Source of the DNA: Candidatus Nitrospira allomarina
Lineage (GTDB): Bacteria; Nitrospirota; Nitrospiria; Nitrospirales; UBA8639
Reading direction: 5' to 3'
Assembly (NCBI RefSeq): GCF_032050975.1
Contig: NZ_CP116967.1
Location: 4,089,001-4,153,000, forward strand
DNA length: 64,000 nucleotides
The notes under the pieces were generated by a model. The model searched no databases. It saw only the letters and a program-made list of their open reading frames with translations, and was not told the DNA's origin. Below, piece by piece: positions 1-64,000 of the stretch (positions within the stretch are counted from its first letter, which is position 1; every line of letters starts with the position of its first letter). The position numbers and the translations under genes are program-made.

Positions 1-92
1 ATGTGTATGCCGGATTGGATTATCCCTTTTAAGGTGGTCAATGCTTTCTTGAGCGATTGGGCATGAATAGACATCCAGCCACAGGACCCATC

Positions 93-620
93 ATGAACAG
101 ATACGTCTATCGCCTTGCCTACCTGTTCATGGCCTTAATTTTTTCGGGATGCTCCTTGTCGTATTTTAACGCTGCCACCAACGGCGACACGGAAAAAGTG
201 TTGGCCCTCCTCAAGGATGGTATCGATGTCAACACCACCTTTCCCATTGTTAGGACCCACGCACTTATGGTCGCGGCCGCATTCGGTCATGTGGACACGG
301 TCAGCGCACTTATTGAAAGGGGAGCTGACGTCAACGCGAAGGATTTGACAGGGTGGACTCCCCTGCATGCCGCAGCATTTAAAGGCAACATGCAAATCGT
401 TCGCCTCCTCCTTGAAAAAGGCGCGGTCGCTGAGCCATCTACCTGGTTTTTGGAAAGTCCGTGGGTCATGGCGGAGGAATTGGGATATACGGCAATCATT
501 CCTCTATTGAAACAAGCTGAATGGCAAACGGTAGCAAGCCGCCATCCCCTGCCCTGCATACCCCAGGATTTCGTCACAAATAACGCTCTCATATCCGCAT
601 CTTCTCAACACGTCTGTTAA
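93..620 (+). CDS. Ankyrin-repeat lipoprotein
   Basis: Predicted outer-surface or periplasmic lipoprotein with ankyrin repeats, a protein-protein interaction fold. The frame is open from an ATG at 57, but I choose the ATG at 93. From there the protein begins with a basic n-region, a hydrophobic stretch and a lipobox-like F-S-G-C, as in a lipoprotein signal peptide. After the Cys come about three ankyrin units, including the typical sequences G-A-D-V-N-A-K-D and T-P-L-H-A-A-A. The C-terminal 40 residues show no repeat. No partner is visible and the next gene has its own strong ribosome binding site. The family is clear but the function is unknown. Confidence 0.75.
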   Translation: MNRYVYRLAYLFMALIFSGCSLSYFNAATNGDTEKVLALLKDGIDVNTTFPIVRTHALMVAAAFGHVDTVSALIERGADVNAKDLTGWTPLHAAAFKGNMQIVRLLLEKGAVAEPSTWFLESPWVMAEELGYTAIIPLLKQAEWQTVASRHPLPCIPQDFVTNNALISASSQHVC

Positions 621-725
621 TCATCATTGGAAACCCACCACACAACTTCTTTCGGATCTGATATACTGGATAGTTTTCCCATAACCGTTCACCCTGTGTA
701 TCATTTCTTAATCTAGGAGGTAGGT

Positions 726-1172
726 ATGAAGCATTCACTCGAACACCAGATTACCCAAGCCGGTCAACAACCATGGCTGTGCCGACTAATGATCGCCGGA
801 TTGTTCAGCAGCGCGTTGATTTTTGGTGCCGGAGCAGCCTGGGCAGATGGAGACGGGCATGGTTACGGACATGATCCAAAATCCATGCTGGAGAAACTCA
901 CGCAGAAGCTGTCGCTCACGCAGGAGCAACAGGACAAAATCCTTCCCATCATTGAGGAAAAGCACCAGAAGATGGAAGGGCTTCACCAACAAATGAAAGA
1001 GATGCGCCAACAGGCCATGGGAAAAATTGAGGCCGAACTGACGCCGGAACAACAAGCGAAATGGAAAGAAATGCAAGAAGAACGGCAGGAAAAGATGAAG
1101 GAATACAAAGAAAAGCATGGCAAGGATTGTGACAAAAAAGGCAAGCACGGCAAGGGCGAAAAGCACGATTAA
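726..1172 (+). CDS. Spy/CpxP-like periplasmic LTxxQ-motif protein
   Basis: Small secreted helical protein resembling the Spy/CpxP/zinc-resistance group of periplasmic chaperones and stress sensors. A signal peptide with a hydrophobic core at about residues 23-40 ends near A-W-A-D. The mature part has two LTxxQ-type motifs (L-T-Q-E-Q-Q and L-T-P-E-Q-Q) in amphipathic helices rich in Lys, Glu, Gln and Met. It ends in a His/Lys/Gly-rich tail that could bind metal. The start is fixed by a strong Shine-Dalgarno (ctaggaggt) just upstream. No two-component partner is adjacent, so its regulator is not visible. The family call is reasonable; the exact role is inferred. Confidence 0.75.
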   Translation: MKHSLEHQITQAGQQPWLCRLMIAGLFSSALIFGAGAAWADGDGHGYGHDPKSMLEKLTQKLSLTQEQQDKILPIIEEKHQKMEGLHQQMKEMRQQAMGKIEAELTPEQQAKWKEMQEERQEKMKEYKEKHGKDCDKKGKHGKGEKHD

Positions 1173-1527
1173 GCCTTAATTGAGAATGGAGGGCGGATCT
1201 ATTCACTAACCGGTGCATATCCGTCCCTCCGTCCCTATCCCTTCGGCATGCTTCTGCTTCCCATCCTTCCTCGCAAAATTAACCGCAGACCATAAACTGT
1301 CTCTCCTTTAGACGATTCCCCCGATAATAAAAGGTGTACCCCTCTGTTATCCCCACCACTATCCATCCGTAAAAGAGAGGGGCTCAAATGAAGAAATAAG
1401 GCCAAGCATGTCTGACAAGGCAGAAAAAAATTCCCAATGGCTCTTCTCAATTTCCCAATAGAGGCCATTATTGTTAGGGTATGACTTTCCAAACAGGATT
1501 TATTCGACAGCACAGGGAGATTAAGGC
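1173..1527. other. Intergenic stretch
   Basis: Apart from the hairpin at 1188-1230 I see no convincing gene, RNA or repeat here. It must hold the promoter of the gene at 1528. Confidence 0.5.
1188..1230 (+). terminator. Inverted repeat after the Spy-like gene
   Basis: The arms ggagggcggat (1188-1198) and atccgtccctcc (1219-1230) are complementary except for one bulged base. They lie 16 bp past the stop codon at 1172. No T-run follows, so it may be a weak terminator or a 3' stabilising hairpin. Confidence 0.4.
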
Positions 1528-1899
1528 ATGCTTGAGGTGGTAGAGATTCGGGTCAGCTATCGATATGTGAAAGAGCATCCCTGGGTGGTACAGGGCATCA
1601 CGGGGTTTCTTTCTGCCTATTTCATGGAAAAACCAGGATTTACTCTAAAACGACACTTTGAAGAATTGGAAACCGGTATGCACGTCTGGTTGTGTGATGT
1701 TCCTCCCAAGATGAAAGTCCCCACGCTCCTAAGGCGGCTAAAGGATGACATTCCTCCCTGCCAATATACACAGTTCGAAACGAGTCCCCCGGCGCCCCCG
1801 CGTTTTCTCATCGATTCACTGGAACCGGAATCCGCCTCTTCCTCTTCCACTCCAAACGAAGATTTCAAAGCAACTGAGGACGGAAAAACAACAGGGTAA
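1528..1899 (+). CDS. Hypothetical protein, 123 aa
   Basis: I do not recognise this family. The first 95 residues look like a compact soluble alpha/beta domain (V-E-I-R-V-S-Y-R-Y near the start, an aromatic-rich middle). It is followed by a Pro/Ser/Glu-rich, probably disordered tail with a Ser run. No signal peptide or membrane segment is present. A purine-rich agggagat lies about 12 bases upstream of the ATG. The downstream gene is convergent on the minus strand, so this is a single-gene unit. Confidence 0.5.
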   Translation: MLEVVEIRVSYRYVKEHPWVVQGITGFLSAYFMEKPGFTLKRHFEELETGMHVWLCDVPPKMKVPTLLRRLKDDIPPCQYTQFETSPPAPPRFLIDSLEPESASSSSTPNEDFKATEDGKTTG

Positions 1900-1955
1900 C
1901 CACACGGAAAGCGCCACGAGGTGAGCTGAAATTCATGCTCGCTAGGCTGAGCATC

Positions 1956-2396
1956 CTAGAGGGGTTGATTGGGATCGATGCACAAAACCGATCGAAGAAG
2001 GTGGACCCGTTCGGCCAGCTGTTCAGCGGAAAGCCGGACAGGCTCATGCGGCACACACCACACCGGTTTCAACGGATCGGGATCGGTCTTGAGCCTTGGA
2101 ATCAGATGCCAGTGAATGTGAGGCACCTGATTCCCGAGCAGTTCATAGTTGATCTTCTTGGCATCAAATACCTGTCTCAGTATCTGCGCCACGTGGGTGA
2201 CTTCCTCCATCAACATCCCGCGCGCAACTTCGGATAAATCAAACAGTTCGGAAGCATGGTCTTTCAACACCAATACGGTCCAGCCCGAAAAAAACTGGTC
2301 CTCAAACACAAACGCTCTGGTCAGGCCACAATCGACAAGAAAATGATCCTTGAACGGCCATGCTCCAACACATATCTTACAAGATGGGTCAGTCAC
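1956..2396 (-). CDS. HIT-family nucleotide hydrolase
   Basis: Histidine-triad protein of about normal length (146 aa) that would hydrolyse or transfer nucleoside phosphates from substrates such as dinucleoside polyphosphates or AMP-lysine; the actual substrate cannot be read from sequence. The signature H93-I-H95-W-H97 sits in V-P-H-I-H-W-H-L-I-P-R, matching the HxHxH active site. An N-terminal C-x-x-C (C6, C9) could bind zinc as in some HIT proteins. The start is a GTG at 2396; no good Shine-Dalgarno is visible. It stands alone, convergent with the gene ending at 1899. Confidence 0.85.
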   Translation of the reverse strand: MTDPSCKICVGAWPFKDHFLVDCGLTRAFVFEDQFFSGWTVLVLKDHASELFDLSEVARGMLMEEVTHVAQILRQVFDAKKINYELLGNQVPHIHWHLIPRLKTDPDPLKPVWCVPHEPVRLSAEQLAERVHLLRSVLCIDPNQPL

Positions 2397-2705
2397 GGCA
2401 ACAGAAAAAACGAGGGGATTAAGAATTCACCAATAGAGAGAAAAGATATCAGGGACACCACACGGAAAAGACAAAGCCGATTGAACCCATGACACCTTCT
2501 GTTATTCTGGGACAACATACCGCACATTCCCTTCATCTTGAAAGGCTACATCCTGCATCATATGGTGTTTGAAAGTACGGAGAATATATGAAAAAATGAC
2601 CGAGGAAGCGAATGGTCCATCCACTGTCCGGAGTTGTCACCCATCCGCCATCAGCCTTAGGGTTGGCATACCCTTGCCACTTCCATATTTGGAGAAGGAA
2701 TTTAT
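2397..2705. other. Intergenic divergent region
   Basis: Region between the minus-strand HIT gene and the plus-strand dioxygenase-like gene. It should contain both promoters. I see no gene or clear repeat. Confidence 0.4.
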
Positions 2706-3515
2706 ATGATAATAGAACCTCATAACTTGTCTAGAAGAACCCTGTTAAAGCGGGGTATGGGCCTCTTCGGCTTGTTAGCTGGAGGCTTTATTAGCTCATC
2801 CAGCCTTGCAGAAATTCTCAAGGAACCAACTCCACGTCAATCCCTGGGGCCATTTTTCCCCGACGAGGGAGACCCGATAGATGCCATTCGCGAAAATCAC
2901 GGGATCGGCATTCCCATAAGTCAGGCGAACGATCAGGATCTCACGTTTGTCAAAGGCCGCAGGGGAAAAGCCAAGGGACAGGTCATCTATCTGAGAGGAA
3001 AAGTCCTGAGCGCAAAAACCGGAAAGGCGATTCCTCGCACTGCGATCATCATGTGGAGTGCTTCAGCCTCCGGCCGGTATAACCACAAAGAGGATGACAG
3101 TATGTTGAAATTTCCCCATCCCACGACCGGAGAAATCATTCACCGCACCTACGACGGATATTTTCAATACTGGGGACGAGCAGTCACCAATGAGCAGGGA
3201 GACTATTGGTTCAAAACCATTGTTCCCGGCTTTTACCCCATTGACCTGGAAGCCGGACTGTACCGCCCTTCCCACCTGCACTTTCAACTGTTCCCTCCAG
3301 AGCATCCGAAACTGGTCACACAGCTCTATTTCCGGGGCGACCAAATCCCCAATAATGAACTGAACCAGAAATTACTGCCAATGGATGTGGTCATTCTGGA
3401 TGCCGGGCTCACCACAATCGATTTAGAAAGGGTAATTGTGGACTATGCACCGGATGCATCGGGAGAGGTATCAGATGGCTTGATCGGTCACTACGATTTT
3501 CTGGTGCCAGACTAG
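2706..3515 (+). CDS. Tat-exported intradiol ring-cleavage dioxygenase-like protein
   Basis: Belongs to the intradiol dioxygenase superfamily (protocatechuate 3,4-dioxygenase/catechol 1,2-dioxygenase fold), non-heme Fe(III) enzymes that open catechol rings. A twin-arginine signal (S-R-R-T-L-L-K-R) followed by a hydrophobic stretch at residues 10-35 implies export after folding with iron. The four expected iron ligands are present: Y125 in G-R-Y, Y177 in P-G-F-Y-P, and H190 and H192 in R-P-S-H-L-H-F. The Shine-Dalgarno is ggagaagg upstream of the ATG. No aromatic degradation genes are nearby, so the natural substrate is unknown; exported members may act on extracellular phenolics or have another oxygenase role. 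Confidence 0.85.
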   Translation: MIIEPHNLSRRTLLKRGMGLFGLLAGGFISSSSLAEILKEPTPRQSLGPFFPDEGDPIDAIRENHGIGIPISQANDQDLTFVKGRRGKAKGQVIYLRGKVLSAKTGKAIPRTAIIMWSASASGRYNHKEDDSMLKFPHPTTGEIIHRTYDGYFQYWGRAVTNEQGDYWFKTIVPGFYPIDLEAGLYRPSHLHFQLFPPEHPKLVTQLYFRGDQIPNNELNQKLLPMDVVILDAGLTTIDLERVIVDYAPDASGEVSDGLIGHYDFLVPD

Positions 3516-3559
3516 AAGAACCAGGGTTTTTCTGAAATGGCTTTTTAGCGCAAGACCGG

Positions 3560-4252
3560 CTAGATCCGGTCGGGAAAGTTAGAAATAATTCCATCAACCC
3601 CCAATCCCTTCATCCGTGCAATTTCCTCAGGCTCGTCAATTGTATAGACAAACACCTTGATATCTTTCGCCTGAAGCGCCTGCACCAGCGCAGGCGTCAC
3701 AACATTCAACGCCAATCCCGCATGAGTTGCTTGAGCTTCGATGGCAAAGGCCGTTGAATGTATGGGCGCGTCCTCGATTAGCGCCAACGTGAGAGCATCT
3801 CCCATTAATCTTCTCACCGTCAGCAATTCCTCATGAAAAAACGAGGCATAAATCACTGTCCCATGAAAGTCAGTTGCCTCCACTTTCGCACAAACATCCG
3901 CGGCGATTCCCTTCACTTTCAGCTCAATCATGGCACCGGCCCGTCCACTGAGACAGACGAGGGCTTCTTCCAGAAGAGGAACCCTCTCGTCCCCTCCCAC
4001 ATCCAATTCCCGAAGTACGCTTCGCGATAACTCCTCAATTTTTCCCTCCCCGTTTGTCGTCCGGTCAACCGAATCATCATGAAGGAGCACCAGGGCTCCA
4101 TCTCCCGATCGCCGGATATCAAACTCGACCATATCGACACCATATTTGATCGCGAGCTCCAGAGCAGCCAGCGTATTCTCAGGCGCATGGCCCGACGCAC
4201 CTCGATGTCCGATCCGAAGAGGCATTCGAATGTGATCCCTTTCTTGGGTCAT
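3560..4252 (-). CDS. Glycerophosphodiester phosphodiesterase
   Basis: GDPD-family TIM-barrel enzyme that hydrolyses glycerophosphodiesters from phospholipid turnover to sn-glycerol 3-phosphate and an alcohol. Visible family motifs are G-H-R-G-A-S with A-P-E-N-T close behind, V-E-F-D-I-R (the metal-binding Glu and Asp), L-L-H-D-D, and the C-terminal G-V-D-G-I-I-S-N-F-P-D. No signal peptide, so it is probably cytosolic like UgpQ. The ATG at 4252 has no ribosome binding site; an internal ATG at 4225 (nine residues later, just before the barrel) has aaaggga about ten bases upstream and may be the true start. Confidence 0.9.
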   Translation of the reverse strand: MTQERDHIRMPLRIGHRGASGHAPENTLAALELAIKYGVDMVEFDIRRSGDGALVLLHDDSVDRTTNGEGKIEELSRSVLRELDVGGDERVPLLEEALVCLSGRAGAMIELKVKGIAADVCAKVEATDFHGTVIYASFFHEELLTVRRLMGDALTLALIEDAPIHSTAFAIEAQATHAGLALNVVTPALVQALQAKDIKVFVYTIDEPEEIARMKGLGVDGIISNFPDRI

Positions 4253-5023
4253 AAGCGGATCATTTGGAGGTGTTGAAGGAACTGTATCCCGCAGCTTGCT
4301 GAGCTATGACCATGGAAGTGCCCATGCTGAAATTGACGCTGTCCCCACCAACCCACCATGCCACCTTTTTACACTTTCGTTACTAGTATGATCCATACTT
4401 ATCTCCTATCTACTTTCTTAGTTTGATCATCTGTATCAGTTTGTAATGACATTACCAGCTCCTGGTGAAAATCGTTTCAGAACTTGGACAGTAAATTGGA
4501 CTGGCGGGGCGCTTATTTCAGTTTCGCCGCGAGTCATACCTTTCATCTTAATGGATTTCTCCGCACCGACAACTGAGAAATTTGGCCAAAAAAAGGCAAA
4601 AACCTCAAACAAGTGTATGCCGAACTTTCTGGCGATCCTTCGCTTAACCTTAACTTAAATGAACTTGTATTAGGATCTGCGATGATTTGGAAAGGGTTTT
4701 TGAATCATGCCGATAAAGGTACCAGAAAATCGACAAAGGAAACCTCGTCTGAAAAGATGAGGGCGCAAAGTTACCGGCCTAAGGGGTGAAATGCTTTATG
4801 GCAGCGGGATTGCCGAAAAGTTCGAGAAAACGCATGGTAACATCTACCATATGTCTTTTCTTCTGCCCGTAGCCAGCGTTCCTGGCGCGCCTGTCGAGCA
4901 TCCTTTCCCCTTTTGGCTTTCTCAAATGAATCCAGGACTTTGCGCCGAGGAAAGTTCACGGCCGTCTTCTCATTCGCCCGGGACATTCGGCCGGTGGAGC
5001 ACGATGCATAAGGGGAGCGGTTC
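4253..5023. other. Long stretch without a confident gene
   Basis: No recognised gene in 770 bases. The most coding-like signal is a plus-strand frame from 4469 to 4789, open except for one TGA at 4574-4576; its predicted sequence looks protein-like but matches no family I know. Other short frames overlap each other on both strands at 4771-5186 and cannot all be real. It could hold a decayed gene. Confidence 0.35.
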
Positions 5024-6763
5024 GTGCAAGTCAGCAATGATATTTTCGCAACTGGGTTTTCTCCTATTTCTTTGGCGCATGTGTCGATTCGAACGCATGC
5101 CATTTCACAAGCGCCACCTCCCTCTGTCGCTGCGACCGAAACCGAGGACGAACTTCGCTTACTTCGACAACACGTTCTCTCTTTGAGGAGAGCTTTGAAC
5201 TCCTTTAAGAATCCCTTTCCGTTAATCCACCGGGCACGAGTAGGCGGCGAACAAGCTCAGGCAGCCACCACAAGTTCTTCCGCCGACCTGGGGTTGGGGT
5301 CCACGCCTGCCACCGCAACAATCCGCCAATCGACGGAAGAAGTGAATACCACCCCGACCTCTTTTTCTCCCTTTGGCCCCACATTTACCGGTAGTTCAAC
5401 CAGTACGGCTACTCTCAGTGGTGTGTATGATGGCGATAATGGCAACGATACTTTAACGTTTCAGGTCACCAATGGGGGCATTGTAGGAGTTTCTCCCGTC
5501 CTTGGCCTTGAGGTACGCAATAGCCAAGCGCAGTTGGTGGAAACCATTAGCCTGACTCTCTACCAACCCGATGATCCCTACACGTTGCAAAATGGGCTGG
5601 TGCTTAGCCTGGGATCAGGATCCCTCACTCAAAATGATACATTTACGGTAGCCGTCTCGAATTCGGTGGGAAGTGCGGTGAATCCCGACAAGCCTTTTAA
5701 TGGAACGAGAAACGACAATCCCAACCTGGAGGAAGGGCTTGGGGTGTCTCCCGGCTCATTTCAGGTGAACGGGACGACCATTGATGTTTTTGCCGACGAC
5801 ACCATCAACACGGTGCTAACCCGGATCAATCAGTCGGCTGCCGGAGTAACGGCGACGTTTGACAGTGACAACGAGACGGTCGTCCTGACTCACAACACCC
5901 TAGGAGCCTCCCCGACCATTGCGCTGGGAAGTGATACGTCGGGATTTCTGGCTGCAACCAAACTCACCGGATCTTCCTCGGTTCAGGGACAAGATGAAAT
6001 ACCGGACGAAGAAAAACCGTTAGGGACCCTCTCCCAGTTTTCCTCGGTGCAAACAGGGTCGGTCTTACTCAATGGTGTCGCGATTTCAATCGATGTGCTT
6101 TCAGATTCTTTACAGGATGTGTTGACCAGGATCACCGCCTCTGCCGCAGGCGTCACCGCTACGTTGAATGCATCTGGGCAGCGGATCATCCTCACTTCCC
6201 AGGATGCGAACCAATCCCTGGAGGTCAACAGCAACGGCACAGGATTTTTTGCCGCGGTTGGCATTTCTGAAGGTACCTACGATCCAACCGTGGGAACCAC
6301 AGCTTTCATTAAATCCCGACAAGGACTCTCCCCTTTCCAAGCCAAAGAAATAGCCGACACCCTTCAAAAGGTCGCCAATTCCATCAACACCATTTTTCAA
6401 ATTCAAAAAGATAAAAAAGTACTTGGACCCTCCTTCGCCAATATTCAATCAAACCTTAAAACCGCCGTCTCCGATTCCTTCCATTCGGAAGGCCCACGTT
6501 TTAAAAGTCAGGCCGGGATTAACTTCAACTTTGGAAAAGGTGCCAAACAAGTGCTTGAGTTGTCGTTGTCTGGATTCTCCAGGAAGCTTCTCGTGGCCAA
6601 GCTAGAACGAAATCCGTCGTTGGCTAATGATCTCCTATTTGGCCGTTCATCATCCAATAAAAAGGGACTCGTCGATAACCTTCTTGCGGTAGCGACCCAG
6701 ACGGCCAAAGACCTTAATGCCAAACTGGGCTCAACGGGTGTTTTTGTGAATGTGCTCGTCTAA
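5024..6763 (+). CDS. Orphan protein with two flagellar-hook IN motifs
   Basis: A 579-residue protein with two copies of the flagellin hook IN motif (the FliD/FlgK hook-associated fold). Copy one covers about residues 243-318 and copy two about 343-417. Both have a V-N-G/L-N-G start, a T-I/L-x-x-V-L-T-R-I core, A-A-G-V-T-A-T, and a final F-x-A-A. Ser/Thr/Gly/Asn-rich beta sequence precedes them and a helical C-terminal domain (430-579) follows. No signal peptide is evident. The start is a GTG at 5024 with aggggagcg 5-13 bases upstream. No flagellar genes are in the window, so it may be a FliD-like filament-cap homologue placed away from its cluster, or an adhesin using the same fold. The domain call is firm; the role is not. 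Confidence 0.7.
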   Translation: MQVSNDIFATGFSPISLAHVSIRTHAISQAPPPSVAATETEDELRLLRQHVLSLRRALNSFKNPFPLIHRARVGGEQAQAATTSSSADLGLGSTPATATIRQSTEEVNTTPTSFSPFGPTFTGSSTSTATLSGVYDGDNGNDTLTFQVTNGGIVGVSPVLGLEVRNSQAQLVETISLTLYQPDDPYTLQNGLVLSLGSGSLTQNDTFTVAVSNSVGSAVNPDKPFNGTRNDNPNLEEGLGVSPGSFQVNGTTIDVFADDTINTVLTRINQSAAGVTATFDSDNETVVLTHNTLGASPTIALGSDTSGFLAATKLTGSSSVQGQDEIPDEEKPLGTLSQFSSVQTGSVLLNGVAISIDVLSDSLQDVLTRITASAAGVTATLNASGQRIILTSQDANQSLEVNSNGTGFFAAVGISEGTYDPTVGTTAFIKSRQGLSPFQAKEIADTLQKVANSINTIFQIQKDKKVLGPSFANIQSNLKTAVSDSFHSEGPRFKSQAGINFNFGKGAKQVLELSLSGFSRKLLVAKLERNPSLANDLLFGRSSSNKKGLVDNLLAVATQTAKDLNAKLGSTGVFVNVLV

Positions 6764-7024
6764 AATTATAGTGAATTCTTCCTCGTGGAGGGCAAGAAGG
6801 AATAAGAGACTCGTTGCCCTCTCCCATCGCTGTGCTTTCCGGGTGTATAATGAAGTGTGAGGCTTAGGCTTTGGTCTTTGAGATGATCTAGAGTAATCAA
6901 GGACGAAAACAACGAGAAGGCAAACTCTAAAATCCGGCAACAACGATGGGAGCAACAGAAAAATGATTGTGGGAAAAATCTCTTGTGTGTTTAAGCCACA
7001 TATTGGAGGGACGGTCCTTTTTTT

Positions 7025-7366
7025 ATGATGAGCATGGCTTTGATTGTGCCTTTTACGTCAGCAGCAACTCCTACATTTCGAATTATCCTTAACACTTTTT
7101 CCCCGTATTATTCCCCAAAATTTGTTGAAGTTGCCGCCGGCACTCCAATTTCGTGGGAAAATCCAACGGCCGATATTCATTCCATTACCCACGATGGGTG
7201 TATAAGCGGTGGCCGATGTAAGTTTGATTCCGGACCTATTGGGCCCAATCGAACTTTCACGGTCAATCATTTATCTCCAGGTTATTATCCCTACCACTGT
7301 TTATTTCATCCCATCATGCGAGGAACCTTAGTGGTGCTAGAATCCACTAGCCCCAGAGAAACCTGA
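7025..7366 (+). CDS. Secreted cupredoxin (plastocyanin-like blue copper protein)
   Basis: Small type-1 copper protein, probably a periplasmic electron carrier. The mature domain shows the cupredoxin order: T-P-I-S-W-E-N with a first His in the D-I-H-S-I-T-H region, then the C-terminal ligand loop Y-H-C-L-F-H-P-I-M-R-G supplying Cys, His and Met. Extra cysteines around the first His (D-G-C and G-R-C) might form a disulfide. The signal peptide is short and the ATG pair at 7025/7028 is the only start after the upstream stop at 6992; ggaggg lies about 15 bases ahead. Nearby c-type cytochromes fit a role in periplasmic electron transfer, though its partner is unknown. Confidence 0.85.
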   Translation: MMSMALIVPFTSAATPTFRIILNTFSPYYSPKFVEVAAGTPISWENPTADIHSITHDGCISGGRCKFDSGPIGPNRTFTVNHLSPGYYPYHCLFHPIMRGTLVVLESTSPRET

Positions 7367-7490
7367 TCCGGCGTTTTTCGCCAATTATGCTTTGAATTTT
7401 TCCCGCGCCTGCGATTCTTTTTTGACCGTGTTCATACCAATGTGTCACCCCTCGGTTAGCAACTATAAATAATAGATGGTTCTTCTGGAA

Positions 7491-8219
7491 TTAGCCGTGA
7501 GTAAGGATAATACCGAGGGCGACCACAACACCGCCCCCCATGGCTGCCAGACTGTAAGGACGATCTTCCCGTTCGGCTAAGGGCAGAAGATGCGTGGCTC
7601 CCACATACACAAACGCCCCGGCTGAAATCGCCAGCATCGCGCCCAGGACGGTCTCATTGATCTGATGGATCATGGGAATGGCCAACAATGTTCCAATCGG
7701 TGTGGTCAGGGCCGCAGCCAGAAAGGCAAACAGCCATGACTTTTGTGGAGTGAACCCGCTACGAAGTAACAATACATAGGTGACAATCCCTTCAGGAAAC
7801 TCATGCAAGACCATACCAATCCCCGCTAACGTTCCGGTTAAGACGCTGACGCTAAACGTGATGGCATACACGACCCCATCCAAGGTCGAATGCAGGCCGA
7901 TACCGAGCAAGGGAATTAGTCCAATGGCTGTGTCGGGAGTGCTATCGCAGACATAGGCATGAATGAACCGGTTGATTAAATGAAAGGCCAGATAGCCTGC
8001 CAACAAATACACGGGCGCCTGCTCATTCATGTGGAAGGCATGAGGAATAATATGGAGAAAGGCTACTGAGATCAGCACACCTGCTGCGAAACAGGAAAAA
8101 TACGTGGCATTGTATTGCCCCCATGTTCCAAACCGGCGAATGACATAGAGGCCTGTGGTGGTGACTCCGGCCGCGAGGAGACTGGCCAGGATGGCATAAC
8201 CGTAATGGGCATTCGTCAT
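7491..8219 (-). CDS. ZIP-family divalent metal transporter
   Basis: Inner-membrane ZIP transporter, expected to import Zn2+ or other divalent metals. About eight hydrophobic helices are visible. The metal-binding helices IV and V carry G-L-H-S-T-L-D-G and L-H-E-F-P-E-G, the hallmark H-S-x-x-D and H-E-x-P-E-G motifs. I choose the ATG at 8219 (M-T-N-A-H-Y-G), which leads directly into the first membrane helix; the frame extends further to a TTG at 8324 but that adds an atypical 35-residue leader. It lies tail to tail with the cupredoxin gene. Confidence 0.85.
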   Translation of the reverse strand: MTNAHYGYAILASLLAAGVTTTGLYVIRRFGTWGQYNATYFSCFAAGVLISVAFLHIIPHAFHMNEQAPVYLLAGYLAFHLINRFIHAYVCDSTPDTAIGLIPLLGIGLHSTLDGVVYAITFSVSVLTGTLAGIGMVLHEFPEGIVTYVLLLRSGFTPQKSWLFAFLAAALTTPIGTLLAIPMIHQINETVLGAMLAISAGAFVYVGATHLLPLAEREDRPYSLAAMGGGVVVALGIILTHG

Positions 8220-8345
8220 GAATTCGGGTCGCTTCTGGAATGGTTGTGAAAAGATACCTGCCAACACCCAGCAGGCATGATAAATTAAGGCAAGAATTCT
8301 AGTCGTTACCCGGAAGAGAAACAATAATTATTGCACAAATTTGCA

Positions 8346-8855
8346 TTAATCCTGCAAACGAAAGACTTGATGGCATTTCACGCAAGCATGGATGGTCTGC
8401 TCGAGATAAGGGAGGATCTGCTTGAGGTCCTTGGTCGGGATCACTGCGCCCAGCTCTTCCGCAGCTTGATGATGGGCCATCGCCAACTCATGGTATTCCG
8501 GCGGGAAAATGGCACCTTGCTCACGTTGCATGGCCACATGGTGTTTCGGAAAGCCCAGTTCCTCATTTGTCAGGGTAGACGCCCCGGCAAAATCTTCTCG
8601 CCCTAATGCGCCAACGATGTCATCAATGGCTTGGAGATGCTCTCGCATGGTCAATTTCAGCCCCTCTTTTGCAGCCGGAGGGAGATCCAACGTCATGAGC
8701 TTCTTTCCCGACATCTTCGGCATAGCAGGTTCCCCTGTGTGTGAGATATGGTGATCCATCTCGGAACTTGAAAGACCAACGCTCACGCCCCAGAGCACCA
8801 TGATGACTATTCCAGCGCAGACATTCAGCCGCTCTAAGATTCTATCCCTTTTCAT
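8346..8855 (-). CDS. Cytochrome c'-like mono-heme protein
   Basis: Exported helical protein of 169 aa with a single heme c site at its extreme C-terminus (C-V-K-C-H). This placement is typical of the four-helix cytochrome c'/c-556 fold rather than of class I cytochromes. A hydrophobic N-terminal segment (about residues 12-28) provides export or a membrane anchor. The body contains many His residues and an F-P-P-E-Y-H stretch. It is the last gene of a minus-strand cytochrome/superoxide dismutase run, suggesting periplasmic redox or oxidative and nitrosative stress work. The electron partner is unknown. No strong Shine-Dalgarno is visible at the ATG. Confidence 0.75.
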   Translation of the reverse strand: MKRDRILERLNVCAGIVIMVLWGVSVGLSSSEMDHHISHTGEPAMPKMSGKKLMTLDLPPAAKEGLKLTMREHLQAIDDIVGALGREDFAGASTLTNEELGFPKHHVAMQREQGAIFPPEYHELAMAHHQAAEELGAVIPTKDLKQILPYLEQTIHACVKCHQVFRLQD

Positions 8856-9038
8856 ATATTGGCACTCTCAGTGGATCGAAACCTTTCGATTGAACGAAGT
8901 GATGGGGCGAGTTCTGCTTCATGCTTTCTCCCCATCCAGGCCTCCATATTGATAGCCAGTTTAATCATGAATGGGGTTTTATTGTTGCGATTCTAAGGCT
9001 TATTTCAGGAGAGAGTTCATTATCCTGCCAACCATTTT

Positions 9039-9340
9039 TTACGGTTTCAAGGAACGGAGGTAGGCAAAGAGATCACTGAATTGATCTTCCTTCATCGCTT
9101 CCTTAAAACCCGCCATAGCTGTGCCTGATCTTCCATTCATGATCACCTAAGTTCGGAGTCTGACTTGGACTGAGTTTCCTCACTGGTCAAATTGGCGGGA
9201 GGAGGGTTTAAGTATCCACCCAATTCTCCATCACCTTTCCCGTTTAACCCATGACATGACTGCAGGATGCCGATTCAACGTTTTGCCTTTTTCGGTGTCC
9301 CGCCTTCGGCGACAGCAAGACCGGCCATCATGATTCCTAT
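9039..9340 (-). pseudogene. Decayed mono-heme cytochrome c
   Basis: Reading the minus strand piecewise in shifting frames gives a recognisable relative of the two cytochromes c upstream. In order these are a start-like M-M-A-G-L-A-V-A, E-K-G-K-T-L, then S-C-H-G-L-N-G-K-G-D-G, L-N-P-P-P-A-N-L-T, M-N-G-R-S-G-T-A-M-A-G-F and a C-terminal F-A-Y-L-R-S-L-K-P before the stop at 9039-9041. At least two frame changes are needed: one inside the C-x-x-C-H heme motif near 9270, where one base is missing, and one near 9145 after S-D-S-E-L. The gene cannot make a heme protein as written. Confidence 0.75.
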
Positions 9341-9473
9341 TACGACCCTACCAGCAGGATGAAACGATCATTTTTCTGGTTTCCAGATTTCACCCTCTCT
9401 ACCCCCTGATCATCTCTTATTCCCCTCCTCTAGAATCCGTGTCATAGGTGTGACCGCATACGTTTTCTGTCTA

Positions 9474-9992
9474 TTAGCGATACATCATCATGTCCCGACC
9501 TGAGTGCCGTCCGCCTCCCTGACGACCTCCACCTCCGCCATGGGATCCTCCAGAAAAACTTTGTTCATACTGCATCACGGTCCAAATCTCTTCATCCGAT
9601 AACATCCCACCAAAGGGAATCATCCCGGTCCCCGGGGATCCATATTTGATCACCCAAAAAATCTCTCCTTCAGACCGATGTCTCCAAAATCCATGTGACC
9701 GGAATACACGAGGCGGTGGGTTGAGAGTCGAAGCCCCCGGGCCATCGCCGCGTCCACTCACCCCATGACAATTGACGCATGTGCCCTTGCCCTCATAGAT
9801 CATCTTGCCTTTTTCGACGGTTTCCGGTGAGGGCGGCAACGGGCTCTGCAAGGCTCTGGCTTCATCCAGCTTGTCGGCGGGGACACGGGACATCATCATC
9901 TGTTGATGCCCATGTTGTTGTGCCAACAGCGGCGATCCACTCACCGCCAGCGCCAAAATAAGTCCACTTGTCCACTGAAATATCTGTCTCAT
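9474..9992 (-). CDS. Periplasmic mono-heme cytochrome c with Gly/His/Met-rich tail
   Basis: Class I cytochrome c, probably an electron carrier or the heme subunit of a periplasmic redox complex. From the ATG at 9992 there is a clean signal peptide ending at L-L-A-Q-Q. The heme site is C-V-N-C-H-G, and the probable distal Met lies in G-T-G-M-I-P-F. A low-complexity tail of Gly, His, Arg and Met follows. The frame runs on to 10058, but aaggaggag sits directly before 9992, which decides the start. It is paralogous to the cytochrome at 10782-11246, sharing R-V-P-x-D, Y-E-G-K-G-x-C-x-x-C-H-G, R-S-x-G-E-x-F-W and G-S-x-G-T-x-M. It lies in the same direction as the SOD gene and that paralogue. Confidence 0.85.
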   Translation of the reverse strand: MRQIFQWTSGLILALAVSGSPLLAQQHGHQQMMMSRVPADKLDEARALQSPLPPSPETVEKGKMIYEGKGTCVNCHGVSGRGDGPGASTLNPPPRVFRSHGFWRHRSEGEIFWVIKYGSPGTGMIPFGGMLSDEEIWTVMQYEQSFSGGSHGGGGGRQGGGRHSGRDMMMYR

Positions 9993-10094
9993 CACTCCTC
10001 CTTGCGTCTTCCCTTCATTGAATGCTTGCAGTCCCATCATGGGATATGACCACTTCATTTCCTTGAACTAGGCGTCACGCCAAAGACGTTCCAC

Positions 10095-10691
10095 TTACAT
10101 TGAGGTTACCGGCTCAATAATTCCACAGGCATCGCGAGCCCCACCGGCACATCCAGGATTGAGTTCGCTATCCTGATCGCAATAAAGATCTTCATTGGTG
10201 TGGATGATGAATGAACTGCCATCTTCATCAAACAGGCTTAACCGGCCATCCGATAACGCAACCCTGGTGGTTACCGCATGCAGTTTCCCCACCCCGTTGA
10301 CTACCGTGATATTGACCAAATCCCCCATGTGGAAGGGATGATTGAAGTCCGGCGCGTCAGGTGTGGACTTGCCAAAAGGCCCGGGATCATGATGGCCTTT
10401 CGCAGCCCCACACGGCTGACAACTGGCAACCTCATGAATATGAACCGCATGCTTCCCATCCGTTAATCCCTTCACCTCCATCTGGACATACAGTTTTTTG
10501 ACGCCTTCTTCAGATTCAAATTCTTTGAGAGTGGCGGTTCCCGTAATGGCCGGATCCGTGCATCCTTGAATGGTCGCCTTGGCGGTTTTAGAAATTTCGT
10601 GGTTTCCGTAATGACTACATCCCCCAACTACCGCCAACAGAAAAGCCGCAAACCCGACCATCCGACTTGTTCTGAATTGTTGTTCCCGCAT
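10095..10691 (-). CDS. sodC: Cu/Zn superoxide dismutase-family lipoprotein
   Basis: SodC-like enzyme that would dismutate superoxide in the periplasm. It has a lipoprotein signal with the lipobox V-G-G-C. Copper ligands appear in H-A-V-H-I-H-E, the bridging and zinc ligands in H-H-D-P-G and H-P-F-H-M-G-D-L, and the later copper His in F-I-I-H-T-N-E-D. The C-terminal G-A-R-D-A-C-G-I-I-E matches the family signature and supplies the disulfide Cys. It is slightly longer than classical SodC. A ggaggga Shine-Dalgarno precedes the ATG. Its position between two cytochrome c genes suggests protection of the periplasmic electron-transfer system. The gene symbol follows family membership only. Confidence 0.85.
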   Translation of the reverse strand: MREQQFRTSRMVGFAAFLLAVVGGCSHYGNHEISKTAKATIQGCTDPAITGTATLKEFESEEGVKKLYVQMEVKGLTDGKHAVHIHEVASCQPCGAAKGHHDPGPFGKSTPDAPDFNHPFHMGDLVNITVVNGVGKLHAVTTRVALSDGRLSLFDEDGSSFIIHTNEDLYCDQDSELNPGCAGGARDACGIIEPVTSM

Positions 10692-10781
10692 GATGTCCCT
10701 CCAATGTATTTATGAATAAGATCTGTAGATGAAATCCTTTCACCCGACTGCGTGTGTTCTTAGGAACATAGATGGCAATCC

Positions 10782-11246
10782 TTATGTGCCTCCGAAAGTA
10801 CGGAGATAGGCGATGATCTGCCAGGCCTCCTTGTCCGTAATATACTGCGGCATGTACGCCACCATATCGGTTCCATGACTCCCATGAATTAGAATCCAGA
10901 ACAGTTCCCCATCACTTCTGGCTGCCTGCCAGGCCGCATCCGCAAAATTGGTTGGCATTTTGATATCAGGAGGAAAGGTTCGACCCGCGGTTGGTGCCCC
11001 TGTCCCCTCCCAGCCATGGCAAAAGGCACACCAGCCTTTGCCTTCATAGAGTGTTTTACCGCTCGCAATAAATTCCTCGGTGGGAGTGAAGGGATTCGTA
11101 AAAGACAAAGCCTGTTCCATGCGATCGGATGGGACTCGTGGCTGAAGATCTCCGGCACTGCCCGCCCAAGCCGAGGCACAGGCGAAAGAAACCGTGGCAA
11201 CAATGATCCAGACTCTCGATTGCATCTTTTGCCTTAATATTTGCAT
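10782..11246 (-). CDS. Periplasmic mono-heme cytochrome c
   Basis: First gene of the minus-strand cytochrome/SOD run. The signal peptide spans about residues 10-29 (ending A-W-A-G), followed by a class I cytochrome c domain with heme site C-A-F-C-H-G and candidate axial Met residues in G-T-D-M-V-A-Y-M. It is a paralogue of the protein at 9474-9992 and of the decayed copy at 9039-9340. An aaggaga Shine-Dalgarno about nine bases upstream supports the ATG at 11246. The gap to the SOD gene is about 90 bases, so co-transcription is possible. The partner oxidoreductase is not in the window. Confidence 0.85.
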   Translation of the reverse strand: MQILRQKMQSRVWIIVATVSFACASAWAGSAGDLQPRVPSDRMEQALSFTNPFTPTEEFIASGKTLYEGKGWCAFCHGWEGTGAPTAGRTFPPDIKMPTNFADAAWQAARSDGELFWILIHGSHGTDMVAYMPQYITDKEAWQIIAYLRTFGGT

Positions 11247-11741
11247 CAGGATTGTCTCCTTGGTTCGTGATATAGACTCGCCCTTATCCTGTCTTTGAAG
11301 GTTATTCCAAATTACATGCCAATGTTAAAGTGGGGTTTTTCTACTGTTTTCAGTTTTCAATCATGGAAGTGAGGCAGTTTGCCTCACTCCTTAGAGTACC
11401 CAGATGGACAAATTTCCCCAAACCAGTGTCGTGTGGTGTGAGTTCGCAATCCGTATGAAACTGAGACGGAACATCCAACCATGTTCTTTTTTTTAAGGAC
11501 GCGATTTGGCTTTACAGGCCGAACCTATTACAGGAAGGGCTAGTCCCCTAGAAACGAAAGCAAAACCAGAGAAGGCAGGAGCCCCGTGTTGATGGAAGGG
11601 TGAGAAATGTTGATGGATAGCAGAATGACTGAGGATAATTGTGGTATCTAGCTGTAAGACCCCGGAGAATGAGTCGATACGGGCTTGATCATGCTAAGAC
11701 CAAGCCTTTGCTGATGTTGAAGGAAGCAGAGACGGAAGTTC
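11247..11741. other. Intergenic stretch
   Basis: Nearly 500 bases between the start of the cytochrome c gene and the end of the DUF2130 gene. I see no gene, RNA or clear repeat. It must contain the promoter of the cytochrome/SOD run. Confidence 0.45.
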
Positions 11742-13028
11742 TTACAACAATTTTCCGTCGGATTCGTCCTTAGGCGCATCTAAGGCTTGGAGTTCCAGCC
11801 CTTCAATTTCCTGCAACGTTTTCCCGGCGATGCCTTGCAGGTCCCCGTACATGCCCACGGTCGCCATCATCACCCGATCGATTTGCTCTTCACGTTTAGC
11901 CCATTGCTTCATAATGACTTTCCGCTCTTTATCAAGATCCTCCTTCATCGAGGAGAACCCTTCGACGATCGCTTGAACCCGTTGCCGGAAGCGCGGACCC
12001 ATTAAATACTGATAGACCATTTCCATTTTGGTTTGCTGCCCTTCCGAGGCCTGCCTGGCGCAAGCCACCTCCATGAGCGTATTACGCATGGCAATAGCCA
12101 GGGGAAGGGCAACTTTGGGATGAGTGACCCAGACGCCGTCGATGAATTCGAATGTGTCCACTTCTTTGGGTAGGGCCTGACTGACGATGATCGCAATTTC
12201 AGCTTTGGCCTGCCGCTGATCCTCACGTAACTTGATGAGCCAGACATCACTCCAGTTCTTGGTTCGCTTCGATTCCCACAAGATGGTTCCGCAGGCTTGG
12301 CCGAAGGAGCTGGCAACCCGGTGCAGCACATCGCCGCCATGCTCGCCTTTGGCCACAGGTGAAATCTGATCCAGGGGGAATTTCGAGGTGAGCATGGCTT
12401 CGAGTTCGAGCTCTTGGACTTCGCCCTGAAGTTGTTGAGACCCCTGTTCAGCACGACGCTTGAGTTCTTCAATTTGTTTTTGCATGGAAGCAATGGTCTG
12501 CTCTTTCTCCATGACTTTAAATTTGAGCCCTTCTTCGGCTTCTTTTTTGGCCTGATCCCGGGTGACAGTAAGTCCCTCCTGGACGCGCTTTTCTATAGTG
12601 AGATCCAATTCGCGTTTGGCGTCATCCAGTTCCCGTTGCTTACGGAGCAGATCGGCTTGAACTTTTTGTGCTTCCGCAAGCTTTTCATCCTTTTGTTTAA
12701 GTATTTCTTGAATCTCACGTATTTCTTTAGATTTCTGGTCGAGATCATTGGAGAGCGCCAGTCTGGCCTTTCTCGCTTCTTCCGCCACAATTTTGCTGCG
12801 TTCGAGTTTTAGTTTGTCAGCCACCTGCTCTTCGAACCGCTCCTGAGATTTGGCAAGCGAGGCTTCGCGCTCACGCAAGGCCGCATCCCGTTTGACGGCA
12901 TCAGCATCTTTTTGAGCAAGTCGTTGCTCGAAGTCTCGCTTGGTGGCTTCGAGAAGAGGCGCAGCGAGCGACTCGGTCAGTTTAATTTCCGTTTTGCACT
13001 GTGGACAGATGATCGTGGGTTCAGTCAT
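11742..13028 (-). CDS. DUF2130 protein: coiled coil plus PD-(D/E)XK-like nuclease domain
   Basis: Length (428 aa) and sequence fit the DUF2130 family. Residues 1-20 carry one C-P-Q-C knuckle, residues 30-205 are a long charged coiled coil, and residues 206-340 form a compact domain. In that domain G-G-D233-V and, 19 residues on, W-E252-S-K254 match the Asp...Glu-x-Lys core of PD-(D/E)XK nucleases. A helical region follows. Coiled coil then nuclease resembles RmuC, a protein linked to DNA rearrangement control. The nuclease reading is my inference from the motif. It lies 74 bases after the TIR gene on the same strand and is probably co-transcribed with it. The ATG at 13028 has only a weak purine-rich stretch upstream. 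Confidence 0.75.
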   Translation of the reverse strand: MTEPTIICPQCKTEIKLTESLAAPLLEATKRDFEQRLAQKDADAVKRDAALREREASLAKSQERFEEQVADKLKLERSKIVAEEARKARLALSNDLDQKSKEIREIQEILKQKDEKLAEAQKVQADLLRKQRELDDAKRELDLTIEKRVQEGLTVTRDQAKKEAEEGLKFKVMEKEQTIASMQKQIEELKRRAEQGSQQLQGEVQELELEAMLTSKFPLDQISPVAKGEHGGDVLHRVASSFGQACGTILWESKRTKNWSDVWLIKLREDQRQAKAEIAIIVSQALPKEVDTFEFIDGVWVTHPKVALPLAIAMRNTLMEVACARQASEGQQTKMEMVYQYLMGPRFRQRVQAIVEGFSSMKEDLDKERKVIMKQWAKREEQIDRVMMATVGMYGDLQGIAGKTLQEIEGLELQALDAPKDESDGKLL

Positions 13029-13102
13029 AGAATTTCTTTTTGCTCTTCACTTTAATAATAGAAATATCTTCCGTCGGGATAGGATCTGAATACTCCCAAG
13101 GA

Positions 13103-13591
13103 TTATTTGGCCACGATTTTATCCAAACGGGCCTCGACCTGCCGAAACAATTCCAACGCAAATTGATCACGATGAGAACCCGAACATTCCCCGTAGGCTT
13201 TCGGAGAGGCGAAACGCGGGCGATCCAGCCGAAAGATTTGCGTCTGGAGTAAACCTTTCAGATCATGCCGTTCCAAATCGATTGGTTGCAACATTACCGG
13301 AATAACGGATCGACCTCCACTCTTCACAAACTTGGGAAGTTCGTGATCCTGAATATATTGGGAACCAAGCAACGCAGGGCTGATCAGGACCAATCCCACG
13401 TCGCACTCTCCCAAGGCGTGTTGAATTTCTTCGTGCCATTTTTCGCCTACCAGGATATCGCTATCCCGCCAGAAGGTATAGTGATACTGTTTGGAGGGCG
13501 CGGCCTGCTCTTTAAATTTTTTTAAAAATCGAGTCGCCAGATCACGATTGGCGCGGGCATAGGACACAAACACGGTAATGTTCTTTTTCAT
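13103..13591 (-). CDS. TIR-domain protein
   Basis: Single-domain bacterial TIR protein (162 aa from the ATG at 13591). TIR domains in prokaryotes commonly cleave NAD+ or make signalling nucleotides in antiphage defence. Key features are the start F-V-S-Y-A-R-A-N (the BB-type first strand), F-W-R-D-S-D, W-H-E-E-I near residue 52, L-V-L-I-S-P near 70, and S-Q-Y-I-Q-D-H-E84-L, where E84 corresponds to the usual catalytic Glu. No sensor domain is fused, so the downstream DUF2130 protein is the obvious candidate partner. The frame extends to 13642 but the M-K-K-N start begins the domain properly. The TIR assignment is solid; the defence role is inferred. Confidence 0.85.
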   Translation of the reverse strand: MKKNITVFVSYARANRDLATRFLKKFKEQAAPSKQYHYTFWRDSDILVGEKWHEEIQHALGECDVGLVLISPALLGSQYIQDHELPKFVKSGGRSVIPVMLQPIDLERHDLKGLLQTQIFRLDRPRFASPKAYGECSGSHRDQFALELFRQVEARLDKIVAK

Positions 13592-13746
13592 ACTCGTGTA
13601 AGCAGGGGCGGACGATTTGTCGAACCATCCTAGCCAACACATGCCACAATGTACAGGTCAGGGTCCTTCTGATTGCTCCCTCTTCACTTACGGACTTTTT
13701 TTATGCCAGGATTGAGGCTTTTCCCACCATCTCAGTTGGCCTTTGA

Positions 13747-14439
13747 ATGACACGGAAGATTCTCCTAATCGGCAATTCTGATGGAATCGGAGCAGCAGTA
13801 ACCAATGCGCTTTTCGCTCGTGGTGAACATGTCGTCGGACTTTCGAGAAGTCCCAGTCCACTTGGTCCGGATGGCCCACGGCATATCGTACAGGATATCG
13901 CCACTCCCGAGTATCCGCAGGTTCTACAAACTCTTCTTGCCGAAGAAGGGCATTTTGACGCCTGCATATTTTGCGCGGCCATTGGTTCGAGATTGACATT
14001 TCCTGACCTCTCACAGGAAGCCCGCGTCGTTGACGTGAATTTCACCTCGATGGTGCGAACCCTGGCCGCCCTCGCGCCAGGCTGGCTTGAACGAGGCCAG
14101 GGGCACTTCATCGGCCAATCAAGTCTCGCCGATGATTTTTACAACGCCGACTCCCCTTCCTATACGGCATCGAAGGCCGGCTTTAGTAATTATTTAGTCT
14201 CCATGGGATTAAAGCTCCGATCGCATGGCGTGTACGTCACCAATATTCGCTTTGGGTTTGTGGATACGAAGCTGCCTAAGGCGTCCTGGAAGCCACTGAT
14301 GATGACCGCCGATCAGGCCGCGGCCCATGTCCTACGATGCTTGGAAACAAAACCCATGCAACTGAGCGTTCCCAAATTAGCAGGCCTCGCCATTCACGGT
14401 GTCCGTTGGATGCAGTCAATTCGACTATGGTGGTCCTAA
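13747..14439 (+). CDS. Short-chain dehydrogenase/reductase
   Basis: SDR-family NAD(P)-dependent oxidoreductase of about 230 aa, near the usual 240-250. The nucleotide-binding glycine motif is G-N-S-D-G-I-G at about residues 9-15. A C-A-A-I-G segment stands for N-A-G, and the catalytic stretch is Q-S-S-L-A-D with Y-T-A-S-K, giving the Ser-Tyr-Lys triad. A basic residue after the second strand (S-R-S) favours NADP(H). The substrate is unknown. It is divergent from the TIR gene with about 155 bases between the starts. The following FABP-like gene is in the same direction about 110 bases on. Confidence 0.85.
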   Translation: MTRKILLIGNSDGIGAAVTNALFARGEHVVGLSRSPSPLGPDGPRHIVQDIATPEYPQVLQTLLAEEGHFDACIFCAAIGSRLTFPDLSQEARVVDVNFTSMVRTLAALAPGWLERGQGHFIGQSSLADDFYNADSPSYTASKAGFSNYLVSMGLKLRSHGVYVTNIRFGFVDTKLPKASWKPLMMTADQAAAHVLRCLETKPMQLSVPKLAGLAIHGVRWMQSIRLWWS

Positions 14440-14549
14440 AAACGGTTTAAACAATTGGCAACATTTGATACAGTTGTGAACTTCAGATTACCTGTCCCTT
14501 CGCCTCTTGGCCCTCTGTGCTCACACTTTCCTGAAAGGAGCCTTTCCTG

Positions 14550-15133
14550 ATGACCGGAACACACCATTCCGACCCTACTCATGCGGAAATCATTCGCCAC
14601 TTGGGCCCACTCACTTCTCTAGCCGGGACCTGGGAAGGCGATAGGGGTGTCGATATCGCACCGGCCAAAGAGGGTAGCCACGAAACTCATTATCGGGAAC
14701 GATTGCAGTTTGACCCAATCGGGCCTGTTGTCAATGGCTCGCAAGTGCTCTATGGTCTCCGTTACTCGACTGTGGCCTGGCCATTAATTCAGGAACAGCC
14801 GTTTCACAAAGAAGTCGGATATTGGTTGTGGGATGCAGCCGGTCAACAGGTGATGCAGTGTTTTATGTCCCTCGAGGCGTCCTGGTGAATGCAGGTAGGA
14901 CTTCGGAGACTGATGCAAAAGAATTTCACATGGCTGCTGAGGCGGGGAACGGGGTGTATGGAATTCTCTCCAATCCCTATCTGGATCAGGCTGCGAAAAC
15001 GGAGCGATATAAATTATCAGTCACCATTCACGAAACGTGGAAGTTCAGTTATAAGGAAGATACGCAATTACAAATTGCAGGACGCCCTGGGGTGCTTCAC
15101 CACACAGATCAAAACACTCTGACACGAGTGTAA
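14550..15133 (+). pseudogene. Frameshifted FABP/nitrobindin-like beta-barrel protein
   Basis: The two halves of one heme-binding beta-barrel (FABP-like, formerly DUF1794) protein lie in different frames. The first half (14550 to about 14864) has L-A-G-T-W-E-G-D-R-G and E-V-G-Y-W-L-W-D. The second (from about 14861 to 15133) continues with Y-V-P-R-G-V-L-V-N-A-G and ends H-H-T-D-Q-N-T-L-T-R-V, the typical family C-terminus. One extra T in the run tgtttta at 14859-14865 would restore a full-length protein of about 194 aa. Either the gene is freshly broken or one base was lost in sequencing. The Shine-Dalgarno aaaggag lies about 13 bases before the ATG. As written the product stops at 14888. Confidence 0.75.
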
Positions 15134-15530
15134 AATCCTCTACCCTTACGATTGTGAACAAATGGTATTTTTGCCGCTTCTCAAGAGAGACATACTTTGT
15201 GACCGGCATTACGTCGTTTAATTTTAACACCTGCTCCCCACCCCATTCCCATTAATTATTTCCACACTACCAGAAGGCCTTTCTTCAAGACGTGTTATGC
15301 GACCAGGTCTTTTCCTTTGGACATAATCCCGGTTCTTCTCACAAAATTATCCCTACTGTCCGAACCCATTCGTTCATTACCATTCAAATAATTCATCGTC
15401 TCTTTTCAATATTCCAGAAAATGGCCTGTTCTGGATTGCCTTTCCACCAACTCCCAAGGGAAGGAAGAAGGGCGTGAATAGACAATATTTTTAATTCATT
15501 TACCCACGTGACTAATGAAGGAGTCTGTCA
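15134..15530. other. Intergenic stretch
   Basis: About 400 bases with no convincing gene or repeat. A 61-codon frame at 15292-15477 has no ribosome binding site or family signal. Confidence 0.4.
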
Positions 15531-15965
15531 ATGAAACGATATGGAATTATTACAGCCATGTTTCTTCTACTCAGTACCACATTTGCCACATATGTGATGG
15601 CTCAAGACAAAAAAGTGGAAACCAATGATTTTTGTCAACAACATCCGCATCTGTGGGACAGTGAAGGGAGAATCACCTTAGAGGGGCATAAGATGTTATA
15701 TCTTCAGCAACCCGACTGGTGGTTTGATTCAAAAAGTAAAAAGTGGAGAGAATGGCCCTCACAGAAACCACAGTGGTCTCTCGAGGAACATCACAATCTG
15801 AACACTGATGGACCGGACTGGTGGTATGATTCCCAAAACAACGTATGGAAAGAATGGCCAAACAATCACCACGAAACCTTAGAATGCCATAAAAAAATCT
15901 ATTTAAGTGGGCCCCAATGGTGGTTTGATTCAAAAACTAAGGAATGGAAACCGTGGCCAAAATAA
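15531..15965 (+). CDS. Secreted protein with three WW(F/Y)DS...W(R/K)xWP repeats
   Basis: I do not recognise a family. A signal peptide (residues 1-24, cleavage near V-M-A-Q) is followed by three tandem units of 33-34 residues. Each contains P-[DQ]-W-W-[FY]-D-S, a short polar linker and W-[RK]-[EP]-W-P, at about 61-76, 95-110 and 128-143. Each unit is preceded by an L-E-x-H-x segment. The protein is unusually rich in Trp and His. Such regular aromatic repeats suggest a ligand-, glycan- or wall-binding role, but that is speculation. An aaggag Shine-Dalgarno sits about 12 bases upstream of the ATG. It appears monocistronic. Confidence 0.75.
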   Translation: MKRYGIITAMFLLLSTTFATYVMAQDKKVETNDFCQQHPHLWDSEGRITLEGHKMLYLQQPDWWFDSKSKKWREWPSQKPQWSLEEHHNLNTDGPDWWYDSQNNVWKEWPNNHHETLECHKKIYLSGPQWWFDSKTKEWKPWPK

Positions 15966-16252
15966 TCCGTGGATGCTGACCATCGAGTAAGTTGCTTAAG
16001 ACTTTTCATCACATTTATCTGGGCAGCCCGATTTGGTAATGGCTCACACCATTGCTCATTTCGGGCAGTCTACTTAAAAGAAATAGCCAGAAAATTACGC
16101 CTCCATCTGAGATCCCATGATGGTCCATACCCATGCCCTGTACTTCAGGCTCCCCATCTGGTCAAAAACCCCTTCTCTTCAATTCCAAAACGCCTCCAAA
16201 GCAGGAGATGGTAAACGATTTTAAACCGGATCAAATAATGCTTGGTCCCATC

Positions 16253-16846
16253 TCATTTGTTCTCCCAGTCCTTCACCCACACGTCACCCGTCCCGATGGA
16301 ATAGACCCATCCATGCAGGCGCAAATTTCCCCGACGCAATCCTGTTGCAACCGCCGGATGCGTCTTCAGATGATCGAGTTGAACCAACACATTTTCCCTT
16401 ATGGCAGCGGCAAATTCATCTCCCTGCAAATGCGTGTATAGATTTTTCATAATTCGCATTGTGGTCTCGGCATGTTGCAGCCACGCTTTGACAGCAGGAA
16501 GCTCCTGAAGTTTCTCCTGATGCAACAAGGCTCCCATCGCACCGCAATCCGTATGTCCACAAACGATATTTTTTTTACTTGAAGGACGGAGATCCCGTAT
16601 TCAATAGAGGCGGTGCTTCCCCCGATGGCCGCACCATAGGTCGGAATTAAATTCCCCGTATTTCGAATAATAAACAAATCCCCCGGTTCGGTTTGGGTGA
16701 GCAAGCTAGGATCAATCCGTGAATCCGAGCAGGTCACAAATACGGCTCTTGGCTTTTGATGACCGGACAACCCCGCAAAGAGCTATTTCTTTTTTAAAAA
16801 ACACCTCTTCCTGAAATCTATTCAACCCTTTCAATAATTTTTCCAT
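16253..16846 (-). pseudogene. Beta-carbonic anhydrase with two compensating frameshifts
   Basis: A beta-class carbonic anhydrase (CO2 + H2O to bicarbonate, zinc enzyme) of the normal length, about 198 aa, but split over two frames. The N-terminal part starts at the ATG at 16846 after gggagag and reads F-Q-E-E-V-F-F-K-K-E. The middle part (16770 down to about 16570) is in another frame and holds V-T-C-S-D-S-R-I-D, the first zinc ligand motif. The C-terminal part, back in the first frame, holds V-C-G-H-T-D-C-G-A-M-G-A with the other two zinc ligands. The shifts lie near 16775 and in the run of eight A (minus strand) near 16567. Each is one base and together they cancel. As written no active enzyme is made. 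Confidence 0.8.
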
Positions 16847-17021
16847 TTGCTCTCCCTGCTAAACAATTGCTCTTGTTTTCTTTTGTCGACCATTGGCCTT
16901 TCACGGGCTGGCTGGGTTACATTGAATTGACCATTGATCAAACCCAAGGCTGCTTCTTGCTTGTTCCCGTGTATCCATTTTAGACGACAAGAGAGATGTA
17001 GTCCTCTTTTCTTTTGCCTTC

Positions 17022-17375
17022 ATGACACAGCCAACCTTGGATTATGACCATTTTCGTGCAACGCTCCTAACCCTTCAGAGAGAATTGTTAGCCGTATCTG
17101 CCACCGGGCAGGAAGCAGCCCAACCAGTGGAACTGGACCAAACTGCAGTCGGGCGCGTTTCACGGATGGATGCCCTCCAACAACAGGCGATGGCTCAAGC
17201 CGCCCAACAACGTCGACACATTCAATTGCAGCGAATCGAATCAGCCCTCCAACGTCTTGAAAACGGCAAATTCGGCTGGTGTGTGAGGTGCGGAGAAGAA
17301 ATATCCAGAAAACGATTAGATGTGGATCCCACCGCCCCCCTCTGTATTGCTTGTGCCGATGGAAGAAACCCATAA
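17022..17375 (+). CDS. DksA/TraR-family zinc-finger protein
   Basis: Small (117 aa) member of the DksA/TraR C4-type zinc-finger family, which bind RNA polymerase through its secondary channel and tune transcription, often with ppGpp. An N-terminal coiled-coil-like region (residues 5-80) leads to the zinc finger formed by C87, C90, C108 and C111 (W-C-V-R-C-G-E-E-I, then P-L-C-I-A-C-A). It lacks the acidic D-x-x-D-x-A tip of true DksA; residues near the tip read S-R-M-D-A, so the polymerase effect could differ. No clear Shine-Dalgarno is seen before the ATG. It is followed by a tiny reading frame and a methyltransferase gene. Confidence 0.85.
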   Translation: MTQPTLDYDHFRATLLTLQRELLAVSATGQEAAQPVELDQTAVGRVSRMDALQQQAMAQAAQQRRHIQLQRIESALQRLENGKFGWCVRCGEEISRKRLDVDPTAPLCIACADGRNP

Positions 17376-17440
17376 GTGTTACAGGTCCTGCTCACCGACC
17401 CGTCGCCCACCAGAATCCACAAACGAACGAGGAGACCTGT

Positions 17441-17518
17441 ATGAAGAAATCTCATACGGAGACGGTTGACCAGACCTGGCGAACCATTTCCTATCATCCT
17501 ACTTCTTATTCATTCTGA
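17441..17518 (+). CDS. Possible 25-codon ORF in frame with the downstream methyltransferase
   Basis: An ATG at 17441 preceded by gaggag starts a 25-codon frame (M-K-K-S-H-T ... S-Y-S-F) ending in TGA at 17516-17518. The same frame then stays open to 18199 and encodes the methyltransferase with its N-terminal zinc ribbon. It may be a leader peptide, a coupled upstream ORF, or the true N-terminus of the methyltransferase cut off by a stop codon. Confidence 0.35.
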   Translation: MKKSHTETVDQTWRTISYHPTSYSF

Positions 17519-17587
17519 ATCCTCACACGGGAACCTATCACCATTTCTCCTGCCTGCCCACTGTGTTTCAAACCGCAATCCACATTA

Positions 17588-18199
17588 GTGGGAAACGACC
17601 GGTGCCGGGCATACTTCTCCTGCGGGCATTGTCGACTCATTTTCGTTCCACCCGTCTATTACATATCACCCGAACAGGAAAAGGATCACTACGACCACCA
17701 TGAAAACCATTCTGACGACCCGGGCTATCGAAAGTTTTTAAACCAATTAGCCGAACCACTCCACAATCGCCTGAGACCCCTTAGTTCCGGATTGGATTTT
17801 GGCTCTGGTCCCGGTCCAACCCTCGCGCTCATGCTTCAAGAATCCGGACATACCCTGTCGATTTACGACCCCTTTTATGCGTACAATCCTATTCTCCTGG
17901 AACAGACCTATGATTTCATCACAGCCACGGAAGTGGCCGAGCATCTTCACCATCCCGGACCGGAATTGGACCGGTTATGGGCCCGACTGAAGGTTGGCGG
18001 CATCTTGGGAATCATGACCCAACTGGCGCCATCCGATCGACCGTTTCTCGATTGGTATTACATCAAGGATCCCACGCATGTCTGCTTTTTTTTACACGAG
18101 ACCTGGGGATGGCTGAGCTCAAGATGGGGAGCGGAAATCATCTACTTGAAAAAGAATGTCGTCTTGTTTCGTAAACCGTCGCACTCCCAACCCGGATAG
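17588..18199 (+). CDS. Class I SAM-dependent methyltransferase with N-terminal zinc ribbon
   Basis: The Rossmann methyltransferase core has the SAM motif L-D-F-G-S-G-P-G-P-T, an acidic I-Y-D-P-F in motif II, T-A-T-E-V-A-E-H-L in motif IV and R-L-K-V-G-G-I-L-G. The first usable start is a GTG at 17588. However, in-frame sequence upstream (from about 17549) encodes C-P-L-C, which pairs with C-G-H-C just inside the GTG start to make a four-Cys zinc ribbon common in this family. No ATG, GTG or TTG lies between the in-frame TGA at 17516-17518 and the ribbon. The real start is therefore either non-standard (ATT or ATC) or upstream of that stop. The substrate is unknown. It is followed closely by a flavoprotein and another methyltransferase. 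Confidence 0.75.
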   Translation: MGNDRCRAYFSCGHCRLIFVPPVYYISPEQEKDHYDHHENHSDDPGYRKFLNQLAEPLHNRLRPLSSGLDFGSGPGPTLALMLQESGHTLSIYDPFYAYNPILLEQTYDFITATEVAEHLHHPGPELDRLWARLKVGGILGIMTQLAPSDRPFLDWYYIKDPTHVCFFLHETWGWLSSRWGAEIIYLKKNVVLFRKPSHSQPG

Positions 18200-18216
18200 A
18201 TCCTCACTCGCTCCAG

Positions 18217-19503
18217 ATGTTGCCTATGCCTTCCGACATCGACATCGCCATCATCGGCGCAGGAGCAGCAGGGCTGGCAGCCGGAATTTTCGCGGCGGAA
18301 ACGAACCCGAATCTCTCAATTGTCCTTCTGGACAGTGCGAAAACTATCGGGGCCAAGATCCTGGTTTCTGGAGGTGGACGCTGCAATGTCACCAACCAAC
18401 GTGTCACCGCTTCCGACTTCCACGGGAACAGAAAGTTGATTGACCGGATCCTTCGACGCTTCGACGAACAGGCCACCATTCGATGGTTTAGTTCTTTGGG
18501 GATCCCATTAAAAACCGAATCCACGGGAAAACTGTTTCCTGTGAGCAACAAAGCCCGAACAGTGCTCGATGGGCTCCTCAGGCGATGCGAGGCACTGCGC
18601 GTTGCTCTTTTGACTCACCACCTCGTTCAAGATCTGTCCAGAGAAGGGGAGGAGTTCTTAATCCAACATTCCCAGGGAACGCTTCAGGCTAAACGGGTCA
18701 TTCTCGCGACTGGCGGCCGGTCTCTTCCCAAAACCGGATCGGATGGATCAGGTTGGGGGTTGGCCCAACAGTTGGGGCATACCGTCACCGCCACCTATCC
18801 TGCCTTGGTACCTTTGCTCCTTGAGCCTTCGTTTTTCCATGCCACCCTTTCGGGTATTTCTCATGACGTAACGCTCACCACTACCATTGCGGGAAAAACC
18901 TTCGATCGACGCACCGGCAGCTTATTGTGGACACATTTCGGCATCAGTGGACCGGTGGTCTTGGATGCCAGCCGGGTTTGGGTTCGCGCAGCCGCAAAGG
19001 GAGAAGCTGTCCGCCTTCATCTCCATTGCTTTCCTCACCTCACCAACCAGGATGTGGAGAAATGGCTCATGCAGGCCGCTTCCCTCCCCGGGCGAAAACT
19101 TGTTCCCACACTGTTAGCCGAGCGGTTACCCGCGCGTGTAGCCGGCACGCTGGCCGGCATTCAAAAACCTGGGCTTTCTGACACTCCAATTAACCTCTTG
19201 TCCAAAGAAGCCCGCCGCAATCTGGTCCGGACACTCACCAATCTTGACCTTCCCATCATCGGATCACGCGGATGGAACTTTGCGGAAGTCACGGCCGGAG
19301 GTGTCCCCCTGGAAGAAATATCTGCCCATTCCATGGGCTCTCGGCCCATGCCTGGAATCTATGTGATTGGAGAAATGTTGGACTGCGATGGCCGCATCGG
19401 CGGATTTAATTTTCAATGGGCCTGGGCAACAGGGTATCTGGCCGGATGCCATGCGGCCGTGGATATCATGAAACGACCAGCAGCAGCAGAGGGACAGCGA
19501 TGA
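18217..19503 (+). CDS. HI0933-type (BaiN/YhiN) FAD-dependent oxidoreductase
   Basis: Flavoprotein of the HI0933 family, 428 aa, near the usual 400. The N-terminal dinucleotide-binding motif is I-I-G-A-G-A-A-G-L-A-A-G. It is followed by the family sequence K-I-L-V-S-G-G-G-R-C-N-V-T-N, then A-T-G-G-R-S-L-P-K-T-G-S-D-G in the middle. The C-terminal motif T-A-G-G-V-P with G-E-M-L-D-C-D-G-R-I-G-G-F-N-F-Q closes the FAD site. Substrates of this family are poorly known; members have been linked to 3-dehydro bile acid or other ene reductions. The start is ATG 18217, or ATG 18226 just before the domain. Its stop overlaps the next ATG (ATGA), so it is translationally coupled to the methyltransferase at 19500. 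Confidence 0.9.
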   Translation: MLPMPSDIDIAIIGAGAAGLAAGIFAAETNPNLSIVLLDSAKTIGAKILVSGGGRCNVTNQRVTASDFHGNRKLIDRILRRFDEQATIRWFSSLGIPLKTESTGKLFPVSNKARTVLDGLLRRCEALRVALLTHHLVQDLSREGEEFLIQHSQGTLQAKRVILATGGRSLPKTGSDGSGWGLAQQLGHTVTATYPALVPLLLEPSFFHATLSGISHDVTLTTTIAGKTFDRRTGSLLWTHFGISGPVVLDASRVWVRAAAKGEAVRLHLHCFPHLTNQDVEKWLMQAASLPGRKLVPTLLAERLPARVAGTLAGIQKPGLSDTPINLLSKEARRNLVRTLTNLDLPIIGSRGWNFAEVTAGGVPLEEISAHSMGSRPMPGIYVIGEMLDCDGRIGGFNFQWAWATGYLAGCHAAVDIMKRPAAAEGQR

Positions 19504-20285
19504 ATCGGTATATTTTCGACAACAAATCTGAAGAGCGGGAATTTCAACGATTACAATTGGTCGAAGCCGCGAACGATCCCGTTACCATCAGGCTATTGGA
19601 AGAAACGGGGATTCAACCGGGTTGGCACTGTCTGGAGTTAGGCGCAGGGGCAGGCTCCATCCTGCGTTGGCTGGGAAATCGCGTGGGGCCGACGGGACGG
19701 GCTGTGGGTGTCGACAAGAAAATCGCGTATCTTCGCAAGGATGATTCTCCGCCTATTCAGATTTATCAAGGCTCATTTCTTGATGTCCCCTTAGAACAAG
19801 CCTTTGATCTCCTTCATGGCCGGTATGTCCTGATTCATAATCAAGAAGAGAGGACCATGTTGGAAAAGATGTATTCTCTCCTCAAGCCAGGAGGCTGGGC
19901 CCTCTTCGAAGAACCGGACTTTACCTCGGCGACATTGCCGGACCGGGAGCAGGAGACACCCCAAGGGAGGGTGAACCGAGCCATTTGTCAGATGTTCATC
20001 AATCTCGGATTAGATCCGGCCTATGCCCTCCGGCTTCCGCACAAACTGCAAGAAGCAGGATACCATATCGTCAGAGTTCAATCCCTCATGCATCTCTGTC
20101 CTGGAAATTCGCCAATGGCGAAAGTGATGGCGGAATCTGCGATGGTACTCGAACAGGAATATTCAAAGACCGGCTTTTGCTCACCTCAAGACATTCAAGA
20201 GTATGTCAGACTCTCACAGGACTCCACCCATTGGACGCTGTACCATTCCACCACCTCCGTGATTGCTCGAAAGCCCATCATCTGA
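19500..20285 (+). CDS. Class I SAM-dependent methyltransferase
   Basis: 261-residue methyltransferase with the SAM-binding motif L-E-L-G-A-G-A-G-S-I-L-R-W-L, acidic V-G-V-D-K-K, the motif IV region L-L-H-G-R-Y-V-L-I-H, and L-L-K-P-G-G-W-A-L-F-E-E-P. It resembles the UbiE/small-molecule methyltransferase type. The ATG at 19500 overlaps the stop of the flavoprotein gene in an ATGA arrangement, indicating coupling; the frame is open further upstream but that would lie inside the preceding gene. The pairing with the HI0933-type flavoprotein suggests a shared modification step, with no substrate clue. Confidence 0.85.
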   Translation: MNRYIFDNKSEEREFQRLQLVEAANDPVTIRLLEETGIQPGWHCLELGAGAGSILRWLGNRVGPTGRAVGVDKKIAYLRKDDSPPIQIYQGSFLDVPLEQAFDLLHGRYVLIHNQEERTMLEKMYSLLKPGGWALFEEPDFTSATLPDREQETPQGRVNRAICQMFINLGLDPAYALRLPHKLQEAGYHIVRVQSLMHLCPGNSPMAKVMAESAMVLEQEYSKTGFCSPQDIQEYVRLSQDSTHWTLYHSTTSVIARKPII

Positions 20286-20645
20286 TTTCACACAGCGTAC
20301 CCATTCACACACGTGCAATGGGCTCGCATGCATTTTTCCGTTTCCTCTGTCTGCTCCATAAAATCAATGTCTACAATGGGTGCGAAGGTGAATCCTCTGT
20401 AGACATTTTGATTGACCGTCCCTCCTTCCTGGTCAGACACACTCCAATCACTCTTTCCATTTTTCCTATTTATTTTCAGGACTGTTTTCCAAAAGAGGGC
20501 CATATTCCCTTATTAGCCCATCAAGGCACACTGGTTGCAAGATACTGATGGTTATGAATGCTTCACACCATACAGAAGTATTCGGATGTTTTTTTTGGGC
20601 AGAGATACCATTTCACTGCATACGAGGCCTCAAGGAGGATTCGCC
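20286..20645. other. Intergenic stretch
   Basis: About 360 bases that must hold the promoter of the response regulator gene. I see no gene or repeat. Confidence 0.4.
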
Positions 20646-21104
20646 ATGAACACGAATTTCGTACCAGACACGACTCAACGAACTGCAGGAATGTTTTCCG
20701 GCCAGAGCTATCGGGGCGGAGTCCTGGTCATTGATGATGAAACCGCCATTTGCAAAGTCGTTCGAATGGCCTTGGAAAAAGACGGCTACTACGTGGTGGA
20801 CGCGGAAGACGGCGCGCAAGCTATCCGCATCCTCAACGAAGGAGAGCATCCAATGGTCATTGATGTCATTATCACGGATATTCGGATGCCCAACATCAAT
20901 GGCATTGAAGCCATAAAATATTTTCAACGGGAATACCCCAGCGTGCCGTTGATCGTCTTAACCGGGTTTCCCGATATCGATCTGGCCACACAGCTCATGA
21001 AACAAGGAATTACCGATTATCTGGTCAAGCCGGTCGATCGGAAAAAATTACATACCGCTGTGGCCAATGCCATAGCTTCCCGACACCTCAACTGGTTTGC
21101 TTGA
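20646..21104 (+). CDS. Single-domain response regulator
   Basis: 152-residue receiver-only protein. The acidic pocket D30-D31-E32 is in V-L-V-I-D-D-E-T. The phosphoacceptor is D78 in I-I-T-D-I-R-M-P, the switch Thr is T106 in V-L-T-G, and the conserved Lys is K128 in L-V-K-P. No DNA-binding or enzymatic output domain follows, so it acts through protein contacts or phosphorelay, CheY-like. The start at 20646 is set by caaggagg seven or so bases upstream; a longer frame back to 20535 lacks one. No histidine kinase is adjacent. Confidence 0.9.
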   Translation: MNTNFVPDTTQRTAGMFSGQSYRGGVLVIDDETAICKVVRMALEKDGYYVVDAEDGAQAIRILNEGEHPMVIDVIITDIRMPNINGIEAIKYFQREYPSVPLIVLTGFPDIDLATQLMKQGITDYLVKPVDRKKLHTAVANAIASRHLNWFA

Positions 21105-21261
21105 GGTGGTTTTGGCATTTTCGGGGTGGTCTGGAAGAAAAGCCTTTCCCTCGCTCCTCTAAGCGAAGCCAGGGATTCGAAGAGGCCGTTTTTTGGCATT
21201 ACCTATTCCTAGCATTCTTTTACCATTTTAGCTTTATCCTTCCCGCGAATTCGGGCATAAT

Positions 21262-22362
21262 GTGGTATTCTTTATTCCTAACATTATGACCTTCCTTGAT
21301 CATCTTTTTGATATCCTGCCAATCTTTCTACCAATCTTATTGGTCCTCGCACTGGTCAGTACAGGGTTATGGGTGGCCCATTGGTTCTTCTTTCGCCGCA
21401 ATGGCGGCCTGAAGGAGGAAGACCGATTTTCAGCCCGTGTGGGGATGTTGCTACTGGTGGGAGTCGGGATTGTTCTCATTCTGCTGGCCCTTCCTGTCGA
21501 CAAAGAAACTCACAAAGAACTTTTTCAGCTATTAGCGCTGTTGATCACCGCGGTCATTACCCTTTCTTCCACGACCTTCGTCTCCAATGCCTTAGCGGGC
21601 TTTATGCTGCGAGGCATGAAAAGCTTTCGGTTAGGAGATTTCCTTCGCGTGGAAAATCAATTCGGTCGGATCACAGAACGGGGATTGTTTCACACGGAAA
21701 TTCAAACAGAAGAACGCGACCTCACGACTCTTCCTAACTTATTTTTAGTTTCTCACCCGATTACCGTGCTTCGTTCATCCGGCACAATTGTCTCCGCCAC
21801 GGTGTCGTTAGGATATGACATTTCCCACAAGACCATTGAAAGACTCCTTTCGAATGCCGCTCTTGCCGCAAACCTCAAAGACCCGTTTGTCCACATTATG
21901 GAACTCGGGGATTATTCCGTGACCTATCGAGTCTCCGGATTTTTAAGTGAGGTCAAACAATTGCTCAGTGCACGGTCGAACCTTCGCGCACAGATGCTCA
22001 CCACGCTGCATGGTGCGGGAATCGAAATTGTTTCCCCTGTGGTCATGAATCAACGCCGGCTGGAGGATGGCATTCAAGTCTTGCCGCCCCAATCCTCCGA
22101 ATTGCCGTATGCAGAAGAAAAGATCGTGGAGAATAATCCTGAATCACTGATTTTTGACAAAGCCGATGCCATGGCACAGATAGAGGCGCTAAAAGAGCAG
22201 CGTGAAGCAATTCGAGAGGAAATTACTGTTTTGGAAGGTCAAGCCAAATCAAAAAAAGAACACATTGGCCCCTGGATTGAACAAAGGATCACGCGCATTC
22301 GACAGGAAGAAGAGCGTCTCTCCCTCCAGATTCAGCAAGCCGAAGCAGCAAAAATTGAGTAA
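21262..22362 (+). CDS. MscS-family mechanosensitive channel
   Basis: Inner-membrane small-conductance mechanosensitive channel homologue that would open on osmotic downshock. Three membrane helices are visible (about residues 12-35, 58-78 and 88-112). They lead into the pore-to-beta transition N-A-L-A-G-F-M-L-R with G-D-F-L-R-V and G-R-I-T-E-R-G-L-F, then the beta domain with N-L-F-L-V-S. A long charged coiled-coil C-terminus (300-366) is an addition to the basic fold. The start could be the GTG at 21262 or the ATG at 21286, with neither preceded by a clear Shine-Dalgarno. Confidence 0.85.
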   Translation: MVFFIPNIMTFLDHLFDILPIFLPILLVLALVSTGLWVAHWFFFRRNGGLKEEDRFSARVGMLLLVGVGIVLILLALPVDKETHKELFQLLALLITAVITLSSTTFVSNALAGFMLRGMKSFRLGDFLRVENQFGRITERGLFHTEIQTEERDLTTLPNLFLVSHPITVLRSSGTIVSATVSLGYDISHKTIERLLSNAALAANLKDPFVHIMELGDYSVTYRVSGFLSEVKQLLSARSNLRAQMLTTLHGAGIEIVSPVVMNQRRLEDGIQVLPPQSSELPYAEEKIVENNPESLIFDKADAMAQIEALKEQREAIREEITVLEGQAKSKKEHIGPWIEQRITRIRQEEERLSLQIQQAEAAKIE

Positions 22363-22437
22363 GTTCACCAGAAATCCCTCACATCACCAGTACTCATTTC
22401 AAAGGTTCCATCCTTCCCTGATTAGGAATGATCAAGC

Positions 22438-22851
22438 TCAGCCATCCTCTTCAGCTATTTTGAGGTCCTTCGCTACCGTTTTGAAGTAGGCCAAAAGGTC
22501 TCGCACCGATATGATACCGACAATGTCTCCATTGTCTCCGGTGACGGCCAAGTGGCGAATCTTGCGATCGGCCATGAGATCCCGGGCATAATGGACAGAC
22601 ATTTTCCTGTCTACGGTAATGATCGGACTGGACATCAGCTCCTTCACCTTTAAGCGTTCAATTTGGCCAGGGTGTTCCGCTACTGCCCGCACGACATCGG
22701 TTTCCGTTACAATCCCGGAAAATTCAGACTCCTGCTTCACCAACAAGGACCCAATTCGCTGGTTATGCATATGTGTAGCCGCTTCCTGGATGCTGGCATC
22801 TTCAGTCACAAAACTCAGATTCCGTGTCATGAATTGCCCAATCGTGGCCAT
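22438..22851 (-). CDS. Two-CBS-domain protein
   Basis: Stand-alone protein of two CBS domains (137 aa), a small-ligand sensor module that usually binds adenine nucleotides. Domain one (about 7-62) contains G-S-L-L-V and G-I-V-T-E-T-D-V-V-R. Domain two (about 70-127) contains M-S-S-P-I-I-T-V and G-I-I-S-V-R-D-L-L. An aggaggga Shine-Dalgarno precedes the ATG. It is convergent with the MscS gene about 75 bases away. The partner regulated by it is unknown. Confidence 0.9.
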   Translation of the reverse strand: MATIGQFMTRNLSFVTEDASIQEAATHMHNQRIGSLLVKQESEFSGIVTETDVVRAVAEHPGQIERLKVKELMSSPIITVDRKMSVHYARDLMADRKIRHLAVTGDNGDIVGIISVRDLLAYFKTVAKDLKIAEEDG

Positions 22852-23712
22852 GTCTCTTCCCTCCTGCTTCTAAATTGAAAAAGTCTATTGTGAAGTAAAT
22901 GCCAAAAAAGATCCAGATTAAAAACGTTTCCGCTTCCCATTAATCTTTAACCATAACAAGCGAAGCGTTCGTCGTATCAGCGAATTCCACTCTCGTTTTT
23001 CTTTAACCCACAAGCACGGGCCACTCCATCACGATAGCGAAGCCAAAGGAGAAGTGTTTTTTTAATGGCGGCCAGAATTTAATCTTGATGGGAACGAGTA
23101 GCCGAATAGTGGTCCACCATCGCATAGGCATCATGACGATGACCGGTTTCCTTGGTATCGCACAAGTAGATGCGTCGGGGGTATTAGTTGAACCTGCATA
23201 AGATTTCTTGATTGGAATTGAATTCGTTCACTCTTTCCGGTCAATTATACCGCTTTATGCAAGATTAGCCCGCACCAACAATCCCTCTTGATCATCAGGC
23301 TTCTACTGAACCCAAGACCTATAGCCACCCAAAAAGGTCAAAGGTAAGCGTTGTCAATATCCACGAGTAAAATATTTAATCCCCAATCATTAAGCGCATT
23401 CCTAATATACAGCGATTAATCCGTCCACTTCCAAATACGACAAGTTTAAGAGGTGACACGCTTGATGTGAAAAATATTAAAAAGGGTGAACCCTTTTAGG
23501 AAGAACAAAGCGGAGTTCCCCCCGGTAAGTTGGTAGCACTTTCAAATGAATTATCTAATCACATTTTCGCGTGCCTCCCCCTCAGTATGCTCAGGGAGTA
23601 CCCTGCGCTTTTTTTCATGAAGCCATCTGGACCTGGAAGACTTTTCAAAATGGCTCCCAAAGCGTCGCAGGTCTTATCCGCATCCGAAAGACCCAGGAAA
23701 AACTAACTTTTC
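22852..23712. other. AT-rich stretch with a gene remnant
   Basis: Low-GC DNA without an intact gene. It holds the 140-bp remnant at 23011-23150 (listed separately). The rest shows stop codons in all frames and no further family signal that I can see. Confidence 0.5.
23011..23150 (-). pseudogene. 140-bp remnant of the diiron-protein gene at 25771
   Basis: This segment matches 25790-25929, the 3' coding part of the heme-oxygenase-like gene, base for base over most of its length with about 15 mismatches and no indel visible by eye. The match stops sharply after gaccggtttc on one side and near the Cys-Gly codons of the C-terminus on the other. Both copies point the same way, so they form direct repeats about 2.8 kb apart flanking a lipoprotein gene and a dead IS3-family element. 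Confidence 0.8.
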
Positions 23713-24144
23713 TCAATAACCACTAACCAAATACCCTTTTTCAGAGAGGCAAGCTTGAAACCGCTGGTCTTCAGCTTGCCCGCTTTGATAAAGCGCACCC
23801 AATGCCCCAATCAAACCAATCACTTTCCCAACAGATTTTCCAGCTTGGGCTCCAGTGCTGTTATCAGCCTTGGTAACTAAATCAGACATGCTGCCAGCCT
23901 CTCGGCCTGCATTCCCAAAAGTCTCTTGGGATTGGTTAATCAGATCTAACGTCTCTTGCAGAGATAGGGTTGTTTTTGCCTGACAATATGCAATAGCCTC
24001 TTGTTCGCCCCCCTTAGAAAAATTCTCAGCCATGGGCTTTACGACAGGGTGATGGCTACAACCCATTATTAGCCCAAGAATCATTGAGGAAATCCATCCC
24101 ATAAGAAATTTATTTTTCCATGATATGTTAGTGCTGTTTCTCAT
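23713..24144 (-). CDS. Small lipoprotein of unknown function
   Basis: 143-residue predicted lipoprotein. The N-terminus has basic residues, a hydrophobic core and a lipobox L-I-M-G-C. The mature part contains a helical segment with two Cys (Y-C-Q-A and Q-A-C-L-S), a Ser/Gln-rich middle, and a Gly-rich hydrophobic stretch (K-V-I-G-L-I-G-A-L-G-A-L) that could be an amphipathic or membrane-inserting helix. No family recognised. A strong Shine-Dalgarno (aaggaggga) precedes the ATG at 24144, so it looks expressed. It lies between the two direct-repeat copies described at 23011 and 25790. Confidence 0.65.
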   Translation of the reverse strand: MRNSTNISWKNKFLMGWISSMILGLIMGCSHHPVVKPMAENFSKGGEQEAIAYCQAKTTLSLQETLDLINQSQETFGNAGREAGSMSDLVTKADNSTGAQAGKSVGKVIGLIGALGALYQSGQAEDQRFQACLSEKGYLVSGY

Positions 24145-24724
24145 GGCCGTCCCTCCTTGGTAAATGGCTTTTTATCTCCTATATAGTTTCTAATTGCATA
24201 ACAAGTGCCCAGAGATGATGAGTCGAATTGCCTGTTACAAAATCAGCAATTTCCGTGTGATAAACATTTACAATTAAACAATTGGTATATGAATACGGTC
24301 ATTTCCCGGGCCAAAAGCCGTAAATAAGAAAACTAAAACGGTGTAGATAAAGTTTACATTTCCCTCCATTTGGTATGCCAAGCCTGGGCGTTCAATGCGC
24401 GAATCTATTGAAATTGGTAATAATGGCCAAAATATAATGAAGGCGTGTCTGCCGAAACATGATCCCGCCGACCGGAAATTGGCCGTTAATGATCGTCACG
24501 TTACCCAATAATCTATTTATGTATGTGCGTGGCGATAGATGATTGACCGAAATACTCAGAGGGACTTGGCGAACGAGGGGTGAGAGAATTGGGGCGGAGG
24601 TGGAGTGCTCCCCTAATTCTGGACCAGCGTTATGGTAGTGATTTGGGAATTGCAGCCAAAAAAGTAGGAAGCCCACACGCACGACGGCAACTGGCCAAGG
24701 TTGCTTGTGCCTAGGGGCTTCGGA
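24145..24724. other. AT-rich to mixed stretch upstream of IS remnant
   Basis: No confident gene. The right part (about 24390-24720) changes to higher GC and may be the left end of the dead IS element or another decayed mobile sequence. I could not define terminal inverted repeats. Confidence 0.35.
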
Positions 24725-25517
24725 CGCGAGGACCCGCGTGGCTCTGTTCGACGCTACGCTCCGGGCTGAACTATCGGGCGCGCAAAGTGCGACAGGATGT
24801 CCGACTAGTCAAAGTTTTGCGCGGAGTGATGACACGTTATCCGCAATGGGGGAATCGGTTAGCCGGAAGCTTTCTCCAAGGCCGTGGCGTGCCGGAGATC
24901 TCAAACGAATTTATCGAGTGAAGCAACAACAGGGGCTGGGCCTTCCGAGGCGGAAGCGCCGAAGAAAGTTCTGCACGGGAGGCACCGTACAGCCATGAGC
25001 GAAGACCCCACATGATGTCAGGAATTAGGATGTTTCCCACGATACCTATGCCGAGGGCGAACCCTTTCGTTGCCTGACGGTCACAGATGAAGCCACACGA
25101 TTTTGTTTGGCAATTGAAGTGGCCTCTTCATTGACCCATCGACAGGTCATCACCGTGTTGCAGCGGTTAAATGCTCGCAATGGACGCCCGCGGTATATCC
25201 GGAGTGAGAACGGCCCAGAATTCAGGGCCCAACACCTCACAACCTTTTTGAACGACCAGGAGATTATCCCGAGTCGGATCGAACCCGGCAAGCCCTGGCA
25301 GAATGGCAGCAACGAAAGTTTCAACGGCACATTGCGCCGTGAATGCCTCGATGCCGAACTCTTCCAGAGCTTACCAGAGGCCAGGGTGGTGATCGAGGAG
25401 TGGCGACGCCGATATAATGAAGAACGGCCACACAGTGCGCTCGGCTACCAGGTGTCCGCGGCTGTTTGGAGGAGCATTGATCCGGATAACCTAACATCCC
25501 AACTGGCCAGAGAATGA
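24725..25517 (+). pseudogene. Degenerate IS3-family transposase (OrfB, rve integrase)
   Basis: The product is readable only by changing frames. First come L-N-Y-R-A-R-K-V-R-Q-D with V-L-R-G-V-M-T-R-Y-P, then after a shift near 24895 G-L-G-L-P-R-R-K-R-R-R-K-F-C-T-G-G, then beyond a TAG near 25035 the rve core [10 protein letters not shown] to the end. The last part (25107-25517) is intact and shows [16 protein letters not shown] and [12 protein letters not shown], typical of IS3-group transposases. The second catalytic Asp of the DDE triad is replaced: S-E-N-G-P-E-F instead of the usual S-D-N-G-P-E-F. The element is dead. Confidence 0.85.
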
Positions 25518-25770
25518 GGCAGGTCAGAGGGAATCGGCAGGGTCGAGGTAGATAAAAGTATACCCCCTATTAATACTCCTAAAGGTTACTTCGGTTTAAC
25601 ATAAAGACCAGCGATTCCGTTGGCAATGTAGAATTTCAAAGAACTCAATCGCAGTTAGGCTAACCTCGCAACCACTCAAACAAAAACTTGATCGAACTTA
25701 ACAATAGTGGGATCCATAGGTTGAGTGGTTTTACGGGCAATGCCAGACTGCATATAACATTTTTAAAAAC

Positions 25771-26523
25771 TCACCCTTGCGTCAATCCGCAGGCCCGGGC
25801 CACTCCATCACGATAGCGAAGCCAAAGGTGAAGAGTTTTTTTAACCGCGGCCAGAATTTTATCCTGGTGAGAACGAGTGTCGGCATAGTGGATCACCATC
25901 GCATAGGCATCATGACGATGACCGGTTTCAACCATTTGATGCGCTCGGATGAGATCCATGGCTTGATGCGAGACCCCCTGATGCTGGACCAGGGGATGAT
26001 GTGTAATCTTTTCCTGAATATGCCGGGGAGCTTTGGATTTAACCGGATGGAGGAGTTCCTGACGATCATTGACGCTGCCTTCAACAAAAATCGTCAAAAC
26101 GGCGGCGTTTAAGACCCAATCAGAGCTATTAGAAATCCGATCCAACCAGGACCGATAGCGCTGGGTAGCAGGCAATAACCGAATCTTCTCAAATTCGCGT
26201 GAGCGAAACCCTAATCCCCCCATCATTCTCATAAAGAGTTGAGGATGTGAAGTCCCCAATGACAGCATCCCGGTATCTTCCTCATAAATATTTTCGGCTA
26301 ACATTTTTCGGACTTCTAACGGAGGATTTTGCCCGTGAATACGTGCCAGGAAAACGGGGAAGTCCCGGACATACACGGCGTACTCTTGTTGATAATGAAT
26401 TTTGAGTTGCGCTTTGGAGATGGTTGGCCCAACGAATTGAGGCCAGGCCCAATGATGTTTCTGAGTCATGAGATTCAGCAATTTCAGACGAAATTGCGCT
26501 GAAGATAGTTTCTTGATGGACAT
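25771..26523 (-). CDS. Heme-oxygenase-like diiron (TenA/PqqC/CADD-type) protein
   Basis: All-helical protein of the heme-oxygenase-like superfamily, similar to proteins annotated as iron-containing redox enzymes (CADD/TenA/PqqC relatives). Candidate metal ligands occur on the expected helices: H-Y-Q-Q-E-Y, E-N-I-Y-E-E-D-T-G, F-V-E-G-S and the C-terminal H-R-H-D-A-Y-A-M-V-I-H-Y. The reaction is unknown; relatives oxidise amino-acid side chains or small metabolites. I use the ATG at 26523 (M-S-I-K-K) rather than the one at 26559. Its C-terminal 140 bp is duplicated as a remnant at 23011-23150. Confidence 0.7.
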   Translation of the reverse strand: MSIKKLSSAQFRLKLLNLMTQKHHWAWPQFVGPTISKAQLKIHYQQEYAVYVRDFPVFLARIHGQNPPLEVRKMLAENIYEEDTGMLSLGTSHPQLFMRMMGGLGFRSREFEKIRLLPATQRYRSWLDRISNSSDWVLNAAVLTIFVEGSVNDRQELLHPVKSKAPRHIQEKITHHPLVQHQGVSHQAMDLIRAHQMVETGHRHDAYAMVIHYADTRSHQDKILAAVKKTLHLWLRYRDGVARACGLTQG

Positions 26524-27305
26524 TCTGTATTGCTTGCTAATGACTCGGTGAATTACCAATCCATCAATGCTCAGCCCAGATTCAACTTAATAACCATTCG
26601 GGTTTCAATCGATTTTCTGGAGTCTTTAATTTTATGCGGGATTGACAACCATTGAAGAATGATTTCTGGCTCATATGAAGATCTTGTCCAACCATTCAGA
26701 ATAGCAGGATGAGTTAAATACGCAACTTAAAGAAGAAATTAAAGAATCCACTAGAAAGCACGAGCATCTCTACCATAACAAAAACAAATAATTACAACTC
26801 AACCCGTATCATATTCAGTGTCATCACCCCCCCATCATTTTTCTTTCTGGATCAAGGGAATCAAAGACCTATCATAATAAAAATAGCATAAAACGAAACA
26901 AGATCGGAAAAATTTTGCCAGGAACTATCAAGGTAAGGCATTCTACAAAATGTGCCAATCTGTATCAAAATAGAAAGGGCCGTAAATACGGTATTCGTCG
27001 AAAATTTTTTTCACGTTTTTGGTGCTTCACCTCAGATGTACTCAAGCTTATTTTGATGCTTAACAATAAATGCCCCCGTCTATGCTGATGGTAAAAAACA
27101 TTGACCGTACTCACTCATATCAGGAATCGAGCACACACCAGATGGATATTGAGTGATGAAAATTCATTACAACATCAATGCTTTAGGTTTCCAATCCTGA
27201 GGAAAACGGAATGTGGCAACAGGTTTGCTTTTGCCCAATAAAGTAACGGGCAAACGGATTAAGGCATTGAAAGTATCAACAGTCAACACACGGAGGGATC
27301 AACTA
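26524..27305. other. AT-rich intergenic stretch
   Basis: About 780 bases of low-GC sequence with A- and T-runs and stops in all frames. It holds the promoters of the divergent flanking genes. I see no further gene or repeat family. Confidence 0.45.
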
Positions 27306-27617
27306 ATGATGTATGTGGATAGCCGGTACATAAGCCTGGCTCGCAAAAGCGAATTATTACAACATGAACACGCCATGAACCAATTACGCAGACAGGTGGC
27401 GCAACTCTCAAAAGCGGTTGCGTGGGAATTGGAACAACACCACTCTCATCTCAAGGAACTCCAACAGGTGGAAGATACTCTTACTGGTAAAAGCCAGCCC
27501 TCACACGCTACTCAGCCGAACTCGGAGCCAGCTCCTCCTACTACCGGCAGATGGACTAAACAGCGAAAACAAAATTCCCGGTCTTTTCAAAAACCAGTAG
27601 CTGAACTCGTCGGATAA
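27306..27617 (+). CDS. Small coiled-coil protein, 103 aa
   Basis: Unrecognised soluble protein. The ATG at 27306 is chosen because ggaggg lies about ten bases ahead; the frame opens earlier (27213) without a signal. Residues 10-60 form a strong amphipathic helix with heptad-like Leu, Val and Ala spacing (Q-L-R-R-Q-V-A-Q-L-S-K-A-V). The C-terminal 45 residues are Pro/Ser/Gln/Lys-rich and probably disordered. A good terminator follows at 27645, supporting a single-gene transcript. It could be a small DNA- or envelope-associated factor; nothing in sequence decides. Confidence 0.6.
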   Translation: MMYVDSRYISLARKSELLQHEHAMNQLRRQVAQLSKAVAWELEQHHSHLKELQQVEDTLTGKSQPSHATQPNSEPAPPTTGRWTKQRKQNSRSFQKPVAELVG

Positions 27618-27644
27618 TTTTTCCCCACCCAAAGTTCATCAGTT

Positions 27645-27675
27645 GACCCACGGAATTTCCGTGGGTCATCTCTTT
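27645..27675 (+). terminator. Rho-independent terminator
   Basis: A perfect inverted repeat (gacccacgg ... ccgtgggtc, 27645-27667) with a five-base loop is followed by the T-rich tract atctctttttctt. It ends the transcript of the coiled-coil gene. Confidence 0.85.
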
Positions 27676-28162
27676 TTCTTCCTCAGGTTTCTCCCAAAGC
27701 ACCATAGGCCAAGTTTTCAGCCATCCTCACACAGCTCCTCAAACGAGTTATTGCCCACTTTCTCCCCCCTGACGACATGATGAGGTCGCTCGAAACCCCT
27801 ATGCGCATATTTTCCCATAAGAAAGAGAACCAGAAACCTCCAACTCAATCGGGAGAACCCGCATTGTGCGAACGCAGATTGGGTATTCACCTATCGCCCT
27901 ATTTTGCACTAACTACCGGTGACTTCCTCTTTCCTAACGCACTATCTCCCTTTTTCTCAACCTACAGCCTTTTGTCAACCACACAGCATTTAACCTGGAC
28001 AACTTGTCCTGGTTGGAAAGCACATCAACCAACAACCGGAAACATCCTTGCGCACCATTTACCAATTTCACCCAGATGTAAGTTTACTAACTTGGCTCGC
28101 CAATTGACTTTTTCAATCAAAGGAACCTGCTTTGTCATCGCACTTGACCATACTGGCAGCAT
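27676..28162. other. Stretch upstream of the penicillin-binding protein gene
   Basis: Contains a 129-codon frame (27777-28166) whose stop overlaps the ATG of the PBP gene, but it lacks a ribosome binding site and any family or export signal. I treat the stretch as probably non-coding leader. Confidence 0.4.
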
Positions 28163-31100
28163 ATGAAATCCATAAAGCATTCGTACATTTTTTGCACAAT
28201 TGTATTCCGAAACACTTGGCTAGGTTGGGTTACGTTCCGTTATCACATTTCCATGCTCTTATACATACAGACCGGACCTTTCCGTAAACCAGCGACTTTT
28301 CTGGCATCTCTTCTCCAATCAAGAAAGGCCCTGACCTTTCCTCCTGCCGATCCTTGGGTTGGCGCTGAAACCACACCCGGTAATTCCCACCAAATCGAGA
28401 AATGGCGAAACCTGGGCCGCCTCCTTCAAAGCCTTCGCCCCCCCTACCAAACCACGTATATTGTCTTCCTGGCCACATTGACTTTTTTGGGCTGGGCGAT
28501 ATTTGAACTGAACACTTCCTGGCTGCAATCCCATCTATTTCATGCAATCTCCGCTCAACTAACATCCCAAGTAAAACCGGGGCCCTCCCCACTCACAGTG
28601 TTTCCATCTGCAGGCCCATTGGACGAACGGCGCGGGTATATCCGACTCCCCAATATGCTCTCCAAGCTCCAAAAGAAAGGATTCGTCATTCAGGCGCAAG
28701 CCCATCCATCGACTGAACTCACAACCATCTCCAATATGGGTATCCCTCCCATCTACCGGGTAAAGGCCCAGGGCGGGTTACACATTGTGGATAGTCATGG
28801 TCAGGACCTGTTTCACCATGAAGACCCGAAGCGAGTATTTCCTAATTTTGAAGCAATTCCCCCCTTGTTGGTTCAAACTCTCCTTTTCATTGAAAATCGA
28901 GAATTACTTGATCCCTGCTGTCCCTATGCCAATCCGGCCGTGGAATGGGACCGGTTAGGGCAAGCATTCCTCACGCAAGGCATCCAATTGGTGAAAAACG
29001 ACCAGAACGTTCCCGGGGGGAGCACTTTGGCCACGCAATTGGAGAAATTCCGGCATTCTCCCGGAGGACAAACCTCCTCCCTGCTGGAAAAAGCCAAACA
29101 GGTAACGGCCGCCAGTCTCCGTATTTATCACGACGACGTACGCACGCAAGAGGCTCAAAAACATTTGGTTCTGGATTATATGAATTCATTCCCGCTCGGC
29201 GCGTATCCTGGTGCCGGGGAGGTCCATGGCTTCGGTGATGGACTTTCGGCTTGGTTTCACATGGACCTCAACCGGTTTGGTCAGATTCTGGCTGGTGCTG
29301 ACCCGGCATCTTTGGAAAAGATGGCCTTGGCTGCAGCCACCTACAAAAAAGGAGTCAGTCTCCTCCTGGCTCTCAGGCGACCCTCCTTTTACCTTACACA
29401 AATTGATGCCCTGAACGAGAAAACCAATACCTACCTTCGCCTCCTGACAAGCGCCGGTATTATTTCCCCTGCTATGCGAGACCTCGCCCTTATTTATCCC
29501 TTGGTCTTTGCGCCAGCATCATCAACGAATTCAAGCAACACCTCCTTTCAAGATCAAAAAGCACCAAATTTCATACGCGCCCATTTGCAAAATTTATTAG
29601 GGCTTCCAAGTCTGTATGCCTTGGACCATCTGGACGCCACCGTGGAAACCACCCTGGACCGCGATCTCCAATTTCGAGCAACCACCCTCCTACAACAACT
29701 GGCAGATCCGGCCTTTGTGAAAGGCTCCCAACTGACTCAACCTCATCTGCTTGCTCAAGGAAATCCGGCGGATATCATTTATAGCCTGACTCTGTATGAG
29801 CGAACCCCCCACGGCAATCTCCTTCGAGTTCAAACCGACACCCTCAATCAACCATTGGATATGAATCAGGGCTCAAAAATGGATCTGGGCTCAACGGCCA
29901 AACTTCGTACATTGGTCACATATCTGGAAGCCATTGAACGCCTCCATCACGCGTATGCAGGGCTGTCCCCTCAAAAACTCTTGGAGGTCAACCAGCAATC
30001 CCTGGACCCACTGAGCCGATGGGCAATAACCTATCTGCAGACTTCTTCAGATCAATCCCTCTCTGGAATATTAAAGGCCGCCCTCAATCGACAGTATTCA
30101 GCAAGTCCAACCGAACGGTTTTGGACTGGGGGCGGGCTTCACACCTTTGCCAATTTCAACAGAGCCGATAACGGGAAAGTGTTTACTGTCCGGGAAGCTT
30201 TTCATCACTCAGTGAATTTAGTCTTTATCCGCTTAATGCGGGATCTCGTCCAGTATCACACTCTCGCCATACCCGGATCGACCGCGATGGTCCTCAAAGA
30301 CCCTCTCAATCCCATACGCCGGCAATATTTACAAAAATTCGCCCAACAGGAAGGTCGAATCTTTCTCTATCGTTTCTACGACAAATACAAAGGACTTCCG
30401 CCGGAAGAAGCCTGGCAGCTGGTCCTTTCCCAGACTCGGCTCACACCGCTCCGACTGGCTGTCCTACTGCGCTCAATCGAACCTGAGAAGGATGTCCGGA
30501 CCTTCACCGCATCTCTGCAAAAGACATTTCCCACCATCAAGCTCTCCCCCGAGCAAGCCGACCGGCTTTTTACACAGACTGATCCCCGCGTGCTCAGCCT
30601 TGCTGATCGAGGCTATGTGGCCCGCATCCATCCCCTGGAATTGTGGACGGTTGCATTCCTCCGAAAACACCCCAATTCCGGCAAATCCGAACTCACCAAC
30701 GCCAGTGAGCAGGAGTTGTTGGAGGTATACGCCTGGTTATTTAAGACTCATCGTAAAGCCGCACAGGATAGTCGGATTCGACTTATTCTGGAACAAGAGG
30801 CATTCATGGAAATCCACAAAGCCTGGAAACGGGTCGGATATCCCTTTGCAACTTTAGTCCCGTCATTAGCGACCGCTATTGGCAGCTCCGCCGACCGCCC
30901 GGCGGCGTTGACCGCACTCATGGGTATTCTGGTCAACGAGGGAAGAAAAATCCCCACGGTGACAATTCGACAATTGCACTTTGCGGAAGGAACCCCGTTT
31001 GAAACACTTGTCGCACCTCAAGAACCAGATCAGGAACAAGTTTTGAACCCGCTGGTCGCTCAAATTCTCCGTCAGGAACTTATCGAAGTGGTGGAACATG

Positions 31101-31447
31101 GAACAGCGATCGGTGCGAAAGGCGCCTTGCCGCCCTCAGAGGGTATGACCATCTCGATCGGTGGGAAAACCGGAACCGGAGATCATCGTCAAAAAGTGTA
31201 TGAGCGAGGCTATCGATTAATTGAATCCCGCCCCATCGCCCGAACAGCCACATTTGTGTTTCTCATTGACAACCGCTTCTTTGGAACCATTACCGCCCAG
31301 GTATCAGGTCCGCAATCTGGTGACTTCAGCTTCACAAGCAGTTTACCCGTCCGCATCTTTCGTTTATTTGCACCGCATCTCCACGCGTATGTCAGGCCAT
31401 ACTCCTTAGAAGCCAAAGTCCGCCAATCCTTTCAACCACAAAGTTGA
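28163..31447 (+). CDS. Class A penicillin-binding protein (transglycosylase/transpeptidase)
   Basis: Bifunctional peptidoglycan synthase, 1094 aa, larger than typical PBP1 proteins. It has a membrane anchor at about residues 97-116. A GT51 glycosyltransferase domain follows, with E244 in F-I-E-N-R-E-L as catalytic Glu and P-G-G-S-T-L-A-T-Q-L-E-K at 284-294. The penicillin-binding transpeptidase domain has S577-T-A-K580, S683-V-N685 and K1002-T-G-T, so all three active-site motifs are intact. The GT51 motif E-N-R-E-L-L-D departs from the common E-D-x-x-F-x-x-H, suggesting a divergent subfamily. About 300 residues of unassigned insert lie between S-V-N and K-T-G. The start could be as late as the ATG at 28253. 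It precedes the lipoprotein/L,D-transpeptidase module. Confidence 0.9.
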   Translation: MKSIKHSYIFCTIVFRNTWLGWVTFRYHISMLLYIQTGPFRKPATFLASLLQSRKALTFPPADPWVGAETTPGNSHQIEKWRNLGRLLQSLRPPYQTTYIVFLATLTFLGWAIFELNTSWLQSHLFHAISAQLTSQVKPGPSPLTVFPSAGPLDERRGYIRLPNMLSKLQKKGFVIQAQAHPSTELTTISNMGIPPIYRVKAQGGLHIVDSHGQDLFHHEDPKRVFPNFEAIPPLLVQTLLFIENRELLDPCCPYANPAVEWDRLGQAFLTQGIQLVKNDQNVPGGSTLATQLEKFRHSPGGQTSSLLEKAKQVTAASLRIYHDDVRTQEAQKHLVLDYMNSFPLGAYPGAGEVHGFGDGLSAWFHMDLNRFGQILAGADPASLEKMALAAATYKKGVSLLLALRRPSFYLTQIDALNEKTNTYLRLLTSAGIISPAMRDLALIYPLVFAPASSTNSSNTSFQDQKAPNFIRAHLQNLLGLPSLYALDHLDATVETTLDRDLQFRATTLLQQLADPAFVKGSQLTQPHLLAQGNPADIIYSLTLYERTPHGNLLRVQTDTLNQPLDMNQGSKMDLGSTAKLRTLVTYLEAIERLHHAYAGLSPQKLLEVNQQSLDPLSRWAITYLQTSSDQSLSGILKAALNRQYSASPTERFWTGGGLHTFANFNRADNGKVFTVREAFHHSVNLVFIRLMRDLVQYHTLAIPGSTAMVLKDPLNPIRRQYLQKFAQQEGRIFLYRFYDKYKGLPPEEAWQLVLSQTRLTPLRLAVLLRSIEPEKDVRTFTASLQKTFPTIKLSPEQADRLFTQTDPRVLSLADRGYVARIHPLELWTVAFLRKHPNSGKSELTNASEQELLEVYAWLFKTHRKAAQDSRIRLILEQEAFMEIHKAWKRVGYPFATLVPSLATAIGSSADRPAALTALMGILVNEGRKIPTVTIRQLHFAEGTPFETLVAPQEPDQEQVLNPLVAQILRQELIEVVEHGTAIGAKGALPPSEGMTISIGGKTGTGDHRQKVYERGYRLIESRPIARTATFVFLIDNRFFGTITAQVSGPQSGDFSFTSSLPVRIFRLFAPHLHAYVRPYSLEAKVRQSFQPQS

Positions 31448-32104
31448 TCATTCTGGCCGTCACTTGTTTTCAGGCTGAACTTCATACCTGCCCAAACCTC
31501 TCTTTTCATTACTCCTTTGAAACTTTTCACGAGATCTGCGTTTGACCAGGACTTGCTCTGAATGTGAGTCCGACGGGCCGCTTCTTCGCTACGTTGGACC
31601 TCTCCCTCAACCAACATCAAACCGATCACAAAGCTTTTGTGCGCCCTGGAAATTATTTGGTGCTTCGTTTACTGCCTTCTTTAAAGAAATTCACGGACAA
31701 AGTTTCTTTTCTCAGACATGATGTCCATGGGTTCTCACACATGATTCAGCCTTTTTCCTGATTTTGTATGCAAAAATAGGTCTTTTAGCTGTTCATACTT
31801 ACTCATCCCCATCTTTTGTGATCACATTTCTTTGGCATCTTCTTTGCTCATTAGATCATTACTTGAGGAAAAAGCCGCTCAGGAAACAGGAGGGGAACAA
31901 AAGAAGGCACGCCTCTCGTATCTGAATGTCTTACCCAAACATTCCGCGTCTACACCAACGCTGTACTTTCCAGACAAGTCAGTGGAATTCATTAACGAGG
32001 GTAGGGAATTCGCCTCTTTCACCAATCGTGGGCCAGGCTCGTACAACCAAAACCAACGGGGAGAGAATCTTTTCTCTCAATCAAAAAGGAGGAAACTGAC
32101 AAAC
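31448..32104. other. Intergenic stretch
   Basis: About 650 bases between the PBP gene and the lipoprotein gene. Frames at 31564-31761 and 31832-32104 are open but have no ribosome binding site. It probably contains the promoter of the lipoprotein/L,D-transpeptidase operon. Confidence 0.45.
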
Positions 32105-32722
32105 ATGGAAAACGTGATTCAATCATTAAAAACGGGCACTCTCGTATTGCTATTCGGCACCATGCTTATGGCCTGCGCCGAAAAACCCATTCAAGGGACT
32201 GACTCGGCCTTGCAAGCCCTTCAGACTGCCAAGCAAGCCGGTGCGGAGAAATATGCCCCTGAATCCTTACGCGTTGCGGAGGACGAATATCAAAAAGCCC
32301 AGGAAGAAATAGCAGCGCAAGACGATACATTTGTAATGACGCGCAACTATGATGGCGCAAATGCCCTCTTAGTGAAGGTTGTAGCGGATGCCGAAAAAGC
32401 CAAAACCGAAGCCATCGCCAACAGGCAATTGTTTAAAACCGAAGCGGAAGGAGCCGTGGTGTTAGCCAAAACCTCTTTAGAGGAAGCCAAAAATCTGTTG
32501 GCCCAAGCACCTACAGGCAAGGGAACCCAGGCCGATCTGCAAGCCTTACGTGGCGACCTACAAGCCGCAGAAACCACATTTGCTGAAATTGAGGCCATTA
32601 TGGCCATGGAAGACTATATTGGAGTCAAGGCTAAAGCCGAATCAGTTCAAGCTTTGGCAGCTCGCGTGAATGAACAGGTCGCGCAGGCCATTCAGAAGAC
32701 AGGAAAACACAAGAAGGCTTAA
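32105..32722 (+). CDS. Helical DUF4398-like lipoprotein (module 1)
   Basis: 205-residue lipoprotein. The signal peptide ends in the lipobox L-M-A-C. The mature protein is almost entirely Ala/Glu/Lys/Gln-rich helix with T-A-K-Q-A-G-A-E-K-Y-A-P-E-S-L, typical of DUF4398-type proteins. It finishes in a Lys-rich tail (G-K-H-K-K-A). The start at 32105 has aaaaaggagga upstream. It is 3 bases from the L,D-transpeptidase gene and has a paralogue at 40911-41576 with the same partner. A helical lipoprotein with terminal lysines beside an L,D-transpeptidase recalls Braun lipoprotein, which such enzymes link to peptidoglycan; that function is inference. Confidence 0.8.
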   Translation: MENVIQSLKTGTLVLLFGTMLMACAEKPIQGTDSALQALQTAKQAGAEKYAPESLRVAEDEYQKAQEEIAAQDDTFVMTRNYDGANALLVKVVADAEKAKTEAIANRQLFKTEAEGAVVLAKTSLEEAKNLLAQAPTGKGTQADLQALRGDLQAAETTFAEIEAIMAMEDYIGVKAKAESVQALAARVNEQVAQAIQKTGKHKKA

Positions 32723-32725
32723 CAC

Positions 32726-33958
32726 ATGCGAGGGTGGGGCTCTGGCCGACATCCAGCCAAACGCCCAGCAGTTTGGCTGGCGGCTGGCGCTCTCATCATG
32801 CTTTCATTCCTGATTGTTGCCTGGTGGAAGGCAGATCGCCTTCCCGAAATCTTCCCACCTCAACTTGAATCGCTCGATCGCCAGGCGTGGAGCCACGGCG
32901 CGGAAGCCTATTTCCCGGAACGATATCGCGCATTTCACCAGGACATCATCGATCTTCGAACGCAATGGCGGAGAGAACAAACTCGTTGGTGGCCAACCAC
33001 CGACATCTATACACTTCAAACAACCTACCAAAATCTGCTGCAAGAGGGCTCGACCCTTCTTAAGACCTCCACACAGCAAAAATTCACCCGACACCAGCAA
33101 CTGACAACTGCCCTGGAGTCGGAACGTCGCCAAGTCGCCCGTCTACGTGCATTAACCGGTATATTTGATGTTCGACGAAATCTACGGACCCTATCGGTAA
33201 CGGAGGGGTTACTCAATCAGGCAGCCTCTCGACTCGCCCAAGACAGCGACAAGCAAGCTCATATTCTCCTCAGACAGGCAAGAGAATCTCTTGTACCCGC
33301 CGAGGCTCATGCCATTTCCCAAATGAAACGGTATGGGGCCGTCTCACAACTTGCCACGTGGACCCATTGGGTCACCAACACCCTGGATTGGTCTTCAAGG
33401 ACAGGAGGCACAGCTATCGTGGTCATTAAAACCTCCCGCCACCTTGTAGTCTATCGGAATGGAAAACCGTTGCGCCGGTTTTCTATTGATCTCGGCTTTT
33501 CAGGACTTCAGGACAAGTTGCAGGAAGGGGATGGCGCGACACCGGAGGGACAGTTTCGAATCCTGCAAAAAAAAGGACCGGGATCCACCAAATTCCATAA
33601 GGCCCTCTTACTTAATTATCCAACCAATGCCCATCGTCAACGCTTCCAGAAAGCCAAGAACAAGGGAGGCTTAGCGGCACACCGCGGCATCGGAGGCCTC
33701 ATTGAAATTCATGGCCAACAACCTGATGGCAACAGCACAACGAATGGCTGCGTCGCCCTCCATAATGCAGATATGGATGCCGTCTTTCATCTTGCTGCAG
33801 AAGGAACTCCGGTGACAATCGTCGGAGCTCTACAACCGGACAATTGGGTGGTAAAAGCGCTTGGCGACATCACCAACCATGCCCGCCAACGAATCGCTCT
33901 TTCTAGAGATTCGCTTGCCGTCCAACACCGATACGATCATTCGAAGGAAACGTTTTAA
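32726..33958 (+). CDS. L,D-transpeptidase (YkuD), module 1
   Basis: Envelope enzyme of the YkuD/ErfK family that forms or edits peptidoglycan cross-links, or attaches lipoproteins, through a Cys thioester. It has an N-terminal membrane anchor (about residues 15-35). A 190-residue helical region of unknown function follows, starting L-D-R-Q-A-W with several W-R/W-W pairs, then the YkuD domain (about 230-375). The catalytic signature has H329-G and, 13 residues on, T-N-G-C342-V-A-L. The ATG follows the lipoprotein stop by 3 bases, so the two are coupled. It shares its full architecture with the protein at 41576-42802. Confidence 0.9.
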   Translation: MRGWGSGRHPAKRPAVWLAAGALIMLSFLIVAWWKADRLPEIFPPQLESLDRQAWSHGAEAYFPERYRAFHQDIIDLRTQWRREQTRWWPTTDIYTLQTTYQNLLQEGSTLLKTSTQQKFTRHQQLTTALESERRQVARLRALTGIFDVRRNLRTLSVTEGLLNQAASRLAQDSDKQAHILLRQARESLVPAEAHAISQMKRYGAVSQLATWTHWVTNTLDWSSRTGGTAIVVIKTSRHLVVYRNGKPLRRFSIDLGFSGLQDKLQEGDGATPEGQFRILQKKGPGSTKFHKALLLNYPTNAHRQRFQKAKNKGGLAAHRGIGGLIEIHGQQPDGNSTTNGCVALHNADMDAVFHLAAEGTPVTIVGALQPDNWVVKALGDITNHARQRIALSRDSLAVQHRYDHSKETF

Positions 33959-34563
33959 GGTGGTGCATTCGACGGGGGACCGTCGGGTGAACGCTGCATC
34001 CGCCTCATCAACATTTGCGGTTCTACCAGTTCCACATCAATTAGATCACGCAACTTTGCAATACCATTAAGCGCCGTGGCAATATTTCCATCCTGGCTCC
34101 GAAGCCATGCGGCATGAGGTGCATAGGAAAGTGATTCACGAATGGAGAAGCCGCACGCTTCTATGTCTTTTTGCCGACCCTCGACGGAAACCTTTAACCG
34201 GAAACGAATAAACACATTGCCGGTCGGCACTCCTTGCGGACCATTAGGTTCAAGACGATAGACCGGTGTCACTATCAGGTCGGAAGGTAGCCCCGACAAG
34301 GCCGGGACCTCACCTCGGCACACGTTGATGACCGGATCATCAAAAGCGTACAACACTGAAGTGGCCAAAGCCGAGGGCACCGGCCCATGGACCGCAAAGC
34401 AGTCAGATTCACGAACATAGACACGTGACAAGGCTTGGGCTTCTACCTTTATCCTTAGAGGAAAGTGAGAAAACGGATCGTTCACAGCCATGAGCCATTC
34501 TACGAAGGAATACGAAGCAAGTCCACGCATCATTATGTAGTCAAACCGAAGGAGAACACCCAT
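33955..34563 (-). CDS. Hypothetical protein divergent from the subtilase
   Basis: Up to 202 residues, family not recognised. The middle (about 45-165) looks like a beta-rich soluble domain with I-V-T-P-V-Y-R-L-E-P and F-I-R-F-R-L-K-V-S-V. The tail is Met/Arg/Pro-rich. No signal peptide. The first ATG (34563) lies on the same CATG as the protease start on the other strand, which is implausible for both; ATGs at 34533, 34530 or 34491 are alternative starts. Its stop overlaps the last codons of the L,D-transpeptidase by four bases. The back-to-back placement suggests a link to the protease, possibly as substrate, inhibitor or regulator, but this is a guess. Confidence 0.55.
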   Translation of the reverse strand: MGVLLRFDYIMMRGLASYSFVEWLMAVNDPFSHFPLRIKVEAQALSRVYVRESDCFAVHGPVPSALATSVLYAFDDPVINVCRGEVPALSGLPSDLIVTPVYRLEPNGPQGVPTGNVFIRFRLKVSVEGRQKDIEACGFSIRESLSYAPHAAWLRSQDGNIATALNGIAKLRDLIDVELVEPQMLMRRMQRSPDGPPSNAPP

Positions 34564-36529
34564 GCTGTCATATCGTTATGGAGGACAAAACGGGAAAGCG
34601 TTCAAACTGAAAACCGATGAAGAGCTCGTGGTGGTGCGAACGCAGAGTCGTCGACCATTGGAAGCCGCCGCTCAGTCAACGCGAGCTCGGCAGGCCCTGG
34701 ACAATCTCGAGCCTGTGCACCGGTTTCACCATGCCGGAGTGGAAATCTTTCGTTATCCTCAAACCGTTCGACGCGCAAGCGCCCGAGGAGCCATCCGCAC
34801 TACCATACAATCCGTAAAAGACGTCCAATTTGCCGGACGGGTCCTGGTCGATCCTCAGTCAAAACAACCTGTTCTGTACACCGAAAATCTTTTTTCCAAA
34901 TTTGATGATGACCTGGCCGAATCCACTTGTCGAAAAATCTTAAAAGCCTCCGGACTCGGAATTAAACGAGTCCTGGAATATGCTCGCAATACCTTCTTTC
35001 TCGAAGCGCCTGAGGGCACAGGGCAGGAAGTGTTTGCCATAGCCGAGAGTCTCCTGCGGCATAAACATGTGGAGCTCTGTCACCCTGAACTTGTCAGACA
35101 AATGGGATGGCGCACAGCGTTCCCACAACAATGGCATCTGAAAAAGACCACGATTGATGGGACGGTCTATGATGCCCATGCCAACGTGGAGGCCGCCTGG
35201 GCACTCAGTGAGGGAGAAAATATCACTGTCGCAATCATTGATGACGGCATGGATCTTGATCACGAAGAGTTTGCCGGTTCAGGAAAACTTATCGCTCCTC
35301 GCGACGTCACACGCGCCACTGACGATCCTCGACCCGGCAGCCGGGATAATCATGGAACCGCCTGTGCAGGCGTCGCCACCGGCAACGGTTTTCATGGTGC
35401 CTCCGGGGTCGCTCCCAAAGCCGGATTGATGGCCATCCGTTATGTATCTCCGTTAGGCTCACAGGCCGAGGCCGATGCATTTATCTGGGCCGCCCAACAT
35501 GGCGCGGACGTCATTTCCTGTAGCTGGGGGCCGGAGGATGGCGCCTGGTGGGATCCACGCGACCCGCTCCACCACACGGTCGTTCCCCTGCCGGATTCCA
35601 CCCGTCTTGCTATTGATTGGACCGTCGCGAATGGACGCAACGGAAAAGGGTGTGTGATCACCTGGGCCGCCGGAAACGGCAACGAAAGTGTCGATAACGA
35701 TGGTTATGCCAGTTATGAAAAAGTGATTGCCGTGGCCGCCTGCCACGCCAAAGGTAAAAGGAGTGCCTATAGCGATTTCGGCAAGGCCATTTGGTGTACC
35801 TTTCCCAGCAACGATACCGTTCTCCCCATCCCGGGAATCTGGACCACCGATCGCTCAGCATCAGCAGGATATAATCCCGGACAAGTCAGTCGAGGCGATG
35901 CGGCAGGCAATTATGTCAACGATTTTGGCGGCACATCAAGCGCATGTCCGGGTGTCGCAGGGGTGGCCGCCCTCATTCTCGCTCGCAACCCCTCCCTGCG
36001 ATGGGATGAAGTCAAAGATCTGCTCAAACGCTCGTGTGATCAAATTGATCCAAGCGCTGGTAAATATGACACCAACGGCCATAGCACCTTATATGGGTAT
36101 GGCCGGGTCAATGCCAAACGCGCGGTAGAATTGGCTGCACCGGCCATTCCGACTCCTACCACCGTTCATACTTCGACCGCCATCATTCCCATTCGCGACC
36201 TTCAAACGTCAAAGCTCTCTCTTCAAGTGGCCGAGACTACCCCGCTCACCTCCGTCAAAATCGGAGTGGATATTGAGCATTCGTATATCGGTGATTTGAT
36301 CATTAAGGTGGTACCCCCCAATTCAACAGGAGTATCGTCCATTTTGCTCCATAATCGAATTGGAGGTGGCACAGACAATATCCACACCACCTATGACGTC
36401 ACCACGACACCGGACCTCCTGGCATTCGTCGGCAAAAATCCAAAGGGAAAATGGTCCCTGACGGTTCAGGATAAAGAGAAACTTGATACCGGGCGCATCT
36501 TACAGTTCTCGGTGACCCTGGTTTTCTAA
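34562..36529 (+). CDS. Subtilisin-like serine protease (S8) with C-terminal P domain
   Basis: 655-residue S8 peptidase of the proprotein-convertase-like type. An N-terminal prodomain-like region (1-205) without signal peptide or membrane segment is followed by the catalytic domain. The triad is D227 in I-I-D-D-G-M-D, H264 in D-N-H-G-T-A-C-A-G, and S459 in G-G-T-S-S-A-C-P-G. The oxyanion Asn is probably in A-A-G-N-G-N-E. The last 130 residues match a P/homoB domain (V-D-I-E-H-S-Y-I-G-D-L and G-K-W-S-L-T-V-Q-D). The start has gaaggag eight bases upstream. With no export signal, secretion would need another route, or it may act in the cytosol as do some defence-associated subtilases. Confidence 0.9.
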   Translation: MLSYRYGGQNGKAFKLKTDEELVVVRTQSRRPLEAAAQSTRARQALDNLEPVHRFHHAGVEIFRYPQTVRRASARGAIRTTIQSVKDVQFAGRVLVDPQSKQPVLYTENLFSKFDDDLAESTCRKILKASGLGIKRVLEYARNTFFLEAPEGTGQEVFAIAESLLRHKHVELCHPELVRQMGWRTAFPQQWHLKKTTIDGTVYDAHANVEAAWALSEGENITVAIIDDGMDLDHEEFAGSGKLIAPRDVTRATDDPRPGSRDNHGTACAGVATGNGFHGASGVAPKAGLMAIRYVSPLGSQAEADAFIWAAQHGADVISCSWGPEDGAWWDPRDPLHHTVVPLPDSTRLAIDWTVANGRNGKGCVITWAAGNGNESVDNDGYASYEKVIAVAACHAKGKRSAYSDFGKAIWCTFPSNDTVLPIPGIWTTDRSASAGYNPGQVSRGDAAGNYVNDFGGTSSACPGVAGVAALILARNPSLRWDEVKDLLKRSCDQIDPSAGKYDTNGHSTLYGYGRVNAKRAVELAAPAIPTPTTVHTSTAIIPIRDLQTSKLSLQVAETTPLTSVKIGVDIEHSYIGDLIIKVVPPNSTGVSSILLHNRIGGGTDNIHTTYDVTTTPDLLAFVGKNPKGKWSLTVQDKEKLDTGRILQFSVTLVF

Positions 36530-36568
36530 AGAAGTTGACCGGCATGGGGTGTGGGAGAGGGTATGCAT

Positions 36569-36604
36569 GCATCGGCCACCCTTTGATATGTCCGTGGCCG
36601 ATGC
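36569..36604. repeat. Perfect 11-bp inverted repeat
   Basis: The arms gcatcggccac (36569-36579) and gtggccgatgc (36594-36604) are exactly complementary around a 14-base loop, 40 bases past the protease stop. No T-run follows, so it may be a factor-dependent terminator or mRNA-end hairpin. Confidence 0.6.
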
Positions 36605-36983
36605 CATCTGACATGAAAATCGGACTCCTCACCGGGGACCATCTTAGAAAACTTGATCTGATCTAACGCTCCCAGTATATTTGCCAGACTGACCACCACA
36701 TTCAAGAAAACAATCTCATCCCTTCGCTTCAATTTCGCGCTCACCCACCTTCCGCACCAATCTTGATCATTCCTCCTCACCCATAAAAATTTTTACCTAC
36801 CAACAGTCATTGATCAACTTGGAATGATGTGACTTATTTTTTTCTCACATCAAAATCTGCGCCAACGATCACTCTTAGCACGTTTAAAGAGCATTGTTTG
36901 CATGCGTTATTAACACGGTCAAGTTCCAAGATAGACTGAAGAGCTTTAAGCGGTGATTCAACATTATTTCAAAGGAGGTTTTT
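36605..36983. other. Intergenic stretch
   Basis: No confident gene. A minus-strand GTG frame (36526-36780) crosses the hairpin and lacks support. The right part, AT-rich, should carry the promoter of the YqhA-like gene. Confidence 0.4.
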
Positions 36984-37550
36984 ATGGCCCAATCCCCGAC
37001 TTCACCGGATTCTCCTATCGGTTCCACACCGGCAGACATTCCCCATTGGATCGAACACGTATTCGAAATGGGCATTTTTGCCAGCCGGTGGATACAAGCA
37101 CCCTTATATGGTGGATTGATCCTCGCTGAAGTGCTCTATGCCTGGAAATTTCTGACCGAACTGTGGCACATGGTACATGAAATTGGCACCCTCACCGAAA
37201 CCGTGTTTATGTTAGGAATCCTCACCCTGGTGGATATCACCATGGTGGCCAATCTGCTCACCATGGTCGTCATCGGAGGATATGCGACATTTGTCAGTAA
37301 AATAAGTCTGGAGAGTCATCCTGATCGACCGGATTGGCTCAGCCATATTGACCCGGGCACGATCAAAGTGAAACTAGCAGCCTCGTTGATTGGCATTTCC
37401 AGCATTCATTTACTTAAAGCCTTCGTCAACATTGCCAATGTGCCAATTGAGCACATTCAATGGCAAATCATCATTCATCTGACCTTTTTAGGCTCAGCCG
37501 TGTTGTTAGCCTGGACAGATAAAATCATGACCAAGGCGAAGAACCATTAA
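36984..37550 (+). CDS. YqhA/UPF0114-family membrane protein
   Basis: 188-residue inner-membrane protein of the UPF0114 (YqhA) family. It has about four hydrophobic helices (roughly 42-60, 68-100, 128-148 and 155-175) and the family sequence G-G-Y-A-T-F-V-S-K. Its biochemical function is unknown. The start is certain from aaaggaggt placed seven bases upstream. The stop is only a few bases from the stop of the convergent permease gene. Confidence 0.85.
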   Translation: MAQSPTSPDSPIGSTPADIPHWIEHVFEMGIFASRWIQAPLYGGLILAEVLYAWKFLTELWHMVHEIGTLTETVFMLGILTLVDITMVANLLTMVVIGGYATFVSKISLESHPDRPDWLSHIDPGTIKVKLAASLIGISSIHLLKAFVNIANVPIEHIQWQIIIHLTFLGSAVLLAWTDKIMTKAKNH

Positions 37551-37553
37551 CCG

Positions 37554-39005
37554 CTATGTGAATCTCGAAATATTTTTATGGGTGGCGGCCAACCGGCTGT
37601 GGCGATGGCCATAGAAGGCGTAGACCAGGAGTCCGATACATGTCCACGCCCCAAAACGAATCCAGGTAAGTGAGGGAAGAAAGAGCATAAGCCCAAAACA
37701 TGAGAGTGTTCCCAACACGGGGATCCATGGCATCCAGGGAAGCCGGAACGGCCGTGGATGCTCCGGTTGGGTGACACGGAGCCACAGCACGCCAAGGCAG
37801 ACAAGACAAAACGCAAAAAGGGTTCCAATATTCGTCATATCAGCGGCTTCTCCGATGGGGATAAACCCAGCGAGAAGCGCGACCCCTGATCCAGTCAGAA
37901 TGGTGGACAGGGACGGAGTCTGATACCTGGAATGAATCGTCGCCAGGCGAGGACTGAGGAGACCATCTCGAGACATCGCAAAGAAGATCCGGATTTGCCC
38001 GAGCATCATGACAAGTAATACGCCGGTAATCCCGGCCAAAGCCCCAACGGCAACCAGGGCTGCGCCCCACCGGTATCCTGCTCGGCTGAGAGCGTCTGCC
38101 ACAGGTGCATGAACATCAATGGTTGTTACAGGGACTAACCCCGTCAGAACGCCTGCCACGGAGACATAAATAAGCGTGCAGAATGCCAAGGATATCAAGA
38201 TAGCCCTAGGAATGTCCTGCTGGGGGTTTCGAGCTTCTTCGGCCGCCGTCGAGACCGCATCGAAACCCACATACGCGAAAAACACAATGGCTGCGGCTGC
38301 TCCGACGCCGGATAGCCCATTAGGAAGAAACGGGGTCCAATTCTCGGCGTTCACCCCTCCTGCTCCAACAGCTAGAAAGAAAAGAATGACGAAAAGTTTT
38401 ACGACCACAATCACTCCGGTGATCTGTGCACTTCGCTTGGTTCCCATCAAGAGTAGTCCCATCATCACAAGAGAGACGAGCACGGCCGGAAGATTGATCA
38501 GGCCACTGCGGCCTGTTTCTGGAGCATGAGCCAACAGATCCGGTAGTTCAATGCCCACCAACTTGAGAACATTGACAAAATACCCGGACCAGCCAATGGC
38601 CACAGCCGCACTCGCCACGCCATATTCCAAAATTAGATTCCACCCCACTAACCAGGCAATCACTTCTCCCAACGTGGCATAGGTATAGGAATACGCGCTG
38701 CCGGCCACTGGAATCATAGAGGCAAATTCCGCATAACAGAGCGCAGCCAGCGCGCAGACCATTCCCGAACCCAAAAAGGACAGGATGATGCCGGGCCCCG
38801 CACCCGGGCGATGGGAATTGCCGACCGTGGCCGTTCCTATTAAGACAAACACTCCGGTTCCAATAATGGCGCCGATCCCAAGCGCGACTAAATGCCACAC
38901 AGTCAGATCCCGTCTTAACCCTAATCCATGGGAATCTTCGGAGCGCGGGTGGCTCTGTAAACGTTTCGTCCGAAATACTGAACGTTCCATCACACGTTCA
39001 AACAT
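37554..39005 (-). CDS. APC-superfamily amino acid permease
   Basis: 483-residue cytoplasmic-membrane transporter of the amino acid-polyamine-organocation family, closest in pattern to cationic amino acid permeases (YfnA/CAT type). Helix 1 has the substrate-binding glycine stretch G-I-G-A-I-I-G-T-G-V-F-V. Helix 6 shows F-F-A-Y-V-G-F-D-A-V-S-T followed by E-E-A-R-N-P-Q-Q-D-I-P. About twelve hydrophobic segments are visible. The N-terminal 35 residues are polar and cytosolic. The substrate cannot be fixed from sequence. It is convergent with the YqhA-like gene. Confidence 0.9.
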   Translation of the reverse strand: MFERVMERSVFRTKRLQSHPRSEDSHGLGLRRDLTVWHLVALGIGAIIGTGVFVLIGTATVGNSHRPGAGPGIILSFLGSGMVCALAALCYAEFASMIPVAGSAYSYTYATLGEVIAWLVGWNLILEYGVASAAVAIGWSGYFVNVLKLVGIELPDLLAHAPETGRSGLINLPAVLVSLVMMGLLLMGTKRSAQITGVIVVVKLFVILFFLAVGAGGVNAENWTPFLPNGLSGVGAAAAIVFFAYVGFDAVSTAAEEARNPQQDIPRAILISLAFCTLIYVSVAGVLTGLVPVTTIDVHAPVADALSRAGYRWGAALVAVGALAGITGVLLVMMLGQIRIFFAMSRDGLLSPRLATIHSRYQTPSLSTILTGSGVALLAGFIPIGEAADMTNIGTLFAFCLVCLGVLWLRVTQPEHPRPFRLPWMPWIPVLGTLSCFGLMLFLPSLTWIRFGAWTCIGLLVYAFYGHRHSRLAATHKNISRFT

Positions 39006-39443
39006 CGTTGTGGTTCGACTTTCCTTCCAAGATGCGGTTTTTATGCCTTAAGGAGAGAAACGGATAGGAAAAAAGAGATTTTCAATCCCTACCCACGACC
39101 CGACTTATGCTATAAATATGCCTGGTGTCAGCCCCCTGGATACAAGAAGCCCATTTGAAGCAGAAGGGCTTGTATATGAATTCTTTCTTCCTCAAGAATT
39201 GAAACTCTCAAGGAAAAAGCCCGGTTATCTTGTAAGACCCATGATTCTCTTGGAATGGCGTCATGCAGAAAATCATGCCCTCCCCGGCATGTCGGGTGAA
39301 CCCACGCCATCAGCTTTTCCTCCACATAGGGTTTCTTCTACAATTCAATCTCCGGCTCACCTCCATCCAGTGCAGTCACGGCCGGGCAATGACGTCTATA
39401 AACGTAATCTGTTTAGTTGATTGTTCCTGCATAAGAATTTCCC
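39006..39443. other. Intergenic stretch
   Basis: A 100-codon frame at 39118-39420 follows a tatgctataaat sequence but lacks a Shine-Dalgarno and family signal. I see no other feature. Confidence 0.35.
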
Positions 39444-40223
39444 ATGAAAACCTCCGGACCTCACGAATCGTACAACCTGGATATTCAAACCCCTGCCGGA
39501 GATCTGACCGCGTCGGTTTCGGTACCGACCGGATTCATTCCCATTACCGACATTCTCCCCCTCATGCGATCCCTCGGAGAACAAGCTCACCAGCTGGCCA
39601 TCGACAACACCACTCAAACCGGTGCCACCATTTCCTGTCAAAAAGGCTGTGCCGCCTGCTGTCGCATGATGATTCCCGTTGCCCCTCCGGAGGCCTTTGC
39701 GCTCCTGTCGGTTGTTGAGGCACTCCCTTCACCTAAAAAAGAGCGACTGCTTGAGCGATTTCAGACGGCTCAAAAGACCTTGCGTGAAGCGAGCCTGGAG
39801 GATGGGTTGCAACGATTGGCCTTTTCCGAAGATCAAGGCACCGACGAAGAACTGGAGCCTCTTAATCGCGCCTACTATGCGCTTCGAATGCCTTGTCCAT
39901 TTCTGGAAGATGAAATTTGCTCAATCTATGAACAGCGTCCGTCCGCCTGCCGGGAATTGCTGGTCACTTCCCCTGCGGAACTTTGCCAAGACTTGATACG
40001 AAACCCCATCCAACTGATTCCTTCCCCGTTTCGAATCGGGACGGTTCTGAGCAAACTTTGGACGGATTGTTACCAGGGCCCGGTTCGTCTTATTCCCCTC
40101 CCCTTTGCACTGGACTGGGCCACAGTCCATAAAAGCCAGAACACCCGAACCTGGGCCGGGCCTGACCTGCTGAGCCGGGCCTTGAATGCCGCAGCGCAAT
40201 ATTTACAACGCCAATCCTCATAA
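39444..40223 (+). CDS. YkgJ-type CxxxCxxCC cysteine-cluster protein
   Basis: 259-residue protein with the metal-binding cysteine cluster C65-x3-C69-x2-C72-C73, then further downstream C-P-F-L-x4-C-S-I-Y-x3-R-P-x-A-C-R, the pattern of the zinc/iron-chelating YkgJ (UPF0153) family. These proteins are thought to bind an Fe-S cluster or Zn; their function is unknown. It has no signal peptide. The N-terminal 50 residues are extended and the C-terminal 80 residues are probably helical. It seems monocistronic. Confidence 0.8.
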   Translation: MKTSGPHESYNLDIQTPAGDLTASVSVPTGFIPITDILPLMRSLGEQAHQLAIDNTTQTGATISCQKGCAACCRMMIPVAPPEAFALLSVVEALPSPKKERLLERFQTAQKTLREASLEDGLQRLAFSEDQGTDEELEPLNRAYYALRMPCPFLEDEICSIYEQRPSACRELLVTSPAELCQDLIRNPIQLIPSPFRIGTVLSKLWTDCYQGPVRLIPLPFALDWATVHKSQNTRTWAGPDLLSRALNAAAQYLQRQSS

Positions 40224-40578
40224 GAGGCACAAATCCCCTCCTGTTTCATACACGAATCAAAGGTCCTACGTGCAGGCCTACCTGGCATCAACCAGCACCG
40301 GCAACAGAATGGTGGAAGCGGGATCAACCCTCTGCCTTTAAGATAGAAACCAATCCCGGACCTCCATGCAAACGCCGGAAAATTATGCTACGGAGACACT
40401 CCAAACCTGAACCAGAATTTTCAGGAAAAATGGACAAGATTTCTTTCATTGGACAGGATGTCTCTGCGCATGATGTTCTTACAAGAAATTTCACCGCCTT
40501 AACTCAAAAAAATGCAGGAATTCCTCCTGCACAGCAGAGCAAAATCTGGCATTACCTTTGCTGATATATCCAAGAGTA
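40224..40578. other. Intergenic stretch
   Basis: About 350 bases without a gene that I can support. It probably carries the promoter of the small gene at 40622. Confidence 0.4.
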
Positions 40579-40597
40579 GTAAGCCATGACGGCTTAC
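40579..40597 (+). promoter_or_regulatory. Hairpin in the leader of the 38-residue gene
   Basis: Arms gtaagcc and ggcttac form a perfect 7-bp stem with loop atgac. It ends about ten bases before the Shine-Dalgarno aaaggaggt of the small gene. It could stabilise the mRNA or affect access to the start. Confidence 0.45.
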
Positions 40598-40621
40598 CTA
40601 ACCTTTAAAGGAGGTGCTCCT

Positions 40622-40738
40622 GTGAACCAATCAAATCAAAAAGACCCCAAAAAGGGTATGCCAATCGGGAAACCGACTGCCGCCCCTAGCCCTGCTAAGC
40701 CACAACAAAATCCGGCCAAAAAGCCACTAGGCATATAG
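40622..40738 (+). CDS. 38-residue Pro/Lys/Gln-rich small protein
   Basis: A short gene starting at GTG 40622 and ending with TAG at 40736-40738. It is supported by an excellent Shine-Dalgarno (aaaggaggtg) at ideal spacing and by a terminator-like hairpin downstream. The product begins M-N-Q-S-N-Q-K-D-P-K-K-G and continues with alternating Pro, Ala and Lys (P-A-K-P-Q-Q-N-P-A-K-K-P). It is basic and certainly disordered alone. No family recognised. It lies between the cysteine-cluster gene and the second lipoprotein/L,D-transpeptidase operon. It might be a small regulator or a structural tail-like peptide. Confidence 0.6.
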   Translation: MNQSNQKDPKKGMPIGKPTAAPSPAKPQQNPAKKPLGI

Positions 40739-40830
40739 GTATCCGGACGATACCCGATACCTGCAATTCACAACCTTTTCCCATCAAGGAAAAGGCCCCA
40801 CCTGTCCAGGTTTTGATTCGGGCGAACAAC

Positions 40831-40860
40831 AAGAGGGGCCGGAATGGTTCGGCCCCTCTT
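40831..40860 (+). terminator. Terminator-like hairpin
   Basis: An 11-bp perfect stem (aagaggggccg with cggcccctctt) and 8-base loop at 40831-40860, about 90 bases after the small gene. The following cctcgtt is only weakly T-rich. Confidence 0.65.
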
Positions 40861-40910
40861 CCTCGTTAAGAAAAACGACCTTCCGGACTGATAAGGATAT
40901 CCCAATCATC

Positions 40911-41576
40911 GTGACTGAAAGAATCCAAATCAACCCCGGCTGGAAATCTCTCAACGGACATATGCTTCGAACCGTCGACTTTTCCTGGGGCAGACATGTG
41001 CTTTTCCTGACCTGGCTGCTCCTGACCGGTTGCGCAGAACCACCTATCTCCCAATTGAACGCAGCCACCCAAGCTCTTGAAGACGCGAGAATATCAGAAG
41101 CCGAACATTACGCAATTGAGAGATTCACTGAAGCGGAAACGGCATTTCGACAGGTACAACAACAACTGGATCGACAGGGAGATCGGATGCCGCTTTTTCG
41201 TAATTATGATCCTGTCATCACCATGCTGTCGGAAGTCTTCAACAACGCCACGCAGGCCAAAATCGAAGCCATCGCCAACAAGAAGGAGTCCAAAGCCAAT
41301 GCCGAGGTGGCTCTCGCCTTTGCCAAACAGCATCTTCAAGACGTTCGTGCGCTCCTGGCAGACGTCGCCGCTCCCACCCCCGATCACGGGGAGCTGGACC
41401 AACTTCTACAAGCCTTTCAGGACACGGAAACCCTCCTCGCTGAAATCGAATCCATTATGGCACAAGAACACTTCATCGACGTGATGACCACCTCCCATTC
41501 CGTGGAATTTTTTGCCACGCGAATTCAAGCACAGATTATCTCTGTCAAACAGCTTGCCGCAAAGCAACACGTCTGA
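40911..41576 (+). CDS. Helical DUF4398-like lipoprotein (module 2)
   Basis: Paralogue of the lipoprotein at 32105-32722. The signal peptide ends in L-L-T-G-C-A-E-P-P, matching L-M-A-C-A-E-K-P in the first copy. The mature part shares F-R/T-R-N-Y-D, A-x-K-x-E-A-I-A-N and I-E-x-I-M-A-x-E. It is helical and charged, but the C-terminus (A-A-K-Q-H-V) has fewer lysines than copy 1. The start is the GTG at 40911, or the ATG at 40962 just before the hydrophobic core. Its TGA overlaps the next ATG, so it is translationally coupled to an L,D-transpeptidase exactly as in module 1. Confidence 0.8.
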   Translation: MTERIQINPGWKSLNGHMLRTVDFSWGRHVLFLTWLLLTGCAEPPISQLNAATQALEDARISEAEHYAIERFTEAETAFRQVQQQLDRQGDRMPLFRNYDPVITMLSEVFNNATQAKIEAIANKKESKANAEVALAFAKQHLQDVRALLADVAAPTPDHGELDQLLQAFQDTETLLAEIESIMAQEHFIDVMTTSHSVEFFATRIQAQIISVKQLAAKQHV

Positions 41577-42802
41577 TGATGGAGAACCCTATGACCACTC
41601 CGCCCACCAGGTTTCAGTCGGCCTGGCGTCGGCGCTGGATGATAACGCTCGTGCTGGTCCTGCTTCCAGCGTTGACGTTTGCCTGGTGGGGACAAACGGA
41701 CTATCCCGACACTTTTCCTTCACTGGTCGAAGACCTGGACCGACAGGCATGGGTCATCGGCGCAGAGACCTTGCTTCCTGATCGATATCAACAATTCCAT
41801 ACACACGTGCTCGAACTCCGTTCACAATGGCGGACAGAGGCCAATCACTGGTGGACAACCGGCGACGCTGAACAGTTCAACCGGACTTATCAACAACTGG
41901 TGGAAGAAGGCTCTCTGCTGATTGAAGCCTCTCGCCAAACAATCATCGCCCTGCGCCTGGAGGTCGAGGAACTTCTTCAGCCTGAACAGGCGCAGCTCAC
42001 ACGCCTGCGAGCGCTTTCTCATGTATTCGATCTGGAAGACGACATGCTTGCATTGTCCCTGGCAGAGGGATTGCTTCGAGAAAGTGTGTTGCGATTGGAG
42101 GAGGGACAATACTTGCAGGCCCGATCGGCCGGAGAGCAGGCAATTGAACATCTTCGCCGCGTGGAAGCCCATGTCGTCACACAAATGAACCGCTATACAA
42201 ACGAGGTCCAAATTGCCCGCTGGGAGGAATGGGTCACGCAGACCCTACAACGATCAGTCGGCACAGCCGTCATTGTCCTTAAGGCCCCCCGTCGCCTTCT
42301 CGTCTACCAACACGGCCGGGTCGTTGCGGATTATCCCGCACGGGTGGGATTTTCAGGATTGACCGACAAGCTCTACGAGGGGGATGGCGCCACACCGGAA
42401 GGACAATTTCGCGTGATGCACAAAAAAGAGGGATCGGGGACCATCTATTATAAAGCGTTACTCTTGGACTACCCCACGATAGCCCACCAACAACGATTCC
42501 ACGAGGCCAAAGCCAAGGGCCTGATGCCCCAGGACCGGTCAATCGGCGGCCTGATTGAAATTCATGGCGAAGATCCCAATAACGAAGAAACCACCAGCGG
42601 GTGCATTGCTTTGGAAAATTCCGCGATGGATGACGTATTCGAATGGGTCAACGTCGGAACGCCTGTCACCATTGTAGGGGCGCTGAACCAGGACAATGAT
42701 GTCGTGACCTCCTTACACCAGCTGAAAGTCCATATTCATGAACGGAATGAACGGTGGCACAAACCCCGCACGCTTGCCTCCTCTTTCACCCGCAGAGAAT
42801 AA
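41576..42802 (+). CDS. L,D-transpeptidase (YkuD), module 2
   Basis: Paralogue of the enzyme at 32726-33958, collinear over its whole length. A membrane anchor (about 20-40) is followed by the same helical region beginning L-D-R-Q-A-W-V-I-G-A-E, then a YkuD domain with I-H-G-E and T-S-G-C343-I-A-L as catalytic motif. The shared sequence G-F-S-G-L-x-D-K-L-x-E-G-D-G-A-T-P-E-G-Q-F also marks the pair. An ATG at 41576 overlaps the upstream stop, while the ATG at 41591 has a better placed ggag and may be the main start. Likely substrate is peptidoglycan, possibly with the adjacent lipoprotein as acceptor. Confidence 0.9.
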   Translation: MMENPMTTPPTRFQSAWRRRWMITLVLVLLPALTFAWWGQTDYPDTFPSLVEDLDRQAWVIGAETLLPDRYQQFHTHVLELRSQWRTEANHWWTTGDAEQFNRTYQQLVEEGSLLIEASRQTIIALRLEVEELLQPEQAQLTRLRALSHVFDLEDDMLALSLAEGLLRESVLRLEEGQYLQARSAGEQAIEHLRRVEAHVVTQMNRYTNEVQIARWEEWVTQTLQRSVGTAVIVLKAPRRLLVYQHGRVVADYPARVGFSGLTDKLYEGDGATPEGQFRVMHKKEGSGTIYYKALLLDYPTIAHQQRFHEAKAKGLMPQDRSIGGLIEIHGEDPNNEETTSGCIALENSAMDDVFEWVNVGTPVTIVGALNQDNDVVTSLHQLKVHIHERNERWHKPRTLASSFTRRE

Positions 42803-42803
42803 A

Positions 42804-43442
42804 ATGACATCCTTCAGGCCCCCCCACTCACCCCAGACGCTTCTGCTGAGCCTGCTCGTTTTCCTGACAACGGCACTTGGTGCTTCACCTCCCCACACTC
42901 CAAAACGCACCCCAACCGTGGTCCCTGTGACGATCCAACCCCGGGAAGAACACATCCCGTTTTATCCGTCCGCTCCCGGTCTCCTTGCCACGGCACCCAA
43001 GGGCCTCTACCTCGTGGTCGATACGGCTCAAAATCGGGTATCCCTTCGAAAGGGCAATCGAATCCTCTACAGTGCCGTGGCTTCAACCGGCAGCGGGGCA
43101 CGATTGCAAGATCCTCGCAATCCCGACAACGGGTGGGTGTTCGATACTCCCCGCGGGGTGTTTACGATTTCCAGTAAAATTAAAAATCCGGCCTGGAACA
43201 AACCCGATTGGGCCTTCATTGAAGAAGGGCAACCCATTCCAACCAAACCCCAAGACCGGATTGAAACGGGCGTGCTGGGAGACTATGCCCTTGGTTTCGG
43301 CAATGGCTATTTCATCCATGGCACGCTGTATACGCGAATGTTGGGCACCAACGTCACCCATGGCTGCATCAGACTTGGAGATGAACCCCTTGAATATGTC
43401 TTTCACCACGTGCCCCTTGGCACCACCCTGATCATCTATTGA
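42804..43442 (+). CDS. Short L,D-transpeptidase (YkuD)
   Basis: Third YkuD enzyme in the window, 212 aa, of a different subtype: a signal peptide or anchor (residues 8-26, ending A-L-G-A-S), a short Pro-rich linker and then the catalytic domain. The motif is Y-F-I-H-G-T, followed by T-H-G-C188-I-R-L, the classical H-G-C-I-R form. The start at 42804 is one base after the stop of the preceding gene, giving a tight operon. It may form 3-3 cross-links while the two larger paralogues do a more specialised job. That division is inference. Confidence 0.85.
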   Translation: MTSFRPPHSPQTLLLSLLVFLTTALGASPPHTPKRTPTVVPVTIQPREEHIPFYPSAPGLLATAPKGLYLVVDTAQNRVSLRKGNRILYSAVASTGSGARLQDPRNPDNGWVFDTPRGVFTISSKIKNPAWNKPDWAFIEEGQPIPTKPQDRIETGVLGDYALGFGNGYFIHGTLYTRMLGTNVTHGCIRLGDEPLEYVFHHVPLGTTLIIY

Positions 43443-44116
43443 ATCCTCTCAAGTCATTTTTCATCCACTGGCCTCTCCAAACGACCAGCTCCTACCTGGT
43501 GTGGATGCTTCTCCTCATGCTTGTCCTGGGAGAAGCCTGTACTTCCCAGAGCGGGGCTCAACAAAAAACCTCTTCTCCTCCCGTTGAACAAGAGCTGAAA
43601 ATGGCAAAAACCAAGTCTCTCTATTTCATCGTCGATACCGACAAGAACATCGTATTGCTCAAAGCCCGTGGCATCCCCCTGCGGACATTTCCTCTGACCG
43701 GCGCCGAGTGGATCGGAACCCCTCTCACCCACTCAACCGTACTGCACCTCCAGACAAAAGACCCATCGGTCTCCCCCCTGCCCCTTTCTCCTCTATCAGA
43801 TTTATCTCAGGAAACTCCGCCGGAAGATCCCATCACTCCATTAACCGTCAGCAACATGCCCACCCGCTATGAGCTCACTTTTCAAGAATCCCTGACCATT
43901 CTGATCCAACCTCCTCACCTCCCCTCCTTTTGGGCAAACCTGGGGCATCAAATAGCCGGCTGGGGGCGGCGGGTCACAGCCAGAATGGCGACCTGGGGAG
44001 GGTCACACCAATACCTGGTGCTCTCACTTGATCCTGCCGAAGCGCAAGCCTTGTATTGGGCCGCCATCCCGCCTATGACGTGCCTGGTGATTCCGGGAAA
44101 TCCCGCAGACCAATAA
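43439..44116 (+). CDS. Secreted protein of the L,D-transpeptidase operon, no catalytic motif
   Basis: 225 residues starting at a TTG (43439) that overlaps the stop of the previous gene. A hydrophobic export segment (about 18-33) ends in G-E-A-C, an imperfect lipobox. The region L-Y-F-I-V-D-T-D-K-N-I-V-L-L-K-A-R-G copies the first strands of the preceding YkuD domain (L-Y-L-V-V-D-T-A-Q-N-R-V-S-L-R-K-G), but no H-G or H/S-G-C motif follows. It therefore looks like a degenerate or non-catalytic YkuD relative. A Pro-rich linker and a C-terminal domain of unknown type complete it. It may be a modulator of the neighbouring enzymes. Confidence 0.6.
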   Translation: MNPLKSFFIHWPLQTTSSYLVWMLLLMLVLGEACTSQSGAQQKTSSPPVEQELKMAKTKSLYFIVDTDKNIVLLKARGIPLRTFPLTGAEWIGTPLTHSTVLHLQTKDPSVSPLPLSPLSDLSQETPPEDPITPLTVSNMPTRYELTFQESLTILIQPPHLPSFWANLGHQIAGWGRRVTARMATWGGSHQYLVLSLDPAEAQALYWAAIPPMTCLVIPGNPADQ

Positions 44117-44415
44117 ATCCCGTCTGCCCTGGGCATGGGTTAGAAAGAAAGGAATATTATCCGAAGAATTGAAGATGGCATACAAGACAACAAGGGAGAC
44201 GGAACCACAAAAATGGAGCAACCGGAGAACGGGAACTCCAAGCCGATAGGGAGCACCCCAACCCAATCCGCTAGAGATGAACAGTACCGGCGGGAAAAAT
44301 CCTTTTCATTTGGAGCGACACGAAAGTCGAAGGGAGAGAGGCTACGTTTCTGAGATGTTTGAAAATCAAGCAAGTTTCAAGCGACTGTACAGGCTTCCAC
44401 TGGTGATGGAGACGA
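44117..44415. other. Convergent intergenic stretch
   Basis: About 300 bases between two converging genes. No clear terminator or gene seen. Confidence 0.4.
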
Positions 44416-45111
44416 CTACTCGTTCAACATGACATGCAATTGTCCATCCTGGATTTTCATATCCTTTACCCCCTTCGAAAATTGATCCCAAAATCCACCT
44501 GAGCCACCAAATTCTTCCACCAAATTGGTATTTTTAATATCTCCCCACCAGGCGCTGGGTAGTGGAATGCCACCGAGACTAATGCCCCGCATCGCCACCA
44601 TCGGCTTCCCATTCGTATAACTGAGCTCCAGTCCAAAATTAATTTTCAACATCTTTCCACCCACAATGGGCATCTCGTGATTAATCGGGACCACCAGTTG
44701 GACACTAACGAGGTCGTCCGCCATATCAACAGCCACATGTCTGGCCATATACGAATCCGTGGCAATCAAGGCATTCACCTCCCGTTCAGTTAACTGAATC
44801 TGCCTAATCGAATCCTTTTCAGAATACGGCACTGGCTCAAGAGGGAGGTCAGCTGTGGACGGGGAAGGTTTGGACACAGACGAAGAAGCGACATCGGCGG
44901 TCTGAAGCAGGTGAGCCATTTTGGCATTCAAAACCTGCTGTTCCGATTCAGCCAGCCGGGTCGGTTGAAACATCGTGGCATAGACGTACTGGTTCATCCA
45001 CCATACGACACCCAATGTCGTGGCCAACACCGCAAGCCCGATAAAAAGAATCACCTGTTTCCCACTAAACTTACGCCGTGAAATCACAACTTGGGTTGTC
45101 TCAGTAGTCAT
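44416..45111 (-). CDS. Membrane-anchored protein of unknown function
   Basis: 231 residues: a basic cytosolic N-terminus (about 1-18), one membrane helix (20-42), a Ser/Pro linker (65-95), and a periplasmic beta-rich domain with L-T-E-R-E-V-N-A-L-I-A-T, V-V-G-G-K-M-L-K-I and G-I-S-L-G-G-I-P-L-P-S-A-W. I recall similar proteins carrying the label arginine N-succinyltransferase, which I think is a misannotation because none of that enzyme's fold is apparent. The beta domain may bind lipid or another envelope component. It is monocistronic. Confidence 0.65.
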   Translation of the reverse strand: MTTETTQVVISRRKFSGKQVILFIGLAVLATTLGVVWWMNQYVYATMFQPTRLAESEQQVLNAKMAHLLQTADVASSSVSKPSPSTADLPLEPVPYSEKDSIRQIQLTEREVNALIATDSYMARHVAVDMADDLVSVQLVVPINHEMPIVGGKMLKINFGLELSYTNGKPMVAMRGISLGGIPLPSAWWGDIKNTNLVEEFGGSGGFWDQFSKGVKDMKIQDGQLHVMLNE

Positions 45112-45501
45112 GCCATTTTTTCCCTTTCCAAAGTGACAGTGAGCCAGGATACGAACTCATCGTTGACCGATCAAGATTCGAAATGTTGCATTTGCAGTGA
45201 GGACTTAATTATCATAACCACGATATACATTTTCCCTTCCCCCATCATTTACAAAAACATTTAAATCTTCTCGGCAAGTTGATGGCCTATTCAGTGCAAG
45301 TCAATCTCATCCTCACGTGCCAAGCTCGTACCACGCTATGGGAAAAATAAGTGAACAAGAAATCCAATGCCGTTTTAATCAAGAAACGAGGAATCTGTTA
45401 AGACGGCAATTGAAGAACTACTGTTTTTTCTTTTCACCTTAACTAATACAACATAAAACCAAGGACTCCCCCCAAAGATCCAAGGGAAAGGCACGGAAGA
45501 A
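45112..45501. other. AT-rich intergenic stretch
   Basis: About 390 bases, no gene found; the composition falls towards AT before the methyltransferase. Confidence 0.4.
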
Positions 45502-46188
45502 ATGTTGCTGGAACTATCAAAGATTTTACCCCTTACAATTAGAAAAAAAGCTTACCGGCTTGTCATACAGATCGTGAGACAGCATGAGCAGGAAAGCGCC
45601 AAAAAACTAGAGGAAAAGCTCCCCAAAATAGATTTAACCAAGGAGCATATAAAAAACTTAAAGATTTTAACCAATAAGGCCGCCCTCCTTGATGTGTTGC
45701 CTAAGCATTCGATCGCAGCGGAAATTGGCGTCTCGCGCGGAGATTATTCTGAAAAAATTCTTTCCATCGTCCAGCCAAAACAGCTGCATTTAATTGATGC
45801 CTGGGGGAGTGCACCCTACCAAGTCAAAGCAGTCATCGAAGAGAGGTTTCACAAAGAAATTCAATCAGGGCAAGTACTTATTTGTCAGGGCATCTCAATT
45901 TCAGAACTGGAAAAGAAGGATGATGGAATTTTTGATTGGGTATATATTGATACGGATCACAGCTACGAAACTACAGCAAAAGAATTAGAAATTTGTCGAA
46001 AAAAAGTTAAAAAAGGTGGCATCATTGCGGGTCACGATTATGTGACAGGGGCCTGGGCGTCCAATCGCAGATACGGAGTTGTTGAGGCTGTGAATGAATT
46101 TTGCATCAAATACAATTGGGAAATGATTTATTTAACGATCGAACAACACCGGCATCTCAGTTATGCGATACGGGAAATTTCTTCCTGA
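45502..46188 (+). CDS. Class I SAM methyltransferase (Methyltransf_24-like), AT-rich
   Basis: 228-residue methyltransferase. After a helical Lys/Glu-rich N-terminus (1-60), the SAM site is A-E-I-G-V-S-R-G-D-Y-S, then L-H-L-I-D-A-W-G, the motif D-W-V-Y-I-D-T-D-H-S-Y-E, and K-K-G-G-I-I-A-G-H-D-Y. This is the pattern of small O- or N-methyltransferases found in polysaccharide and natural-product loci. Its codons favour A and T (many AAA, TTA and ATT) far more than its neighbours, and it is flanked by AT-rich non-coding DNA. This suggests horizontal acquisition. No glycosyltransferase genes are nearby. Confidence 0.8.
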   Translation: MLLELSKILPLTIRKKAYRLVIQIVRQHEQESAKKLEEKLPKIDLTKEHIKNLKILTNKAALLDVLPKHSIAAEIGVSRGDYSEKILSIVQPKQLHLIDAWGSAPYQVKAVIEERFHKEIQSGQVLICQGISISELEKKDDGIFDWVYIDTDHSYETTAKELEICRKKVKKGGIIAGHDYVTGAWASNRRYGVVEAVNEFCIKYNWEMIYLTIEQHRHLSYAIREISS

Positions 46189-46643
46189 TATTCGCTCGTG
46201 CTTCAATCATGAGGCCAAACTTTGTTCATGCACATAAACAAAGTTTCATAATTGGAGCAGTGTCCCTACAACCCATATCCCACCTTGGAAAGCATCTGTA
46301 CCCTGGTGGGGGAATTGGTTGTCCCTCTAGTTCACTTTTCAACCAACCTGGAAATCCGGCTTTCTCGCCGGACAACCTTTTAAAGATATCCTTAAGACAC
46401 ATTGCAAGACAGACCTCTAACCTCTACCCAACCATTGTCAATCCGATCGGCTCCAATATCATGAGAGACAGGTAGTGGATATCCACCCTCTCTAACCAAT
46501 TACGTCCCACTGAAAACGAACTCTACCGGAAAGCCCGGCCTTGTTTATCATGAACTGGAGATTAGAAAGCTTCCCTTCCCATAAAGTATACTGCAATAAT
46601 TTCTTATTGATACTCTTGGCGGTGAGCCCCGGAGAGAATAAAA
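46189..46643. other. Intergenic stretch
   Basis: About 450 bases with no supported gene. It spans the change back from AT-rich to normal composition. Confidence 0.4.
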
Positions 46644-47519
46644 ATGCGACCCGGACTATTTGGGAGAAATCGGGGAATAGGCGGACGAACTCGCGGCCGC
46701 ATGAGTTGGAAAATGCGGCTCATCCCGCTCCTCTTATTCGCAATATACGGACTGTATTTTTTCGTCTCGAACCAGGAAACCGTGCCGTTAACCGGCCGTT
46801 CCCAATTGGTGGACATGACCCATGAGCAGGAAATGGCCTTGGGACTCCAGTCCTACCAAGAAATCCTCAGCCAATCGAAAGTCATTCCGGAAGGACAGGT
46901 CGTAGATCTGGTCCGAACCATCGGCCGCCGTCTGGCAACCGCGGCAGCAGATGTCGATCCCGGATTCGAATGGGAATTTAATGTCATTGACTCACCACAG
47001 GCCAATGCCTTCGCATTACCGGGTGGAAAAACAGCAGTATATACAGGGCTCATTCCAGTGGCCGAAAACCAAAACGGATTAGCCGTCGTCATGGGCCATG
47101 AAATCGCCCATGCCATCGCCCGGCATGGTGCCGAGCGCATGGCGCATCAAAAATTAGTCCAGATGGGCACCATCGCCGCCACGGTGGCCGTCGGCGATAT
47201 GGATTACGACACACAAAGGATGGTCATGGGCGCATTAGGAGTCGGCGCACAATATGGCGTGCTCCTCCCCTTTTCCCGCGACCACGAGTCGGAGGCCGAT
47301 TACATGGGTCTGCTATTTGTCGCTCGTGCCTGTTTCGATCCCACGGAAGCCCCACGACTCTGGGAGCGCATGGGAGAAGTCAGCAAAGGCAAACAGCCAG
47401 CCGAATTCATGTCCACCCATCCCAGCCACGGGACCCGCATCAAACAATTTCAGGAATGGATGCCCGAAGCCCTCGCCCTCCGTGAAAGGCACTGCAGCAC
47501 AACCTCCCAGTCTTCATAA
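46644..47519 (+). CDS. M48-family metalloprotease
   Basis: Zinc endopeptidase of family M48 (LoiP/BepA/Oma1-like), expected in the periplasm and engaged in envelope protein quality control. A membrane anchor or signal segment covers about residues 25-42. The zinc motif is H152-E153-I-A-H156, the third ligand lies in E-S-E-A-D-Y-M-G, and the C-terminal S-T-H-P-S-H-G-T-R-I is conserved in the family. The start has ggagag eight bases upstream; an internal ATG at 46701 is possible. It is followed by a palindromic repeat element. Confidence 0.9.
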   Translation: MRPGLFGRNRGIGGRTRGRMSWKMRLIPLLLFAIYGLYFFVSNQETVPLTGRSQLVDMTHEQEMALGLQSYQEILSQSKVIPEGQVVDLVRTIGRRLATAAADVDPGFEWEFNVIDSPQANAFALPGGKTAVYTGLIPVAENQNGLAVVMGHEIAHAIARHGAERMAHQKLVQMGTIAATVAVGDMDYDTQRMVMGALGVGAQYGVLLPFSRDHESEADYMGLLFVARACFDPTEAPRLWERMGEVSKGKQPAEFMSTHPSHGTRIKQFQEWMPEALALRERHCSTTSQSS

Positions 47520-48258
47520 AAATTCTCTATTGAAAATATTCACAATCCTAACGACTCGCCACTTTTCCTCCTCCGACGCCTGCTCCCTGGCCCTTGGGCG
47601 GACGCTCTCATACACCCGCAGCCCCTGTTCGAGCGCAGCGAGTTCTGCCCTCCCTAAGTTCGCGTCCGCCCTCTCCGATTTTGCCAGGGAGGGCGTCATG
47701 GGTTTTGGCTACTTTTGCCCGACCAAAAGTAGCTCGGCTGCCGGGCCGAAACCCGACAATACTCGAATATGCGAAGTAATACCAGATAATAAAATGATGC
47801 GTTCAAATTTGTAAGAAATTATTCGGAAATACTATTGGGTGGAGGAAGAACTAGGAGCTAAAAATTGAAGAGCCTCTGCAAAGGGTTCAGCCAGGACTTG
47901 AAGGCGATTTGATCGTTAAAGAGAATTTCCAGCCCAAGCAACCATCCGGCCAGGTGGACTTGAAGAAGTGCTTCGACAACATTCAACCCCGTATAGGCCA
48001 GTAAATTTTTGAGAAAATGAGATCAGGGAGGAAAGAGATTGTCCTGCGTCTCAGCAAACGTAAGCAAAGACTGATTTTTCATCAATCTTAAACCACATTC
48101 AACTCCAGTTCCAAATGCAGAAACACAAAATTTGCTACCTCATTTTTTACACAATCCCCGCCTGAGAGAAATTTGTTGACAAATAGCGAAGAGTCTTTCA
48201 TAAATATTCTCAGGCAAAGCCCTCAAAGCAAGTCGCAGATTGAATCGGACTCCCGCAT
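47520..48258. other. Intergenic stretch with palindromic element
   Basis: About 740 bases without a gene. Its left part (about 47570-47700) is GC-rich; the nested palindrome at 47700-47754 follows. The rest is unremarkable and should contain the promoter of the nuclease/helicase gene. Confidence 0.5.
47700..47754. repeat. Nested palindromic REP-like element
   Basis: An outer pair gggttttggc (47700-47709) and gccgaaaccc (47745-47754) encloses an inner perfect 10-bp stem gctacttttg (47708-47717)/caaaagtagc (47724-47733) with loop cccgac. The right arm also has the GC-rich ctgccggg. Its form resembles dispersed extragenic palindromes found in many proteobacterial and nitrospiral genomes. Confidence 0.7.
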
Positions 48259-51200
48259 ATGAAAAAAGACCTATCAGGCCAATTGGTGTTTTCGCCAAGC
48301 GATCTCATCTGCTATCTGGCCTCACCGTTCGCATCCTGGATGGACCGATACGCCTTGGAGAATCCCGGCGCGGTCACCCCTGATGAGGAAACCGAGGACG
48401 GACAACTCATAGCCCAGACAGGGGCGCAACACGAACGCGCGGTGCTCGATGAGTTCAAATCATACGGTGCCAACCTGGTGGAGATTCCAAGGACCGACCC
48501 TAGCGTTGCCCGAACAACAACTCTCTCCGCTATCGGCGCCAAGGTCCCCATTATCTATCAGGCGTTTTTGGAACATGAGTCGTTTGCGGGGTTTGCCGAC
48601 TTTCTTCTGCTCAAGAAATCGGGATGCTATCAGGTGTGGGACACGAAACTGGCCCGCTCGCCTAAGCCGTATTATGCGATTCAACTTTGTTGCTATTCGG
48701 AGCTACTCGCTGGCGTCACTCGCGTTCCAATGCCCGAACATTTCGGCCTCATCCTCGGTACCAAGGACCGGGTTGAGTTTCGGATCGAAGACTTCATCCA
48801 TTACTACCGCCGCATCAAAACGAATTTTCTGACGATGCAGAACGGCTTCACCGGAAATCTCACGGATCGCCCGGAGCCTCTACCGCGAGCCGATCACGGC
48901 CGATGGACTTCCCATGCAGAAAAATTCTTTCAGGATACGGACCATCTCGTGCAGGTGGCGGGAATCACGGTAAGCCAACTCAAGAAACTGAAGGAGGGTG
49001 GGATCGCCACAGTCGCCGATCTCTCCGAGGCGTTAGGCAGGTCTATTCGCAAACTGGGTGCCGACTCACTGGAAAAGCTTGTCGCACAGGCGCGCCTGCA
49101 GTGCCAGACCAGGGCAGACCGGACCGTGAATCCTGATGCCCCGCCGCGCTATGAAATCCTGCCTTCCATTGGTGCGAATGGCGAACCCGTGGGTCTGGCC
49201 GCTCTTCCGCAGGACCATCCGGCGGATGTCTTCTTCGATATGGAGGGGTACCCGCTGATGACCGGCGGACTGGAATATCTGTTTGGAGTCTGCACGAGAA
49301 CCGGACAGCCGGATTCATTTGAGTTCATAGACTGGTGGGCACACAACCGGGAGGAAGAACAGCTCGCCTTCGAGGGCTTTGTGGGCTGGGTCTTCAATCG
49401 ATGGCAGCGTAACCCCGGCATGCATATCTACCACTACGCGCCCTATGAGGTCAGCGCGGTGCGGCGATTGAGCACCCGTCACGATACCCGTCAGGACGAG
49501 GTGGATGCGCTGCTCCGGAACAAGGTATTCGTTGATCTTTTTCAGATTGTCCGTCACGGCCTACGCCTTGGCGAGAATAGCTACTCCCTCAAGACGGTCG
49601 AACGCCTCTACCGGCCGAAACGCGCCACCGAGGTTGCCACTGCGGCTGACTCCATTGTGCAATACGCCAGGTGGATCGAAAGCCAACAGCCGGCTGATTG
49701 GAACCACAGCCCCATCCTGAAAGATATCCGCGACTACAACCAGGACGATTGCACATCCACGGCAGAGTTGCTGCAATGGTTACGGAAAGTGGTCGTCCAG
49801 CATCGAATCACTGGGGTGACCCTGGATTCCGAAAACGCGCCGTCGGAGGCAAAAGAATTGCCGCCGGAGGTCGTGACGCGATTGGAGACCGCTGCACGGC
49901 TTCGCACGCAAGGAGATGCCATTTCCCTGATTCTTGCCGATGTGGTCGACTTTCATCGCCGTGAAGAAAAGCCCATGTGGTGGAGAATGTTTGACCGTGC
50001 CACCGCAACTCCCGAAGAACTCCGGGATGACCCGGCCTGTCTCCAGGGGATCTGCGCCGTGGGACCTCCCATGCCCGAGAAACTTTCACTGGTACAAGAA
50101 TACCGTTTCGACCCCTCTCAGGAATGCAAACTGACCTCCGGTGATAAGTCCAAGGTGATGTTCACCCATAACCTGGATGCGAAATTCACCCTCTTGGAGC
50201 TGGATACATCCACGGGCAGTCTGAGCCTTAAGATCGGCAAGAAAGCTCTGAGCGAAAAATTTTTAGGCGCGTTCCCCTCGCAGGGTTCACTGCTTCCGGA
50301 CGAGCATGTCTCGGCAACGGCCATTCAGCTTGCATTGACGGAAGTCGTGACCAGACACCTCTCACGCAACCTCAATGCCCCCGTGACTGCCTTGTTGAAC
50401 CGAATGCCACCCGTCACACCGCTGCAACAGAACAGTGAGTCTCCAACCGAAACGGCCAAACGGGTGGCGGGATCGATGGGCGGTGGATGCCTGGTCATAC
50501 AAGGGCCTCCCGGAACCGGCAAGACGTTCACCGCCTCACAGGTCATCACGTCGCTTCTCACTTCCGGCAAAAAAATCGGTGTCGCATCCAACAGCCACAA
50601 GGCCGTGATGAATCTTCTCACCGCCTGTGGCGAAGCCGCTCAAGAGAGTGGTTGTCAGCTCCAGGGCATAAAAGTCGGAGGTGACGCCGAAGATCCCTTG
50701 TTTACCTGCAACCCCGGCTTGCATTACATCAAGGACAGCAACACCGCATACCAGGCTTACACCGGCGGGGTTGTCGGCGGAACGGCTTGGCTCTTTACCA
50801 GACCTGAGTGGGAAGATGCACTCGACTTCTTGTTTATCGATGAAGCCGGACAGGTTGCCCTCGCCAACGCCATCGCGATGGCTCGATGTGCGAAGAACCT
50901 TGTTCTCCTGGGTGATCAAATGCAACTTGAACAGCCGGTGCAAGGCTCCCATCCCGGCGATGCGGGTCTTTCGGCCCTCCAATACGCGCTCAAAGATCTG
51001 GAAGCCAGCCAGCCCGACTCTCCTATCATGCATGCCGTGATACCCCCCGGCTACGGGCTTTTCCTCGGCGAATCCCGGCGTATGCACCCGGCCGTCTGCC
51101 GATTCATTTCGGAGAGCATGTATGAGGGTCGCCTTCAGTCACATTCCGACTGCGCCCGGCAGAAGATCGTGGTCCCGCCTGGCGCCAACGGCCTCATCGC

Positions 51201-51687
51201 TAGCGAAAGCGGGATCCTGTTCAGCGGCGTGGAGCACGATGGCAATATCCAACAGAGTGAAGAAGAGATTGAACGGGTCACGGCGATTTACCACGCACTC
51301 CAAGGACGTCTCTACACCGACATGAACGGCGGCACCAAACCACTGGCATTGGAGGACTTTCTTTTCATCGCTCCCTACAACGCGCAAGTCCGCGCACTTC
51401 AGATCGCCCTCCCAGACGGCGCCCGCGTTGGAAGCGTTGACAAGTTTCAAGGGCAGGAAGCCCCGGTCTGCATCCTCTCACTCTGCTCCAGTTACGGTGA
51501 ATACGGTTCACGCGGTCTGGCCTTTATCCTTGACCGCAACCGGGTGAATGTGGCCATCTCCCGGGCGCAATGCCTGGCCATTGTGGTTGGTGATCCCCGA
51601 ATCGCCGGCACGCCTCCCGGCTCCCTGGACGACATGAAACTCCTCAACCTGTTTTGCAAGTTGACCGATGCGACCGCCTCCAGATGA
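48259..51687 (+). CDS. TM0106-family RecB-like nuclease fused to RNase H-like and SF1 helicase domains
   Basis: A 1142-residue fusion. Residues 1-180 are a PD-(D/E)XK nuclease with D114 in G-F-A-D-F and D128-T-K130 followed by A-I-Q-L-C-C-Y. A short helix-hairpin-helix-like region (about 230-275) is next. An RNase H/DEDD-like exonuclease domain (about 320-515) has F-F-D327-M-E329-G and H-Y-A-P-Y-E. A superfamily 1 helicase has Walker A G749-P-P-G-T-G-K-T, Walker B D861-E-A-G-Q, G-D-Q-M-Q-L, and the late motifs V-D-K-F-Q-G-Q-E and V-N-V-A-I-S-R-A-Q. It would unwind and cut nucleic acid, in repair or defence. It is a lone gene. Confidence 0.9.
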   Translation: MKKDLSGQLVFSPSDLICYLASPFASWMDRYALENPGAVTPDEETEDGQLIAQTGAQHERAVLDEFKSYGANLVEIPRTDPSVARTTTLSAIGAKVPIIYQAFLEHESFAGFADFLLLKKSGCYQVWDTKLARSPKPYYAIQLCCYSELLAGVTRVPMPEHFGLILGTKDRVEFRIEDFIHYYRRIKTNFLTMQNGFTGNLTDRPEPLPRADHGRWTSHAEKFFQDTDHLVQVAGITVSQLKKLKEGGIATVADLSEALGRSIRKLGADSLEKLVAQARLQCQTRADRTVNPDAPPRYEILPSIGANGEPVGLAALPQDHPADVFFDMEGYPLMTGGLEYLFGVCTRTGQPDSFEFIDWWAHNREEEQLAFEGFVGWVFNRWQRNPGMHIYHYAPYEVSAVRRLSTRHDTRQDEVDALLRNKVFVDLFQIVRHGLRLGENSYSLKTVERLYRPKRATEVATAADSIVQYARWIESQQPADWNHSPILKDIRDYNQDDCTSTAELLQWLRKVVVQHRITGVTLDSENAPSEAKELPPEVVTRLETAARLRTQGDAISLILADVVDFHRREEKPMWWRMFDRATATPEELRDDPACLQGICAVGPPMPEKLSLVQEYRFDPSQECKLTSGDKSKVMFTHNLDAKFTLLELDTSTGSLSLKIGKKALSEKFLGAFPSQGSLLPDEHVSATAIQLALTEVVTRHLSRNLNAPVTALLNRMPPVTPLQQNSESPTETAKRVAGSMGGGCLVIQGPPGTGKTFTASQVITSLLTSGKKIGVASNSHKAVMNLLTACGEAAQESGCQLQGIKVGGDAEDPLFTCNPGLHYIKDSNTAYQAYTGGVVGGTAWLFTRPEWEDALDFLFIDEAGQVALANAIAMARCAKNLVLLGDQMQLEQPVQGSHPGDAGLSALQYALKDLEASQPDSPIMHAVIPPGYGLFLGESRRMHPAVCRFISESMYEGRLQSHSDCARQKIVVPPGANGLIASESGILFSGVEHDGNIQQSEEEIERVTAIYHALQGRLYTDMNGGTKPLALEDFLFIAPYNAQVRALQIALPDGARVGSVDKFQGQEAPVCILSLCSSYGEYGSRGLAFILDRNRVNVAISRAQCLAIVVGDPRIAGTPPGSLDDMKLLNLFCKLTDATASR

Positions 51688-52020
51688 ACCCAAAATCGCC
51701 TCTTCTGTCATTATGAATTGAATTCTGGTTACCAGTACCAAGGGCTTTCTCAAGATCCTTCGTGAACTTTAAATTCTCGCCATGGCCGACTCTTGATGAA
51801 ATCTTATTGACAGACGATTACAGCCATCTCTTTCAAGGAGTCGCCCCTTACCCCCTCCCCATTAATCAGTAAAGTTAATTTCTTTCCTGTAATTGACCGA
51901 AAAGCATTCTGGGAAGGAGTGACTCGAAAATTCCGAAACGGGAACCTACAAAGGCAGAGTTTAAGATAGGCCGTTCCATGAAACGGTAGTTGAAGTCTAA
52001 AATCCGAAATGGGTTAACGA
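51688..52020. other. Intergenic stretch
   Basis: About 330 bases, no gene or repeat recognised. Confidence 0.4.
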
Positions 52021-52371
52021 GTGGAAAGACTTATTCAGAAGGCCAACTGTCCATCATGTGGCAAGACATTTGGTCTGCATCTGAGTTTTCAGATAATGGC
52101 CTGGCCCGAGAGTTTTGTCTGGTGCCGACATTGCCGAAATATACTTTATTTGCCTCTTCGGATCTATCTAATGAGTGGTCTTATTTTTTTAATTTGTTTT
52201 TTATTCATATGTTTGTGTCTTACGCTTCTTTTACAAATAATTTTTAAGGGAGAGATGGAGCCCCTAAAAGCTATTGTGGGAATTGTAATATTTATTTCTG
52301 GGATTTTATGTGGTGAAATTGTGAGCTCTCAACTCATCATACGGTGGATCGCCCAACAAAAGAGTAAGTAA
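52021..52371 (+). CDS. Small membrane protein with N-terminal zinc ribbon
   Basis: 116 residues from a GTG at 52021. The N-terminal 45 residues contain C-P-S-C and, further on, C-R-H-C, a four-Cys zinc-ribbon arrangement. Two hydrophobic helices follow (about 49-75 and 84-103). It is AT-rich. No clear Shine-Dalgarno is seen, which lowers confidence, but the paired Cys motifs and membrane helices argue for a real protein. Its role is unknown. The next gene starts 75 bases downstream on the same strand. Confidence 0.5.
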   Translation: MERLIQKANCPSCGKTFGLHLSFQIMAWPESFVWCRHCRNILYLPLRIYLMSGLIFLICFLFICLCLTLLLQIIFKGEMEPLKAIVGIVIFISGILCGEIVSSQLIIRWIAQQKSK

Positions 52372-52446
52372 CGAAACCGACTCCAAATTGAGTTCCCTGT
52401 TTTATCCAGGCTTTAACCTTTAATTCACATTTTTTTAGAGGAAGAC

Positions 52447-53385
52447 GTGCCCAACACCCTAGCCCACATCGGCGTGCAAGGCTTTCTGAATCAGGCCGTT
52501 AAACCGGGAATCGACCCTAAACTAGTGTGCCTGGGTTGCTTGCTTCCGGACATTCCATGGATTTTCCAAAGAGTCCTGCTGGGAATCATGCCGGGAGGCG
52601 ACCCTTATACCATTCGACTCTACTGTATCGCTCAAGCATCCTTATTCGTCACGTTGGTGTTATGCGGAGCCTTGGCCTTCCTTTCAAAAACGCCTAAACC
52701 CGTATTCATGATTCTAGGCGTCAACGTCCTCCTTCATCTCGTACTTGATGGCCTTCAAACCAAATGGGCCAATGGAGTTCATTTGTTTGCCCCTCTGTCA
52801 TGGGACTTATGGAATGTGGGGTTATTCTGGCCGGAAAGTCTTCCAACCTATATCATGACCGGGGGAGGCTTACTCTATATAGGATGGCAATGGCAAAAGG
52901 GAATATCACAGCCTCTCCCATTCTCGCCCTGGTCTCCTCTCAAAGTATCGATATCGGCGTCGTTACTCATCCTGTATTTCGCGCTGCCTTTGGTGATAAT
53001 TGAAGGACCTCGAAACGCCAATAACCATTTCGTTCTAACACTTGAAGAAACGGAGGCTCGTCCAGGGCGTCCTCTGGAATTGGATCGATCTTCCTATGAG
53101 AAGACCCCGACGGGCGATATGATTGGTCTATTCAATGGTGAAGAAATTAGAAGCACTCAAGAAATTCTAGATCACTCCGCTACTGTTTCGATTCGGGGAC
53201 GTTTTGTCACGCCCACCCAACTGGATGTTCTTGAATTTCACGAACACTACAGTTGGTTCCGTGATACTGGCAGTTACCTGGGTATCCTTCTTCTGTTAGG
53301 CATGTGGTTGGGAGCTTTCATCAAACAGGGCCTGCTCCACTCTTCAAGCAAGTCGGATCATCATTCTAGTTATCAGCAGGAATAA
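52447..53385 (+). CDS. Multi-pass membrane protein, DUF457/YdjM-like
   Basis: 312 residues from a GTG at 52447 after agaggaag. The N-terminus M-P-N-T-L-A-H-I-G, then C-L-L-P-D-I-P-W and L-L-H-L-V-L-D-G-L-Q, matches the His/Asp arrangement of the membrane-bound metal-dependent hydrolase-like family (DUF457/YdjM). About five membrane helices and an extracytoplasmic polar insert (200-275) are seen. The enzymatic activity of this family is unproven. It may share a transcript with the zinc-ribbon membrane protein upstream. Confidence 0.65.
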   Translation: MPNTLAHIGVQGFLNQAVKPGIDPKLVCLGCLLPDIPWIFQRVLLGIMPGGDPYTIRLYCIAQASLFVTLVLCGALAFLSKTPKPVFMILGVNVLLHLVLDGLQTKWANGVHLFAPLSWDLWNVGLFWPESLPTYIMTGGGLLYIGWQWQKGISQPLPFSPWSPLKVSISASLLILYFALPLVIIEGPRNANNHFVLTLEETEARPGRPLELDRSSYEKTPTGDMIGLFNGEEIRSTQEILDHSATVSIRGRFVTPTQLDVLEFHEHYSWFRDTGSYLGILLLLGMWLGAFIKQGLLHSSSKSDHHSSYQQE

Positions 53386-53415
53386 ACGACCAACCAGACT
53401 GATCCTGAAGGGCCA

Positions 53416-54741
53416 CTACTTCTCTTGCACGATATCAGGAGAGAGCACATCTATAGTGAGTTTGACAGGAAAGAGTGTGTAGGTGTCAGAGCGGTGTCGA
53501 ACTTCCTTTAGAAGCGTTTCGATGCGAGGCTCGACCATTTCTTCAAACGATTTCCCCCCATTTGTTTCCACGATGATCGGTTTTGAAAAATCTACAAGAT
53601 CTTGATTCAGAAACAGGGAATAGCGGCGAATACGATTGGTGCTTACCACGATCTTGTTGGGAGCTGTGACCTGAGCGTGTAATTTGGCATACACCTCTCC
53701 CGTGATAAATTCATCTCGGCTGTCAATCAGGTTTTCGGTAAAGGCGGCAATCTGATCCGTCATATCGATTCGCACCCACGAGAACGGTGTGAGGTGGGTG
53801 GCATCACGAACCAAAGAGACGGTCCGTGGCAATGGCTCTCGTTGTTGAGCATCAAACCACCTCATCAGTTCCGGCAAGGCCTGCTTGGGGAAAAAATGCC
53901 CTCCCGCATGGGGATGCGTCCAGGTATGCTCCTGGTACTGATATGCGATGCCACGGCGCTCCATCTCTTTCACCAAATCGCGACTCAACTGCACAGGCAT
54001 AACCTGATCCGCCGCGCCGTGAATGACATAGACGGGCGTATGAACTAAATTTTCAACGAAAGGAAACAACACATCATCAATACCACTGGCCATCGGCGCG
54101 ATTCCCGCAAAGCGATCCGCATGATGCATCCCGATAATCCAGGTTCCAATACCGCCATTAGACATGCCGGTGAGAAAAATTCGGTCCGGATCGATATGGT
54201 AGTCTTTCTGAACCTCCTGTAAGACCTTTAACACCAGATCCTCGCCGTATCTGGTCCACCATGACCCCATGGTCACCGAAGGACAGGCCAGAATATATTT
54301 TTCACCCAAACGTGGAATCCAGCGATCCAGGTAGGCTTCACCCGTGAACCCTGCCCCATGCAAACACAGTATGAATGCCATCGGCTGTTCAGGTGAATAG
54401 GAAGGAGGAACATACAAGGCATACTCAGTATCCACTCCCCTCACCCGGATAGAGCGATGCGGTTGGGCCCCAACCGGCTGAGCCTCATATAGGGTCGGCT
54501 GCTGAAGAATTTTTGAAATGGATTCAACATTGGCCTCAGGCATAAGTTGAATGTCGGCTAACAGCTTGTTGGCTTTTTCCGGAGAGTCTTCCTCCGCATA
54601 TTCTTTCACCAATGAGGACAAACTCCTGCCCGAAAACTCTAAGGCCTCGCTCTTTTCCATTTCCTTAGGGGAATGGGCCATAATGGGAAAAGCCATCAGA
54701 ACCACTATTAAGCCAGAAAGCAGGATAATTAAATTTCTCAT
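53416..54741 (-). CDS. Secreted alpha/beta hydrolase (esterase/depolymerase-like)
   Basis: 441 residues with a signal peptide (1-22). An alpha-helical N-terminal region leads to an alpha/beta hydrolase domain (about 95-300). The nucleophile is in G-M-S-N-G-G, the oxyanion region is L-C-L-H-G-A-G, the acid is probably in H-G-A-A-D-Q-V-M-P, and the His lies in T-W-T-H-P-H-A-G-G-H. This pattern is that of the Esterase-PHB depolymerase/prolyl oligopeptidase-like group. A C-terminal beta domain (about 310-435) of the kind often found after such esterases completes it. Substrate unknown. The gene has its own promoter region to the right. Confidence 0.8.
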   Translation of the reverse strand: MRNLIILLSGLIVVLMAFPIMAHSPKEMEKSEALEFSGRSLSSLVKEYAEEDSPEKANKLLADIQLMPEANVESISKILQQPTLYEAQPVGAQPHRSIRVRGVDTEYALYVPPSYSPEQPMAFILCLHGAGFTGEAYLDRWIPRLGEKYILACPSVTMGSWWTRYGEDLVLKVLQEVQKDYHIDPDRIFLTGMSNGGIGTWIIGMHHADRFAGIAPMASGIDDVLFPFVENLVHTPVYVIHGAADQVMPVQLSRDLVKEMERRGIAYQYQEHTWTHPHAGGHFFPKQALPELMRWFDAQQREPLPRTVSLVRDATHLTPFSWVRIDMTDQIAAFTENLIDSRDEFITGEVYAKLHAQVTAPNKIVVSTNRIRRYSLFLNQDLVDFSKPIIVETNGGKSFEEMVEPRIETLLKEVRHRSDTYTLFPVKLTIDVLSPDIVQEK

Positions 54742-55349
54742 GCCGTGTTATCCTAACAATTTTGAGAATGAACCCTTTCACATCACTGAAGGTTCAGTAC
54801 TTAATCTTCTCATATTTTGCGGGACATTCCTATGGGCTCAGTGCCACAGTCGGACGATAAAAATTCCTGAAAACTTCAAAAACTATGCGGGGTTTTCGGA
54901 GAAGATAGAGGAAGTGGAAAAATCGCTGAAATCGAAATAGACTTTTGGGGGATCATACGGGAATAATGGTTCGAGCCTTTCGAGGTTGCTCGCAGAACAA
55001 ACCCTTCGGTCAACCGCAGAGCAGACTCTAGAAAATTTTTGCACCTCTCCTTGTCATCTTGAGAGCAATGAAGGATCTGAGCCCAGCCCAAGCCGGCAAT
55101 GGGTTAGCTAGATGCTTCGCGCTGCTCAGCATGACAATTCAGTTGAGGATGTCTCCCACCTGGTTCTTGTCTTTCCCAGGCAATCAATGGACTTCGCCTG
55201 GATCCATCTGCTCTGATTAGTAAGCGCTGTAGGCCGTGGAACCCTATATTCTGCTGTTCCCCAATTTCCCCAGTACGATCTTCCTGAAATGCATTCAGAT
55301 GGACACCAGCGAGCGCCCGGCAGGGATGACAAACCAGAACGCGACGAAT
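54742..55349. other. Intergenic stretch with repeat element
   Basis: About 600 bases with no gene. The repeat at 55051-55136 is listed separately. The flanks have further scraps of similar hairpin-forming sequence up to about 55330 that I cannot define well. Confidence 0.45.
55051..55136. repeat. Imperfect palindromic element
   Basis: The left arm ttgtcatcttgagagcaatg (55051-55070) and the right arm cttcgcgctgctcagcatga (55114-55133) plus caa are imperfect reverse complements, folding an 86-base unit. The tgtcat...gaag and cttc...atgaca ends recall a common dispersed repeat class (TGTCATCCTGAG-type) in many bacterial genomes. Confidence 0.6.
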
Positions 55350-56144
55350 CTAATTCCTGGCGGCAATTTTTCGATAGGCCTCTTGCACCGCCTCCTTACC
55401 ATGAGTACGCTCCAACCGCCGCACGATAAAATGGCCACGTGCCATATTCTGAAAATGATCCATAAACAGCAAATTGATGGTGGCTCCCCCTGCGGCCCCC
55501 AACAACGGGATCGCCTGAGCGGCAGCTTTTTCTGATACTTGAATACTGTACCGTGAGGCAATTTCAGACAGAAACCGGACCAATGCCGGGGCGCCTGAAC
55601 TCGTTAACCCACGTTCAAGCAAATACTTGCCCGCTTCGGTCATCGCACCCGCTAACGCGGCCCTCACCGCAAAATATCCCGTTTCGGCCCCGTCATCCGC
55701 TTGACTGGTGCCTCCCATGGCAAAGACCTCCAAGCAGGCCAGCTTGCTCCCAGCCTCCATAATCGGTTCTCCCTCACTTCTCGCGATATCAGCGATAGAC
55801 CGCAACATCAGCGTCGTCGAGATCGGCAATTCGACGCTCAATGCCATGAGCCCCATGGCTCCCCCGATTGCACCACTGACGGTCGTCAATACCCGATGAG
55901 CCCCATTGGCAGATTGACCTCGATACCGTTCGTCTATACTGGAAACGGCCAGATCTAAGGCTTTATTCAGGGCCTTTTGCGTGGTCGTCAGGAGTTTGTT
56001 GGAAAATCCATCGGGCAGCATGGTGATGGCCCTTTCAACCGGCCCTCCGATGAGATTCGTGACTTTGGCAGCAAAGCTGGGGTTTTCTAAGAGATCTACT
56101 GCTAATGCTAAATCCTGCCCGTCGACGTGATTGAGAGTGGTCAT
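55350..56144 (-). CDS. EcsC-family protein
   Basis: 264-residue member of the EcsC protein family (PF12787 type). The body contains long Ala/Gly/Leu-rich, weakly hydrophobic helices, such as G-A-I-G-G-A-M-G-L-M-A-L and I-P-L-L-G-A-A-G-G-A-T-I-N. It also has the family sequence L-P-I-S-T-T-L-M-L-R-S-I-A-D-I-A-R and the C-terminal H-F-I-V-R-R-L-E-R-T-H-G. The function is unknown; some relatives sit near ABC transporters, but none is here. The ATG at 56144 is the natural start; upstream lies the end of ribD about 105 bases away on the same strand. Confidence 0.85.
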   Translation of the reverse strand: MTTLNHVDGQDLALAVDLLENPSFAAKVTNLIGGPVERAITMLPDGFSNKLLTTTQKALNKALDLAVSSIDERYRGQSANGAHRVLTTVSGAIGGAMGLMALSVELPISTTLMLRSIADIARSEGEPIMEAGSKLACLEVFAMGGTSQADDGAETGYFAVRAALAGAMTEAGKYLLERGLTSSGAPALVRFLSEIASRYSIQVSEKAAAQAIPLLGAAGGATINLLFMDHFQNMARGHFIVRRLERTHGKEAVQEAYRKIAARN

Positions 56145-56250
56145 GAGCGCGATCTCCCCGGTTTTTATGTGCAGAACACAATTGAAGTATTATATGTTAA
56201 TGGATACCAAACACCGTCAACCTGCCTGTTGTCGATGACTCAGCAGAGCC

Positions 56251-57381
56251 TCACTGTCGTGGCTCAATTCTTCCCGTGATGAGCCAATCCTTCCCGAGCT
56301 TTTTAAGTTGGCAATCAGCTAATGGCCAGGCCCGATCAAGCTTTTTCGGCGATTGCCCGCCGATGAGGCCGATGGCATCCTGTCCCCCGAGCAGCATTGG
56401 AGTCATATACAATCTTACCTGATTCACCAGTCCCTGTTGAAACGCAGCGGCATTTACCCTACTACCTCCTTCGATGAGCACCGAGGTGAGACCCTCTTTT
56501 CCTAAACGGGATAGACAGGCCTTCAAGGAAACTCGTCCCGCTTGCCCGGGCAACACCCACACCTGAATGCCCCGTTTTCTCAAGTGTGCGATTTTTTGGT
56601 GTGGAGCCTGTGTGGTCGTGCACAAAATGGTGGGCTGCTCACCCACCCATCTCAAAACCTTGGCATTGAAAGGAATGCGCAATCGGCTATCAAGGACGAC
56701 TCTTACCGGTTGCCGGCCCACCCGTCTGTTTGTCATCGTTGTCCCTCTGGCCGACAATTCAGGATTGTCGGCAATGACCGTTCCAACGCCAACCAGAATG
56801 GCATCCATCTGGTTACGCAAACGATGGACATCCTGACGTGCACGTTCCCCTGTGATCCACCGTGACTCACCGGTGGCCGTCGCGATTTTTCCATCCAAGG
56901 TCATTGCCCCTTTGAGAGTCACCAACGGGCGTCCGGTCGTGATCCAATAGGCATAGACCTCATTCAAATCCCGTGCAGCCTGCTCTAACACCCCAACCGA
57001 TACCGGAACATGGGCTTGCCGGAGTTGTTGAAGCCCGCGCCCATTGACCTGTGGATTGGGATCGACCATCGCCACGCATATTCGGGCTAAACCGGAATGA
57101 ATGAGGAGTGGGACACAGGGGGGCGTGCGCTTGTTGGTGTGACAACAGGGTTCTAACGTCACATAGAGAACAGCCCCTCGCGCTCGAGGGCCCGCTTGAT
57201 GGAGCGCTAAAATTTCTGCATGAGGTTCGCCGGACTGACGGTGATAGGCTTCTCCCACGATCTGCCCATTTTTGACAATCACCGCCCCTACCATGGGATT
57301 GGGACTTGTACGCCCTTTCCCCTTGGCGGCGAGGGAAAGGGCTCGCTTCATGTAGGTGTCATCTGATGGGACGGACGTCAC
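56251..57381 (-). CDS. ribD: Bifunctional riboflavin biosynthesis protein RibD
   Basis: Makes two riboflavin steps: deamination of 2,5-diamino-6-ribosylamino-pyrimidinone phosphate and NADPH reduction of the ribosyl group. The N-terminal cytidine-deaminase-like domain has G-E-P-H-A-E-I and P-C-C-H-x5-P-P-C, the zinc site. The reductase domain follows from about residue 150 with L-K-G-A-M-T-L-D-G-K-I-A and I-E-G-G-S-R-V-N. The length (376 aa) is normal. The start is a GTG at 57381 overlapping the TGA of the Lys-rich gene upstream in a GTGA arrangement. No other rib genes are visible. Confidence 0.95.
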   Translation of the reverse strand: MTSVPSDDTYMKRALSLAAKGKGRTSPNPMVGAVIVKNGQIVGEAYHRQSGEPHAEILALHQAGPRARGAVLYVTLEPCCHTNKRTPPCVPLLIHSGLARICVAMVDPNPQVNGRGLQQLRQAHVPVSVGVLEQAARDLNEVYAYWITTGRPLVTLKGAMTLDGKIATATGESRWITGERARQDVHRLRNQMDAILVGVGTVIADNPELSARGTTMTNRRVGRQPVRVVLDSRLRIPFNAKVLRWVGEQPTILCTTTQAPHQKIAHLRKRGIQVWVLPGQAGRVSLKACLSRLGKEGLTSVLIEGGSRVNAAAFQQGLVNQVRLYMTPMLLGGQDAIGLIGGQSPKKLDRAWPLADCQLKKLGKDWLITGRIEPRQ

Positions 57382-57683
57382 CGCCGTTTAGCAGCCGTAG
57401 TGCGTTTTTTACGGGGAGGAGACGAAGAAGCCATTTTCTTGGATGGACTCTTTTTACTCCTTGCCTTCGTCACGGCTTTCTTCTTCACTGCGCTCTTCGC
57501 TGCCGGCTTCTTTGCGGCTGGTTTCTTCCCGGCCACGACTTTCCTGCTCGTGACTTTTTTTCCGGTTGTTTTTGTGGAGGGTGCCTTTTTAGCCGTTTTT
57601 GGTGAGACCGGATTTGGCCGCCACCGTTCGGGGTGTACCGCTGTTACTCGACCTTGAGCGAGGCTGTCGTTGAGTCTCCTCAC
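57378..57683 (-). CDS. Histone-H1-like Lys/Ala-rich basic protein
   Basis: A frame rich in Lys, Ala, Pro, Ser and Thr (K-K-P-A-A-K-K-P-A-A-K-S-A-V-K-K-K) typical of bacterial H1-like or AlgP-like DNA-binding tails. It overlaps the last 95 bases of ppdK in another frame. The only ATG is far upstream (57737); a GTG at 57683 gives about 101 residues, and neither has a Shine-Dalgarno. Its stop overlaps the ribD GTG, a coupling that argues it is translated. Alternatively the repetitive tail belongs to a frameshifted C-terminal extension of ppdK. It is disordered and strongly basic, so nucleic-acid binding is likely if it is made. Confidence 0.55.
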   Translation of the reverse strand: MRRLNDSLAQGRVTAVHPERWRPNPVSPKTAKKAPSTKTTGKKVTSRKVVAGKKPAAKKPAAKSAVKKKAVTKARSKKSPSKKMASSSPPRKKRTTAAKRR

Positions 57684-60480
57684 GTTCGAGCACCGCCACG
57701 GCGGCTTGAGCCGCAGCGAGCCGTGCGATGGCGACACGATAAGGCGAACAGCTCACGTAATTCAGGCCTAATTCATGACAAAAGGCCACGGAACTTGGTT
57801 CACCCCCATGCTCTCCGCAGATTCCAAGTTTAATTAACGGCCGAGTCTTCCGCCCCTCCTGAATCGCCCATTTCATGAGAGCTCCAACCCCTTCTTGATC
57901 CAACACGGCAAAGGGATCGGCGTCCAAAATATTTTCGGCTTTTTTGTCGATCGTGGCCTTACACATCCGGCACACCATTTTTTTCCAATCCACGTTGGTT
58001 CGTTGGCAGACCGGACACCGATCCTGGCGATCCAGGTAAAACCCGATATAGGGTCCTGCGTCATCACGGGAAAACCCGAACGTCGTTTGCGTCAGATCAT
58101 TGGTTCCAAAGGAAAAGAATTCAGCATGTTCGGCGATTCGCCCAGCCGTCACCACCGCGCGAGGCAGCTCAATCATGGTGCCGATCAAGTAAGTCAACTT
58201 CATGCCATATTCGGCCATGGTCTTTTCCGCCACTTCTTGAATCAGTTCCTTTTGAGCTTTCATCTCTGACGGCATCCCCACCAACGGGATCATAATCTCC
58301 GGCACGATCTTCTTCCCCTCGCGCGCGACTTCACAGGCTGCTTCAAAGATTGCCTGAACCTGCATGCGTGTAATTTCCGGCATGGTTATCCCAAGCCGGC
58401 ATCCACGAAGACCCAGCATGGGATTATACTCATGCAACTCTTCGACTCGATCCAGGATTCGTTGTTTCTCCTGAATGACTTGAGGATCTCCATTGGTCAC
58501 TTCCAACTTTGCGATTTCAACCAGGAGATGTTCGCGTTTGGGCAAAAATTCATGGAGGGGTGGATCGAGTAACCGAATCGTGACCGGAAATCCCTTCATT
58601 TCCCGATAGAGTCCAATAAAGTCCTGGCGTTGAAGTGGTAACAGCTGCTCTAAATACAACTCCCGCTCTTCTCTGGAGGATGCCAGGATCATTTGCTGCA
58701 TGATGGGTACGCGGTCTTCGGCAAAAAACATATGTTCGGTCCGGCAGAGCCCGATCCCTTCGGCCCCGAATCCTCGTGCGATGTGCGCTTGTTCGGGAAT
58801 GTCCGCATTGGATCGAATCTTCAGCACTCTGAACGCATCGGCCCATTTCAAAATCGTCGAGAAATACTGATACTTTTCAGAATCTTTCTGATCCATTCTT
58901 CCCTGAATGACTTGGATCACTTCGGAATCCACCACGGGAATGTCTCCCGCATAAACCTGTCCGGTAAACCCGTTCAAAGAGAGAAAATCTCCTTCAGACA
59001 GAATCATGGATCCAAATTGCACCTTTCCGTTCGATAAAACTTCCACGGCATCACAGCCGGCTATACAGACTTTTCCCATTTGACGGGCCACCACAGCCGC
59101 ATGCGAGGTCATCCCGCCCTTGGCCGTCAGAAATCCTTCCGCTGCATGCATCCCATGAATATCATCAGGACTCGTCTCATGACGGACCAGAATGGTCCGT
59201 TCTCCCCTGGCTTTCATGGCCACAGCTTGATCCGGGGTGAGAGCAATACGGCCGGCCGCAGCTCCCGGACCCGCTGGGAGCCCTTTACCGACTGACTGAA
59301 ATTTCGCCTCATCACTGCTTTCGAAAATGGGGTACAGATATTGGGAAAGTTGTTCCGGGGCAACCCGCTTCACGGCTTCTCTCCGGTCGATGAGCCCCTG
59401 ACGAACCATATCTACGGCAATCCGAACCGCAGCAATACCCGTCCGTTTTCCAATCCGGGTTTGCAGCATATATAATTTTCCCTCTTGGATCGTGAATTCC
59501 AGATCGAGCATGTCCCGATAATGTTTTTCCAGGGTACGCTGGGTCTTAATGAGATCCTTATACGCCTCCGGCAACGTGTCCTGTAACGCGACGACCGGCA
59601 GGGGAGTTCGAATACCAGCCACGACATCTTCGCCCTGGGCATTCAACAGACACTCGCCAAAGAAAACCGGGACCCCGTTCGCAGGATTTCGGGTAAAGGC
59701 CACCCCCGTCCCGCTGGTATCGCCCATGTTGCCGAACACCATCGACTGGACATTGACGGCCGTTCCCCATTCATCGGGAATATCGTAGAGCCGGCGATAT
59801 GTGACGGCACGATCCCCAAACCAGGAATCAAACACCGCATCCACCGCCATCCGTAGTTGTTCGAATGGATCTTGCGGAAAATCTCGCGCGGTTTCGGTTT
59901 TGACCAATTCCTGATACTGCACTACTAACTGCGCCAAGGCGTCTTCAGTCAAATCGGTATCGTGCTTGACTCCTTGTGCTTGTTTCATCGCCTCCAGAGT
60001 GTGTTCAAAGCGCTCGCGGGGAATGCCCATCACCACGCTGCCGAACATCGTGATGAACCGCCGGTAGGCATCAACGGCAAACCGGTGATTGCCGGTTTTT
60101 TTGCCCAAACCCTGAACCGTCTGTTGGTTGAGGCCGAGATTCAATACCGTATCCATCATACCGGGCATCGACGCTCGTGCCCCTGACCGTACCGACACCA
60201 GCAACGGATTGTCCGGATCGCCGAGCCTGGCCTTCATAGTTTTTTCGACCTGCCGCAGGCCATTCAGCGCCTGATCCCACATCCCGGCGGGAAAGCGTTT
60301 TTTGGCATGAAAGTATTCCACACAGGCTTCAGTGGTAATCGTGAACCCGGAAGGAACAGAAATTTTCAGGTTGGTCATTTCAGCCAAACCCGACCCTTTC
60401 CCTCCTAAGAGTTCCTTCATGTTGCCGGATCCTTCGGCTTTGCCGCCGCCAAAGAAATAGACATATTTTTTGTGCCGCAT
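57589..60480 (-). CDS. ppdK: Pyruvate, phosphate dikinase
   Basis: Interconverts pyruvate + ATP + Pi and phosphoenolpyruvate + AMP + PPi, important in gluconeogenesis or carbon fixation in autotrophs. From the ATG at 60480 (aaaggagag eleven bases upstream) it has an N-terminal ATP-grasp domain with F-G-G-G-K-A-E-G and G-G-K-G-S-G-L-A-E-M-T, and the swivelling phosphohistidine domain with G-G-M-T-S-H-A-A-V-V-A-R. The C-terminal PEP/pyruvate TIM barrel follows with S-F-G-T-N-D-L-T-Q-T and the catalytic Cys in G-I-C-G-E-H-G-G. At 963 residues it exceeds the usual 880-900; about 35 extra residues form a Ser/Arg/Thr-rich tail overlapping the Lys-rich gene. Confidence 0.95.
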   Translation of the reverse strand: MRHKKYVYFFGGGKAEGSGNMKELLGGKGSGLAEMTNLKISVPSGFTITTEACVEYFHAKKRFPAGMWDQALNGLRQVEKTMKARLGDPDNPLLVSVRSGARASMPGMMDTVLNLGLNQQTVQGLGKKTGNHRFAVDAYRRFITMFGSVVMGIPRERFEHTLEAMKQAQGVKHDTDLTEDALAQLVVQYQELVKTETARDFPQDPFEQLRMAVDAVFDSWFGDRAVTYRRLYDIPDEWGTAVNVQSMVFGNMGDTSGTGVAFTRNPANGVPVFFGECLLNAQGEDVVAGIRTPLPVVALQDTLPEAYKDLIKTQRTLEKHYRDMLDLEFTIQEGKLYMLQTRIGKRTGIAAVRIAVDMVRQGLIDRREAVKRVAPEQLSQYLYPIFESSDEAKFQSVGKGLPAGPGAAAGRIALTPDQAVAMKARGERTILVRHETSPDDIHGMHAAEGFLTAKGGMTSHAAVVARQMGKVCIAGCDAVEVLSNGKVQFGSMILSEGDFLSLNGFTGQVYAGDIPVVDSEVIQVIQGRMDQKDSEKYQYFSTILKWADAFRVLKIRSNADIPEQAHIARGFGAEGIGLCRTEHMFFAEDRVPIMQQMILASSREERELYLEQLLPLQRQDFIGLYREMKGFPVTIRLLDPPLHEFLPKREHLLVEIAKLEVTNGDPQVIQEKQRILDRVEELHEYNPMLGLRGCRLGITMPEITRMQVQAIFEAACEVAREGKKIVPEIMIPLVGMPSEMKAQKELIQEVAEKTMAEYGMKLTYLIGTMIELPRAVVTAGRIAEHAEFFSFGTNDLTQTTFGFSRDDAGPYIGFYLDRQDRCPVCQRTNVDWKKMVCRMCKATIDKKAENILDADPFAVLDQEGVGALMKWAIQEGRKTRPLIKLGICGEHGGEPSSVAFCHELGLNYVSCSPYRVAIARLAAAQAAVAVLEREETQRQPRSRSSNSGTPRTVAAKSGLTKNG

Positions 60481-60701
60481 TTCTTCGCTCTCCTTTACCC
60501 GACCCATCGGCCCTTCGAAAAAAAAGACGTCGTCACAGGAGGAGACTGAATGTCTGACATTCTTCTCCCAACCATTCTCCCCGCTGAATGGAGACCCTCA
60601 CGGGCCACAGTCTTTTTTCTTAAAGATGCCTGAGACAGGCGTGGTGTTTGAATATGAATATATGAGCTGGCTGTCAGAACAAAGGTAGGATACACGAGCA
60701 T

Positions 60702-61187
60702 TCAGGTTGAATGATGATTTACAGATTGAAGACGGTCCTGATATTTGGCTATCAGCATCTGCTTGGTCCACATGCCGGAAATTATGACAACTATGGCAAA
60801 AATCATGAGCGCAATCAATCGGTAATTCTCGGCCGGGTTCCCGGAGACGTATAGGTTCCCATCCGGCCCCATAGCCAGGGTTTTTCCTTCCGGCAACTGA
60901 TGCGTTTCACCCGAGATATCGGAAAAATCAAGCCATTCGGAGCAGACCTTCACTAACCCATCCACGCCCACAACCTTTAACCAGGTGACCTGGACACAAT
61001 GCCCATTCACGGGATCGTAGAGTTCCGATTTTGATACGATTTTTTCTAAATCAACTCCGCTCACCCACAGACCTGCCAGGATTAAGGCATTGCAGCCGAT
61101 AATAAGGGCTACCGTGACGACCAAAGTGAACCGCTTCAGCCGTCTTGCAATCTCGGGGCTCTCTACACGGTCTGTCCCATCCCCCAT
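60702..61187 (-). CDS. Two-helix membrane protein of unknown function
   Basis: 161 residues with a cytosolic start, a membrane helix at about 21-43, a periplasmic domain of about 80 residues containing two Cys (G-H-C-V and K-V-C-S-E-W) that could form a disulfide, and a second helix at about 122-142 with a basic cytosolic end. No family recognised. It lies between glyS and ppdK on the same strand. The ATG at 61187 has no strong Shine-Dalgarno. Confidence 0.65.
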   Translation of the reverse strand: MGDGTDRVESPEIARRLKRFTLVVTVALIIGCNALILAGLWVSGVDLEKIVSKSELYDPVNGHCVQVTWLKVVGVDGLVKVCSEWLDFSDISGETHQLPEGKTLAMGPDGNLYVSGNPAENYRLIALMIFAIVVIISGMWTKQMLIAKYQDRLQSVNHHST

Positions 61188-61256
61188 CGGATGTTCCTTC
61201 CCATGACCGTCTCGCTTTCACAGTGGCGGCCAGGAATCTTCTTCGATCAATGACTG

Positions 61257-63479
61257 TTATCCACTTGCCGATTGCAGACAGGACAAATCAGCTACCGTGA
61301 GAAACAGGTCATCCGTTGCCTTTAACAGGGAAAGGCGATTGGCCCGTGTCTGTGGGTCTGAATCATTGACCATCACGGCTCCGAAGAACTCATCAATTGG
61401 GCCCTTAAGTTCCAACAACGCGTGAAGAGCCTTTCCGTAATTCCGGTCATTGACTGAACTGCGAACTTGTTGTTGCATCACCCCTAAGGCCTGAAACAGC
61501 CGACGCTCTGATTCATGGACAAACTGTTCAGGCATGGCCTGCGCGTTGGTCCATTGTTCCTTTTCAACAATTCGGTGAGCCCGCTTAAATCCGATCATCA
61601 ACGGATCAAAATCCGGTTGAGGCACCATGGCCTCCAAGGCCTGCATGCGTGCGACCAGATCACTCATGTCACAGTCCATCGCATGCGGAACCCGAATGAC
61701 CGCTTCCATGACATCTTCCCGTAATCCCAGATGTTGCCTGCCATAAAATCGAAGCCGGTCGAAAATAAACGCCACGACTTCTGCCCCAGTCTGAGGGGTA
61801 CCACGCACCCGCCCACCTTGTCCATCCAAGATCTGCAACGCCCGATTCACCACGGAAGTGATATCCAGCCGGAGTGGCGTTTCTGCAAATATTCGCACCA
61901 ACCCATACGCGGCTCGACGTAACCCCAACGGATCTTCCGAGCCGGAGGGGGACATTCCGGCCGCAAAAAATGCCACGATGGAATCACACCGATCGGCCAC
62001 CGCGAGTAGGACACCAGGGAGTTCAGTCGGCAACTGATCTTCTGGAAATCGGGGGAAATACTGTTCGCCAAGTGCGCGGCACACCACTGCAGATTCGCCA
62101 TCGTGCCTGGCATATTCTTCCCCCATCACCCCCTGAAGGGTCGGAAACTCTCCAACCATTCCGGTCGTCAAATCCGCCTTGGACAGAAGAGCGGCGCGCC
62201 GACACACCTCGTCCAGATCCTTTCGGCCAATCTGCTCAGCCATCCATCCGATCAGGTGACCCACCCGATCCACTTTTTGACGCACGGTTCCCAGCTTGTG
62301 ATGAAAGAGGACGCCCTCTAATGCCGGCACTCGTTCATGCAGCGGGCGTTTCGAATCTTCTTTAAAAAAATGTTGAGCGTCACTCAGGCGGGCTGCCAGG
62401 ACTCGTTCATTCCCCTTGGTCATGAGCGGGGTGTTTCCCCAGGGCATATTCGTCACCGCAATAAATTTTGGGAGGAGTGCGCCATCTTTTGTCATCAGCG
62501 AGAAAAACCCTTGATGCTCTTTCATCGATGAGATCAGGACCGGCTTGGGAACCGCTAAAAACTCCTTCTGAAACGTTCCGAGAATGGTGTGCGGGTATTC
62601 CACGCCAAAGACGGCTGCTTCAATCAGCTCATCCCGGTACATGGGGTCAACCTGACCCCTAGCAGAATTAGCCAACAGAGAAACTTCTTGCGTAATGAGA
62701 CGCCGACGCTCTTCCGGATCAACCAGCACTCCCAATCGCTTCATGGCCTCGATATAATTGTTGGCGGTGGTGAGTGAAAACGTCTGCCCCCGATTTTTGC
62801 CTTTCGCCCGATAAAACCGATGTCCTCTTGTCATGGTGCTGGATTGAATTCCGGCAAATTCTACGGAGAGCGATTGATCCCCTAAAAGGGCAACCACCCA
62901 GCGAATCGGCCGACCAAATTTAGCCCGCGAGGCATTCCAGCGCATCGCCTTCGGAAAGGCTAGTTTACTTAAGATTTGCGGAAGCGCCCCCGTGATCACC
63001 CGTTTGGCCGACTGACCTCTTTGGTGCGTTTTGACCGCCATATAGGGCCCTTTTGGGGTTTCTTGAATACGAAGCTGGTCAACAGGCACTCCTTGGGATT
63101 TGGCAAACCCCCATGCCGCCTTTGTGGGCTGTCCCGAAGCATCGAAGGCTGCAGAGGCCGGCGGGCCCAATATGTTTTGAGTCAGGGAAGCTTGCTGAGC
63201 TTCCACCCCTTTGGCCAGCAAAGCTAAACGCCGCGGCGTGCCAACCGTCCTCAAGGACTCATACTTTAAACGACTGTCCGCAAAGAGCCGTTGCCCAAGA
63301 TTTGCCAGGTCTTCCAATGCCTGCGGAAGAACAGCCGACGGCAATTCCTCCGTCCCAATTTCTAACAGAAAAGGTACAGTCTTGGCCTGAGATTTTGAGA
63401 CCGACTTGGCCTTTACATTTTTGCGGGGTGCTCGTGATGTTACCATAAGCGAATTTGCCATAACCCCGCATTGGGGCAT
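61257..63479 (-). CDS. glyS: Glycine--tRNA ligase beta subunit
   Basis: Beta chain of the heterotetrameric bacterial glycyl-tRNA synthetase, which charges tRNA-Gly together with GlyQ. Family sequences include L-L-E-I-G-T-E-E-L-P, R-T-V-G-T-P-R-R-L-A and M-R-W near the middle. The C-terminal anticodon-binding domain (F-F-G-A-V-M-V-N and R-A-N-R-L-S-L-L) is complete. The ATG at 63479, four bases after the glyQ stop, or the ATG at 63461 is the likely start; either gives about 735-740 residues with a basic N-terminal extension of about 25-30 residues. The longer frame to 63656 would overlap glyQ. Confidence 0.95.
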   Translation of the reverse strand: MPQCGVMANSLMVTSRAPRKNVKAKSVSKSQAKTVPFLLEIGTEELPSAVLPQALEDLANLGQRLFADSRLKYESLRTVGTPRRLALLAKGVEAQQASLTQNILGPPASAAFDASGQPTKAAWGFAKSQGVPVDQLRIQETPKGPYMAVKTHQRGQSAKRVITGALPQILSKLAFPKAMRWNASRAKFGRPIRWVVALLGDQSLSVEFAGIQSSTMTRGHRFYRAKGKNRGQTFSLTTANNYIEAMKRLGVLVDPEERRRLITQEVSLLANSARGQVDPMYRDELIEAAVFGVEYPHTILGTFQKEFLAVPKPVLISSMKEHQGFFSLMTKDGALLPKFIAVTNMPWGNTPLMTKGNERVLAARLSDAQHFFKEDSKRPLHERVPALEGVLFHHKLGTVRQKVDRVGHLIGWMAEQIGRKDLDEVCRRAALLSKADLTTGMVGEFPTLQGVMGEEYARHDGESAVVCRALGEQYFPRFPEDQLPTELPGVLLAVADRCDSIVAFFAAGMSPSGSEDPLGLRRAAYGLVRIFAETPLRLDITSVVNRALQILDGQGGRVRGTPQTGAEVVAFIFDRLRFYGRQHLGLREDVMEAVIRVPHAMDCDMSDLVARMQALEAMVPQPDFDPLMIGFKRAHRIVEKEQWTNAQAMPEQFVHESERRLFQALGVMQQQVRSSVNDRNYGKALHALLELKGPIDEFFGAVMVNDSDPQTRANRLSLLKATDDLFLTVADLSCLQSASG

Positions 63480-63483
63480 CGAT

Positions 63484-64000
63484 TCATATAACCTTTTGTT
63501 TTCTATGAGGACGGGCGGAAGCCGCCGCGTGGCGTAAGAGTGGAAAGCCCATTTGCTCCCGTTGACCAAGATAGGCTTGGGCACATTTCCTGGCAAGATT
63601 TCGGACCCTGCCGATATAGCCTGTCCGTTGGGCCACACTGATCGCCCCTCTCGCATCCAACAAGTTAAAGAGGTGAGAACATTTCATACAGCAGTCGTAG
63701 GCCGGTAACACCAGTCCCCGTGGGTGTTCCAGTAACTGTTGGCATTCTTTTTCGTAGCGATCAAAGCTGGTCTGAATCAAATCCACATCCGCCGCTTCAA
63801 AGTTATAGACGGAAAACTGAACTTCGGACTCATGATAGAGTTCGCCGTATCGAACGTCTTCCGTCCACATCAGGTCATATACGTTATCGACCTGCTGTAA
63901 ATACATGGCAATGCGTTCCAACCCGTAGGTTAACTCAACCGTCACCGGATCTAACTCCAATCCCCCGATTTCCTGAAAGTAGGTAAATTGCGTGATCTCC
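63484..64000 (-). CDS. glyQ: Glycine--tRNA ligase alpha subunit (partial, cut by window edge)
   Basis: 3' part of glyQ; the frame is open to the window end at 64000, so the N-terminus lies outside. Family sequence is clear: [26 protein letters not shown], then Y-N-F-E-A-A-D and [13 protein letters not shown]. It precedes glyS by four bases, the usual gene order, and the two are surely co-transcribed. The C-terminal [14 protein letters not shown] is a short basic tail. Confidence 0.95.

Follow-up and report, generated by a model that had tools for sequence, protein, structure and literature searches.

In Thoeris, the ThsB TIR proteins themselves bind the major capsid protein of the phage, and in active ThsB a Phe residue opposes the catalytic Glu, as F6 and E81 do in staphylococcal ThsB2 (PMC12578639). 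In Shield, the RmuC domain of ShdA has a restriction-endonuclease-like fold and DNase activity and serves phage defence (PMC10270631). DUF2130 (PF09903, COG4487) is an uncharacterised protein family, and nothing in the titles and abstracts of the literature points to a role in defence. We analysed a window of 64,000 nucleotides from Candidatus Nitrospira allomarina in which a TIR gene lies directly upstream of a DUF2130 gene, both on the minus strand and with a gap of 74 bases. A first-pass annotation had described the two as a compact two-gene unit of a TIR protein and a nuclease-like protein; both open reading frames are present at this distance, the observation is confirmed, and its interpretation is partly supported by the data presented here. 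The same annotation knew of no named system containing this pair, and we found none in PADLOC, NCBIfam or the literature searched. Its argument that the TIR protein would need a separate sensor is weakened by the direct capsid binding of the TIR proteins in Thoeris (PMC12578639).

The TIR gene (13103..13591, minus strand) encodes a single-domain TIR_2 protein of 162 aa, identified from its open reading frame and a match to PF13676 (E=2e-14), the 54.4 bits of which lie above the curated cut-off of 28. Its start, MKKNITV, is kept in the alignments A1 and A4, and an in-frame ATG further upstream at 13642 is not conserved in the alignments of relatives. The candidate catalytic Glu noticed at first pass is intact: E84 (codon 13340..13342, minus strand) is invariant in 14 relatives, as is F8 (codon 13568..13570, minus strand), the Phe expected to oppose it, which corresponds by position to F6 of staphylococcal ThsB2 (PMC12578639). 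E84 is part of a Y-x-x-D-x-E motif, in which the Glu stands one position further along than in the more usual W-x-x-x-E; in alignments it matches the equivalent Glu of TIR proteins from plasmids and, with a one-residue shift allowed, that of PDB 7uxr. The structural model of the TIR protein is of low confidence (mean pLDDT 63.8); its best structural matches are TIR domains, including an RPP-type TIR, BtpA and ThsB, and a sequence search of the PDB with the TIR alignment returned no match below 0.01. The protein matches ThsB of PADLOC with E=1.6e-8 and 32 bits, and ThcB4 of NCBIfam with 15 bits at a cut-off of 220. We infer that it probably acts as an enzyme consuming NAD+ or signalling via NAD+.

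The DUF2130 gene (11742..13028, minus strand) encodes a protein of 428 aa, identified from its open reading frame and a match to PF09903 above the curated cut-off covering profile positions 4-253 of 255 (E=2e-78, 263.6 bits). In an AlphaFold2 model built from 30 input sequences (mean pLDDT 79), a short N-terminal beta pair containing a CPxC motif (C8 and C11; 12996..13007, minus strand) is followed by a long helix belonging to a helical or coiled-coil region (residues 19-216; 12381..12974, minus strand), by a core modelled with pLDDT of about 83-94 (residues 204-310; 12099..12419, minus strand) and by helices C-terminal to this core. C8 and C11, possibly half of a zinc ribbon, are invariant in alignment A2 and nearly invariant in A3. 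The core shows the order helix-strand-strand-strand-helix-strand, with D233 (codon 12330..12332, minus strand) on the second strand and E252-S-K254 (codons 12267..12275, minus strand) on the third. K227, G228, G231, D233, E252, K254 and K257 are invariant, together with a QGSxQxQGE motif, in 30 diverse proteins with identities down to 31%. Both the coiled coil and the nuclease-like domain proposed at first pass are present in the model, the latter with the topology of a PD-(D/E)XK fold. The motif had been read as Asp and Glu-x-Lys separated by 19 residues; it is invariant in the relatives, whereas the spacing has to be corrected, the Asp and Glu positions being 19 apart with 18 residues intervening.

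Comparison of the model with known structures by Foldseek points in the same direction. In the PDB, HindIII, archaeal Hjc, the SPARDA nuclease, BstEII, MspJI, McrBC and a RecU-type resolvase are among the best matches; the best E-value is 2e-3 and none lies below 0.001, yet the PD-(D/E)XK superfamily dominates consistently. In a viral library, seven matches have E-values below 0.001; two of these carry a restriction-endonuclease annotation, one being Mrr-type, and Holliday junction resolvases and VRR-NUC proteins rank lower. The modelled core is accordingly PD-(D/E)XK-like, an alpha-beta-beta-beta-alpha-beta fold with an invariant D...ExK motif, and the protein is predicted to be a nuclease. 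Sequence searches with the DUF2130 profile gave no meaningful match in the PDB, and the best match among the PADLOC defence models had only E=0.91. We rejected an identity with RmuC (hhalign against RmuC PF02646, probability 0.1%); a separate true RmuC is encoded in the same genome.

These features bear on a model according to which the pair operates in the manner of Thoeris, the TIR protein sensing phage and producing a cyclic ADP-ribose-type signal that switches on DUF2130 as nuclease effector. The single-domain, possibly ThsB-like TIR protein retaining the Phe/Glu pair of active ThsB and the capsid sensing by ThsB-type TIRs themselves (PMC12578639) would agree with such signalling. However, Pfam detects neither a SLOG nor a macro nor any further nucleotide-binding domain in DUF2130, its sequence is equally conserved in relatives without TIR, and there is no ThsA in the neighbourhood. 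We judge this mode of action to be quite unlikely.

The intergenic spacer (13029..13102, minus strand) comprises 74 bases in the window and 14 to 570 bases in relatives. In three relatives dispersed repeats, GTCATCCCCGC...GGGATCCATC and GATGGATTCCCGATAAC...GTCGGGAATGACG, are located between TIR and DUF2130 with the gene order intact (L036:10490-10852, L040:9779-10200 and L041:10490-11059). As these repeats part the genes by 363-570 bases, a tight co-translation of the pair is not required. The pair occupies a fixed syntenic site having a short-chain dehydrogenase (SDR) gene and its neighbours on one side and cytochrome genes on the other; the SDR gene (13747..14439, plus strand) is a conserved syntenic neighbour outside the unit, and the housekeeping genes around the pair encode cytochromes c, a Cu/Zn superoxide dismutase (SOD), a ZIP transporter and the SDR. 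A cluster of GH3-family and enolase-like (MR_MLE) genes, absent in the window, lies between SDR and TIR/DUF2130 in some relatives (L058:7419-11512, with equivalents in L036, L037, L039, L040, L042 and L043). None of the defence genes searched for, including SIR2, was found in the 20 TIR-clade loci. The pair itself is situated outside any defence island and in metabolic surroundings.

A close TIR is present in 17 of 98 related genomes, namely in 16 of the 21 members of the genus and in one genome from another genus of the same family, and every one of the 17 encodes DUF2130 immediately downstream of it in the same orientation. In one further member of the genus, DUF2130 lies at the end of a contig and the TIR state is unreadable. 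The remaining four members lack both genes of the pair as well as the adjoining SDR gene, making a co-loss of only TIR and DUF2130 uninformative as a line of evidence. A single scan with the TIR profile, covering 84,980 species genomes, returned 14 loci, all from Nitrospirota MAGs. The pair is confined to two genera of one Nitrospirales family. In a tree of 69 sequences the DUF2130 proteins linked to TIR fall into a single group (support 98/90, 98% of bootstrap trees) adjoining the sister genus, which has DUF2130 at the same chromosomal site without TIR. This is explained by a single TIR gain beside an older DUF2130 or by a single loss in the sister genus, and it shows that DUF2130 does not need TIR. 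The conserved adjacency asked for at first pass therefore holds in every genome with the TIR, but among close relatives only and with a single origin: the adjacency is beyond chance, yet it goes back to one event that was then inherited, and the 17 cases are not independent.

Both genes are under strong purifying selection, with a mean pN/pS of about 0.15 for TIR and 0.13 for DUF2130, synonymous sites being near saturation for the farthest pairs, and their divergence is correlated (r=0.82). Divergence this slow is unusual for defence genes and counts against an anti-phage module. The strong purifying selection and the stable vertical descent among metabolic genes would suit a housekeeping role instead of defence, by which these Nitrospirales would couple DNA repair to NAD+ metabolism. 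Such a role is very unlikely in view of the patchy distribution of DUF2130, found in 59 of 296 sampled Nitrospirota genomes, and of its repeated occurrence in defence operons and phage contexts. In one genome, G010, DUF2130 is frameshifted after the nuclease-like core beside an intact TIR (loci L079 and L037); the frameshift is either genuine or due to an assembly error, and the combination counts against a joint module. The same genome encodes a second, distinct DUF2130 (L002, 402 aa) with scores nearly identical to those of G037 (L003) and G186 (L119), perhaps recently transferred.

Away from TIR, DUF2130 shows a different association. Outside the TIR clade, a broad HMM search over the flanking DNA found no TIR at any of 56 Nitrospirota DUF2130 loci, nor was there a TIR in the flanks of 20 viral contigs or the annotated flanks of nine plasmid or prophage loci; beyond Nitrospirota, we covered plasmid, phage and viral-contig collections and one scan of genome contigs with the TIR. 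Defence-type genes detected with Pfam and PADLOC are present at 19 of the 56 loci compared to one of 40 control loci, these controls being 40 stretches of the same genomes and their one match being weak. Seven loci from which the queries came were removed for a stricter comparison, leaving defence genes at 12 of 49 loci versus 1 of 40 controls (Fisher p=0.005). The most frequent are type III Mod (12) and a DrmD-like SNF2 helicase (10), further ones being AAA_15/OLD, PDC-S06, ResIII, IetS, SIR2, GHKL and PHP-type ATPases. An enrichment near known defence systems, as anticipated at first pass, is thus found for DUF2130 and not for the pair, and the opposing expectation, DUF2130 being mostly alone in housekeeping contexts, largely applies insofar as the family usually occurs without TIR.

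A recurrent operon of Nitrospirota brings together a DrmD-like SNF2 helicase gene, the DUF2130 gene, a cassette of variable content and type III Mod; several of these loci also have Res (L060, L061, L062, L064, L124, L131, L136, L144 and L145). The cassette contains OLD, PDC-S06, SIR2 with GHKL, AAA with the subtilase IetS, or a PHP-ATPase, and the operon looks like a modular defence locus of which DUF2130 is a frequent part. At L121:4565-7863 and L146:4580-7173, the stop of DUF2130 and the start of an OLD/AAA_15 ATPase gene share four bases, and the two are a translationally coupled pair. DUF2130 was found in 46 plasmid records, mostly rhizobial, and plasmid copies have type I RM, OLD with UvrD, SIR2 and other genes nearby; on large rhizobial plasmids of Bradyrhizobium (L048:7346-9254 and L055:3965-8988) SIR2, PIN or DUF87 lie within a few kilobases. 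The phage-like viral contigs L089-L107 also encode DUF2130, several copies adjoining DNA polymerase A, a PDDEXK_1 nuclease or an SNF2 helicase, which suggests that DUF2130 acts there in phage DNA processing or counter-defence. Because of this recurrence in RM/OLD-type operons and in phage replication modules, DUF2130 may be regarded as a coiled-coil DNA nuclease acting on foreign or aberrant DNA. Most likely, DUF2130 is a DNA-acting nuclease many times recruited to defence operons, with the TIR as one lineage-specific neighbour.

From the computed genes, motifs, single origin, adjacency and PD-(D/E)XK-like core we infer the putative roles of the two proteins and, tentatively, a small joint anti-phage module. 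The TIR would have been gained once, directly upstream of the older DUF2130, in the ancestor of two Nitrospirales genera of one family, and both genes would since have been co-inherited under purifying selection. Within this module DUF2130 would engage DNA and the TIR protein would provide an NAD+-based arm, either shutting down the cell or giving a signal. A joint function is plausible, if somewhat short of probable, because the 17 genomes agree in gene order and strand and the two active sites have stayed intact; the single origin, the strong purifying selection, the correlated divergence and the defence genes at other DUF2130 loci speak for it as well. Against it, the mere vertical descent of a stable chromosomal segment would produce the same pattern, the surroundings are metabolic, and the sister genus retains DUF2130 at this site without TIR. 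According to a rival explanation, in which the two are independent neighbours, DUF2130 serves alone in repair, recombination or stand-alone defence, the TIR acts solo, and their adjacency reflects intact regional inheritance. The many TIR-less DUF2130 loci in Nitrospirota, on viral contigs and on plasmids or prophages agree with this, as do the TIR-less copy that the sister genus has at this site, the variable and repeat-interrupted spacer, the region behaving as a block with SDR missing as well in the pair-less genus members, and the intact TIR beside a frameshifted DUF2130 in G010. On the other hand, the junction upstream is more variable, GH3/enolase-like genes being present or absent between SDR and TIR, whereas the order of TIR and DUF2130 is unchanged in 17 genomes on the same strand and with a usually short gap. 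We consider independent neighbours a serious possibility while leaning slightly away from it.

A broader proposal sees in DUF2130 a DNA nuclease against phage that is in wide use, unrecognised as such, and combined with varied partners (type III RM, OLD, PDC-S06, SIR2, IetAS), and in the TIR-DUF2130 pair a genuine two-gene system coupling the NAD+ chemistry of the TIR with DNA cleavage; as a whole it appears unlikely. Its PD-(D/E)XK-like core, its recurrence in RM and abortive-infection operons and its presence in phage replication modules make DUF2130 a testable candidate nuclease for defence and DNA processing missed by current defence catalogues. This recurrence is a more valuable lead than the narrow pair, which offers a compact two-gene version for testing DUF2130 and, if functional, would be a new, narrow form among TIR-based systems.

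Compared with Thoeris, the pair shares a single-domain TIR protein with some resemblance to ThsB, the conserved Phe and Glu and an adjoining second gene. It differs in its partner, a PD-(D/E)XK-like DUF2130 protein instead of a SIR2-SLOG, macro or membrane ThsA, in having no ligand-binding domain and in its slow vertical inheritance. We rejected membership in Thoeris, with no ThsA nearby and DUF2130, cytochromes, SOD and SDR as the neighbours. Within the DUF2130 family, the protein is full-length and has the CPxC motif, the coiled coil and the D...ExK core; members elsewhere are found without TIR, whereas here one lineage is TIR-linked. DUF2130 is plausibly a functional analogue of RmuC/ShdA, although it has neither RmuC profile similarity nor a membrane anchor and ShdA works without TIR. 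With the restriction-type PD-(D/E)XK nucleases, i.e. HindIII, Hjc, the SPARDA nuclease, MspJI and McrC, it has the core topology and the metal-binding motif in common, but it carries in addition a long N-terminal coiled coil with CPxC, and the individual Foldseek E-values in the PDB are 2e-3 or weaker. Finally, DUF2130 recurs in Nitrospirota inside type III RM operons into which cassettes are embedded (with DrmD-like helicase, Mod and Res), whereas no gene for a methylase, a helicase or Res lies near the TIR-DUF2130 pair.
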